This document shows positions 1-44,172 of a stretch of 44,172 nt of DNA, piece after piece. The stretch lies in contig CALVEK010000017.1 in the NCBI GenBank assembly GCA_944326555.1, positions 1 through 44,172 of the forward strand, written 5' to 3'. Source of the stretch: Candidatus Gastranaerophilales bacterium. Lineage in GTDB: Bacteria > Cyanobacteriota > Vampirovibrionia > Gastranaerophilales > Gastranaerophilaceae. The notes beneath the pieces are model-generated. The model saw only the letters and a list, made by a program, of their open reading frames with translations. It was not told the DNA's origin and searched no databases. Position 1 is the first letter of the stretch. Every line of letters starts with the position of its first letter. A program made the position numbers and the translations under genes.

Positions 1-253
1 AAAAAGAAAGAAAAGTATCAATAAAAACAAGATTACATTAATTTTTTATATCTTCATTTCTTTTCTTTTGAATTGCGTAGGCAAAAGAAAAGAAACGAAG
101 CAAAGAAAAGAAAACCGACGCAGGAGAAACAATGCTTCTTGGATTACTGACGTTCGGGAAAAGCGTGGTTTTCCCTCATAAGGACACTGGGTTCACTTCG
201 TTCACTCGGCGTGTCCGTCAGAATCCGCCCCCTGTAACCCCTGTTTAGTATTA
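1..253. repeat. Left copy of a modular intergenic repeat
   Basis: Non-coding, made of three parts. Part A (42-122) is the reverse complement of 43762-43842 with only two mismatches in 81 bases (positions 71-72); weaker similarity continues to base 1, so the window edge probably cuts this copy. Part B (about 227-253, ending in CCCCTGTTTA) matches the reverse complement of about 43714-43741. Between A and B lie about 100 bases with two hairpins: GGGAAAA/TTTTCCC around GCGTGG (156-175) and GGACAC/GTGTCC (182-187/211-216). In the right copy A and B are almost adjacent and the GCGTGG hairpin lies outside them, so the parts are rearranged. Probably a dispersed family, though only two copies are visible here. 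Confidence 0.8.
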
Positions 254-346
254 ATATAAAATTAAAATTATTTTATTTTTATTATTTTCTGTTTTTACAT
301 AATAAATATTATCGTTTGTGGATAATTTTTGTAATAAAATTATCTT

Positions 347-499
347 ATGGATAATAAAAATAACATAATCAAAAAGAAAAAAGTTCCGGAAATTAAAATA
401 AAAAATATGGGCGTAGATATAGATAAAAATGAGTATAGAGAAATTGTTCTCTCAAATTCTGCTCGTCCCGAAGCATCTTTTTATGATAGATACAGATAA
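347..499 (+). CDS. Small hypothetical protein, 50 aa
   Basis: ATG-initiated reading frame of 50 codons ending three bases before the convergent mlaE-like gene. The N-terminal third is very lysine-rich (KNNIIKKKKVPEIKIKN); the C-terminus is mixed and ends RPEASFYDRYR, which looks protein-like. There is no convincing Shine-Dalgarno; TATCTT immediately precedes the ATG, so initiation is uncertain. It sits beside the left repeat and has no recognisable family. It could be a genuine small gene or the 3' remnant of a longer one. Confidence 0.4.
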   Translation: MDNKNNIIKKKKVPEIKIKNMGVDIDKNEYREIVLSNSARPEASFYDRYR

Positions 500-502
500 G
501 TT

Positions 503-1246
503 TTACAGCCCAACATTGACGTAGAACAAAAGGTTTATAATAAAATCGGCAACAAGAAGATAGAATGTTGCTTTTATTGCTGATTGTGTTGTTGATATAC
601 CAACATCTTTTGCTCCGCCTGTAGTTTTGTATCCTTGAGTTGCACAGACAAGTGTTATCAAAATCCCGAAAATAAATGCCTTAAAGATGCTTATATAAAT
701 ATCTTTTGCCTGTAGTAAAAGCCATACAGTGTTCATAAATCTGTTCGGATGTAGACCGATTGCAAAAAATGCAACCATCATACCACCGACTATTCCAATA
801 AATTCAGCAAGAACTACAACCATGGGAACAGTTATAGCCGAGGCAATTAATCTTGGTGCAAAATAATACCCGACAGGATCAACACCGAGTGTTTTCATTG
901 CATCAACTTGTTCTGTTACACGCATGTTAGCAACTTCTGCACAAATTGCAGTTCCTGCTCTTGCCCCTATTGCAAGCGCTGCAAAACCCGGAGCTATTTC
1001 TCTAACCAGAGCTACTGCAATGAATCCGCCAACATAGCTTTCTGCTCCGCTCATCAAAAATTGTTTTGAGATTTGTAGTGATATTACAGCAGCCGCAATG
1101 AAAACGATTATTAAAGATATTGATAATGAATCATAACTAATCATTGCAGCTTGCGATATCACAGAACTAAATTTTGTGCGCCTGTCAATGATATATTTCA
1201 TTGTACGTATTAAGTTTTTTACGCAAAGTCCTAAAAATGAAATCAT
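503..1246 (-). CDS. mlaE: MlaE/YrbE-family ABC transporter permease
   Basis: A 247-aa multi-spanning membrane protein of the MlaE/TGD1 permease family, which moves phospholipids between inner and outer membranes of diderm bacteria with an ATPase (MlaF) and an MCE protein (MlaD). Family hallmarks are visible: VALVREIAPGFAALAIGARA, the segment GTAICAEVANMRVTEQVDAM, then TLGVDPVGYYFAPRL, and hydrophobic helices near residues 42-58, 130-165 and 190-245. Length is typical. It lies 23 bases downstream of ilvE on the same strand and may be cotranscribed. No MlaF or MlaD gene is next to it, so the partners must be elsewhere. The start has no clear Shine-Dalgarno. Confidence 0.88.
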   Translation of the reverse strand: MISFLGLCVKNLIRTMKYIIDRRTKFSSVISQAAMISYDSLSISLIIVFIAAAVISLQISKQFLMSGAESYVGGFIAVALVREIAPGFAALAIGARAGTAICAEVANMRVTEQVDAMKTLGVDPVGYYFAPRLIASAITVPMVVVLAEFIGIVGGMMVAFFAIGLHPNRFMNTVWLLLQAKDIYISIFKAFIFGILITLVCATQGYKTTGGAKDVGISTTQSAIKATFYLLVADFIINLLFYVNVGL

Positions 1247-1269
1247 TTTGATTTATCCGAATTTAAAAT

Positions 1270-2190
1270 TTAGTCATAAATCGGTGTGCACCATTTTTTA
1301 TACTTTTCAACTTTTCCTTTTACAACGTCAAAGTATAGTTTTTGAAGCTCTTTTGTATGTTCGCCAACAACGCCTGTTCCTACAGGTCTGTTATCAATAG
1401 ATGTAATAGGACTTACTTGTGCACCTGTTCCGCAATAGAATGCTTCATCAGCGACATATAGCTCTGTTCTTGATATTTCTCTTTCACAAACCTTAAGTCC
1501 GAGCACATTTTTACCGAGTTCAAGTATTGTATTTCTTGTTACACCTACAAGAATATTATCAGTTGTTTGCGTTGTAACTAAAGTATCTCCTTCTACGAGG
1601 AACAAGTTCATTGCAGAACCTTCCGTAACTTTCCCTGCTTGGTCTAAAACAATAGCATCATCAAACCCTGCCAGTTTTGCATCAGTAATTATCAGTGCTG
1701 TATTTGCATAAGAACCAGCCACTTTTGCTCTTGGAGGAATAGCATTGTCATCATTTCGTCTCCAGTTAGAAACGCAAACCTTTAGTCCTTTTGTTAAATC
1801 AATGTAATCTCCCATTGCAAATGAGAATATTAAAACTGCATCAGGATTGTCGATTAACCCGGGGCCGATTTTGAGAGCATTTTTGTAAACCTGAGGTCTT
1901 ATGTATGCATCTGTTCTGTAACCGTTTTTCTTCAGTAATTCTTTTGTTAGAGAGCAAAATTCTTCTACGGTGAATTTTGGGTCCATATGCATAATTTTGC
2001 AACTGTGAAGTAATCTTTCAAAGTGTTCTTTCATTCTGAATGCGTAGAGTTGGTCTTCTTCTTTATTGTAATATGCTCTAATTCCTTCAAATACAGAGGT
2101 ACCATATAAAAAAGCGTGATTTCTTACAGGGATTGATGCGGTTTTTGCATCTACAAATTCTCCGTCTAAATAAACATATTCTTTTGTCAT
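1270..2190 (-). CDS. ilvE: Branched-chain amino acid aminotransferase
   Basis: A class IV PLP aminotransferase of 306 aa that interconverts leucine, isoleucine and valine with their 2-oxo acids. Visible family features: the N-terminal YLDGEFVDA and HAFLYGTSVFEGIRAY, the PLP-lysine region VYKNALKIGP, VLDQAGKVTEGSAMNLFLV, and the C-terminal AFYCGTGAQVSPI. The frame stays open nine codons further to 2217, but AAGGAG lies a few bases upstream of the ATG at 2190 and the family usually begins this way, so I chose 2190. It leads a probable two-gene unit with the MlaE-like permease. leuD and leuB of the same amino-acid family lie 38 kb away. Confidence 0.93.
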   Translation of the reverse strand: MTKEYVYLDGEFVDAKTASIPVRNHAFLYGTSVFEGIRAYYNKEEDQLYAFRMKEHFERLLHSCKIMHMDPKFTVEEFCSLTKELLKKNGYRTDAYIRPQVYKNALKIGPGLIDNPDAVLIFSFAMGDYIDLTKGLKVCVSNWRRNDDNAIPPRAKVAGSYANTALIITDAKLAGFDDAIVLDQAGKVTEGSAMNLFLVEGDTLVTTQTTDNILVGVTRNTILELGKNVLGLKVCEREISRTELYVADEAFYCGTGAQVSPITSIDNRPVGTGVVGEHTKELQKLYFDVVKGKVEKYKKWCTPIYD

Positions 2191-2429
2191 CTTGCTCTCC
2201 TTTTCGGCTGCGACCATTTAGATTTTATTTTTTACTATTATGGCGATTTTTTAGTGCTTTGGCAAGAATTTTTATAAAGTTTTAATAAAAAGACGAATTT
2301 TCTTCAAAAAAGTAAAGAAATGTAAAAACAGTTATAAATTATGCACCAAGGCTATATAAAAATAATATACTAAATGATAGGATTATTTTGGATAATTAAA
2401 ATTTATTAGTTAAGAAGGGGTGTAAGTTT

Positions 2430-4346
2430 ATGATTTGTTGTGAAAACAAAGCACAAAAGAAAGATATGAAAAAGTTCAAAAAAGTTTGCCACAAAGCTCT
2501 TAAAGAACTTGGCAAAAAGAACTTTGCGCTTATTGTTCACGGAAATAGTTTCCCGGCAGAACAAGGTAAAAATACAGGTTTTGGTACCCCTAATTCTAAT
2601 GCGGGTAAAAATTTGATGAATTTTGCGTCAGGCCTTTTTAATGCTATCCAACTCGGACCTCAGGGTAAAACAAAGGCTTGTGATTCTTCACCGTATACAG
2701 GAACTATCTTTTCCGTTAATCCACTATTCATTGACTTAGAACAGTTAACATCTAAAGAGTGGGGTAACATCCTTTCTGAAAATACTTATAAAAGAGTTTG
2801 CGATGCAAATCCTAATAAAGATATTAACAAGACAGCTTATTCTTATATCTTTAAGGCACAAGATGAGGCTCTTCAAGAGGCTTATGTTAATTTCAAACAA
2901 TGGAACAATAAAAAGCTAAACAAAGAGTTTGATAAATTTAAAGAAGAAAATTCTTTTTGGTTGGATAAAGATGCTCTTTACGAAGCTCTTTCTATAGAAA
3001 ATAACAATGATTATTGGCCTCTTTGGGATAGTAAAATTGATAGAAACTTGTTCAATCCCAAATCTGAAGAAGAAAAGAAAGCTGTTTTCTTGAGAGAAAA
3101 AGAAATCAGATTAAAATATGCTGATGAAATTAATTATTATGCATTTGTTCAGTTTGTTGCATCAAAGCAAAGCGAACAAACAAAAAAATATGCTTTAAAA
3201 CATGATTTAAAATTAATTGCAGACAGACAGGTTGCATTCTCTGATAGAGATAGTTGGGCATATCAGTCCTTATTCTTGGATGGATGGATGCTTGGTTGTC
3301 CTCCTGATTATTTTTCAAAAGATGGTCAGGCTTGGGGATTTCCTGTTGTTAATCCTGAAAAAATGTTCAATGAAGACGGTTCTTTGGGTGAAGCTGGTAT
3401 TCTTCTTAAGAACTTGTATAAAAAAATGTTCAAGGAAAATCCTGGTGGAGTCAGAATTGACCACATTGTTGGACTTATTGACCCTTGGGTTTATAAAGCA
3501 GGTAAAAAACCTATGCCGGAACAAGGTGCAGGTCGTTTATACTCTTCTCCCGAACACCCTGAACTTTCCAAATATGCTATCGCTACAATGGATGACTTGA
3601 ATTTGGAATTGGGTTCTGATAAAGAAAAAAGAGTTAAGAAACTTTCTAAAGAACAGATTAAAAAATATGGCGCAATGATAGAAAAAATTGTTATTGCTGC
3701 AGCGAAAGAAGAAGGTTTGAACAAAGACTCAATTGTATGTGAAGACCTTGGTACACTTACTTTCCCTGTAGAATCTGTAATGAAAGAATATGATTTGCAG
3801 GGTATGAGATTAACTCAGTTTGTTAAACACGATAAACCAGAACATCCATACAGATGCTGCAATATTGTTCCAAGAAGCTGGGCAATGGTTGGTACTCACG
3901 ATAATGAGCCTATTTCTATGTGGGCTGACGAAATGATTAATACTCATGTTGGTTACTTGAATGTTGTTAATCTCGTAGATGATATGTACGCTGAACTTGA
4001 TGGCAAAGACAGAGATGACTTAATTGTTAAGCTGACAACCGATGCAAAAGCATTGATGAATGTTAAACTTGCTGAAATCTTTGCGTCAAAAGCAGAAAAT
4101 ATACAGGTATTCTTTACTGATTTCTTTGGTATTAAAGATACATACAATAAACCAGGAACATCTGGTGATGCCAACTGGTCTTTGAGATTACCGAATAACT
4201 TTGAAGAAGTTTATCTGAATAATATCAGTGAGGATGGTCTTGCTCTTAACTTGCCTTTGATTTTGAAAATGGCAATTAATGCAAGAGGTACAGATTTCGC
4301 TAAAAAACATGAAAAACTCTTGAAAGAATTGGAAAAACTTATATAA
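2430..4346 (+). CDS. malQ: 4-alpha-glucanotransferase (amylomaltase, GH77)
   Basis: A 638-aa GH77 enzyme that transfers alpha-1,4-glucan segments between maltodextrins. The catalytic set is in place: nucleophile D344 in VRIDHIVG, acid/base E438 in EDLG, and D491 in GTHDNEP. Substrate-site segments such as LGCPPDYFSKDGQAWGFP and a strong SPYTGTIFSVNPLFIDLE are also visible. It is longer than the usual 500 or so residues because of a basic N-terminus and an insertion around residues 110-260. AAGAAGGGG about 10 bases upstream acts as the ribosome site. nagA follows after nine bases. Together with the GlgA-like gene at 32.3 kb it points to glycogen or maltodextrin metabolism. Confidence 0.9.
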   Translation: MICCENKAQKKDMKKFKKVCHKALKELGKKNFALIVHGNSFPAEQGKNTGFGTPNSNAGKNLMNFASGLFNAIQLGPQGKTKACDSSPYTGTIFSVNPLFIDLEQLTSKEWGNILSENTYKRVCDANPNKDINKTAYSYIFKAQDEALQEAYVNFKQWNNKKLNKEFDKFKEENSFWLDKDALYEALSIENNNDYWPLWDSKIDRNLFNPKSEEEKKAVFLREKEIRLKYADEINYYAFVQFVASKQSEQTKKYALKHDLKLIADRQVAFSDRDSWAYQSLFLDGWMLGCPPDYFSKDGQAWGFPVVNPEKMFNEDGSLGEAGILLKNLYKKMFKENPGGVRIDHIVGLIDPWVYKAGKKPMPEQGAGRLYSSPEHPELSKYAIATMDDLNLELGSDKEKRVKKLSKEQIKKYGAMIEKIVIAAAKEEGLNKDSIVCEDLGTLTFPVESVMKEYDLQGMRLTQFVKHDKPEHPYRCCNIVPRSWAMVGTHDNEPISMWADEMINTHVGYLNVVNLVDDMYAELDGKDRDDLIVKLTTDAKALMNVKLAEIFASKAENIQVFFTDFFGIKDTYNKPGTSGDANWSLRLPNNFEEVYLNNISEDGLALNLPLILKMAINARGTDFAKKHEKLLKELEKLI

Positions 4347-4355
4347 TATAAATTA

Positions 4356-5339
4356 ATGTTTGATGATTCTTTACAATCAGTAGATAATTTAATTGAAACT
4401 GAAGCCCTCATTGAGCAGCATTTGCATGGGGGCTTTGGTATAGATTTCTCTCTTTGTAGGGCTGATGATTTCATTGATTTTTCTAAAAAGATTTTAAGAT
4501 ACGGCGTCTGTGGTTTTTTTCCCACACTTGCTACTGATAGTGTCGATGCTTTAAGAAGGCAAATTTTTGAAATTAAGAAAGCGCAGCAGTACCAAAACAC
4601 CTTGGATGAGCCGGCGGCAAAGATTTTGGGTGTTCATCTCGAAGCCTGCTTTTTAAATCCCCTTAAAAAAGGTATTCACAATGAATCGTTGTTTTTAAAA
4701 CCGACAATAGCTAATTATAAGTTGTTAGAGGACGAAATAATAAAAATCGTTACGCTGGCTCCTGAGTTGGATGAGGGGTTTGAATTGTGTAACTACCTTA
4801 AATCAAACGGTGTAAGAGTTTCAGCAGGACACTGTCTTGGTTCTGATTTATCAGCAGTTGATCAGGTTACTCATTTGTATAATGCGATGGGTGCTTTTTC
4901 TCACAGGGAAAAAACTACGGTTGTATCTGCATTGTCCAATGATGATATTTCTACCGAGCTTATAGCTGATTTAAAACACGTTCAAAAGGACGTTTTGAAA
5001 TTTACTTTTAGAACAAAACCGTTGAGAAAGATAATTTTGATTAGTGATGCTTTACCCATCACGCACAGTTCTTTAGATTCTATGGATTTTTGTTCCAAGA
5101 AAGTCTTTTTGAAAGACGGTAAGGCTGTCGATAAAAATGGCACTATGGCTGGTAGTACAACATTTGTTAGTGATATTATACGTCTTTTGGTTAAAGAAGA
5201 CATTTTGGATTTGTCGATTGCCGTTAGGATGGCTTCATCTAATATTGATTTTGTTAATCCGATTGATGCACAAATTTATTGGGATAGTGATAAAAATATT
5301 AGTGCAATGAATTTTGAGGGCAATTTAATTACCTTCTAG
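4356..5339 (+). CDS. nagA: N-acetylglucosamine-6-phosphate deacetylase, short form
   Basis: A 327-aa NagA-type amidohydrolase that deacetylates GlcNAc-6-P to glucosamine-6-P. In order it shows HLHGGFGIDF, GFFPTLATDS, LGVHLEACFLNPLKKGIHNE (metal-binding Glu; HLEGP is usual), VTLAPELD, VSAGHC, VTHLYNAMG, the catalytic Asp in LISDALP, and NGTMAGSTTFVSDIIRLLV. It is about 50 residues shorter than typical NagA: the N-terminal strands that help form the small beta-sandwich domain are absent because the frame begins at HLHGG after 20 residues. Nine bases separate it from malQ and there is no clear Shine-Dalgarno, so translation is probably coupled. A divergent amidohydrolase is the alternative. Confidence 0.8.
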   Translation: MFDDSLQSVDNLIETEALIEQHLHGGFGIDFSLCRADDFIDFSKKILRYGVCGFFPTLATDSVDALRRQIFEIKKAQQYQNTLDEPAAKILGVHLEACFLNPLKKGIHNESLFLKPTIANYKLLEDEIIKIVTLAPELDEGFELCNYLKSNGVRVSAGHCLGSDLSAVDQVTHLYNAMGAFSHREKTTVVSALSNDDISTELIADLKHVQKDVLKFTFRTKPLRKIILISDALPITHSSLDSMDFCSKKVFLKDGKAVDKNGTMAGSTTFVSDIIRLLVKEDILDLSIAVRMASSNIDFVNPIDAQIYWDSDKNISAMNFEGNLITF

Positions 5340-5345
5340 GCCATT

Positions 5346-5448
5346 TGTTAAGAAATGTTAACAAAAGTATATACTAAAAAGGCAATTTTTATATACTTTC
5401 TGACTTTATATATATGTAAGAGAAATGAATAAAAGAGGTCAGAGAGAT
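5346..5448 (+). promoter_or_regulatory. Duplicated hairpin leader or operator, copy 1
   Basis: From TTAAGAAATGTTAA to TTTATATATAT this matches 27933-27992 almost base for base. The core is a perfect 10-bp inverted repeat, AAAGTATATA (5364-5373) and TATATACTTT (5390-5399), separated by 16 bases identical in both copies (CTAAAAAGGCAATTTT). A TATATATAT tract just downstream could be the -10 region. It stands immediately upstream of a 62-aa NPFANYT gene; copy 2 stands upstream of the operon with that gene's paralogue. Operator and RNA hairpin both fit. Confidence 0.75.
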
Positions 5449-5637
5449 ATGATGAACGCTACTAATCCATTTGCAAACTATACATTAGCAATCGCAGCAC
5501 AATATAATGAAACAAAACACGGTATTGAAGAAGCAGAAAAAAAACCTGCAAGAAAAATTTACAGAAGCCTTGATTCAATGCTCGAAGAATGTGTTTTCAT
5601 CGGTGCAACAAGATTCGGAAATAATTTTATCGCATAA
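5449..5637 (+). CDS. NPFANYT-family small protein, 62 aa (paralogue 1)
   Basis: Function unknown. From the ATG at 5449 the protein is 62 aa, exactly the length of the paralogue at 28518, and 44 of 62 positions are identical in a hand alignment. Shared blocks are TNPFANYTL at residues 5-13, a charged helical middle (GIEEAEKKPARK), and a C-terminal ECVFIGATRFGNNFIA. One cysteine (C48) is conserved. The frame is open to an ATG at 5425, but AGAGGTC upstream of 5449 and the paralogue's length favour the shorter form. No signal peptide or membrane helix is apparent. The hairpin leader just upstream is duplicated at the other locus. Intergenic spacing and a terminator suggest a single-gene unit. Confidence 0.8.
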   Translation: MMNATNPFANYTLAIAAQYNETKHGIEEAEKKPARKIYRSLDSMLEECVFIGATRFGNNFIA

Positions 5638-5701
5638 TAACTAAACTTTATTATTCAAAAAGAGAAAAATTGAGGAATTCGGCAACTAGACTTATTTACT
5701 T

Positions 5702-5729
5702 AAAAACCTGACAGAGGTCAGGTTTTTTT
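5702..5729. terminator. Bidirectional rho-independent terminator
   Basis: Stem CCTGAC/GTCAGG with a four-base AGAG loop, flanked by an A-run on the left and a T-run on the right. It lies between the convergent 62-aa gene and the DnaQ-family gene and can serve both strands. Confidence 0.85.
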
Positions 5730-5730
5730 A

Positions 5731-6663
5731 TTAGTTATTACTTGAATGTTTATCGGGTTTTAGAATTTGAATATTTCTGGTTTCCGAAAAATCATATCTT
5801 GCCGCTTTAATTTTTTCTCTTGTTTCTTCATCAAGGCTGTGTCCGTTCACTAATCTGTCAACAAAGCCATTATTTAGTTTGACAGCTTTTGGTAAAGCTC
5901 CAATGTCATCCAGAATATCTTTTATTTGGACAAAATCATAAGAGTAAGATTGTTTTGATTGATAAACCAGTGTTTCTCCTGTTGTTGCTTCTACAGGTTT
6001 GCCGCCTTCATCAAAATACAGTTTAAAAATAGACTTTAAGTCTTGAATTTCTGATTGCATGGTCTGTACGGCTTGTTGAATACGCAAATAACGTTCAAAA
6101 AGATATTCAATGTTATCTATTTGTTTCATTTGCCAATCGTATTTCTTTTCATATAGCTTTTTTAGCTTAGGGTAAGCCTGTGCCAAGCCGATTGTATCAG
6201 CCATAGCCCTGTGTCTTGTATCAAACTCAACACCAAACTTATTCATTAGATTTTCTAGACCATGTGATTCGAACTCAGGATAAACTTCTTTGAAGAGAAA
6301 TTGAGAGTCAATTCTTTGGTTTTCTATAGGTTTACCATAGAGTCTTTTTGATGCTTCGTTAATAAAGTTGTAGTCAAAGATTGCGTTATGGGCAACTATA
6401 GGATAGTTGCCTATAAATTCAAGTATTTTAGGCATAACAACATCTTCTGTCGGTTGATCTGCGACCATTTCTTCCGTTATACCGTGTACAGCCATGCTGG
6501 ATTTTCTAATATGTTGCTGCGGGTTAATCAGTGTTTCATATTTATCTTTTATAACCCCGTTTTCCAGCCTTACTGCTGCAAACTCAATAATTCTTTCTTT
6601 TTTGTAATCAAGTCCTGTTGTTTCTACATCCAGAACAATTTCTATACATTTTTTTCTAGGCAT
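5731..6663 (-). CDS. DnaQ-family 3'-5' exonuclease (DEDDh)
   Basis: A 310-aa protein whose first 175 residues form a proofreading-type exonuclease fold. The five active-site residues of the DEDDh family are visible: D12 and E14 in DVETTG, D97 in HNAIFDYNF, and H151 and D156 in HRAMADT. The remaining 130 residues (helical, then KQSYSYDFVQIKDILDDIG) match nothing I recognise and may bind partners or DNA. It resembles stand-alone epsilon-like proteins rather than PolC. Start 6663 is preceded by GGGGGAAG. Whether it proofreads for DNA polymerase III or acts in repair cannot be told from sequence. It is a single gene. Confidence 0.85.
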   Translation of the reverse strand: MPRKKCIEIVLDVETTGLDYKKERIIEFAAVRLENGVIKDKYETLINPQQHIRKSSMAVHGITEEMVADQPTEDVVMPKILEFIGNYPIVAHNAIFDYNFINEASKRLYGKPIENQRIDSQFLFKEVYPEFESHGLENLMNKFGVEFDTRHRAMADTIGLAQAYPKLKKLYEKKYDWQMKQIDNIEYLFERYLRIQQAVQTMQSEIQDLKSIFKLYFDEGGKPVEATTGETLVYQSKQSYSYDFVQIKDILDDIGALPKAVKLNNGFVDRLVNGHSLDEETREKIKAARYDFSETRNIQILKPDKHSSNN

Positions 6664-6774
6664 TTATAATCTTCCCCCACTTTATATTAACACAAACGCA
6701 TATACTTTTTACTAATTTAAAAATTTTGGTATTTGTTAAAGAATAAAAATGTCCTAAAAATGACACTATAAAAG

Positions 6775-7040
6775 GCAAGCAGGGGTGAAAAGAGTCTATG
6801 GACTTGACTTTTTGTCTTTATGAAGTAATATAAACAAGAACTCGATTTTAAAGTTTGAGTGTGAATGTCAAAGCATGTCAGCTGAGAGGTCGAATTCCGG
6901 GGGGCTCCCGTTATCGAGAAAGTAAGCGTTTTTGCAGAAATTGAGGTAAGAAATATTCCGATTGATACTTTTGTATTGTGGATATGAGCCTAAAGTTATT
7001 ACTTTATCCCCGTTTCAATTTACAAAACAGAGGATTAACA
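6775..7040 (+). promoter_or_regulatory. Long structured leader of the lytic transglycosylase gene
   Basis: If translation starts at TTG 7041, the intergenic region is 377 bases. Around 6841-6918 it becomes much more GC-rich than its surroundings and can fold: CTCGAT (6841-6846) pairs with ATCGAG (6913-6918), enclosing a small TTTGA/TCAAA stem and a G-rich CCGGGGGG/CTCCCG hairpin. A 16-codon frame inside it looks non-coding. This resembles a cis-acting RNA. Cell-wall hydrolase genes are often under c-di-AMP (ydaO) riboswitches, and GTCAGCT occurs here, but I could not fit the consensus. Confidence 0.4.
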
Positions 7041-7655
7041 TTGATTAGAAAGTTACTAACACTAACCTTACTACTCATTCTTTGCTTTTTTGCAAATCCG
7101 AACCAAACACAAGCAGCAACTTCAAAAGCCACAGTCAAAGATTACATTGTTAAGCATTCTTTGGAGATGGGTATTGATCCTGCGCTTGGATTAAGCATTG
7201 CAAAAATGGAGTCAGGTTTTGTTCACGAGAAAAGAAGTTCTTACGGTGCTGTCGGCGTTTTTCAATTAATGCCTTCTACAGCCAGAAGATTGGGCTACAA
7301 CCCATATTATCTCAGCGATAATATTAGAGGTGGTCTAATGTATTACAAAATGATGTACCAAAAATTCGGTTCTGTTGAGCTGGCTTTGGCAGCTTACAAT
7401 GCCGGTCCGGGTAATGTAAGTAAGTACAAAGGAGTTCCTCCTTTTGCAGAAACCAAAAGATTCGTCAGAGGTATTATGAATGAGTATTATTCTCAGAAAG
7501 CAAACCCTGATCCTGCTATTATAAAATACAGAAATCAAGGTGGAGCTGTTTCTTCTAAGTCTTTGACTATAGACACTGATAATAATGTACTTAGATCAAA
7601 TAACTCTGATATGAGCGGTAGCTTACCTTTTGTATCTTTACTTGGTACTATATAA
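7041..7655 (+). CDS. Secreted SLT-type lytic transglycosylase
   Basis: Cleaves peptidoglycan glycan strands. From the TTG at 7041 the protein is 204 aa with a clean signal peptide: IRK, a hydrophobic stretch LLTLTLLLILCFFA, and probable cleavage after TQA. The SLT domain follows: catalytic Glu E57 in AKMESGF, then GAVGVFQLMPSTARRLGY and LALAAYNAGPGNV. The frame opens at ATG 6978, but that would put 21 extra residues before the signal peptide and has no ribosome site; CAGAGGATT precedes the TTG. The short C-terminal tail after residue 150 is of unknown role. Monocistronic, with a strong terminator. Confidence 0.88.
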   Translation: MIRKLLTLTLLLILCFFANPNQTQAATSKATVKDYIVKHSLEMGIDPALGLSIAKMESGFVHEKRSSYGAVGVFQLMPSTARRLGYNPYYLSDNIRGGLMYYKMMYQKFGSVELALAAYNAGPGNVSKYKGVPPFAETKRFVRGIMNEYYSQKANPDPAIIKYRNQGGAVSSKSLTIDTDNNVLRSNNSDMSGSLPFVSLLGTI

Positions 7656-7674
7656 TTCTTTTTGTAAAAGTTTG

Positions 7675-7727
7675 AAAAAAGTATTTTGTAAAGTTTTATC
7701 AAAAAATTACAAAATACTTTTTTTTAT
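7675..7727 (+). terminator. Rho-independent terminator after the transglycosylase gene
   Basis: Perfect 17-bp arms at 7675-7691 and 7707-7723 (core GTATTTTGTAA/TTACAAAATAC) with a 15-base loop and a trailing T-run. Confidence 0.85.
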
Positions 7728-7765
7728 CCTAAAATATAATTATAGTTAAAACGAGCCGAGGATGT

Positions 7766-8446
7766 ATGTTTAAAGAGACGAAAACCCATGAGGTTACCAC
7801 TGACGTAGTTATTTTAACGATTAAAGATGATAAACTCAAAGTTCTTTTGGTTAAGCGTGCGCATGAACCGTTTAAGAGCAAGTGGGCACTTCCCGGGGGG
7901 TATGTTCGTATATCTGAAACTCTTGATGATGCGGCTTTGCGTATATTGAAAGAAAAAACTAACGTTCAAAATATCTATCTTGAACAGTTGTACACTTTTG
8001 GTGATCCTTTAAGACACCCTAACAGCCGTGTTATTACTTGTGCTTATTTTGCATTGATTCGTTCGGATGACATAGTTCTTTCTTTTGAAGAGAATACAGA
8101 AATTACAGAAGTAAAATGGCATCCTGTCAACAGCCTACCTGCTCTGGCGTTTGACCACAAAGAGATTATTGAATATTCGTTGAAGAGAACAAGAGAACGT
8201 TTGGAATTCTGTCCTATTGCTTTCCAATTGTTGCCTCAAAAGTTTACGCTTACTGAGCTACAAAAGGCTTACGAGCTTATTTTGATGAAGAAGCTAGATA
8301 AACGTAATTTTAGAAAGAAATTTTTATCACTTGCTATATTGAAAGAGTTGGATGAATATACAAAGTCAGGTTCTAAAAGACCTGCAAGATTGTACTCTTT
8401 TGACAAGATTACATTGGATTCTAAAAGAGGTCATTTCTTCTCATAG
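7766..8446 (+). CDS. nrtR: NrtR-type Nudix-fold transcriptional regulator
   Basis: A 226-aa protein with an N-terminal Nudix fold and a C-terminal winged helix. The Nudix box reads GGYVRISETLDDAALRIL followed by KEKTNV; the REUxEE catalytic glutamates are partly replaced, as in NrtR proteins that bind ADP-ribose without hydrolysing it. The C-terminal FTLTELQKAYELIL and LDKRNFRKKFLSLAIL are characteristic of the NrtR DNA-binding domain. NrtR family members repress NAD biosynthesis genes. No NAD gene is adjacent, although nadD lies 13 kb away on the other strand. A catalytic Nudix hydrolase is the less likely alternative. Possible -10 TATAAT at 7735-7740. Confidence 0.8.
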   Translation: MFKETKTHEVTTDVVILTIKDDKLKVLLVKRAHEPFKSKWALPGGYVRISETLDDAALRILKEKTNVQNIYLEQLYTFGDPLRHPNSRVITCAYFALIRSDDIVLSFEENTEITEVKWHPVNSLPALAFDHKEIIEYSLKRTRERLEFCPIAFQLLPQKFTLTELQKAYELILMKKLDKRNFRKKFLSLAILKELDEYTKSGSKRPARLYSFDKITLDSKRGHFFS

Positions 8447-8538
8447 TTTCATTTTTCTATAAAAGCATTTGCTGTTTTATGCGTTGTTCTTTTGCAGGCT
8501 ACTTAGTCTTGCTCTTATTTCTATTGATTTTGTTCTTC

Positions 8539-11052
8539 TTAAAATTTCTTGAGGTTTGTGTATAGCGAGTCGACTGCTTTTTTACCCATTTTCCCAAAAT
8601 CTATAACGTACATTTTTGAGGAGCCAATTTCTTTTATTTCTTCTATATGCCCAATGCCGAATTTTTCGTGGAAGACTCTGTCTCCTTGTGAGAATGTTTG
8701 TTTTGTTTCTGTTTCATTATTTTGTGAAGAAAGTGCAGCTTCTTTTTTCTTTTTTTCTTCGAGCATTCTTTTTATTGGGTTGTCTTCGAGTATTTTTTTT
8801 ATTTTTTCTTCATCTTTGGCTTTATTTTGCTCATTTTTAACGACAAAAGCCTCTCTTTTTGTAAAGTTAACAGATTGTTTTTGTTGTATGGAATTAGAGT
8901 TATTGTAGCCGTTGTATGTAGGTTTTGGTTTTACAACTCTGCTTATACTTTGTGTGTTTTGTCCTGCAATTGGTGCTACAAAATTTGAGCCAAAGGAGTT
9001 TGTTTTTTCTACATATCCTGAACGGTCAGATTTTATTTTATTTACCGCTTGATTAAATGTTGATTTTCTCGGGCTTGATAACTGAGAATCTTCACTCAGG
9101 TGTCTTTCTGTCAAATTTTCAGGTATTTCAACCAGAAAACGGCTTGGAGGAAAATATTTTGTATCACCCCACATTTGTCGTCTTTTTGCGTATGTAATAT
9201 ATAGTTTTTGTTTTGCTCTTGTTACACCTACATACATTAGACGTCGTTCTTCTTCCATTTCTGTGTTGTTATTTAGAGAACGGCTGTGTGGGAATATACC
9301 TTCTTCCAATCCTGCAAGAAAAACTGTGTCAAATTCCAACCCCTTTGCAGCATGCAGTGTCATAAGAGTTACTGCATTATCTTCTTCGGGCGTTTCGTCA
9401 AGGTCGCTTACTAATGCTACCTGTGCAAGAAACTCTCCAAGAATATTGTCTTCTTCATCCGGAGTAAAATCTCTTGCTACGTTAACAAGCTCTTGTAAGT
9501 TTTCTATTCTTGTTTGAGATTCTTCTGTGTCTTCTTGTTTTAGCTCTGCCAAGTATCCTGTTTCTTCGATTATGTATGCAATATATTCAGGAAGAGACAT
9601 AGAGTTTTTATTTTTATCAATTTTATCGAGGAGTTCTGCAAAATTTTTGAGTTTGCTTTTCACTCCTGCAGAAAATTCATCGTATTCGTCAATGTTTTCT
9701 ATGATTTGATACATGGAGTAGTCCATTGAATCCGCAATTTCTTGGATTTTTTTAACAGTTGTATCTCCAATTGCACGTTTTGGAACATTAATAATTCTTT
9801 TTAAACTTTGTGAATCATGTCTGTTGTATAACAATTTCAGGTATGCGATGATATCTTTAACTTCTTTTCTGTCATAGAACTTTAGCCCACCGACCATTTT
9901 GTAGGATATTCCCCTTGAAATGAGAGCTTCTTCTATGGCTCTTGATTGTGAGTTTGTTCTGTATAAGACAGCACAATCATTCAGACTGCCTGTATAGTTT
10001 CTTATTTTATTTGCTATGTAGTAGGCCTCGTTTGCTTCGTCTTGCGATTCATATATCTCAATTTTTTCACCTTGGCCTTTTGTCGAGTATAGATTTTTAC
10101 TTACTCTTTCAGTATTGTTTACAATGATTGCATTGGCTGCATCAAGTATTGTTGCAACAGAACGATAGTTTTGTTCCAGTTTTATTAATTTTGCATTTCT
10201 GTAGTCTGTTTGGAAATTTAGGATAATCTTGTAATCTGCGCCTCTCCAGCTATAAATGGATTGGTCAACATCTCCTACTACGCAAAGGCTTCTTCCTTTG
10301 AGTTCTTCATCTGTTTTTCCGTTTGAGTACAGATGTCTTATCAGCATATATTGGCTTATGTTTGTGTCTTGGAACTCATCCACTAGTATATGCGTAAATC
10401 TTTCGTGGTATTTGTTTCTTACCTCTTCGTTTGTTGATAAGAGATTTACTGTCAAAAGAAGCATATCATCAAAATCAATAGCATTATTTGCGAGTAATTG
10501 CTTTTCGTATTCTTCATATACTTCCGAAATCTTTTGGGTTCTGTAATCTCTTGCTCTTGTTGAAAAAGTGTAGGCATCTTGCATTTTACTCTTTGCATTG
10601 CTTATGGCTGCTTTGATGAGTTTTGGTGCAAATGTTTTTTCGTCAAGATTAAGTTTTTTTATTGCATTTTTTATTATTGTATTTGTATCTGATTCATCGT
10701 AAATAACGTAATTCTTATCCCATTTTTTTCCATCAGGGCTTTTGTAGTTTTCTATATCAAATCTGAGTATTCTTCCACAGATATTGTGAAATGTACCGAC
10801 CCACATTTTTTTTACAGTGTCTTCGCCAATCATCTTGGACAAACGTTCACGCATTTCTTTGGCTGCTTTATTTGTAAAAGTTACAGCAAGAATTTTGTAT
10901 GGATTAACGCCTGATTTTACCAAATTAACAATACGTGTTGTTAAAACTTTTGTTTTTCCGCTACCTGCTCCCGCAAGTACCAGCAATGCTCCCTCTTTTT
11001 CTACAACAGCTTCTTTTTGCTGTTCATTTAACGTTTTTAATAATTCTTCCAA
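8539..11052 (-). CDS. pcrA: UvrD/PcrA-type DNA helicase
   Basis: An 837-aa SF1A 3'-5' helicase acting in excision repair and clearance of recombination or transcription roadblocks. Motifs in order: LNEQQKEAV (Q motif), GAGSGKT (residues 28-34), TFTNKAAKEMRERL, ILVDEFQDTN, VGDVDQSIYSWRGAD, QNYRS, TLMTLHAAKGLEFDTVFLAG, and LMYVGVTRAKQKLYITYA. After a low-complexity linker the C-terminus ends in a Tudor-like domain (DRVFHEKFGIGHIEEI), typical of PcrA. It starts at the MEELLKTLNEQQ methionine and has its own promoter region, divergent from the DprA-like gene. uvrA is also in the window. Confidence 0.95.
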   Translation of the reverse strand: MEELLKTLNEQQKEAVVEKEGALLVLAGAGSGKTKVLTTRIVNLVKSGVNPYKILAVTFTNKAAKEMRERLSKMIGEDTVKKMWVGTFHNICGRILRFDIENYKSPDGKKWDKNYVIYDESDTNTIIKNAIKKLNLDEKTFAPKLIKAAISNAKSKMQDAYTFSTRARDYRTQKISEVYEEYEKQLLANNAIDFDDMLLLTVNLLSTNEEVRNKYHERFTHILVDEFQDTNISQYMLIRHLYSNGKTDEELKGRSLCVVGDVDQSIYSWRGADYKIILNFQTDYRNAKLIKLEQNYRSVATILDAANAIIVNNTERVSKNLYSTKGQGEKIEIYESQDEANEAYYIANKIRNYTGSLNDCAVLYRTNSQSRAIEEALISRGISYKMVGGLKFYDRKEVKDIIAYLKLLYNRHDSQSLKRIINVPKRAIGDTTVKKIQEIADSMDYSMYQIIENIDEYDEFSAGVKSKLKNFAELLDKIDKNKNSMSLPEYIAYIIEETGYLAELKQEDTEESQTRIENLQELVNVARDFTPDEEDNILGEFLAQVALVSDLDETPEEDNAVTLMTLHAAKGLEFDTVFLAGLEEGIFPHSRSLNNNTEMEEERRLMYVGVTRAKQKLYITYAKRRQMWGDTKYFPPSRFLVEIPENLTERHLSEDSQLSSPRKSTFNQAVNKIKSDRSGYVEKTNSFGSNFVAPIAGQNTQSISRVVKPKPTYNGYNNSNSIQQKQSVNFTKREAFVVKNEQNKAKDEEKIKKILEDNPIKRMLEEKKKKEAALSSQNNETETKQTFSQGDRVFHEKFGIGHIEEIKEIGSSKMYVIDFGKMGKKAVDSLYTNLKKF

Positions 11053-11185
11053 TTCCCCTAATCCCTAAATTTCAGCAAGTTTTTTGTTAAAACCCTTTTA
11101 TTTTTGTCAATTTATGATATTATTATGATAATCAAAAAAAATTTTTTAGTAAAATACCAGTTAGATATTTAGTTCAGGATACGTT

Positions 11186-11755
11186 ATGTCAGAAGAAAAC
11201 AAAGAAAATCAAGAGCAGTCATCTATAATGGTTCCGATTGATGATTTGGATAAAGTTTCGGAAGATGATGCTAATACAGTAGATCAGTTAGCCATGGAGT
11301 TGGCTACTATTCAACAATCAGAAAAACGCATTGCTATTATTGGTAGTCGTAATTTACCGATTACTCATCAGCAAATTATAGAAACACTCTCTTATGCACT
11401 TGTTTCTCAAGGTAATACTATTATTACATCAGGTGGTTCTTCAGGTACTAACGCGGCTACAATTCGTGGTGCGATGAAAGCTAATCCTGAAAAATTAAAA
11501 GTCATATTGCCGCAAACTATCGGGCAGCAGCCTTCCGATGTTCAGGATCAGTTAATTGGAGTTCCAAATATTATTGAGCATGCTGATAGAGCTATGATGA
11601 CTCTTGCTGATGCAAGTCGTATTTGTAACAGAGAAATTATTGACGATTGTCAGCAATTAATTTGTTTCTTGTCTCATACGTCAAATACTTTGCACAAAGC
11701 TATTGACTATGCAGAAGAATCTCATAAGGTAATTACTGCATTCTATTTGGATTAA
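11186..11755 (+). CDS. DprA/LOG-like Rossmann-fold protein
   Basis: A 189-aa protein. After a 45-residue acidic, low-complexity N-terminus it carries a Rossmann-like core: RIAIIGSRNLPITHQQIIE, NTIITSGGSSGTNAATIRGA, and a late SRICNREIIDDCQQLICFL. This matches the short DprA/SMF-related proteins annotated in Cyanobacteria as 'DNA recombination-mediator protein A', and also resembles lysine-decarboxylase-like (LOG) folds. It lacks the extra domains of full DprA. Its role in DNA uptake or nucleotide binding is not established by sequence. Monocistronic, divergent from pcrA, with a strong terminator. Confidence 0.6.
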   Translation: MSEENKENQEQSSIMVPIDDLDKVSEDDANTVDQLAMELATIQQSEKRIAIIGSRNLPITHQQIIETLSYALVSQGNTIITSGGSSGTNAATIRGAMKANPEKLKVILPQTIGQQPSDVQDQLIGVPNIIEHADRAMMTLADASRICNREIIDDCQQLICFLSHTSNTLHKAIDYAEESHKVITAFYLD

Positions 11756-11771
11756 ATAAATAGAACTTTTT

Positions 11772-11799
11772 AAGAGCCTCATTTTGAGGCTCTTTTTTA
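11772..11799 (+). terminator. Rho-independent terminator
   Basis: Arms AAGAGCCTCA and TGAGGCTCTT with a TTT loop followed by a T-run, just after the DprA-like gene and before the convergent nuclease gene. Confidence 0.9.
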
Positions 11800-11803
11800 T
11801 TGT

Positions 11804-12487
11804 TTAATAATATGGGCATGCTCTGTAATATTTACAGTATTTACAATTATCTGTCTTATTACAGAAAAATGTTGTCGTTGTATTTATTTTGTTTATTGTA
11901 TCGAGAATTTTGTTTTTGTAGTTTGAATACAAGTCTTCATCAAATTTTATTTTTACAATACTGTTTGCTGACAGATTCATATAGTGAAGTGAGAGTTCTT
12001 CCGGTTTTTTTATGTATTTTTTAGATTTCAAAATTTCATACATGCATAACAAATAAAACGTTGTTTGAAACTTAACATTTTCAGCTTTAAAATTTTCACC
12101 TGTTTTCCAGTCAAAAATTATATAATTGCCGTCGTATTCAAATAACGCATCAATTCTACCTGTTAACCAATAGCTATCCAAACGCAGGTTAAAAGTATAT
12201 TCGCTCGCCGCAACATTGTAATTTTTTATATCACTATTTTTAAAGTTATGCCATAGTATTTTTTCGTGTTGGGTTAATGACTGAACTTGATTTGTAACAT
12301 CCATGCCTTTAAGGTAGAAGTTTATGATATTGTGTAAGTTATTACCTGTTTGTGATGCTTGTTGCTTTTGCAGGCTTTCTACTATGTGAACTTTATCAAG
12401 GTAGCACAATTTGTATTTTTGTGGGCACTCGTCAAACATTTGTAGTTTTGCTAGTGTATATACCGATTGTTGTTCATTATTTAACAT
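11804..12487 (-). CDS. PD-(D/E)XK nuclease with probable Fe-S cluster (Cas4/AddB-like)
   Basis: A 227-aa RecB-family nuclease. Active-site residues are visible: H52 (GNNLHNII), D113 (GRIDALFEY), D126-x-K128 (IIFDWKTG) and Q141 (QTTFYLL). One N-terminal cysteine (C21) and a C-terminal set C215-x2-C218-x5-C224 match the four-cysteine iron-sulfur staple of AddB and Cas4-like nucleases. The frame extends to a GTG at 12505, but GGAG before the ATG at 12487 favours the latter. It overlaps the 3' end of the double-helicase gene by 11 bases, so the two are almost certainly translated together. No cas genes are nearby, which argues against Cas4. Confidence 0.85.
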   Translation of the reverse strand: MLNNEQQSVYTLAKLQMFDECPQKYKLCYLDKVHIVESLQKQQASQTGNNLHNIINFYLKGMDVTNQVQSLTQHEKILWHNFKNSDIKNYNVAASEYTFNLRLDSYWLTGRIDALFEYDGNYIIFDWKTGENFKAENVKFQTTFYLLCMYEILKSKKYIKKPEELSLHYMNLSANSIVKIKFDEDLYSNYKNKILDTINKINTTTTFFCNKTDNCKYCKYYRACPYY

Positions 12488-15400
12488 TTTTACAGGCTCC
12501 AGCACTCTTTAAAATCGTATCAAATAGAATTGAGGGTTTTGTATCTTTTATTTTTGAGTATTTTTTGTATTTGTTTGATGCTGTAATATACAATTTCTTT
12601 TTTGCTCTTGTGATTGCTACATAAAAGAGTCTTAAGTTTTCTTCTATTTGAAATAATTTTTGTTCATTTTCATCTTTTTTCTTATATTTAGAGTTTAGCG
12701 CTTTAACACTTTCAATAAACCGTTCTTTTGATTTAATTTTTATCTCATTTTTGTCTAATTGAAGAAGTTCTTCTGTTAATGAGGGGATAAATACATAGTC
12801 AAATTCATCACCTTTCGATTTATGGTATGTCATTATTTGTATAGTACCCATTGTTTCTTTTTTTTCTTCATTTTTATCTGATTCAAAAAATTGGTATTTT
12901 GATTTTGTCGGTTTATCTTTTATTTCTTCTATTTTGTTAATAAATGAGTCTGTATTTGAATATTGCAATGCAAACATTTTTAGAAACATTGATACTATGT
13001 ATACATTTGATTTTTCTATCTCTGATTTAAAGTAGTAATTGCCGATTTTTACAGACAAGTTTTCTGTGCTGTTATTTGAATTTTCTAGCCAAAAATTTAA
13101 GTCCCAAAGTAATTTGGACAAGTTTTCCGATGGCATATCATCGGGGCTTTGCAAGATAAAGGGAGTTTTTAGCTCTTGTAAAAAGTTAATCTCGTTTTGT
13201 GTGAGGTTGAGTAGTTGTTGTTTTTTAAGAATTTGCGCAGTGTTTATAATATTTCCGTTTTGCCAAGGGTGTGCACAGAATTTTATTATTGCAAATATGA
13301 GAGTAAAAATAGGCTGGCTGCTTAGCGAATCATTCCTTGTTATGATGTTAAATCCGTACTTTGCAAAGAAGTCAGTATACTCTTTTACCTGATAGTTGTT
13401 TCTTACAAGAAAACCAATTGTTGCTTGAGGATTTGTTGCAAACAGTTTTCTTGTTTCTTCCAGTAAGAAGTTGTTTTCATCCTTAAAGTTCTCAAATACA
13501 TTAAAATACAAGGCGTTTTTGCTTTGCGGGTTTTTTCCTGTTACTTCTTGCATTTTCATATCCAAAAATGCATTTTTGTAGTCTTGATTTTTTTGTGCAA
13601 AGTCAACAAGGTTGTTAGCCAGAGTGAATATGTCTTTTGCACATCTTTGCGAACAGCACATTGATACGTTATTAGATGTCTTTATGAAGTTCTTGAATCC
13701 TTCTATATCCGTGTTTGTAAATGTTGTTGTTATTGCTTGATTTATATCCCCGCATCTTATTATATTTCTATGTTTGGCAGCCAAAATATTAATTAATTTT
13801 TGCTGTATGTACGATGAATCTTGTGCTTCGTCTTCGATAATATACATGCAAAGATTTTGATAGTATTCTGCTATGTCTTTGTTATTTTCAAGTAGTTTTA
13901 CGCAGTAAGACAACATATCATCGTAGTCTATTGTATTTTTACTTTTTAGGTAAATGTTGTAGGTATTGAACAATTTTAAAAATTTTTTTAGTTCTATATC
14001 TTTTATCGAATCATTTGGTTTTGCTTCTGATAATTTTAGAGAAGATATTGCTTTTTCGTATTTGTCATAGTCATCTTGATTAAGGCTGAGTCTTGAGATT
14101 ATTTCTCTTATTATTCTTTGTCGTGTTATGTCATCACATACTTCAATATTGTCATCAAGACCGACTTTTACAAAGTTGGAGTTTTCTTTTAATATTCTTA
14201 ATGCAAGTCCGTGAATTGTCGATATGTTTGGCAATTTGTCTAAGGTCGGGCAGATTTTTTTTATTCTTTCCTTAAAGTTCCTTGCTGCAGAATCCATGTA
14301 GGTTAATACAAAAATATTTTCGCTTTTTATATTATTTTGTATCAATTTTACAATAAGAGCTAAGAGAATAGTTGTTTTGCCTGCCCCGGGAACTGCTGAA
14401 ATTGCCATTTTTCCATCTTTATATTCAAGTACGGGTTTTTGGTCTTCTCTCGGTGTGAAGTTAAAATTGATTTTTGCTGATATTTTTTCGTCTTTATTTT
14501 GGGGTTTTAGTAACGTATCTATTCCGTCAAAGTTTTCTGCTCCTGTTGCGTCAAAGGTACTTGAATATGTGTAAATTTTGTCTGCTAAAATTGAGAGTTT
14601 TCTCAATATTTTCTGTGCCTTTAACGTTGCCAGTTTAATGTTATCTTCGTGAGTAAATGTGTTTTTTGTCCAAGAGCTTTGAAATACCCAAGCATTGTAT
14701 AGTGTTCCAAAATCATCTTTAATCCACTCTTGTGAGCTTGTATCAAGCCAAATATGATATTTTTTTTGTATAGAAAAATCAATAATTTTTTGTGCTGTAG
14801 ATATAATTACGGCATTATCTTCCATTTCCGGCGCTTTGGAAGGATTTTCCGATATAATTGATTTTTCGAGTTGAGAAATTACTGCTTTTTGAAAATATCT
14901 GTTTGTTGTTAGCTTTTTAAAAACTTTTTCAAAGTCTGTAATCTGTTTTAAAAAGAACATATATTTTGTGGCATCAAATTTATTTTCGTTCAGTAATACG
15001 TCTTTTTCTTCTTGAATTATTTTGTTGTATATTATTTCAATTTTTTCGCTAAGAGTATATTGGTTATTTGTAATTTCTTGCAATACTTCTACAAAGTTTT
15101 GGAGTCGTTTATTGTAGATTTCATTTTGCAGGTCGCAAAATTCAATGTTGCAATTTTCCTTGTAGTTTTGGACTATTGGTAGGCAATATTTTATCGGTAT
15201 ATTTAACAAATTACTTATAATTTTTCTTACTTCAATTGAATCGGGTGCTGTTTCTTTGTCATCAATTGATATTTTTAAAATAGCTGTTATATTCGCTATG
15301 ATAGAGTTGTCTATAAGTTTGTCGCTGCCTGTAAAATATTGGTATTTAATTTCTGATGAATCAAATATTTCTGAGATGGCAAATTTTAAAGAAGTATCGG

Positions 15401-16340
15401 TTATTGGGGTTACAATACAGATTTCTGAGGGGGATACACCTTTATTTATTAATTCTTTGCACTGTAGTAGTGCTTGTTCAATCATTTCCAGTCTTCTTGT
15501 ATAGGAGAAGTTTGCCTGTGGTTGTTTAATCTCTTTTATATTATCGAGTTCTGTTATTTCTTCTTCCGCAAAAAATGTTTCAATTCTGTTTACTGTTTCT
15601 ATATCTGTATTTAAAAAACCAAGTCTTGTAGAGCCGTTTCTGTCATATCCTATAAGTACCTCTTTTAGCTGTGGCTTAATATGTTTTATAAAATCAAATT
15701 CTACTGTTGTGATTTCATCAGCATCATCAACAATAAGGTATTTGATGTTTTTGAAATAATCCGTATTTTGGTATATGTAATTAAAAATATTTACTTGTCT
15801 GATATAGTCAAAAGCTCTGTATTCTATAGTCTTCTTTTTGAATATATCGATTGCTTTTTTTGCATCTTTTGCAAAAACTTCGTTTAGTATTTTTGAGCGT
15901 TTTTCTATATCTTTATCTGTCAGGTTGTTATTTACAATAAGAGAGTTTCTTCTAAACAGCTGATGTATTAGGTTTATTTTTGAATTGTAATCTTTAAATC
16001 CGACTTCTTTTATTGCCTGTTTAAAGAAAAATTGGGAAATTTCAAGTCCTGTAAGATTTGGTAAAATTACAGGTTCACCGTTTTGTATTGTATTTTCGAT
16101 AATTGGCCAGTTGTTTAAAATGCTGTTGTAGGCTAATCCGTAGAAAGAATATATTTGAGGTTCTTCAAAATGATTCGTTTTAAGTTTTAATCTTACTGCA
16201 TTTATAAATTCTTCTTTTTTGAATGCATTTTGAACAAGTACGAGGATGTTCTTGGCTTCGATATTATTATCAAGCAGTTCTACGTATTTGTTGATTAAAA
16301 TTTCTGTTCTTTTGGATTTTGCGGAACCTTGTATTAGCAT
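12477..16340 (-). CDS. Double UvrD-like helicase protein (AddAB/AdnAB-like)
   Basis: A 1,287-aa protein with two helicase-like modules. The C-terminal module is a complete SF1A motor: Walker A AVPGAGKTT (649-657), IHGLALRIL (709-717), IIEDEAQD (834-841), GDINQAI (864-870), MTYHKSKGDEFDYVFIPSL (1170-1188) and LFYVAITRAKKKLYIT (1238-1253). Residues 1-500 look like a decayed helicase: GSAKSKRTE replaces Walker A, YLIVDDADEI resembles motif II, and GYDRNGSTRLGF resembles motif III. An active plus an inactive helicase fold partnered with a Fe-S nuclease is the logic of AddAB/AdnAB double-strand-break resection, but here both helicase folds are in one chain and the nuclease is a separate gene. The start has no strong Shine-Dalgarno. 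Confidence 0.85.
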   Translation of the reverse strand: MLIQGSAKSKRTEILINKYVELLDNNIEAKNILVLVQNAFKKEEFINAVRLKLKTNHFEEPQIYSFYGLAYNSILNNWPIIENTIQNGEPVILPNLTGLEISQFFFKQAIKEVGFKDYNSKINLIHQLFRRNSLIVNNNLTDKDIEKRSKILNEVFAKDAKKAIDIFKKKTIEYRAFDYIRQVNIFNYIYQNTDYFKNIKYLIVDDADEITTVEFDFIKHIKPQLKEVLIGYDRNGSTRLGFLNTDIETVNRIETFFAEEEITELDNIKEIKQPQANFSYTRRLEMIEQALLQCKELINKGVSPSEICIVTPITDTSLKFAISEIFDSSEIKYQYFTGSDKLIDNSIIANITAILKISIDDKETAPDSIEVRKIISNLLNIPIKYCLPIVQNYKENCNIEFCDLQNEIYNKRLQNFVEVLQEITNNQYTLSEKIEIIYNKIIQEEKDVLLNENKFDATKYMFFLKQITDFEKVFKKLTTNRYFQKAVISQLEKSIISENPSKAPEMEDNAVIISTAQKIIDFSIQKKYHIWLDTSSQEWIKDDFGTLYNAWVFQSSWTKNTFTHEDNIKLATLKAQKILRKLSILADKIYTYSSTFDATGAENFDGIDTLLKPQNKDEKISAKINFNFTPREDQKPVLEYKDGKMAISAVPGAGKTTILLALIVKLIQNNIKSENIFVLTYMDSAARNFKERIKKICPTLDKLPNISTIHGLALRILKENSNFVKVGLDDNIEVCDDITRQRIIREIISRLSLNQDDYDKYEKAISSLKLSEAKPNDSIKDIELKKFLKLFNTYNIYLKSKNTIDYDDMLSYCVKLLENNKDIAEYYQNLCMYIIEDEAQDSSYIQQKLINILAAKHRNIIRCGDINQAITTTFTNTDIEGFKNFIKTSNNVSMCCSQRCAKDIFTLANNLVDFAQKNQDYKNAFLDMKMQEVTGKNPQSKNALYFNVFENFKDENNFLLEETRKLFATNPQATIGFLVRNNYQVKEYTDFFAKYGFNIITRNDSLSSQPIFTLIFAIIKFCAHPWQNGNIINTAQILKKQQLLNLTQNEINFLQELKTPFILQSPDDMPSENLSKLLWDLNFWLENSNNSTENLSVKIGNYYFKSEIEKSNVYIVSMFLKMFALQYSNTDSFINKIEEIKDKPTKSKYQFFESDKNEEKKETMGTIQIMTYHKSKGDEFDYVFIPSLTEELLQLDKNEIKIKSKERFIESVKALNSKYKKKDENEQKLFQIEENLRLFYVAITRAKKKLYITASNKYKKYSKIKDTKPSILFDTILKSAGACKNVK

Positions 16341-16478
16341 TTTGTGGTATTTGTTATTTCTATACTCTCATTTAGTATTTTATCATTACGGATTATAAAT
16401 GGCATTGGTGTTACATATTTCACATGTTTTTTTTCGTGTTGTAAAATGGAGTAAGGATTAGACTTAGGGAGAAATTTG

Positions 16479-17723
16479 ATGGAATTAGATATTATAAGAC
16501 AGGAAGATCCTGAAGTAGCTTTGGCTATACAAAAAGAGTTGGAAAGACAGCAAAATACAATAGAACTTATTGCGAGTGAAAATTTTACATCTCCTGCTGT
16601 AATGGCAGCTTGCGGTTCTGTTTTGACCAACAAATATGCTGAGGGAAAACCGCACAAAAGATTTTATAACGGCTGTGAAAACGTTGATGTCATAGAGGAG
16701 TTAGCACAAGAAAGATGTAAAAAACTTTTTGGTGTTGAACATGCCAATGTGCAGCCCCATAGCGGTGCTCAGGCTAATATGGCAGTATTTTTGTATGCTC
16801 TAAAAATTGGTGATACTGTTTTGGGTATGGATTTGTCAAATGGCGGACACTTGTCTCACGGTTCACCGGTTAATTTTTCCGGTATCAATTACAATATCGT
16901 AAGCTATGGTGTAGATGATAACGGATGCATTGATTATGATGAAGTTGAAAGACTGGCCAAAGAACATAAACCAAAGATGATTATAGCTGGTGCCAGCAAT
17001 TATTCAAAAATCATAGATTTTAAACGTTTTAGAGAAATTGCTGATATGGTCGGTGCATACTTAATGGCAGATATTGCTCACATTGCTGCATTGGTTGCAG
17101 GTGGGGTTCATCCCTCTCCAGCTGGTTATGCACATTTTATAACAACAACTACACACAAAACTTTACGTGGACCAAGAGGCGGTATTATTATGTGTGATGC
17201 CGAGCATGCTGCCGGTATTGATAAAGCAGTATTTCCCGGCATGCAAGGCGGTCCTTTGGAACATATTATTGCTGGTAAGGCTATTGCTCTTAAGGAAGCA
17301 TTGGAACCATCCTTTAAAGAGTACGCAGCTCAAATTATTAAAAATGCAAAAGCATTGGCTAACGGCTTGATTGATGAGGGTATGGATATTGTTGGCGGTT
17401 GTACGGAAAACCATTTAATGACTTTGGATTTAAGAAAATTCAATAAAACCGGTAAAGATATTGCCAATGTTCTTGAAAAGGTTGGAATAACAGCTAACAA
17501 AAATACTGTTCCAAACGATCCTCAGAGTCCTTTTGTAACAAGTGGTGTGCGTCTTGGTGCTGCTGCTATGACTACAAGAGGTTTTAAAGAAGAAGATATG
17601 GTTGAAGTTGCTAAGATTATTGCCGGTGCGGTTATTGCTTCTGACAATGAAGTCGCTCTTCAAAATCTTAGAGAACGCTCACTTAAGTTATGTAAGAAAT
17701 ATCCTTTATACCAAGGAATGTAG
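16479..17723 (+). CDS. glyA: Serine hydroxymethyltransferase
   Basis: A 414-aa PLP enzyme converting serine and tetrahydrofolate to glycine and methylene-THF. Visible hallmarks: [70 protein letters not shown], the PLP lysine K227 in [13 protein letters not shown], and [24 protein letters not shown] at 16476 is in frame directly before the ATG at 16479; I use the ATG, with AGGGAGA upstream. The WecA-type gene follows after nine bases and probably shares the transcript. Confidence 0.97.
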
Positions 17724-17732
17724 AGGCTGTAA

Positions 17733-18776
17733 ATGATTTCATTAAAATTATCGGATGCACATGTGTTAGGAATGATAATGGCTTATTTGTTGGGCTTTTT
17801 TATCATGCCTTATGTAATATGGTTTGCAAAAAAGAATAATCTGGTTGATAAACCAAATGCCAGAAAAATTCACCATGGTCCTATCGCCAGACTTGGAGGT
17901 ATTGCAATATGGTCTAGTGCAATGTTGTCTTTTTTGTTGCTGGTTATTTTAAGTTATTATCCCTATGGAAAATTACTTTCAGGGATTCTTCTAGGTAGCT
18001 CCTTGATGTTTTTGCTTGGGTTAATTGACGATATATACGGACTTGGTGCAAAGTTTAAGTTGATGATTCAGATTGCTATAGCATCGATTGTCTTTTTACT
18101 TGGGGTAAGCGTTGATACCGTTTACAATCCGTTTGGTAATCCTATACAGCTCGGAGTTGTATTATCTTACATTGTTACTGTGTTGTGGATTGTTGGTATT
18201 TCAAATGCGTTGAACTTTATTGACGGAGTCGATGGGCTTGCCGGTTCTATTGTTACTATCAGTTCTGTAACTTTAGGATTGATTGCTGTTGCTATGACTC
18301 CGACAAATGCAATAAGTGCTTTGATTGCGTTTATCCTTGCCGGTTCTATGCTAGCCTTTTTGACTTACAATTTCCATCCGGCAAAAATCTTTATGGGCGA
18401 TTCCGGGGCTCTTTTTGCAGGATTCCTTTTGGCATCATTGTCTATTACCGGAGTTATGAAATCAGCTGCTTTGACAATGTTTGTTCCGTTTTTTATATTG
18501 TCTGTTCCAATAATAGACATTACTTTCTCTTCTCTTAGAAGAATCGCAAAAGGGGTTTCTCCTTTTACACCTGATGCGGAACATTTGCATCACAAATTGT
18601 TGCACAGAGGTTTTTCTCAGAATCAGACTGTTTTGATTCTTTCATCAATTGCTGTTATCTCAGGTGCAATTGCGAGCTTTATTGTGGGAGCATCTTTAAA
18701 GTTCTTTATGTATGCAATATTGATTTCTGTCATTATGCTTTTGTTGAGCTTTTTTGCAAGTAAAAATAAAGAATAG
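17733..18776 (+). CDS. WecA/TagO-family undecaprenyl-phosphate sugar-1-phosphate transferase
   Basis: A 347-aa polytopic membrane protein of the MraY/WecA superfamily, which starts synthesis of surface polysaccharides by moving a HexNAc-1-phosphate from UDP-sugar to undecaprenyl phosphate. Signature cytoplasmic loops: KIHHGPIARLGGIAIW, LLGLIDDIYGLGAKFK (metal-binding Asp pair), NALNFIDGVDGLAGS, KIFMGDSGALFAGF, and the WecA-type basic loop PFTPDAEHLHHKLLHRGFS. MraY is less likely because of that HxHH loop. It follows glyA by nine bases. The sugar substrate cannot be read from sequence. Confidence 0.9.
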   Translation: MISLKLSDAHVLGMIMAYLLGFFIMPYVIWFAKKNNLVDKPNARKIHHGPIARLGGIAIWSSAMLSFLLLVILSYYPYGKLLSGILLGSSLMFLLGLIDDIYGLGAKFKLMIQIAIASIVFLLGVSVDTVYNPFGNPIQLGVVLSYIVTVLWIVGISNALNFIDGVDGLAGSIVTISSVTLGLIAVAMTPTNAISALIAFILAGSMLAFLTYNFHPAKIFMGDSGALFAGFLLASLSITGVMKSAALTMFVPFFILSVPIIDITFSSLRRIAKGVSPFTPDAEHLHHKLLHRGFSQNQTVLILSSIAVISGAIASFIVGASLKFFMYAILISVIMLLLSFFASKNKE

Positions 18777-18822
18777 ATTTATTAAGTTTGTAAATAAATT
18801 TTTTAGATTAAAAGCAATTAAA

Positions 18823-18866
18823 AAGAAGAGAGAGACTTTATATAAATATGAAAGCTCTCTCTTCTT
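18823..18866. other. Long hairpin downstream of the glyA unit
   Basis: 12-bp perfect arms AAGAAGAGAGAG (18823-18834) and CTCTCTCTTCTT (18855-18866), extendable inside by CTTT/AAAG. It has no T-run of its own and is followed by a classical terminator, so it may be an mRNA 3'-end stabiliser. Confidence 0.6.
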
Positions 18867-18880
18867 ATTTAAAATTTTAT

Positions 18881-18905
18881 GACCCTTAATAGGGTCTTTT
18901 TTTTT
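18881..18905 (+). terminator. Rho-independent terminator
   Basis: GACCCT/AGGGTC stem with a TAAT loop followed by nine or more T. It ends the glyA-WecA unit, just before the convergent his gene. Confidence 0.85.
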
Positions 18906-20130
18906 ATTCTGTTTTGCAAGAAAGACTATTTAATATATCTTGCGGACTAACATTTTTTTCTACCATATATGTCAGTATGTGATATATAAGATTTGCTGCC
19001 TCATTTGAAAAGTCATTGTTGTTTTCTTGATACAACATTTTAAATGCATGTTCCATTATTTTTTGTTTTAGCAAGAATTTATCTTGAAATAGTTTTGTTG
19101 TGTATGAGTTGTCAGGCATGAGTTTATTTCTCTCCTGAAAGAGCCTGTATAGTTCATCTATTGTAAACTCTTTGTCGCCAAAACATGAGTATCTGCCAAG
19201 ATGACAGGAGTTTCCTTTTTGCTTTACTAAAAATAAAACAGCGTCAAGACTGCAGTTGAATCTCGCAGTAACAAGCTCTTGGATATTGCCTGATGTTTCG
19301 CCTTTTATCCATATTTTTTTCTTTGAACGGCTGAAATATATCCCTTTTCCCTCTTTTAGAGCCTGTTTTAAAGATTCGGGTGTGGAATACGCAAGACTTA
19401 GGACTTGTTTTGTATCGTAGTCTTGGACTATTGTCGGTATGTAGCCGCAACGTTTTTCAAAATCAATACATTTGCAAAATGCTTCCTCAAGTTCTACTTG
19501 CCCCTTATAAATACAAGTGCCAAGAAGGGAAGAAATATTCATACCCTGTAGTGTTATTATTTCTTGCAGGCTATGTATTCCTCCTGCCGCAATAAGTTCT
19601 TTTGTGGTTGCATTTCTTATTTCTTTTAGTTGCTCTATATCTGTGCCTTTTAGCGTTCCCTCTCTATCTACTAAAGAATAGATAAAACCAAGGCAATACG
19701 GAGTTAGTCTTTTTATTATATCAATAGGTGTACTATCAACAAATCTTGATCTTCCTAGTGATAAAACTTTTCCGTCTTTTACATCTATTGCTATATATAT
19801 TCTGTTTTTAGGGAGTTTGTTTATGAATGTATCATCTGCAGCAGGGGAAATAATCAATTTTTTTGCACCATAAGCTAATAATCTTTGTGCTTTTTCAATA
19901 TCTCTTATGCCGCCGCCAACGATGCAATTAGTAATTTTACATATTTCTTTTATTATTGATTCGTTGTTTCCTGTACCTTTTGCTGCATCAATATCTGTTA
20001 TGACAATCTCACCAAATCTACCATAATATTTTGCAAGTTCTATTACGTTATCTCTCTCAATAATCTGTTCTTCGCCTTGCAGGAGCCTTACTGCTTTACC
20101 GTTCATTAAATCTATGCTCGGTAGTATCAT
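18904..20130 (-). CDS. HisA-HisI-HisE three-domain histidine biosynthesis fusion
   Basis: A 408-aa protein with three domains. Residues 1-225 are HisA-like (ProFAR isomerase): D7 in MILPSIDL, VGGGIRD, D116 in IAIDVKDG. Residues 228-317 are HisI-like (PRA-CH): GYIPTIVQDYDT, YFSRSKKKIWIKGETSGN, with zinc cysteines C293, C309 and C316. Residues 320-408 are HisE-like (PRA-PH): FTIDELY, then EAANLIYH. These are steps 2-4 of the pathway. Several key acids are changed: the HisI motif DCDxD reads NCSLD (292-296), the HisE motif EExxE reads EHAFK (360-364) and ExxD reads EAAN, and HisA has S152 and E157 for the usual Thr and Asp. yqeK lies 12 bases upstream. Confidence 0.85.
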   Translation of the reverse strand: MILPSIDLMNGKAVRLLQGEEQIIERDNVIELAKYYGRFGEIVITDIDAAKGTGNNESIIKEICKITNCIVGGGIRDIEKAQRLLAYGAKKLIISPAADDTFINKLPKNRIYIAIDVKDGKVLSLGRSRFVDSTPIDIIKRLTPYCLGFIYSLVDREGTLKGTDIEQLKEIRNATTKELIAAGGIHSLQEIITLQGMNISSLLGTCIYKGQVELEEAFCKCIDFEKRCGYIPTIVQDYDTKQVLSLAYSTPESLKQALKEGKGIYFSRSKKKIWIKGETSGNIQELVTARFNCSLDAVLFLVKQKGNSCHLGRYSCFGDKEFTIDELYRLFQERNKLMPDNSYTTKLFQDKFLLKQKIMEHAFKMLYQENNNDFSNEAANLIYHILTYMVEKNVSPQDILNSLSCKTE

Positions 20131-20142
20131 TCTTTATCCTTT

Positions 20143-20763
20143 TTATTCAGTAACAATATCCAATAATTCGTTATATACATCTATTGTTATATGACAAATA
20201 GCAAGTCTTCTGTCAACAAGACTCTTTATTGTTGCTTCAAAGCATTTGAATAATGCTTTATCCAGACCTTTTTCTTCCTTTAATACGTCGAGACACTGCT
20301 GTCTAAACTCAGCATCTCTTGTTCTTGCTTCGATTTTGTCAGCGAGAAATATTATTTTTTCAAAGTCTGTCATTTGACATCTGCCAAGTGTATGCCATCT
20401 TATTGCATCAAGTATTTCTTTATCGTTTATGCCAAACTTTTCTTTTGCAAGATATGCACTAACCGGTGCATGAAGAGTTTTGTAGTTTAACAGCTCACAA
20501 TCTTGAACATCCGGTATGTTGCTATGTATAATTTCAAGCAACTTTTCGTTTGAAAAACATTTTGCGGCATCATGCAAAAGTCCTGTTATTCTGGCTTTTT
20601 CTACATCAAGATTAAACATTTCTGCCAGTTCAACGGCTGCTTCCATAACACCGAGTGAATGTATGTATCTTTCTTCGTACAGGTTTTCTTTTAACCAGTT
20701 TTGTATTTCTGCAATCTTATTATCTGTATAAGTCATGTTTATCAATGTATTTTGCAACTCCAT
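20143..20763 (-). CDS. yqeK: YqeK-type HD-domain hydrolase
   Basis: A 206-aa HD-superfamily protein of the YqeK family, members of which hydrolyse diadenosine tetraphosphate and are commonly encoded beside nadD, as here. Metal ligands visible: H in RYIHSLGV, HD in LLHDAAK, H in TLHAPVSAYLA, then AIRWHTLG and LADKIEARTRD. It overlaps the 3' end of nadD by 44 bases from the ATG used; an in-frame ATG at 20736 would give 17 bases of overlap. The first nine residues are not typical, so the later start is possible. The usual third partner, rsfS, is absent. Confidence 0.88.
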   Translation of the reverse strand: MELQNTLINMTYTDNKIAEIQNWLKENLYEERYIHSLGVMEAAVELAEMFNLDVEKARITGLLHDAAKCFSNEKLLEIIHSNIPDVQDCELLNYKTLHAPVSAYLAKEKFGINDKEILDAIRWHTLGRCQMTDFEKIIFLADKIEARTRDAEFRQQCLDVLKEEKGLDKALFKCFEATIKSLVDRRLAICHITIDVYNELLDIVTE

Positions 20764-21319
20764 CTGGTACCATTGCTTTTATCGGTACACTATTATGTAT
20801 ATTTTTTCGTATTTGTGTAGAAGATATATCAATAAAAGGCATCTTCATCATTTTGTAATTATAGCCTTTTTGTTTGAGCTTTTGCAAATATGTTTCATCT
20901 TGTTTTAGTTGTTGTTCATCTTCTCTAACAAAAAGTACAAAATCAACGAGGTTTTTGAGTTTTTCTGTTTGATACCAGCTTTCAATGTTTTTAAAAGCAT
21001 CTGTACCTATTATAAAGTTAATCATTCCCTCTACAGGGTATTTTTCGTATATTTCTTCAACTGTTGGAACTGTGTAAGAAAGACCATCTCGATTGTATTC
21101 GATGTCGCTAACTTCTATATAGTCAGCTTCTTTCGCCGCTATTTCTGCCATATTTAGCCTGTGCAAAGAAAAATTCTCATCAAATTCTTTGTGAGGAGGT
21201 CTTGCTGCTGGGATTAGAATTATCTTGTCGAAATCATAATTCTTTTTTGCATATTCGCAAATCTTTAGGTGTGCATTGTGTATGGGGTTAAAGGTTCCTT
21301 GAAACAAGCATAATTTCAT
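20720..21319 (-). CDS. nadD: Nicotinate-nucleotide adenylyltransferase
   Basis: A 199-aa nucleotidyltransferase forming nicotinic acid adenine dinucleotide from NaMN and ATP. It has the adenylyltransferase GTFNPIHNAHL near the N-terminus, LIPAARPPHK, FIIGTDAFKNIESWY, and the C-terminal ISSTQIRK. Length is standard. It lies eight bases downstream of the Udk-like kinase gene and overlaps yqeK, so kinase-nadD-yqeK-his fusion reads as one operon. Confidence 0.94.
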   Translation of the reverse strand: MKLCLFQGTFNPIHNAHLKICEYAKKNYDFDKIILIPAARPPHKEFDENFSLHRLNMAEIAAKEADYIEVSDIEYNRDGLSYTVPTVEEIYEKYPVEGMINFIIGTDAFKNIESWYQTEKLKNLVDFVLFVREDEQQLKQDETYLQKLKQKGYNYKMMKMPFIDISSTQIRKNIHNSVPIKAMVPDGVAKYIDKHDLYR

Positions 21320-21327
21320 TTCTTCAT

Positions 21328-22236
21328 TTACCTTGGAAGTTTTATTCCTTTATTGCTGTTTTGTGAAGAATGTATTTCTTGTACAAGACAGAGAATTTGG
21401 TTAATAAATTTTTTGTATGCACTGCGGTCGGCTTCTCCTGACAGAATTATGTCGGCTTTTGCAGCTGTCGGATGTATATGAATTTTTGCTTTTGATGAAG
21501 CATTATTGTATACCTCATCGGCAGAATCTCCAAGACCTCTTTCTTCTGCACGTCTGTAAAATCTTTCTTTTTGAACTTGATGAGATACATCTACATATAT
21601 TTTGAAATCAAATGCATCAACAACTTTTTCTGTTAGAGTAAACAGACCTTCTGAAATAATGATTTTTGATGGTTCTGCTTTTGTTACATTATCTTTTCTT
21701 ATTGCTGTTCCAGACATATCATATTTGGGAAGATATACTGTATCTCCAAACAATAGCTGTTTTATGTGTTTTTTCATTAATTCTAATTCAAGAGCTTCCG
21801 GTACATCCAAATCGTAATTTTTGGCAAATTCAGCAAAACTTCCTGCTTTTTTAACCATATCGGAACGATCATAATAATAGTCATCTGTGTTGAGTCTTGT
21901 TATTACATTATCAATGCAATATTCATCGGCAAATGACTGTATTGTATTGATTATGTCATAAGCAATTGTGGATTTTCCGCTTGCCGTTTCTCCTGCAATA
22001 CCTATAGAACAAGCTCTTGTTATATGTCCTGATATAAACAAAGCCATCTTACGGATGGCATTATTGCTAACTTTTTTGAATATAGAATTTTTAGAATTGA
22101 TTTCATCAAAGAAAATTTTGTTAAGTCTTTGTTCTACCAATTGAAGAAGAACAGAGTTTCCGCTTTTAACAGAAATGGGGTTTGATTGTTTATTGCTTTT
22201 GGCTGATATGAATTCTCTTGTTATTGTATTTTGCAA
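21328..22236 (-). CDS. Uridine kinase/phosphoribulokinase-like P-loop kinase
   Basis: A 302-aa protein with a Udk-like kinase domain from about residue 75. Walker A is GIAGETASGKST; then RLNTDDYYYDRSD (substrate Asp), LPKYDMSGTAIRK, IIISEGLFTL (Walker B-like), and a lid with RFYRRAEERGLG. Substrate is probably a nucleoside or ribose-like compound; uridine is the default for the family but is not proven. The first 70 residues are a low-similarity extension, longer than in typical Udk (about 210 aa). It heads the minus-strand group kinase-nadD-yqeK-his and is separated from panD by a terminator. Confidence 0.75.
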   Translation of the reverse strand: MQNTITREFISAKSNKQSNPISVKSGNSVLLQLVEQRLNKIFFDEINSKNSIFKKVSNNAIRKMALFISGHITRACSIGIAGETASGKSTIAYDIINTIQSFADEYCIDNVITRLNTDDYYYDRSDMVKKAGSFAEFAKNYDLDVPEALELELMKKHIKQLLFGDTVYLPKYDMSGTAIRKDNVTKAEPSKIIISEGLFTLTEKVVDAFDFKIYVDVSHQVQKERFYRRAEERGLGDSADEVYNNASSKAKIHIHPTAAKADIILSGEADRSAYKKFINQILCLVQEIHSSQNSNKGIKLPR

Positions 22237-22289
22237 TTTTGAATTCCTATTTTTTTATTTTTCTTAGTCTAACATTATTTTGCTAAAAT

Positions 22290-22323
22290 AAAAACCGAAC
22301 AAAATAATTTTTGTCGGTTTTTT
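22290..22323 (-). terminator. Rho-independent terminator of panD
   Basis: Read on the minus strand, AAAACCGACAAAA pairs with TTTTGTTCGGTTTT (one bulged base) around a short loop, followed by TATTTTAG. It overlaps the panD stop codon. Confidence 0.8.
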
Positions 22324-22678
22324 ATATTTTCTTAACAATATTATTTTTTTCGTCGACCATGATAACTGTCGGGCTGAATGATTTCTTTTCTTCCAAAGTC
22401 ATCATTGCATAAGAAACGATGATTACCTTGTCTCCTACAGCAACCTTTCTTGCAGCTGCTCCGTTTAAACATATATCTCTATTGCCACGTTTACCTTTTA
22501 TAACGTATGTCTGGAATCTTTCGCCATTGTTAACATCGAGGATATCAACTTTCATACCTTCTAAGAGGTTAGCTGCTTCCATAAGCTCTTCATCTATAGT
22601 GATAGATCCGACGTATTCTAAATTTGCATCTGTTACTGTGGCTCTGTGTATTTTTGAATATAAAAATTCTATTTGCAT
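22322..22678 (-). CDS. panD: Aspartate 1-decarboxylase proenzyme
   Basis: A 118-aa pyruvoyl enzyme that makes beta-alanine for pantothenate and CoA. The self-cleavage site is G24-S25 in [11 protein letters not shown]9 in [10 protein letters not shown] and the C-terminal [12 protein letters not shown] are typical. The frame is open 15 codons further upstream (to 22723), but GAGGTA lies just before the ATG at 22678 and the shorter form matches the family length exactly. Monocistronic here; no panB or panC nearby. Confidence 0.95.
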
Positions 22679-22771
22679 ATTTACCTCAAACGTTATTTTA
22701 CCAGAAAAATAAAAAACAAGCATGGTATTTACAAATAAATGTTAAAATTGTAAAATATATACTCTGAAATA

Positions 22772-22800
22772 CTGAATTGCATCTTAATAAGCGTTATAAT
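22772..22800 (+). promoter_or_regulatory. Putative sigma-70 promoter
   Basis: Perfect -10 TATAAT at 22795-22800, with a weak -35 CTGAAT at 22772-22777 (17-base spacer), upstream of the NFKA-type gene. Confidence 0.4.
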
Positions 22801-22830
22801 ATTAAAACCCCAAAATAAGGAGAAGAGATT

Positions 22831-23205
22831 ATGAGAATACAAAACCTCAACGCTTCTCAACCTTTGAGATCCGTAAATTTTAAGGCGATGACTACAATTA
22901 CTGCACCTGAATCACTTTTGTCTCAAGCGGATAGAGAGTATTTTGAAGAAATAGGCTCTAAAATTGGTACAGATAGAGATGTTATCGAAATCACTATTAG
23001 TGATTTACACGATAGTAAGTATAACAAAAATATAAAAGAGTATTCTGCATCAAAATATTATAAGTTTGACAAAAAATCGCCCTATCCCAGCTTGAATTTG
23101 CAAGGGATTAGTGTTCCTTTTATTAAAAACGGTGAGTTAATTGAAGAACATTCTCCTAAAAATTATATAGCAACCGCATTTGCAAGACTGATAAGAAGAG
23201 CCTGA
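22831..23205 (+). CDS. Hypothetical protein with N-terminal NFKA motif, 124 aa
   Basis: Not a family I recognise. AAGGAG lies ahead of the ATG and a good -10 box further up, so it is a well-supported gene. The N-terminus has the short hydrophobic motif SVNFKA at residues 14-19; the 950-aa GlgA-like protein has a comparable KISFG near its start. The middle is charged and mixed, with an EITISDLHDSKY segment, and the C-terminus ends FARLIRRA. No signal peptide, membrane helix or cysteine is visible. It stands alone between divergent panD and uvrA. Confidence 0.8.
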   Translation: MRIQNLNASQPLRSVNFKAMTTITAPESLLSQADREYFEEIGSKIGTDRDVIEITISDLHDSKYNKNIKEYSASKYYKFDKKSPYPSLNLQGISVPFIKNGELIEEHSPKNYIATAFARLIRRA

Positions 23206-23235
23206 TTAAAAAATTGAATCACAAATGTTATTGTG

Positions 23236-23276
23236 AAATAATGTCCTTGTAAATTCCACTTACAGGGCGTTATTTG
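23236..23276 (+). promoter_or_regulatory. Hairpin covering the uvrA ribosome-binding region
   Basis: AAATAATGTCCTTGTAA can pair with TTACAGGGCGTTATTT, with two G-U pairs and one bulge, just before the uvrA ATG at 23279. The right arm contains AGGG, the best Shine-Dalgarno candidate. It may instead be a terminator for the preceding gene, although no T-run follows. Confidence 0.45.
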
Positions 23277-23278
23277 AT

Positions 23279-26110
23279 ATGAATGACAAAATAGTTATAA
23301 AGGGAGCAAATCAACATAATTTAAAAAATGTAGATTTAGAACTTCCAAAAAATGAATTAATTGTTTTTACCGGGGTTTCTGGCTCAGGAAAAAGTTCCTT
23401 GGCTTTTGATACAATTTTTGCAGAAGGTCAAAGACGATACGTAGAAAGCCTTTCTACATACGCTCGTCAGTTTTTGGGTCAGATGGATAAACCTGATGTG
23501 GAAAGTATCGAGGGATTGTCTCCTGCTATTTCTATTGACCAAAAATCTACTTCAAATAATCCACGTTCTACTGTCGGTACGGTTACTGAAATTTATGACT
23601 ATTTGAGGCTACTCTTTGCAAGAATAGGAGTGCCCCATTGTCCTGAGTGTGGCGATGAGATTAAACCTCAAAGTATTGATGAGATAGTTGATAAAATTTT
23701 TAAACTGCCCGAAGGGACTAAAATCCAAATTATTGCCCCTATTGTCCGTGGCAAAAAAGGTGAATTTTCTTCGCTGATTAATGAATTGAAACAGGATGGA
23801 TTTATCAGAGTAAGAATAGATGGAGAAATTTACAATCTTGATGAAGATGAGCTTAATGATATAAAACTTGCTAAAACAAAAAAACACGATATTGATGTTG
23901 TCGTCGATAGAATAGTTGTGAAAGAATCTGCTAAATCAAGATTAGCCGATAGTGCACAAATCGCTCTTAAAAAAGCAAACGGTTTGATGGTTGTTGATGT
24001 TATCGGCGGTAGCGAACTTATTTTTTCTGAAAAACTGGCTTGTCCAAAGTGTGGGTTGAGCTTTGAAGAACTTTCTCCAAGAAGTTTCAGTTTTAACAAT
24101 CCTTACGGAGCTTGTCCCACTTGTTCAGGTCTCGGCTACGATTTTGTTATAGACCCTGATTTGGTTGTGCCAGACAAGACAAAATCGATTAAAGACGGAG
24201 CAATTTATCCTTGGAGTAAAACCTCCACGTCTTATTATTCGGATGTTCTGAATTCTGTTGCCTCATACTACAATATTGATTTAGCAAAGCCGTTTGGTGA
24301 GTTGTCTAAAGAAGAGCAGGATATAATACTTTACGGTGGTAAGGATGTTATCAATATAAGAGTAAAACATTTTGGTACTCAACGCTATGAAAATCAAAAG
24401 ATGAAGTTTTGGGGAGTTATTCCGTTTCTGGAAAAACGCTACAACGAAGCGGGCGGAGAGTATTGGCGTGAAGAAATTCAAAAATACATGAAAATGACGC
24501 CTTGTCGTGATTGTAAAGGTGCAAGGTTAAAGCCTTATATCCTCGCTGTTACCGTTAACGGCAAGAATATTCATGAAGTTTGTGAAATGCCTATAACAGA
24601 ATGTTTTGAGTTTTTCTCTGACTTGTTCCTTACATTGTCTGATTATCAGATGAAAATTGCAAAACAGGTATTGGAAGAAATTCGCTCTCGTTTAAAATTT
24701 TTGCTTGATGTAGGACTCGGATACCTTAATCTTAGCCGTATGTCATTAACTCTATCAGGCGGAGAAGCTCAGCGTATCAGATTGGCAACTCAGATAGGAA
24801 GCGGACTTACCGGCGTTCTCTATGTCTTGGATGAACCGTCTATCGGATTACACCAAAGAGACAATGATATGTTAATAAAAACATTGCTTCGTTTGCGTAA
24901 TTTAGGAAATACTTTAATCGTAGTTGAACACGATGAAGACACAATGAAGAATGCTGATTATATTGTTGATATAGGCCCCAGAGCAGGTGTGCATGGCGGT
25001 AAAATTGTTGCTAAAGGTAATCTCGAGGAGATTAAGTCAGTTAAAGAATCTATTACTGGACAGTATCTCAGTGGAGCTAAAAAAATACAAATACCTGAAA
25101 AAAGACGAGAAGGAAACGGTAAGTTTTTGAGTGTCAAAAATGCTCATCTTAATAACTTAAAAAATATCAACCTTGATATACCTCTTGGTAAAATAGTGGC
25201 TTTAACGGGAGTATCAGGCTCGGGGAAATCTACTTTGATGCAGGATTTAATCCATGAATATGCTATTCATAAGCTAAGAGGAAATAAGCCAAAACCACAA
25301 GGTGTTGACGAGATACTTGGCTTTGAAAATATAGACAAAATAATAGATATAGACCAGTCTCCTATCGGGCGAACACCAAGGTCTAATCCTGCCACATATA
25401 CTGATGTGTTTACATACATAAGAGAACTCTTCTCTATGACAAATGAAGCAAAAGTCAGGGGGTATAAACCGGGTAGGTTTAGTTTTAACGTTAAGGGCGG
25501 ACGTTGTGAAGCGTGCAAAGGTGATGGACTTATTAAAATAGAAATGAACTTCCTTTCTGATGTCTATGTAAAATGTGATGTTTGTAAGGGTAAAAGATAT
25601 AACAGAGAAACTCTTGAAGTAAAATACAAAGGGGCAACTATCTCTGATGTATTGAACATGACTGTTGCAGAGGCTTATGTGTTTTTTGAAAATATTCCCA
25701 AAATTAAAAGCCGTTTAAAAACTCTTTATGATGTAGGCTTGGGATACATCAAGCTCGGACAGAGTGCTACAACTCTCTCCGGTGGTGAAGCTCAGAGAAT
25801 CAAATTGGCTTCTGAATTAAACAAGAAAGCAACAGGTAGGACACTGTATCTTCTTGACGAACCTTCAGTCGGGCTTCATTGGTATGATCTTGATAAGCTG
25901 ATTAAAATTATAAATAAACTCGCGGATAACGGTAATACAATACTTATTATTGAGCACAACATGGACTTAATAAAAATAGCAGACCACATAATAGACCTTG
26001 GACCTGAGGGTGGAAATGCAGGAGGTCATGTTATATTTGAAGGTACTCCGGAAGAAATTATTAAATGCAAAGAATCCTATACGGGGCAATATTTAAAACA
26101 AATGCTCTAG
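23279..26110 (+). CDS. uvrA: Excinuclease ABC subunit A
   Basis: A 943-aa double ABC-type ATPase that detects bulky DNA lesions with UvrB. Full set visible: first Walker A GVSGSGKSSLAFDTIFAEG, zinc modules with CPECG and CPKCG/CPTCSG, first signature LSGGEAQRIRLATQIGSGL and VLDEPSIGLHQRDN; then second Walker A GVSGSGKSTLMQDL, RCEACKGDG and CDVCKGKRY, and second signature LSGGEAQRIKLASEL with LLDEPSVGLHWYDL. Length and domain order are standard. No SOS (LexA) box is obvious upstream. Confidence 0.98.
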   Translation: MNDKIVIKGANQHNLKNVDLELPKNELIVFTGVSGSGKSSLAFDTIFAEGQRRYVESLSTYARQFLGQMDKPDVESIEGLSPAISIDQKSTSNNPRSTVGTVTEIYDYLRLLFARIGVPHCPECGDEIKPQSIDEIVDKIFKLPEGTKIQIIAPIVRGKKGEFSSLINELKQDGFIRVRIDGEIYNLDEDELNDIKLAKTKKHDIDVVVDRIVVKESAKSRLADSAQIALKKANGLMVVDVIGGSELIFSEKLACPKCGLSFEELSPRSFSFNNPYGACPTCSGLGYDFVIDPDLVVPDKTKSIKDGAIYPWSKTSTSYYSDVLNSVASYYNIDLAKPFGELSKEEQDIILYGGKDVINIRVKHFGTQRYENQKMKFWGVIPFLEKRYNEAGGEYWREEIQKYMKMTPCRDCKGARLKPYILAVTVNGKNIHEVCEMPITECFEFFSDLFLTLSDYQMKIAKQVLEEIRSRLKFLLDVGLGYLNLSRMSLTLSGGEAQRIRLATQIGSGLTGVLYVLDEPSIGLHQRDNDMLIKTLLRLRNLGNTLIVVEHDEDTMKNADYIVDIGPRAGVHGGKIVAKGNLEEIKSVKESITGQYLSGAKKIQIPEKRREGNGKFLSVKNAHLNNLKNINLDIPLGKIVALTGVSGSGKSTLMQDLIHEYAIHKLRGNKPKPQGVDEILGFENIDKIIDIDQSPIGRTPRSNPATYTDVFTYIRELFSMTNEAKVRGYKPGRFSFNVKGGRCEACKGDGLIKIEMNFLSDVYVKCDVCKGKRYNRETLEVKYKGATISDVLNMTVAEAYVFFENIPKIKSRLKTLYDVGLGYIKLGQSATTLSGGEAQRIKLASELNKKATGRTLYLLDEPSVGLHWYDLDKLIKIINKLADNGNTILIIEHNMDLIKIADHIIDLGPEGGNAGGHVIFEGTPEEIIKCKESYTGQYLKQML

Positions 26111-26294
26111 GTATACATAAAGTATTTGTTTCTATTTTGATATTATTTACTCAAATCTTATGATCGTTGATTTTTATTTGCTATTAGTAAGTAATGTGCT
26201 CTATATATTTGTGTTTGATTTTATACATAACAATTAAGTATATGCTAACAAAGAGTTTCAAATAGTTATGTTAATTAATTTTTGCATGAAAAAA

Positions 26295-26367
26295 TGCGTC
26301 TGGTGCGATTCGAACGCACGACCTATCCCTTAAAAGGGGAGTGCTCTACCTGCTGAGCTACAGACGC
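26295..26367 (-). tRNA. tRNA-Lys (anticodon TTT)
   Basis: A 73-base cloverleaf on the minus strand. The acceptor stem is GCGTCTG/CAGACGC, D-stem GCTC/GAGC, anticodon loop CTTTTAA (anticodon TTT, lysine), T-arm GTGCG-TTCGAAT-CGCAC, discriminator A. The anticodon stem has one C/T mismatch at pair 27-43. The CCA end is not encoded. Confidence 0.96.
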
Positions 26368-26480
26368 ATTTTTTTTTATTAAATTTTCAATTTCTTGTTA
26401 TTAACGGCTAAAATCTTTATTTCCTGACCGCTTTTTTAATGTATCAAGAACAAAATTTCTCGTCAACAGTTTTTTTATTT

Positions 26481-27830
<1,350 letters not shown>

Positions 27831-27932
27831 TTATAAACAAAACATGTTTTTTAAGAGTATATACTTGTTTCTGTTTTGAAAAATCAAGCTATAATTGAAG
27901 TTGCGTCCTATTGTGTTTGAAGTATTAAGAAA

Positions 27933-28020
27933 TGTTAAGCAAAGTATATACTAAAAAGGCAATTTTTATATACTTTTTTACTTTATATATATACAAGAGA
28001 TGAGTAAATAAGTAAGAGGA
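27933..28020 (+). promoter_or_regulatory. Duplicated hairpin leader or operator, copy 2
   Basis: Near-identical to the element at 5346. The 10-bp inverted repeat AAAGTATATA (27941-27950) / TATATACTTT (27967-27976) and its 16-base spacer match without change; flanks TTAAGAAATGTTAA and TTTATATATAT are also kept. It precedes the 131-aa gene and its 62-aa neighbour. The similarity fades in the coding regions that follow, so the element itself is what is duplicated. Confidence 0.75.
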
Positions 28021-28027
28021 TAAAAAA

Positions 28028-28423
28028 ATGGGCTTTGCAATTTCACAATTAACAACAATGATGACACAAGATGTAAAATCAGATTGCGAATATCAATTGA
28101 CTTTAATTACAAACCAATTGACTGCATTAGCTAGACAATCACAATCAATTGTTGAATCACAAAGCGCTATCGGTCAAGCATATATGGCAGAACACACTGA
28201 TGAAGAAGGTGTTATCGATACAAGTGCTATTGAATATGTAAACAGCTCAGCTTTCAATGCTAAATTTGAAGCTCAATTGAAAGCAATCCAAGCAAAAGAA
28301 TTGACATTAAACGTTCAAAAACAACAACTTGAAACAAAACAAAAAATGTATTCTTCACAGCAAGAAAGCTGGGAAAAATGTATCGACAAAAACGTTACAA
28401 ATACATTCAAATACGGACAATAA
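28028..28423 (+). CDS. Helical hypothetical protein, 131 aa
   Basis: Not a family I recognise. It has AAGAGGA upstream and starts MGFAISQLTTMMTQD. Composition is dominated by Gln, Ser, Thr and Ala with few aromatics; residues 20-50 and 80-115 look like amphipathic or coiled-coil helices (FEAQLKAIQAKELTLNVQKQ), separated by an acidic turn (HTDEEGVIDT). Two cysteines, C20 and C117. No signal peptide. Such small helical, Gln-rich proteins are sometimes secreted or filament-forming, but that is only a guess. Ninety-four bases later comes the NPFANYT paralogue, probably cotranscribed under the duplicated leader. Confidence 0.8.
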   Translation: MGFAISQLTTMMTQDVKSDCEYQLTLITNQLTALARQSQSIVESQSAIGQAYMAEHTDEEGVIDTSAIEYVNSSAFNAKFEAQLKAIQAKELTLNVQKQQLETKQKMYSSQQESWEKCIDKNVTNTFKYGQ

Positions 28424-28517
28424 TTCAAAAGACTATAAAATAAACACAAACTAATAACTTTACAATATTTTTTATAAAACTAATCAGGGCACTACTAGAC
28501 TAAGAGAGAGAAAAATC

Positions 28518-28706
28518 ATGACAGTTTCAACAAATCCGTTTGCAAATTACACATTATCAATTGCTGCGCAATATCAAGATACAAAACAAGGCATAGAAGA
28601 TGCTCAGAAGAAACCTCACAGAAAAATGTACAGATCAATGGAAACAATGCTTAGAGAGTGCGTTTTCCTTGGAGCAACAAGATTCGGGACGAACTATATA
28701 GCTTAG
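28518..28706 (+). CDS. NPFANYT-family small protein, 62 aa (paralogue 2)
   Basis: Same length as the protein at 5449, with 44 of 62 residues identical by hand alignment. It keeps TNPFANYTLSIAAQY, a charged helix (QKKPHRKMYRS), the single cysteine C48, and the C-terminal ECVFLGATRFGTNYIA. Most differences are conservative. AGAGAGAG is upstream of the ATG. The pair is clearly a duplicated family under selection, but its role is unknown. Here it is second in a two-gene unit with the 131-aa protein; at the other locus it stands alone. Confidence 0.85.
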   Translation: MTVSTNPFANYTLSIAAQYQDTKQGIEDAQKKPHRKMYRSMETMLRECVFLGATRFGTNYIA

Positions 28707-28736
28707 AGAATCAAAAAAATAATTCAAATTAAACTA

Positions 28737-28764
28737 TAGGCTGTTTTGTTAATCAAACAGCCTA
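28737..28764. terminator. Inverted repeat between convergent genes
   Basis: TAGGCTGTTT (28737-28746) and AAACAGCCTA (28755-28764) with an eight-base loop. The T-run is weak. The right arm includes the mrnC stop codon; it probably ends transcription from both sides. Confidence 0.65.
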
Positions 28765-29145
28765 TTCATTTACGAGATGGTCTTTGGAATCTATGTAATC
28801 AGATATTATTTTGAATATTTTTAGCAATCTTTCTCTGTCGTGCAAATGAAGATAACCTATTAAAACCTCAAAGCCTGTAGCTAATCTGTGCAGAGATTGA
28901 TTTATTTTTCTTGCAGAAGAAATTTGAATGTTTCTTCCTCTTCGAATAAGGTCGCTTTCTTTTTCTGTAAGATGAGGTTCTAACATATCAAGCAATTCAC
29001 ATTGAAAAGAAGCTCTTACCAATTTGGTATTTATTTTGTGCATTTTTGACAAATTTGAGGTTATAAGGATAATTTTTTCTCTTATAAAAACCTCATATAC
29101 GGCATCTCCAAGATGCGCGTAACATTTTAAGTTTAATTCTTCCAT
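28762..29145 (-). CDS. mrnC: Mini-ribonuclease III
   Basis: A 127-aa RNase III-like catalytic domain without a dsRNA-binding domain, as in MrnC, which matures 23S rRNA in Bacillus and is also found in Cyanobacteria. Visible motifs: YAHLGDAVYEVFIRE (catalytic Asp), LTEKESDLIRRGRNIQ, and LATGFEVLIGYLHLHDRERL (second acidic region). Complete at typical length. It is divergent from the 92-aa gene and convergent with the small-protein unit. Confidence 0.92.
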   Translation of the reverse strand: MEELNLKCYAHLGDAVYEVFIREKIILITSNLSKMHKINTKLVRASFQCELLDMLEPHLTEKESDLIRRGRNIQISSARKINQSLHRLATGFEVLIGYLHLHDRERLLKIFKIISDYIDSKDHLVNE

Positions 29146-29206
29146 AGGAAAATTATATTATTTGTTTTAAGTTTTGTAAACATTTCTTTAATTTACAAAT
29201 GACTTG

Positions 29207-29236
29207 TTGACGTATAAAAAATTATTCTTATATAGA
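29207..29236 (+). promoter_or_regulatory. Putative sigma-70 promoter abutting the 92-aa gene
   Basis: TTGACG (29207-29212), an 18-base spacer, then TATAGA (29231-29236). The ATG follows only four bases after the -10 box and no Shine-Dalgarno is present, so a transcript from here would be leaderless or would start inside the gene. Confidence 0.45.
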
Positions 29237-29240
29237 AAAT

Positions 29241-29519
29241 ATGAGTAATATGAATATGATAAATCCCGCAAACTATTACAATCCGTTTGCCAAATATAAT
29301 TATGTAAGTAAGACAAGAGGTGTCTATATTCCAAAAGACTCTGAACCGTTATTGAAGAATATTGATACTTCTCTTTATGAGACAAAATCCACAAGTATAT
29401 ATAGCGATAATTATGATGCCGAGGCAGATGTTTTACAAAGCATGAATGATTACACTGACTGTAAAAATATTGAATCAGGTAATTTGCTCGGATTTTTAGA
29501 TAAATTGTTTAAGAAATAA
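29241..29519 (+). CDS. Hypothetical protein with NPFAKY motif, 92 aa
   Basis: Not a family I recognise. It carries YYNPFAKYNY near residues 12-21, echoing NPFANYT of the 62-aa proteins, one of which is encoded 0.5 kb upstream. The rest is Asn, Tyr and Asp-rich and ends in a short amphipathic helix, LLGFLDKLFKK. Start choice is uncertain: three in-frame ATGs (29241, 29250, 29256) and no ribosome site; a good promoter sits directly ahead. It may be translated without a leader. Confidence 0.65.
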   Translation: MSNMNMINPANYYNPFAKYNYVSKTRGVYIPKDSEPLLKNIDTSLYETKSTSIYSDNYDAEADVLQSMNDYTDCKNIESGNLLGFLDKLFKK

Positions 29520-29666
29520 TTATATAGTCGTGTGGCTTTTCTTTTATTTTCACGTTTGTTTCAAATATTTTAAATTTCTTGTTCCAAACTTTAAAGAATT
29601 TGCACCACCCTTTGTTTATGCTAAAATTTTGGTATAGATAGATTTAATATAATTAGGGGTGGAGAA

Positions 29667-32216
29667 TTGAGCCAGCAGAATTTATTTGAGGACGGTAAAA
29701 TTGTACCGGTTAATATAAGAGATGAGATGAAACGTTCTTACATCGATTATGCGATGTCTGTTATTGTGGGACGTGCATTGCCTGATGTTAGAGATGGTCT
29801 GAAACCTGTACACAGACGTATTCTTTTTGCAATGAACGAATTGGGAATGACTCCTGATAAACCGTTTAAAAAAAGTGCCAGAATCGTCGGTGAAGTTTTA
29901 GGTAAATATCACCCGCATGGTGATTCTGCGGTTTATGAGTCTTTGGTACGTATGGCTCAAGATTTTTCAACAAGATACCAAACAATTGACGGACATGGCA
30001 ACTTCGGTTCTGTAGATGGCGACTCTGCCGCTGCTATGCGTTATACAGAAGCCAGAATGCACAAAATTACGCAATCAATGTTAGCAGATATAGATTGTGA
30101 AACTGTTGATTTTACACCAAACTTTGACGGTTCTTTGCAAGAGCCTGCTGTTTTGCCTGTAAGATTGCCAATGCTTTTGCTAAACGGTGTATCAGGGATT
30201 GCTGTTGGTATGGCTACAAATATTCCGCCGCATAACCTCTGTGAAATTGTTGATGGTACTGTTGCTTTGATTGATAATCCCGAGATTACGATTGAAGGAT
30301 TAATGGAACATATTAAAGGACCCGATTTTCCGACTGCTGCGACAATTGTCGGTTTGCAGGATATCAGACAGGCCTACATGACAGGTCGCGGCTCTATTAA
30401 GATGAGAGCTGTTGCTCAGTTTGAAGAAATTCCTGGAGGGGCTGGCAGACAAGCTAGAACTGCAATTATTGTTACCGAAATTCCTTATCAGGTTAACAAA
30501 GCTATGTTAATAGAAAAAATTGCTGAACTTGTTCGTGATAAGAAGATTGACGGTATCTCAGATTTGCGTGATGAATCAGACCGTGAGGGTATGAGAATTG
30601 TTATAGAGCTTAAACGTGATGCAAAACCTGAAGTTGTTAAAAACAATTTGTTTAAATATACACAATTAAGCACTACTTTTGGTGTTAATATGGTTGCTCT
30701 TGTCGGAAAACAGCCGAGACTCATGAATCTTTACGAAGTTTTAAATGAGTTTGTTGAACACAGAGTTGAAGTTGTAACAAGAAGAACTATCTTCTTCTTA
30801 AAGAAAGCAAAAATAAGAGCACACATCTTAGAAGGTTTGATTATAGCTCTTGGTAGTTTGGATGAAGTTATTGAACTTATCAAAAAATCAAAAACTACTG
30901 ATGAAGCAAGAACCGGTTTGATGAGTCGATTTGGCTTAGATGCTGATCAGGCAAATGCTATTTTAGAAATGCAATTACGTCGTTTGACAGGTTTGGAACA
31001 AGATAAAATCAAAGCTGAATACGATGATTTGAAAAAGAAAATTGCTGAATACGAAGCTATTCTTGCTGACAGACAGAAAGTTTTAAACATCATCAAAGAT
31101 GAACTTTTAGAAGATAAAGAAAAATACGGCGATGACAGAAGAACTCAAATCGTTCCTGAAGCTGACGAAATGACTATAGAAGATTTGACACCAAATGTTC
31201 CTATGGCTGTGTTTATCACTCGTCAAGGATATTTGAAACGTATTTCTTTAGACACTTTTGAAAGACAAAATCGTGCTACAAGAGGCAAAGGTGGCATAAA
31301 GACCAAAGAAGATGATGATGTAGATCAATTCTTTACAGCTATGATGCATGACAAGGTATTGTTCTTCTCTTCTAAAGGTACGGTATATAGTCTTAACGTA
31401 TACGAGTTCCCTGAGGGTGGAAGACAGGCAAAAGGTCTGCCTATTATCAATGTTTTGCCGCTTGAACAAGATGAGCAAATTACGGCAGTTGTTCCTGTTA
31501 GCGACTTTAAGTCCGCATCAAATCTCATCATGCTTACACAAAAAGGTTATATCAAGAGAATTTCACTTGATAACTTCGAAAACATTAGAAAAAGCGGCAT
31601 AATTGCAATTGGCTTGGAAGATGGTGATACATTATGTTGGGTAAAACAGGCTCAAGATAATGATGAGGTAATCATCGGTACTTCTTGCGGTATGGCAATA
31701 AGATTCCCAATTAGTGATTTAAGACCTTTAGGAAGAAGTGCAAGAGGTGTTAACTCAATGAAGTTAAGAGCCGGTGATAAACTTATAGGTTGTGATATTG
31801 TCCCTCGTGATTACGATGCTGATTTGTTGGTTGTAACATCTGACGGATTTGGTAAGAGATCTAAATTATCCGAGTTCAGACCTCAAAACAGAGGAGGTAT
31901 CGGTTTGATTGCTACTAAATTCAAAACTTCCTCATCCAGACTGGTAGCTTTGACAATTGTTGAAGAAGACAATGAAATCATGGTTGTTACACAAAACGGT
32001 GTAGTTTCAAGAATAAAAGCAGATTGTATATCACGTCAGGGTAGACCTGCAACAGGTGTCAAGATACAGAACCTAATGGATGGTGATTCTGTATGTACAA
32101 TTAATAAAATTGTAGACCCTGATACTGATGAAACAGAAACAACTTCTGACGGTGCTGTTGCCGGTGGAGAACAAGATTCATCAGTTGAGCAAAAGAGTAT
32201 TCTTGATGATATGTAA
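29667..32216 (+). CDS. gyrA: DNA gyrase subunit A (ParC possible)
   Basis: An 849-aa type IIA topoisomerase breakage-reunion subunit. It starts at TTG with AGGGGTGGAG upstream. Visible: [20 protein letters not shown], quinolone-region [17 protein letters not shown] with S87 and E91 (the usual sensitive-type residues), catalytic Y126 in [10 protein letters not shown], and a C-terminal six-bladed DNA-wrapping domain from about residue 520. The GyrA box, normally Q(R/K)RGG(R/K)G, reads QNRATRG (534-540), losing both glycines. It still looks more like GyrA than ParC overall, but the altered box leaves topoisomerase IV-like relaxation possible. No gyrB is adjacent. Confidence 0.88.
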
Positions 32217-32242
32217 TATGTGAAAACATTTATATAAAAAAT

Positions 32243-32275
32243 AAAAGGCACCTATAAAACAGGTGCCTTTTGTTT
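32243..32275. terminator. Bidirectional rho-independent terminator
   Basis: AAAAGGCACCT (32243-32253) and AGGTGCCTTTT (32261-32271) with a seven-base loop, between convergent gyrA and the GlgA-like gene. Confidence 0.9.
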
Positions 32276-32292
32276 ATTTGATTCTCATCCAA

Positions 32293-35145
32293 TTATGCCG
32301 TAACTTTTTGCGGTTCATTTATTACTTTCATATCAGCAAGTATTTTTAGATACTGGTCAATGGGTCCATCTTTTACTAACCAGCCATGGTCTGTTTCCAG
32401 TGAACTTTTTAGCATCTTTCCGAATTTTTCTTTGTCTTCAAAGATATTAACAGCCTTTTCAAAGACCTTACCCAGGTTTTCTCCGTTAATTTTAACGGCA
32501 TCTATATTAGGATCAAATCTGTGTTGGTATTTCACAAACAATGCGTTGAGTCCGTCTGTGAGATTTGCAGTTAATCCTCCGACTTCATTTGTGATAGGTA
32601 TAGAACCGTTAAATTTAGCATTTTCTTTATGAACAAGTCCAAAAGGTTCAAACCAGCTGGGCATTGGTGTAAAGTCTGCCATCATTTTACATCCGTTGTA
32701 TCTTCCGGGTTCGGAGAACAAGCTGGTTGCAACCATTCGTTTTGCAGCTTGCGGATTTGTCTTTGCAAGTTCTTTTTTTGCATCAAGGAAGAAGTTCATG
32801 TATCTTGGGTCTGCTCCTATACCTTGGATATAAAAGACAGGATAGTTCGTGCCTTTGTAGTTTTTGTAGAATTCCAAAATTCCTTGAGCGTATATGTTAA
32901 CACCCTTTTGGTCTTCAATTCTTCCTGCCAGTGTAAATACAGGTGTCTCAACAGTTACTCCTGTTAAGTCTGTAAGCTCAGGCATGTACATTTTGAGAGG
33001 ATTGTCTTTGCCTGCGGAATTTTTGGCTGTTTCCACTTCTTTAACAATTTTGTTAACAAGATAAACTTCTTTGTTATGGTTGTGCCAATCCAAAATATTT
33101 GCATATTTGTTGTATGGAATTATTGAATTTTCTGGCAAATTCAAATCTTTTTCCATTGTTCTTGCTACTTTTTCTGAAAGAATATTATTTGAAGTGTCGC
33201 AGCCATTGTTTATACCAATAAGCGTTTTTGTATTTTTAACAAGGTTTGTATCTTGTTCGTTTTTCAATGCTATGCTTTTTACGTAGTCTTCGTTTGCATA
33301 TTCAAATAGTCTTGCTCTCATTTTGAAGATATCGTGAACAGTTCCGCCAAAACCGCTGTGTGTCGAGATATCTTTTCCGTATTGTTCGGACACAGGTATT
33401 AATATGTCAGAATAGCTAGCTGCCATCATCTGCGGGTTGACATCTTTTCCTGTCATCATTGCATTCCAAAGATGCTGTGGTAATCCTGCCTTATCTTTTA
33501 CAACTGCAACATCGGGCATGAATGCGTTTTCTACAATTTTTGCGGCGTGTTCTCCAAACATTATATTGAACATTCTTTCTTGGCTGTAGCCCACGCAGCC
33601 TTTATATTCAACATTATGGAGTATTGTCATGATAGGTATGTTTTGCAGTTTGTCTGCTTTTTGCGGATCCATGCCATAGTATTTTTTGATGGTAGTAAGT
33701 TGTCTTAAAATTGCAGAAATTGGTCCTGTATGCCAGTCGTTACCTATGATTGCATCAGCTCCGAGTTTAAAATATTCTTTTTCCGGCTTATTTGTTTTTG
33801 GGTTAATTATTACATTACCCGCTTTGTCTACTTTATCAAGAGCATTGAGTACAAATTCGCTTTCGTCTGCTCTATAAAGCTGCTCTGTGAAGAATTTTGA
33901 GAAGTAAGTCATTCTTTCTGTTTCGCCTGAAGCCAGTGAGTCGTTTCTATAAAGATTGAATTTTTCACCTTCGTTCAGTTTACGAGCAGAAAGGTCGAAT
34001 TTTTTAGAATCATAGAATACTGTTCTGTATTTTCCGTATGCTTCTATCTCTTTAGTTTGTTTGTTTTGGAATATTTTTACAAAATCTGTTTCGTAAGTTT
34101 CTCCATTTTTTAGTGCTTTAGCGATTTCTGAGCGTATTTCTTTTGAAAATCTCGGTTTTAGTGTTTTGTAGTCAACGGGTGCTTCCATCATGTCTGTAAT
34201 ATATACGTTGACTTTTTCTTGTTGAATACCCTTTTCTGTATGTATAGGAACAATCATTTCCTGTACTTTGTTAAGCGTTGCAAGGGTATCTTTTCTCGTT
34301 GTATCTTTTTCTATTATTGTTCTTACATATTCGTATTGTCCCTCAAATTTGCCTGTTTCAGGAGAGATTTTGGCAACTTTAGAATAGAATTGATTTTGCG
34401 CAACCTGTCCTGTATAAAGAGGGGTATCCAATATCATTGCACCTTTTTGTTTGCCGTTTAGGACTGCTGCAAGGTTTGATGCTATATCTTTAGGTACAAC
34501 TGCCATTCCGCCTGCTTTGTTGAATGGTACAAGTTCTGAGGTTGGCATTCTTACTATTGAATATCTTGGTGGGGTATTTGTTCTTTGTGTCAGTCCAAAT
34601 ATTCTCTTTGTCGGTTCTGTTCTAAGAACTTTTCTCATTTCTTCTTCAACTTTACCTGTTATCTCGCTTACAATAGTACCAAGATTCATTTCTACCCCGA
34701 ACACATTAACTTTTCTCGTTTGGTATATTCCAGGAACATCAAAGTTTGGTTTGGGTATACTGTCGATTCTGTAGTTAAGAGAGTTCGCTACATCATCTGT
34801 TTTTTGTGAAATGTTGGAGACGTTCTTTTCTATACCGTTTTTGAGATTTTCTATTGTATTTGTAAGTGTTTCGAATTGTTTGTTTGTATTGCCAATCAGT
34901 TGTTTAAGCTGTTTTGTTGATTTAAAATTCTTGTGCAACGCTACTCCAGCAACGCCAAGTGATGCCAGCGCAACCGCTGAGCTGACATAAGTCAGTTTTT
35001 TTAGCTGTTTGCCGTCTGTGTTTTCAAGTACCTGATTGTTGCTCTGCAAATTTTGTCCATTTTGCTGTGGTGGAACCAAATTAAAATTAAATCCCTTTGT
35101 TGGAAAGTTTTCTGTTCCGAATGAAATTTTCTTAATTGCACACAT
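32293..35145 (-). CDS. Membrane-anchored GlgA-like glycosyltransferase, 950 aa
   Basis: A GT5 glucan synthase-like protein twice the usual 480 aa. N-terminus: KISFG motif, Gln/Asn-rich stretch, one hydrophobic helix (about 51-70), coiled coil (75-122). GT5 signatures follow: TSELVPFNKAGGMAVVPKDI (202-221, equivalent to the KTGGL ADP-glucose loop, with Asn-Lys-Ala), NDWHTG (469-474), ILHNVEYKG, SDILIPVSEQYG, GINNGCD, FTLAGRIEDQKG (737-748), PSWFEPFGL (829-837) and NEVGGLTANL. Large insertions lie between 230 and 465. It may extend glycogen near a membrane; with malQ it suggests a polyglucan cycle. A related glucosyl- or mannosyltransferase is possible. Its start has an AAGAGGA-like site. Confidence 0.75.
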   Translation of the reverse strand: MCAIKKISFGTENFPTKGFNFNLVPPQQNGQNLQSNNQVLENTDGKQLKKLTYVSSAVALASLGVAGVALHKNFKSTKQLKQLIGNTNKQFETLTNTIENLKNGIEKNVSNISQKTDDVANSLNYRIDSIPKPNFDVPGIYQTRKVNVFGVEMNLGTIVSEITGKVEEEMRKVLRTEPTKRIFGLTQRTNTPPRYSIVRMPTSELVPFNKAGGMAVVPKDIASNLAAVLNGKQKGAMILDTPLYTGQVAQNQFYSKVAKISPETGKFEGQYEYVRTIIEKDTTRKDTLATLNKVQEMIVPIHTEKGIQQEKVNVYITDMMEAPVDYKTLKPRFSKEIRSEIAKALKNGETYETDFVKIFQNKQTKEIEAYGKYRTVFYDSKKFDLSARKLNEGEKFNLYRNDSLASGETERMTYFSKFFTEQLYRADESEFVLNALDKVDKAGNVIINPKTNKPEKEYFKLGADAIIGNDWHTGPISAILRQLTTIKKYYGMDPQKADKLQNIPIMTILHNVEYKGCVGYSQERMFNIMFGEHAAKIVENAFMPDVAVVKDKAGLPQHLWNAMMTGKDVNPQMMAASYSDILIPVSEQYGKDISTHSGFGGTVHDIFKMRARLFEYANEDYVKSIALKNEQDTNLVKNTKTLIGINNGCDTSNNILSEKVARTMEKDLNLPENSIIPYNKYANILDWHNHNKEVYLVNKIVKEVETAKNSAGKDNPLKMYMPELTDLTGVTVETPVFTLAGRIEDQKGVNIYAQGILEFYKNYKGTNYPVFYIQGIGADPRYMNFFLDAKKELAKTNPQAAKRMVATSLFSEPGRYNGCKMMADFTPMPSWFEPFGLVHKENAKFNGSIPITNEVGGLTANLTDGLNALFVKYQHRFDPNIDAVKINGENLGKVFEKAVNIFEDKEKFGKMLKSSLETDHGWLVKDGPIDQYLKILADMKVINEPQKVTA

Positions 35146-35433
35146 TTTTATATCCTCTTTTCATTACACACAAAAATTGCAGAATTTTATCGCGAAATAT
35201 TTTGCGCAATACATTACTTTTGCAGGCATAGTCCCCTCTATGCAAACAAAATTTAAATAAGTAATAATGCAGTAAAAATCGGTAATAACATTTACCGTTA
35301 CTGATTATAAATTGCTGAATATTTTTTTGTCAATAAGTCTTGCAGGTATTTTTTTGATTTTTAATTGCTTTACTATTTCTTATGTTTTTATGACAATATG
35401 TTTGTACGGACTAATATAGATATGAGGTGTATT

Positions 35434-36639
35434 ATGAAAAAATCTATTCTTGATTTAGGCGATATCAAGGGTAAAAGAGCTTTGATTCGTGTTGATGTCA
35501 ATGTTCCAATGGATGAAAATAAAAATGTAACAGATGACACAAGAATTCAAGCTATTATTCCTACTGTTAAGGCTTTGAAAGAAAAAGGTGCAAAAATTAT
35601 TTTGATGGCTCACCTTGGCAGACCAAAAGGAGAATGGAAGGTTGCAGAATTTTCTTTGGAACCTGTTGCAAAATATTTGTCAAAAGTTCTTGGCGAAGAT
35701 GTATTATTTGTAAAATCTCCTGTAGGTGAAGGTGCAGATAAAGAACTTGAAGCATTGAAAGACGGTCAGGTTGCATTGTTGGAAAATATCAGATTCTACA
35801 AAGCTGAAGAAGCAAAAGACGATGATATGACTTTTGCAAATGAATTGGCTAAACTTGGTGATTTCTATGTAAATGATGCTTTTGGTGCTGCTCACAGAAA
35901 CCACACATCTACTTCAAAACTTGCTAAAGTTTTGAAACCGGCTGTTGCAGGTTTGTTGATGGAAAAAGAAATCAGATGCTTATCTCAAGCTCTTGATAAT
36001 CCTGTAAGACCTTTTACTGCTGTAGTTGGTGGTGCAAAAGTTTCTTCTAAAATAGGTGTTTTAGAAAACCTAATCGATAAAGTAGATAACCTAATTATCG
36101 GTGGTGGTATGGCTTATACATTTGTTAAAGCAAATGGCGGAAAAATTGGTAACTCTATTTGCGAAGATGATCAAATGGATGTTGCAAAAGCTATCGAAAA
36201 GAAAGCTGCTGATAAAGGCGTTAAAATTGTAATGGCAACAGATGTATTGGCAACTGATGATTTTTCAGGCAAAGGTACAAACAAGATTGTTCCTGTTGAT
36301 GCCATTCCTGATGGATTTGAAGGTGTTGATGCAGGTCCTGATACTCAAAAAGCATTTGCTGAAGTTATCAAAAATTCAAAAACAATTCTTATGAACGGAC
36401 CTGTTGGTGCTTTTGAAAATCCTGCATTTGCAGAAGGTACAAAGGCTGTTTTGAACGCTATTGTTGAAGCTACTAAAAATGGTGCTGTTTCTGTTATTGG
36501 TGGTGGAGATTCTGTTTCAGCCGCTAAACAGTTCTGCAAGGCTGAAGACTTCACTCACGTTTCAACAGGCGGAGGTGCTTCTTTGGAATTTATCGAAGGT
36601 AAAGTTCTTCCAGGCGTTGCAGCTTTGGACGAAAAGTAA
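35434..36639 (+). CDS. pgk: Phosphoglycerate kinase
   Basis: A 401-aa glycolytic enzyme making ATP from 1,3-bisphosphoglycerate. Visible: RVDVNVPMDENKNVTDDTRI, LMAHLGRPKGEW, LENIRFYKAEE, NDAFGAAHRNHTST, VVGGAKVSSKIGVLENL, GGGMAYTFVKA, MNGPVGAFENPAF and VIGGGDSVSAA with STGGGASLEF. The frame stays open to 35365, but GAGGTG five bases ahead of the ATG at 35434 and family length decide the start. The gene is codon-adapted and ends in a strong terminator, so it is likely well expressed. Confidence 0.97.
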   Translation: MKKSILDLGDIKGKRALIRVDVNVPMDENKNVTDDTRIQAIIPTVKALKEKGAKIILMAHLGRPKGEWKVAEFSLEPVAKYLSKVLGEDVLFVKSPVGEGADKELEALKDGQVALLENIRFYKAEEAKDDDMTFANELAKLGDFYVNDAFGAAHRNHTSTSKLAKVLKPAVAGLLMEKEIRCLSQALDNPVRPFTAVVGGAKVSSKIGVLENLIDKVDNLIIGGGMAYTFVKANGGKIGNSICEDDQMDVAKAIEKKAADKGVKIVMATDVLATDDFSGKGTNKIVPVDAIPDGFEGVDAGPDTQKAFAEVIKNSKTILMNGPVGAFENPAFAEGTKAVLNAIVEATKNGAVSVIGGGDSVSAAKQFCKAEDFTHVSTGGGASLEFIEGKVLPGVAALDEK

Positions 36640-36663
36640 GAATTTTTTAAAATTCTTTAATAT

Positions 36664-36698
36664 AAAAGGGATTGGATTTTATTTCCAATCCCTTTTTT
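36664..36698 (+). terminator. Rho-independent terminator of pgk
   Basis: AAAAGGGATTGGA (36664-36676) and TCCAATCCCTTTT (36684-36696) with a seven-base loop and T-run. Confidence 0.92.
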
Positions 36699-36734
36699 GT
36701 TATGATTAGCTCGTAAGTTGAAGAAAGAAATTGT

Positions 36735-37955
36735 ATGCATAAGATTATTGAACTGGCCGAAGAAAAAGTACAACAGCATTTTAAACATGTTGATAAAGTT
36801 AAAGAATATAATCAGGAAAAAGTGTTGTCTGCTTTTAGAAAGCATAAAATCGGACTTGAACATTTTTCAACGGTGAGCGGATACGGACATGATGACATGG
36901 GGCGTGAAGCATTGGACAAAGTTTTTGCTGATGTTTTTAAAACTGAGGCTGCGATTGTCAGAAATCATTTTGTTTCAGGTACTCATGCTATTGCTTGCGC
37001 GTTATTTGGTAACTTGAGATATGGGGAGAAACTTGTTTCTGTTGTAGGTACTCCTTACGACACAATGGAAGAAGTTATTGGAACAAGAGGTAACTACAGA
37101 GCTTCTTTAATGGGACATGGCGTAAAATATGAAGAAATCCCTCTTGTCAATAATCAGGATGTCGATTTTGATAAACTTGAAAAAGTTATTGATAAATCAG
37201 TTAATATGGTAACCATTCAACGCTCAAGAGGTTATTCGACGAGAAAATCTTTGGATATTGCTACAACAAAAAAAGTTATAGATATAGTTAAGTCAAAAAA
37301 TCCTGATTGTATCTGCTTTGTTGATAATTGTTATTGCGAATTTGTTGAAAAAGAAGAACCATTGGAAATTGGTGCAGATATTGTTGCAGGTTCTTTAATT
37401 AAAAATCCGGGCGGTGGTATTGTTGAGACAGGCGGTTATATCGCAGGCAAACAGGAGTTTGTTGAACAAGCTGCATACAGATTGACTGCTCCGGGTATAG
37501 GACCTGATGGTGGGGCTATGCTTAATCAGTCAAGATTGATTTTTCAAGGCCTTTTTATGGCACCGTCTGTTGTCTCAGAAGCAATAAAAGGTGCTATTCT
37601 TGCCTCTCAGGTTTTTGAAGATATAGGTTTTGTCTCTACACCAAAGCCTAATGTTGTTAGAACTGACCTTATACAGACAATAGAATTTGGTAAACCAGAA
37701 CCGTTATTGGCTTTTTGTAAGGCTTTGCAACACAATTCTCCGATAGAATCATATTTAACACCTGTTCCTGACGAAGTCCCTGGGTATGACGACAAATTAG
37801 TAATGGCTGGAGGTAGTTTTATCGAAGGCTCAACAATAGAGCTTTCTGCTGATGGTCCTATGAGAGAACCTTATGCTGTTTATATGCAAGGCGGATTAAA
37901 TTATGCCCATGTGAAAATTGCTTTGGATGGCGTGTTAAAAGAATTAGGTTTATAG
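36735..37955 (+). CDS. PLP lyase of the methionine gamma-lyase/aluminium-resistance family
   Basis: A 406-aa fold-type I PLP enzyme of the family variously annotated as methionine gamma-lyase-like or aluminium resistance protein (YnbB-like). Visible: STVSGYGHDDMGREALDKVF near the N-terminus, NHFVSGTHAIACALFG, VGTPYDTMEEVIG, VTIQRSRGYSTRKSL, CICFVDNCYCEFVE (PLP Asp), and K223 in AGSLIKNPGGGIVETGGYI as the Schiff-base lysine. The true substrate is unsettled for the family; it probably acts on a sulfur or related amino acid. Single gene with its own terminator. Confidence 0.9.
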   Translation: MHKIIELAEEKVQQHFKHVDKVKEYNQEKVLSAFRKHKIGLEHFSTVSGYGHDDMGREALDKVFADVFKTEAAIVRNHFVSGTHAIACALFGNLRYGEKLVSVVGTPYDTMEEVIGTRGNYRASLMGHGVKYEEIPLVNNQDVDFDKLEKVIDKSVNMVTIQRSRGYSTRKSLDIATTKKVIDIVKSKNPDCICFVDNCYCEFVEKEEPLEIGADIVAGSLIKNPGGGIVETGGYIAGKQEFVEQAAYRLTAPGIGPDGGAMLNQSRLIFQGLFMAPSVVSEAIKGAILASQVFEDIGFVSTPKPNVVRTDLIQTIEFGKPEPLLAFCKALQHNSPIESYLTPVPDEVPGYDDKLVMAGGSFIEGSTIELSADGPMREPYAVYMQGGLNYAHVKIALDGVLKELGL

Positions 37956-37980
37956 TTATACTCTTAACATATTCAAAATA

Positions 37981-38013
37981 AAAAACACCTCCAAGATAAG
38001 GAGGTGTTTTTTG
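37981..38013. terminator. Bidirectional rho-independent terminator
   Basis: AAAAACACCTCC (37981-37992) and GGAGGTGTTTTT (38000-38011), seven-base loop, runs of A and T on either side, between convergent genes. Confidence 0.92.
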
Positions 38014-38032
38014 TATTTTCTTATTTAAAGAC

Positions 38033-38479
38033 TTATTTTGCAGGTGTTGCATTAAGGTTTTTGATTATGCTGTCAGATATATCAACAGCACCATACAATG
38101 TATTGTTGCTTGTCAAAATTAAAGCGTATGTGCCTTTTTTACCTTCTTCATCAATTGCTTTTTTTACATCTTTTTCTAAGCCTTGAAGTGCTGCAATTTT
38201 ATCTTTTTGGAGTTTATCCATTTTTGACTTTAATTCTTTAGCATATTTTTCTTCAAGTTTTTTTCTTTCTGCATCTGTTGTTGCAGCTACAACACTTTTT
38301 TGTGCATCAACGATGAATACTCTAATGTCAGCTTCTCTCTTTTGGAATGTTTGGTTAATTACCGCTGTCTTTTTATATCCTTTTAGCACTTTTTCTAAAT
38401 CAACAGATGCGTATTTATCTGCTGCAAAAACAGGTGCGGTCAAAGACAATAGTGCAATGAGTGTTAATAATTTTTTCAT
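38033..38479 (-). CDS. OmpH/Skp-like periplasmic chaperone
   Basis: A 148-aa exported protein. Signal peptide MKKLLTLIALLSLTAPVFA with AxA-type cleavage, then YASVDLEKVLKGYKKT (the typical Skp start 'vDlekvl'), a long charged helical hairpin (about residues 45-115), and a C-terminal strand region ALILTSNNTLYGAVDISDSII. This is the OmpH family, whose members escort outer-membrane proteins, implying a diderm envelope. It is 121 bases downstream of another small exported protein on the same strand. Confidence 0.88.
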   Translation of the reverse strand: MKKLLTLIALLSLTAPVFAADKYASVDLEKVLKGYKKTAVINQTFQKREADIRVFIVDAQKSVVAATTDAERKKLEEKYAKELKSKMDKLQKDKIAALQGLEKDVKKAIDEEGKKGTYALILTSNNTLYGAVDISDSIIKNLNATPAK

Positions 38480-38558
38480 TAATTTTTCTCTCTTCTTAGT
38501 GTAATACTCTTTATTTAAAACAGATTATCATATTTGTAGCTATTAGTAAACTGTTACA

Positions 38559-38599
38559 CAATAAGAAGCGGACATTGTAAATGCCCGCTTCTCTTATTG
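38559..38599 (-). terminator. Imperfect hairpin between two exported-protein genes
   Basis: AGAAGCGGACAT (38564-38575) and ATGCCCGCTTCT (38581-38592), one mismatch, extended by AATAAG/CTTATT. The T-run on the minus strand is weak, so it may attenuate rather than fully stop transcription into the OmpH-like gene. Confidence 0.6.
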
Positions 38600-38600
38600 A

Positions 38601-38921
38601 TTAATATTTAAAAGAATCTTTTAGACTTTTTACAGCATCTTTTCTTTGTTGCTGTCTCTTTTGCATTTCTTCTTTTTTAGCTTGTTGTTGTTTTTTATAT
38701 TCCTCTTGTTTTTTTTGCAATGCTGCTTTGTCAGCTTCTCTTTTCTTTTGCGCTTCTTCTTGTTTTTTCTGGTATTCATTTATTTTTGCATCTTGTTTTT
38801 TAATCGCAGCATCTCTTTTTGCTTGGTAGTCTTTTAGAAAATTAGAGTTGCTTGCTGCAAATGATGCTCCCGCACTAACAATAAATGCCAATGCTAACAA
38901 AACAGTTGATAATTTTTTCAT
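38601..38921 (-). CDS. Small exported charged helical protein, 106 aa
   Basis: A clear signal peptide (MKKLSTVLLALAFIVSAGAS, cleavage after SFA), followed by about 80 residues made almost wholly of Lys, Gln, Glu, Ala and Arg (KKQEEAQKKREADKAALQKK), which should form one long single helix or coiled coil. AAAGGAGGG upstream is a strong ribosome site, so this is a real gene. No enzyme motif. The composition resembles periplasmic spacer or stress proteins. It is upstream of the OmpH-like gene on the same strand. Confidence 0.82.
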   Translation of the reverse strand: MKKLSTVLLALAFIVSAGASFAASNSNFLKDYQAKRDAAIKKQDAKINEYQKKQEEAQKKREADKAALQKKQEEYKKQQQAKKEEMQKRQQQRKDAVKSLKDSFKY

Positions 38922-38997
38922 ATTAATAACCCTCCTTTTTTTATGTAAGAATTATATCATTTTATCGAATCTTATCAACTGTTTATTAGTTATATAT

Positions 38998-39168
38998 TTA
39001 AAAGTCTTCAGGCAAGTATAAATCTTTTTGGTTCAGTTTTTCTCGTATTTCAAGGTATGATTTTGATTCGCAAGCACAGTTTTGATATTCTTTTACAACA
39101 GAAATAACATCATCTGTTGATAGGCGAATTAATCTTCTTCCATGTAAGTTTTCTACAATTACAGCCAT
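38998..39168 (-). CDS. Small hypothetical protein with CAC motif, 56 aa
   Basis: A 56-codon gene with a strong AGAGGAG ribosome site seven bases before the ATG. The N-terminal half reads like a compact fold (MAVIVENLHGRRLIRLSTDD), followed by VVKEYQNCACESKSYLEI with two cysteines, C31 and C33, and a C-terminus LYLPEDF. No signal peptide or membrane helix. It is divergent from the radical-SAM-like gene, sharing a 232-base regulatory gap. A modified-peptide precursor is conceivable, but the charged, leader-less look also fits a small regulatory or partner protein. I do not recognise the family. Confidence 0.75.
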   Translation of the reverse strand: MAVIVENLHGRRLIRLSTDDVISVVKEYQNCACESKSYLEIREKLNQKDLYLPEDF

Positions 39169-39318
39169 TTATTTACTCCTCTTTTTTCAGATAATTTATC
39201 GGAATATATCCTTTTGCCTTTAGAAATATCATTGTTTAGGTTTAGAAAACATTTTTTAAATTTGAAATCTAATTAATAAAAAGTGTTATAAATAATTTTT
39301 TTGTATTGTGTCGAGAAG

Positions 39319-39324
39319 TATAAT
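39319..39324 (+). promoter_or_regulatory. Putative -10 box of the radical-SAM-like gene
   Basis: Perfect TATAAT 77 bases before the ATG at 39401; the -35 region is an unconvincing T-run. A small leader with no clear structure follows. Confidence 0.35.
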
Positions 39325-39400
39325 CTCAATTTATACACATGTGCTATTTTTTATCTTTATTTTTGCAATTAGAATTTTGAAAAAGATTTAAGGAGGCTTT

Positions 39401-40255
39401 ATGTATAATTCTATCGTTCAGGCACAGTGTGTTAATCTAGATGAGTTAAACCATCTTTTTATAGATTTGTCTTATACAAAACAACAAGATAAAACTTTTA
39501 ATGTTTATAGAAGCAGATGTTTTAATCAAAAAAATAAAAAGTATTTGCAAATAGATGAGATAAGAGATGCTCTGTCTTCAATTGATAAAAATGTTCTTCG
39601 TTACATATATTTGATTGGTGAAAATTCAATGTCTCATCCTGAGTTTAACCATATTCTAAGATTATGTCTCAATTATAGTTCTGTTACTATTTTTTCCGAC
39701 GGTAGTTGTATTAATGATAAAAAATCAAGATTTCTAAAAAGAGTTGAGGATGAAGGCAGCAATGAAATTATCTTTAAAATATTCATTAATCACTTTGACG
39801 AAAAGACAAATGATGAAATCGCTGGTAGAGGCTCATTTAGAAAAGCATTGCATGCTATAACTTCATTAAATAAATATGGATTTAACCCTATTTTGACAAT
39901 TAAAACAAATAACTCTAACTATAATGATTTAATGCAAGGATTTATTGAGTTAGGGAAAAAATTTAAATTTGAAACTGATGATATAAATTTTTCGTTTGTT
40001 CCTGATGAAAAAGTAGGAAATCAAAACAGCGATTTACAAGGCAAAATAAATATAGTTAAAGCTGATTATGATTGTATGCATTCAAGAACCCTGTCAAAAT
40101 CAGGGGTCTACAGTTGTCCTCAATTGTTAAATGACTATAGAGGACGTTGCGGAGCATCTTTAAAAGATTATAGTAAGAAAACTTACTTAGAAACAGAAAG
40201 ATGTAGCATTTGTGCAAAATCTTGTAATTGTACGTATGTTAATAAGTGGAGTTAA
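39401..40255 (+). CDS. Radical-SAM-like protein lacking the CxxxCxxC motif
   Basis: A 284-aa protein with AAGGAGG upstream. The order of segments follows a radical SAM barrel: HLFIDLSYT (first strand), LRYIYLIGENSMSHPEFNHI at the GGEP strand, VTIFSDGSCI (usual TNG strand), IIFKIFINHFDEKTNDEIAG and RGSFRKALHAI. But where CxxxCxxC should follow the first strand there is only TKQQDKTFNVYRSRC, so the SAM cluster ligands are missing. The C-terminus is SPASM-like, with C225, C239, C250, C268, C271, C275 and C277. I infer a non-SAM-cleaving or repurposed member. It is divergent from the 56-aa gene. Without a profile search the family call is moderate. Confidence 0.55.
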   Translation: MYNSIVQAQCVNLDELNHLFIDLSYTKQQDKTFNVYRSRCFNQKNKKYLQIDEIRDALSSIDKNVLRYIYLIGENSMSHPEFNHILRLCLNYSSVTIFSDGSCINDKKSRFLKRVEDEGSNEIIFKIFINHFDEKTNDEIAGRGSFRKALHAITSLNKYGFNPILTIKTNNSNYNDLMQGFIELGKKFKFETDDINFSFVPDEKVGNQNSDLQGKINIVKADYDCMHSRTLSKSGVYSCPQLLNDYRGRCGASLKDYSKKTYLETERCSICAKSCNCTYVNKWS

Positions 40256-40414
40256 TATAAAAAGAAGCAGGTCAGAAAACTTTTAGACCAAGCCTTAAAC
40301 TTTTTTTATCGCAACCCCGAAAAAAGTGCCTGGATGTCAACTGACCCGCATGTATATAATACCCACTTTGAAAAATTTTTAAACACCCTAGAAGAATATT
40401 TTTTAAGAATTTAA
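40256..40414 (+). pseudogene. In-frame open stretch after the radical-SAM-like stop codon
   Basis: The frame of the preceding gene stays open for 52 codons after its TAA and ends at TAA 40412-40414, overlapping the leuB end by 12 bases. The translation looks protein-like, with two amphipathic helices (RKLLDQALNFFYRNPEK and [15 protein letters not shown]). There is no start codon before an internal ATG at about residue 28. Codon endings are richer in C than the neighbours. It may be a decayed gene, a lost C-terminus, or a readthrough tail. Confidence 0.35.
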
Positions 40415-41491
40415 AATTTTATTTGAAATAAGGTCTCCCATTTGTGTTGTACCTACAAGTCGGATAGAATCTTTATTTCCGTAATATATGTCTTGAGTTC
40501 GGTATCCTTCTTTTAGCACAGCTTTTACAGCATTTTCTATTGATTCTGCTGCTTCATTTTTTCCAAAACTATATCTCATCATCATTGCTGCAGAAAGTAT
40601 TGTTGCTATAGGGTTAACAATATTTTTGCCTTTCAAATCAGGTGCCGAACCATGTATTGGTTCATACATGCCTTTTTCGTTATTAGACAGACTTGCACTT
40701 GGAAGCATGCCCAATGAGCCTGTAAGCATTGATGCTTCGTCAGATAAAATATCTCCAAAAATGTTGCCTGTAACGACTACATCAAATTGTTTAGGGTTTC
40801 TGATAAGCTGCATTGCTGCGTTATCAACATACATGTGAGAAAGTTCAACTTCCGGATAATTTGTGGACACTGTTGTAACAATTTCTCTCCACAATCTTGA
40901 TGCGTCAAGAACATTTGCCTTATCAACAGAACAAACTTTTTTATTTCTTTTCATTGCTGTTTGAAATGCAACATGGGCTATTCTTTCTACTTCTTTTTCG
41001 AAGTAAATCATGTTGTTAAATCCGGCACGTTCTCCGTTGATTATTTCGATACCTTTAGGTTGTCCAAAGTAAACATCTCCTGTTAATTCTCTGACCATCA
41101 TAATGTCTACGCCTTGGATGATGTCATGTTTTAGTGTTGATGCTTCGATAAGTTCGTCAAATACTATAGCCGGTCTTAGATTTGCAAAAAGGTTGAGTGC
41201 TTTTCTTATTCCAAGAAGAGCTCTTTCGGGTCTGACTTCTGCAGGTAGTGCATCGTATTTCCAATCACCTACTGCACCAAGGTATACTGCATCTGCATCT
41301 TTTGCAATTGATATTGTCGACTCAGGAAGTGGCTTTCCGCAATCATCGTACGCACAACCGCCAATTAGCGCTTTTTCATATTCAAATCTGTATCCGAATT
41401 TTTTTTCGATTGCATTTAATGCTTTCAATCCTTCACTTATTACAGCAGGGCCTATTCCATCACCTGCAAGTATTGCTATTTTATAATTCAT
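40403..41491 (-). CDS. leuB: 3-isopropylmalate dehydrogenase
   Basis: A 362-aa NAD-dependent decarboxylating dehydrogenase of leucine synthesis. Visible: [40 protein letters not shown] with [19 protein letters not shown] (substrate loop), [52 protein letters not shown] and [11 protein letters not shown], then [13 protein letters not shown]. Complete. It lies three bases from leuD on the same strand. Confidence 0.97.
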
Positions 41492-41494
41492 TAT

Positions 41495-41995
41495 TTAAAC
41501 TCCTAATTTCTTTTTAGTATAGTTAACAAGCCCGCCTTGCTGTATTAGTTCTTGTATTTCAACAGGGAAACTCTCACAATTATATGTTTTATTTTTTGTT
41601 ATATTTTTTATTATTCCGTTTTTTAAGTCTACAGAAATTTTGTCGCCTTTTTCACTTTCCTCAAAAATTTCTCTATTTTCTAAAATCGGTAAACCAATAT
41701 TAATTGCATTTCGGAAAAATATTCTTGCAAATGACTTTGCAATTACGACAGAAATACCACTCGCTTTTATTGCAATAGGTGCATGTTCTCTTGAACTGCC
41801 GCAGCCAAAATTTTCTCCGGCAATTATTATATCTCCACTTTTTACATTTGTTGCAAAAGTTGTGTCTATATCTTCCATACAGTGTTTTGCAAGCTCACTT
41901 TCTTCGCTTGTGTTTAAATATCGAGCCGGTATTATAACATCAGTATCTACATTGTCATCAAATTTCCAACAATTTCCTACAAGTGGTGTATTCAT
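41495..41995 (-). CDS. leuD: 3-isopropylmalate dehydratase small subunit
   Basis: A 166-aa swivel-domain subunit of isopropylmalate isomerase, of the short LeuD2/HacB type. Visible: [36 protein letters not shown] and [20 protein letters not shown]. It needs LeuC, whose gene is not in this window. leuD leads leuB, and the unit is divergent from the wHTH gene. Confidence 0.95.
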
Positions 41996-42086
41996 TTGTT
42001 AACTCCATTTACAAATACTAAAATTTATACTATAAATAATACTATAAATTATCTGTTTTACGATACAAGAAGAAGGAGATTTAAGA

Positions 42087-42305
42087 ATGAATTATTACAT
42101 TGGCGAAGCAGCTGGAAAAGTTTATGAATTTTTAGCAGATCAAAAAAATAACGAAGCTACAATTTCTAAAATTCAAAAGGAATTAGACTTGAGCGAAAAT
42201 TTCGTAAACATGGGTATTGGCTGGTTGTCTCACGAAGGTAAAGCAGACCTTTCTGGTAAAGGTGCTAGAACAAAAGTTAGACTTACAGAAGATTCTTCTA
42301 ACTAG
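42087..42305 (+). CDS. Winged-helix protein of the DUF2582 type, 72 aa
   Basis: A compact winged-helix domain. IGEAAGKVYEFLADQ (helix 1), ATISKIQKELDLSENFVN (recognition-helix region) and MGIGWLSHEGKADL are the typical DUF2582 pattern with its GWLxxEGK motif. No other domain. GAAGGAG ahead of the ATG is strong. Members are presumed DNA-binding, but targets are unknown. Monocistronic with its own terminator. Confidence 0.82.
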   Translation: MNYYIGEAAGKVYEFLADQKNNEATISKIQKELDLSENFVNMGIGWLSHEGKADLSGKGARTKVRLTEDSSN

Positions 42306-42327
42306 TTTTAACTTAAAATAGTTTGAT

Positions 42328-42357
42328 AAAAGAGCAGATTTTATATCTGCTCTTTTT
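42328..42357 (+). terminator. Rho-independent terminator
   Basis: AAAGAGCAGAT (42328-42338) and ATCTGCTCTTT (42345-42355) with a six-base loop and T-run, after the wHTH gene. Confidence 0.9.
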
Positions 42358-42454
42358 CTATAAGAAAATAATCTGAAATTTTTGTGAGTTTTTACTTTTT
42401 TATCTATCTTTTAGTTTCTGTTAAAATTAGATAAATATAACAGGAGCAATTAAT

Positions 42455-43657
42455 ATGTTTGTAAAAAATCTAAAATACAATTTGCCTGACAAAGATGGCT
42501 TTTTTGGAGAATTTGGAGGGGCTTTTGTTCCTGACGATTTTAAAAAAGTTTTAGCAAGACTCAATGATGAGTTTGAAAGAGCAATTAATGATGAAAAATT
42601 TCTAGATGAAGTCTACTCATTGTTAAAAGATTATTCAGGACGTCCGACTCCTTTGTATTTTGCAAGGAATTTAACTAAGTATTACGGTAAAGGAAAAATT
42701 TACTTAAAGAGAGAAGACCTGAATCATACCGGTGCTCACAAAATTAATAATGTAATCGGACAGGCATTGCTTGCCAAAAGAATGGGGGCAAAAAAAGTTA
42801 TAGCTGAAACTGGGGCAGGTCAACATGGAGTTGCCTCTGCGACAGCAGCGACACTTCTAGGGCTTGAGTGTGATGTTTTTATGGGTGAAAAAGATATAAT
42901 TCGTCAGCATCTTAATGTTGAAAGAATGAAACTTCTCGGTGCAAAAGTCCATTCCGTTGATACAGGAACAAAAACACTTTCTGATGCTTGTGATGCTGCG
43001 ATAGATTATTGGATAAGACACAGCGATGAAGTTTTTTATATTCTAGGTTCTGCTGTCGGTCCTCACCCTTATCCCAAAATTGTGAGATTTTTCCAATCTG
43101 TGATAGGTAATGAAATTAAACATCAATGTCTTGAAAAAGAAGGCAGACTTCCTAGTTATGTGTTAGCTTGTATAGGTGGGGGAAGTAATGCAATAGGCGC
43201 TTTCCACGCCTTTATGGACAACCCTGAAGTGCAACTTATCGGGCTTGAGGCAGCTGGTGAGGGTGTAGATACAGAAAAAACTGCAGCAAGTTTGGCTAAG
43301 GGCAAAAAGATGATTTTGCACGGTAAACGACAGTATGTGCTTTGTGATAAAAATGGAAATGTTGGTGAGTCTTATTCAATTTCTGCTGGGCTTGATTACC
43401 CAGGGTGTGGGCCTGAACATTGTTATTTACACGACACTGGGCTTGCAAAATATGAACCGATTACAGATGACGAAGCGGTGCAAGCCTTTGCCAGACTTTC
43501 TCGTTTGGAAGGTATTATTCCTGCAATAGAATCGGCGCATGCTGTAGCTTATTTAGAAAAATTAATGCCGTCTACGAATGCTGATGATATTGTTGTAGTG
43601 AATTTATCAGGACGTGGTGATAAAGATACTGAAAGGTTGTTGCAACTGCTTGTTTGA
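42455..43657 (+). CDS. trpB: Tryptophan synthase beta subunit
   Basis: A 400-aa PLP enzyme joining indole and serine. Visible: [42 protein letters not shown] with Schiff-base K96, [44 protein letters not shown] (phosphate loop), and [12 protein letters not shown]. This is the TrpB1 form that partners TrpA. AGGAG precedes the ATG. trpA and the rest of the pathway are not in the window. Confidence 0.97.
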
Positions 43658-43708
43658 TAATATTTATTATGTAAAAACAGAAATAATAAAGATGAAATAA
43701 TTTTAAAT

Positions 43709-43905
43709 ATGATTGATATTAAACAGGGGGTACGGGGGCTGTAAGCCCCTGTTGTAATCCTTGCGTCGGTTTTCTTTTCTTTGCTTCGTTTCTTTTCTTT
43801 TGCCTACGCAACCCAAAAGAAAAGAAATGAAGATATAAAAAAATAGAATAGAATTGTTTTTTCTTTGATACTTTTCTTTCTTTTTTGTGAAAGAAAAAAT
43901 AATAA
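43709..43905. repeat. Right copy of the modular intergenic repeat (parts B and A)
   Basis: Inverted relative to the left copy. Part B begins at about 43714 with TAAACAGGGG (43720-43729); a stem ACAGGGG/CCCCTGT (43723-43729/43746-43752) may also end trpB transcription. Part A (43762-43842) is the reverse complement of 42-122 with two mismatches; similarity continues to about 43885 with indels. Reading frames here are very Lys/Arg-rich because of the purine bias and are not credible genes. Confidence 0.8.
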
Positions 43906-43917
43906 GCAAAATACTTT

Positions 43918-44060
43918 CCACCCATTCTTTAGCGTAAAGAACGGGTGGAGCCCAAGAAAACTCCGACCGGTTGTTTCGTTCTCACAAAGTGTACTTTGTC
44001 TTACTCGTTCGCGATAAACGGCACCGGCAAAAGCGTGGTTTTGCCTTTCTGCCTCTGCTC
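43918..44060. repeat. Hairpin-rich outer part of the right repeat
   Basis: Contains CCACCCATTCTTT/AAAGAACGGGTGG (43918-43930/43936-43948), ACAAAGT/ACTTTGT (43984-43990/43993-43999), and GGCAAAA-GCGTGG-TTTTGCC (44026-44045). The last is the counterpart of 156-175, in the same orientation. No gene is seen from 43658 to the window end. Confidence 0.65.
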
Positions 44061-44172
44061 ACTCGCGCAACTCGGACAGTTAAAATTGCTAAAGCACAAA
44101 GAATAAAGTGATTGATATAATTACCCTGTCCTCAAACAAATGGAACTTATTGTTGTTTAAATAAGTTTATGT

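Follow-up and report, generated by a model that had tools for sequence, protein, structure and literature searches.

A fused HisA-HisI-HisE protein left behind in histidine-auxotrophic Gastranaerophilales: a degenerate, probably exapted former enzyme under selection

The hisAIE gene and its operon

The window analyzed here is a stretch of 44,172 nucleotides from the genome of a Candidatus Gastranaerophilales bacterium (G000), a MAG of 45 contigs with 99.56% completeness. Gastranaerophilales are non-photosynthetic gut relatives of Cyanobacteria. Throughout, genomes with the hisAIE fusion but without the remaining his pathway are termed orphans, and full-pathway relatives are termed his+. The features of the locus are as follows.

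18904..20130, minus strand: hisAIE fusion gene, 408 amino acids, histidine-pathway orphan (ORF, Pfam, and genome profile searches)
19477..20130, minus strand: HisA-like TIM barrel, residues 1-218 (profile, alignment, and fold match to PriA/HisA structures)
19165..19476, minus strand: HisI-like domain, residues 219-322, the most conserved domain of hisAIE (profile, alignment)
18907..19164, minus strand: HisE-like domain, residues 323-408, the fastest evolving domain here, dN/dS 0.22 (profile)
20137..20142, minus strand: intact Shine-Dalgarno-like AAGGA just 5' of the hisAIE ATG (sequence read directly)
20143..22236, minus strand: yqeK (HD), nadD, and udk, located upstream in this conserved operon and serving as controls

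The initial annotation of this DNA, made from its letters, had placed three histidine enzymes in one chain, and this was borne out: 18904-20130 is a single open frame of 408 codons, in which Pfam identified HisA (residues 1-212), HisI (246-317), and HisE (325-403) in this order. The window protein matched the profiles of HisA (PF00977, 144 bits, 7e-42), HisI (PF01502, 92 bits versus a cut-off of 27, 2e-26), and HisE (PF01503, 40 bits versus a cut-off of 21, 6e-10; TIGR03188, 53 bits versus a cut-off of 42.7). All three folds were predicted (AlphaFold, mean pLDDT 86), and the predicted structure matched those of HisA/PriA (3zs4 for the HisA part, TMt 0.79), Shigella HisIE, and plant HISN2. It closes an operon with the order udk-nadD-yqeK-hisAIE, a unit that recurs elsewhere in the genus. 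Thirteen further genomes of the genus carry orthologues of the same frame and synteny, and the frame or assembly error considered earlier therefore does not apply.

Distribution of the fusion

In an alignment-based scan, the nearest named relatives of the window protein were Candidatus Gastranaerophilales MAGs. The protein was matched in 121 of 383 Gastranaerophilales genomes; nearly all matches were in one frame and full-length, the latter in well over 100 genomes. Thus, HisA-HisI-HisE is the standard form of the three genes across Gastranaerophilales, and the arrangement with HisA in front, initially taken as unusual, is not so in its own order. The fusion was also found in a genome from another order of the class (G058).

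A survey of his gene fusions lists five, including hisIE, hisNB, hisHF/HIS7, and hisIED/HIS4 (PMC1963479). HisA-HisI-HisE is not among them, although it likewise joins consecutive or near-consecutive steps of the pathway. No earlier description of it was found in the literature searched. With the HisIE structures from Shigella (6J2L) and plants (HISN2, 7BGM), the window protein shares the HisI-HisE order, the positions of the zinc-binding Cys and His residues, and the fold; it differs by the HisA fused in front and by the replacement of two HisI Asp metal ligands and three HisE acids. The fusions of his+ Gastranaerophilales are orthologous to it (63-65% identity, same synteny in the genus) but come with a full pathway and every catalytic motif.

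Two contigs assigned to Candidatus Woesearchaeota (DPANN archaea; DAOVBM010000012.1 and JAGVYS010000005.1) also encode HisA-HisI-HisE fusions with 54-56% identity, situated inside his operons and adjoining archaeal-looking regulators, which suggests transfer of a his operon between Melainabacteria-like bacteria and Woesearchaeota. Three family members (G179, G329, and G323) carry no fusion but separate HisA matches of low identity near HisB, in two of them accompanied by HisIE matches; this suggests that the his operon was regained by transfer.

Loss of the remaining histidine pathway

It had been proposed that a second, intact HisIE might exist elsewhere in the genome. A search of the 99.56% complete assembly of G000 revealed no second HisI, which refutes this proposal, and neither HisF, HisB, HisD, nor HisG. 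A combined HisG+HisD+HisF+HisB query found none of these in ten orphan genomes and detected them in his+ controls. All genomes compared are MAGs and were read in stretches only. Within the window's genus, eleven members (some of them incomplete MAGs) combine the fusion with further his genes, nine lack both, and three (G000, G014, and G004) have the fusion alone. With the combined query, the orphan state was also found in seven species of another genus of the family, g39. The orphans are scattered on the gene tree, where well-supported branches force at least four changes; the orphan state hence arose independently at least four times in Gastranaerophilales.

In his+ species of g39 the gene order is csaB-hisAIE-hisD-acyltransferase, whereas in the orphans (a clade of five and one of two species) it is csaB-hisAIE-acyltransferase, with hisD excised from between. 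In G152, a 15-residue relic of hisD directly follows the hisAIE stop codon. Because of this excision within conserved synteny and the relic, the orphan state reflects gene loss rather than an assembly gap, and an artefact of missing contigs was rejected. Gut Melainabacteria have been reported to lack histidine synthesis (PMC3787301), and nothing else bearing directly on histidine synthesis was found in the literature on Melainabacteria auxotrophy.

In G270, a short HisG-like frame of 226 amino acids (1392-2072 of the locus in reverse complement) lies two genes upstream of a hisAIE that looks intact; this genome lacks HisD, HisF, and HisB and may represent pathway loss at an early stage. In G281, which retains HisG and HisF but no HisB, the frames of hisAIE and hisD are both interrupted, reflecting either ongoing decay or assembly errors. 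Four g40 genomes (G173, G254, G306, and G318) contain hisAIE and a second HisA/HisF-like match; unlike other g40 members, they gave no match to the HisB/IGPD profile.

Catalytic residues replaced in the window protein

Residue losses were counted against 42 relatives outside the ten orphans, in which 102 positions are invariant (56 in HisA, 28 in HisI, and 18 in HisE). The window protein is altered at 20 of these (10, 3, and 7, respectively), and no comparable acceleration was seen in the neighboring genes; the losses therefore exceed chance. The altered motifs of HisI and HisE, with roles assigned from the plant HISN2 structure (PMC8102479), are:

19243..19257, minus strand: NCSLD replacing DCDxD (D292N, D294S) in HisI (alignment; roles PMC8102479)
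19039..19053, minus strand: EHAFK replacing EExxE (E361H, E364K) in HisE (alignment)
18991..19002, minus strand: EAAN replacing ExxD (D380N) in HisE (alignment)

The initial annotation had described acids lost in every domain, and alignment with other fusions upheld this for HisI and HisE. In HisI, D292, C293, D294, and D296 are invariant in the 42 relatives, and with D292N and D294S only one of the three Asp metal ligands is left; the zinc ligands Cys293, Cys309, Cys316, and His310 are all retained, as had been noted for the cysteines. In HisE, E360, E361, E364, E377, and D380 are likewise invariant, and E361H, E364K, and D380N remove magnesium ligands (PMC8102479). Since residues with known roles are replaced, loss of activity is very probable for HisE and for the Asp metal site of HisI in the window protein.

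For HisA the claim failed, as both residues aligned with the catalytic acids of this enzyme, Asp7 and Asp116, are retained. Two HisA substitutions had been singled out. The Ser (T152S) is indeed particular to this gene, along with R70I, G95S, T96P, W127R, and others, so that Thr152, Trp127, and residues of the phosphate site, all invariant in the relatives, have changed here. The Glu at position 157 is present in every his+ relative aligned; it was rejected as a lost acid and is a trait of the lineage.

Purifying selection on hisAIE

When hisAIE was analyzed by itself with a branch-wise codon model, synonymous sites were saturated and branch lengths reached the bound. Selection was therefore estimated with a joint codon model, in which hisAIE shares branch times with yqeK+nadD+udk, and additionally in a recent clade whose branches are shorter. 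On the window's branch, the joint model yielded a dN/dS of 0.096 for hisAIE, compared with 0.028 for the three neighbors and 0.026 for hisAIE in his+ relatives, a relaxation of approximately 3.5-fold; dS is high on long branches, making absolute dN/dS values model-dependent, while contrasts with neighbor genes and his+ branches should depend less on the codon model. A dN/dS of 1 was rejected on the branches of the window (2dlnL = 44), G014 (83), and G004 (188). By domain, the window's branch gave 0.059 for HisI, 0.077 for HisA, and 0.224 for HisE, and on each of the three orphan branches of the genus, constraint was strongest in HisI. In the five-species orphan clade of g39, dN/dS of hisAIE was 0.008 versus 0.017 in his+ species, and it was similar in all three domains.

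In a simulation based on the missense excess, approximately 10 stop codons were expected in the window's hisAIE; none was observed. A more stringent estimate, restricted to changes at otherwise invariant positions (implying approximately 89 neutral missense changes), predicted 6.5 stops versus zero observed (P = 0.0016); P was about 0.002 for G004 and 5e-10 for G014, whose hisAIE contains five indels, all in frame. A pseudogene would show a broken frame or neutral evolution; the open frame, the dN/dS of 0.096, and the nonsense deficit show neither, and as far as these data go, hisAIE of the window is not a dead pseudogene.

These results bear on ordinary decay, in which the pathway was lost recently and a functionless hisAIE is drifting toward a pseudogene without being broken yet. 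The disappearance of HisG, HisD, HisF, and HisB would then come with just such an erosion of invariant positions (20 of 102) and the 3.5-fold rise in dN/dS on a long branch, a relaxation that is also expected of a gene being lost; moreover, nine members of the genus are already without hisAIE, so the gene is dispensable there. Decay accounts poorly, however, for the missing stops in all three orphans of the genus, for dN/dS values far below 1, and for an orphan clade in g39 as constrained as working enzymes. We consider it a serious but unlikely explanation.

Different losses in different orphan lineages

The orphans did not lose the same residues. In G014, 43 of the 56 invariant HisA positions are altered and HisI is good; in G004, acids of HisE are lost, as is the Trp of HisI that stacks on adenine. 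D292N occurs in all three orphans of the window's genus with at least two independent origins on the species tree, a recurrence that may be due to chance given the few events. The five-species clade of g39 (G118, G123, G133, G206, and G217) shows altered HisI substrate residues (W274R, S280H) and one altered HisE acid (D380E), and the two-species clade (G152 and G355) has lost every HisI zinc ligand without a change at any invariant position of HisA or HisE. Among all g39 orphans, 0-1 of the 56 invariant HisA positions are altered. As no domain is preserved throughout all orphan lineages, no single retained activity explains them all. In g39, where HisA and most of HisE are kept and HisI is altered, activity of HisA or HisE on other substrates is possible.

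Tryptophan synthesis and other explanations for retention

One such activity was considered specifically, namely that the HisA domain became, or always also was, the missing TrpF and is kept for tryptophan synthesis, as PriA in Actinomycetota. The window contains a canonical trpB:

42455..43657, plus strand: trpB (tryptophan synthase beta), solitary (TIGR00263, 593 bits versus a cut-off of 392)

No trpF was found in 26 of the 27 genomes tested, orphan or not: the gene (PF00697) was absent from all family members tested, his+ or not, and from G058, and present in G046 of another family. The nearly unaltered HisA of the g39 orphans would fit this role, for which PriA/SubTrpF of Actinomycetaceae, a HisA-family enzyme with a second substrate in tryptophan synthesis, is the precedent (PMC5404923). 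Yet trpA, C, D, E, and G were all missing from the 41% of the G000 genome sampled, in which trpB was the only trp gene, and approximately 48% of G133 gave only weak, paralogue-like trp matches (a cut-off PALP frame, a TrpG-like amidotransferase, and others). Furthermore, the wrecked HisA of the orphan G014 could not perform the reaction, and the window's HisA is without W127 and the G95-T96 pair. A TrpF role is thus improbable. Like hisAIE, PriA/SubTrpF is a HisA-family enzyme kept after pathway loss in host-associated bacteria under relaxed selection (PMC5404923); in contrast, hisAIE is a three-domain fusion in which two domains have lost catalytic residues, and PriA has a known second substrate in tryptophan synthesis, whereas a second pathway for hisAIE would be hypothetical.

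The trpB gene of the window has no adjoining trpA, and the genome has no trpF; the solitary gene possibly serves indole salvage. G046, from the sister family, contains a complete trpEGDCFBA operon.

It is highly improbable that the frame is preserved solely because its breakage would do harm, be it polarity on other genes or a toxic truncated or misfolded product: hisAIE does lie inside an operon before the acyltransferase gene in g39, but it is the last gene of the operon in the window's genus, and amino acid conservation at a dN/dS of 0.008 goes beyond what polarity explains. A histidine enzyme that still works after a shift of its metal sites, as the initial annotation had offered, the other his genes being merely unassembled or replaced by unrelated enzymes, is barely credible even for a MAG in 45 contigs and a protein with one intact-looking zinc site, given that four unlinked genes are jointly absent at 99.6% completeness and likewise in sister genomes, and that the canonical motifs are retained in full-pathway relatives and lost only in orphans, different ones in different lineages.

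Discussion

In the genome of the window, the histidine pathway is lost, hisAIE is left as an orphan, and its frame and sequence are under selection. The protein does not make histidine, because HisG and the later enzymes are missing; as selection persists without the pathway, it acts on the protein outside histidine synthesis, and we infer a new function there. In our assessment, hisAIE is probably the last remnant of histidine biosynthesis in an auxotroph, a degenerate former enzyme that was exapted and is maintained by selection. The earlier suggestion that the domains are becoming structural or losing catalysis came nearest to the evidence, but missed the cause, the disappearance of the pathway.

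The histidine pathway of the ancestor was complete and included the HisA-HisI-HisE fusion. Loss of HisG, HisB, HisF, and HisD then left the fusion without a histidine substrate, and its active sites would have eroded afterward. Most of the sequence, along with the open frame, is still held by purifying selection, and the folded protein would already have had, or would have gained, a task unrelated to histidine for which the scaffold was needed but not every one of the catalytic sites. The domain that carries this task seems to depend on the lineage, with HisI best kept in the window's genus and HisA and HisE in g39. More tentatively, the HisA-HisI-HisE pseudoenzyme may have been recruited repeatedly to non-histidine functions, with different domains selected in each lineage and HisI perhaps the retained part in the window's genus. 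The retained HisI there, zinc-binding and devoid of its Asp metal site, may act, for example, in nucleotide binding or as a zinc hydrolase with a changed substrate.

The absence of histidine synthesis from gut Melainabacteria (PMC3787301) and the persistence of a HisA-family enzyme beyond the loss of its pathway, as for PriA (PMC5404923), were already known. For an orphan HisA-HisI-HisE under selection, no earlier description was found by a search that covered little of the subscription literature.

The loss of a pathway is usually followed by the loss of its genes. Here, hisAIE was left behind in at least four lineages and stripped of catalytic residues in different ways, yet it remained under selection. 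This repeated orphaning amounts to an experiment replicated by nature, from which it can be learned how metabolic enzymes turn into pseudoenzymes or acquire new roles. Annotating orphan hisAIE as HisA, HisI, and HisE would credit these auxotrophs with steps of histidine biosynthesis that they do not perform.
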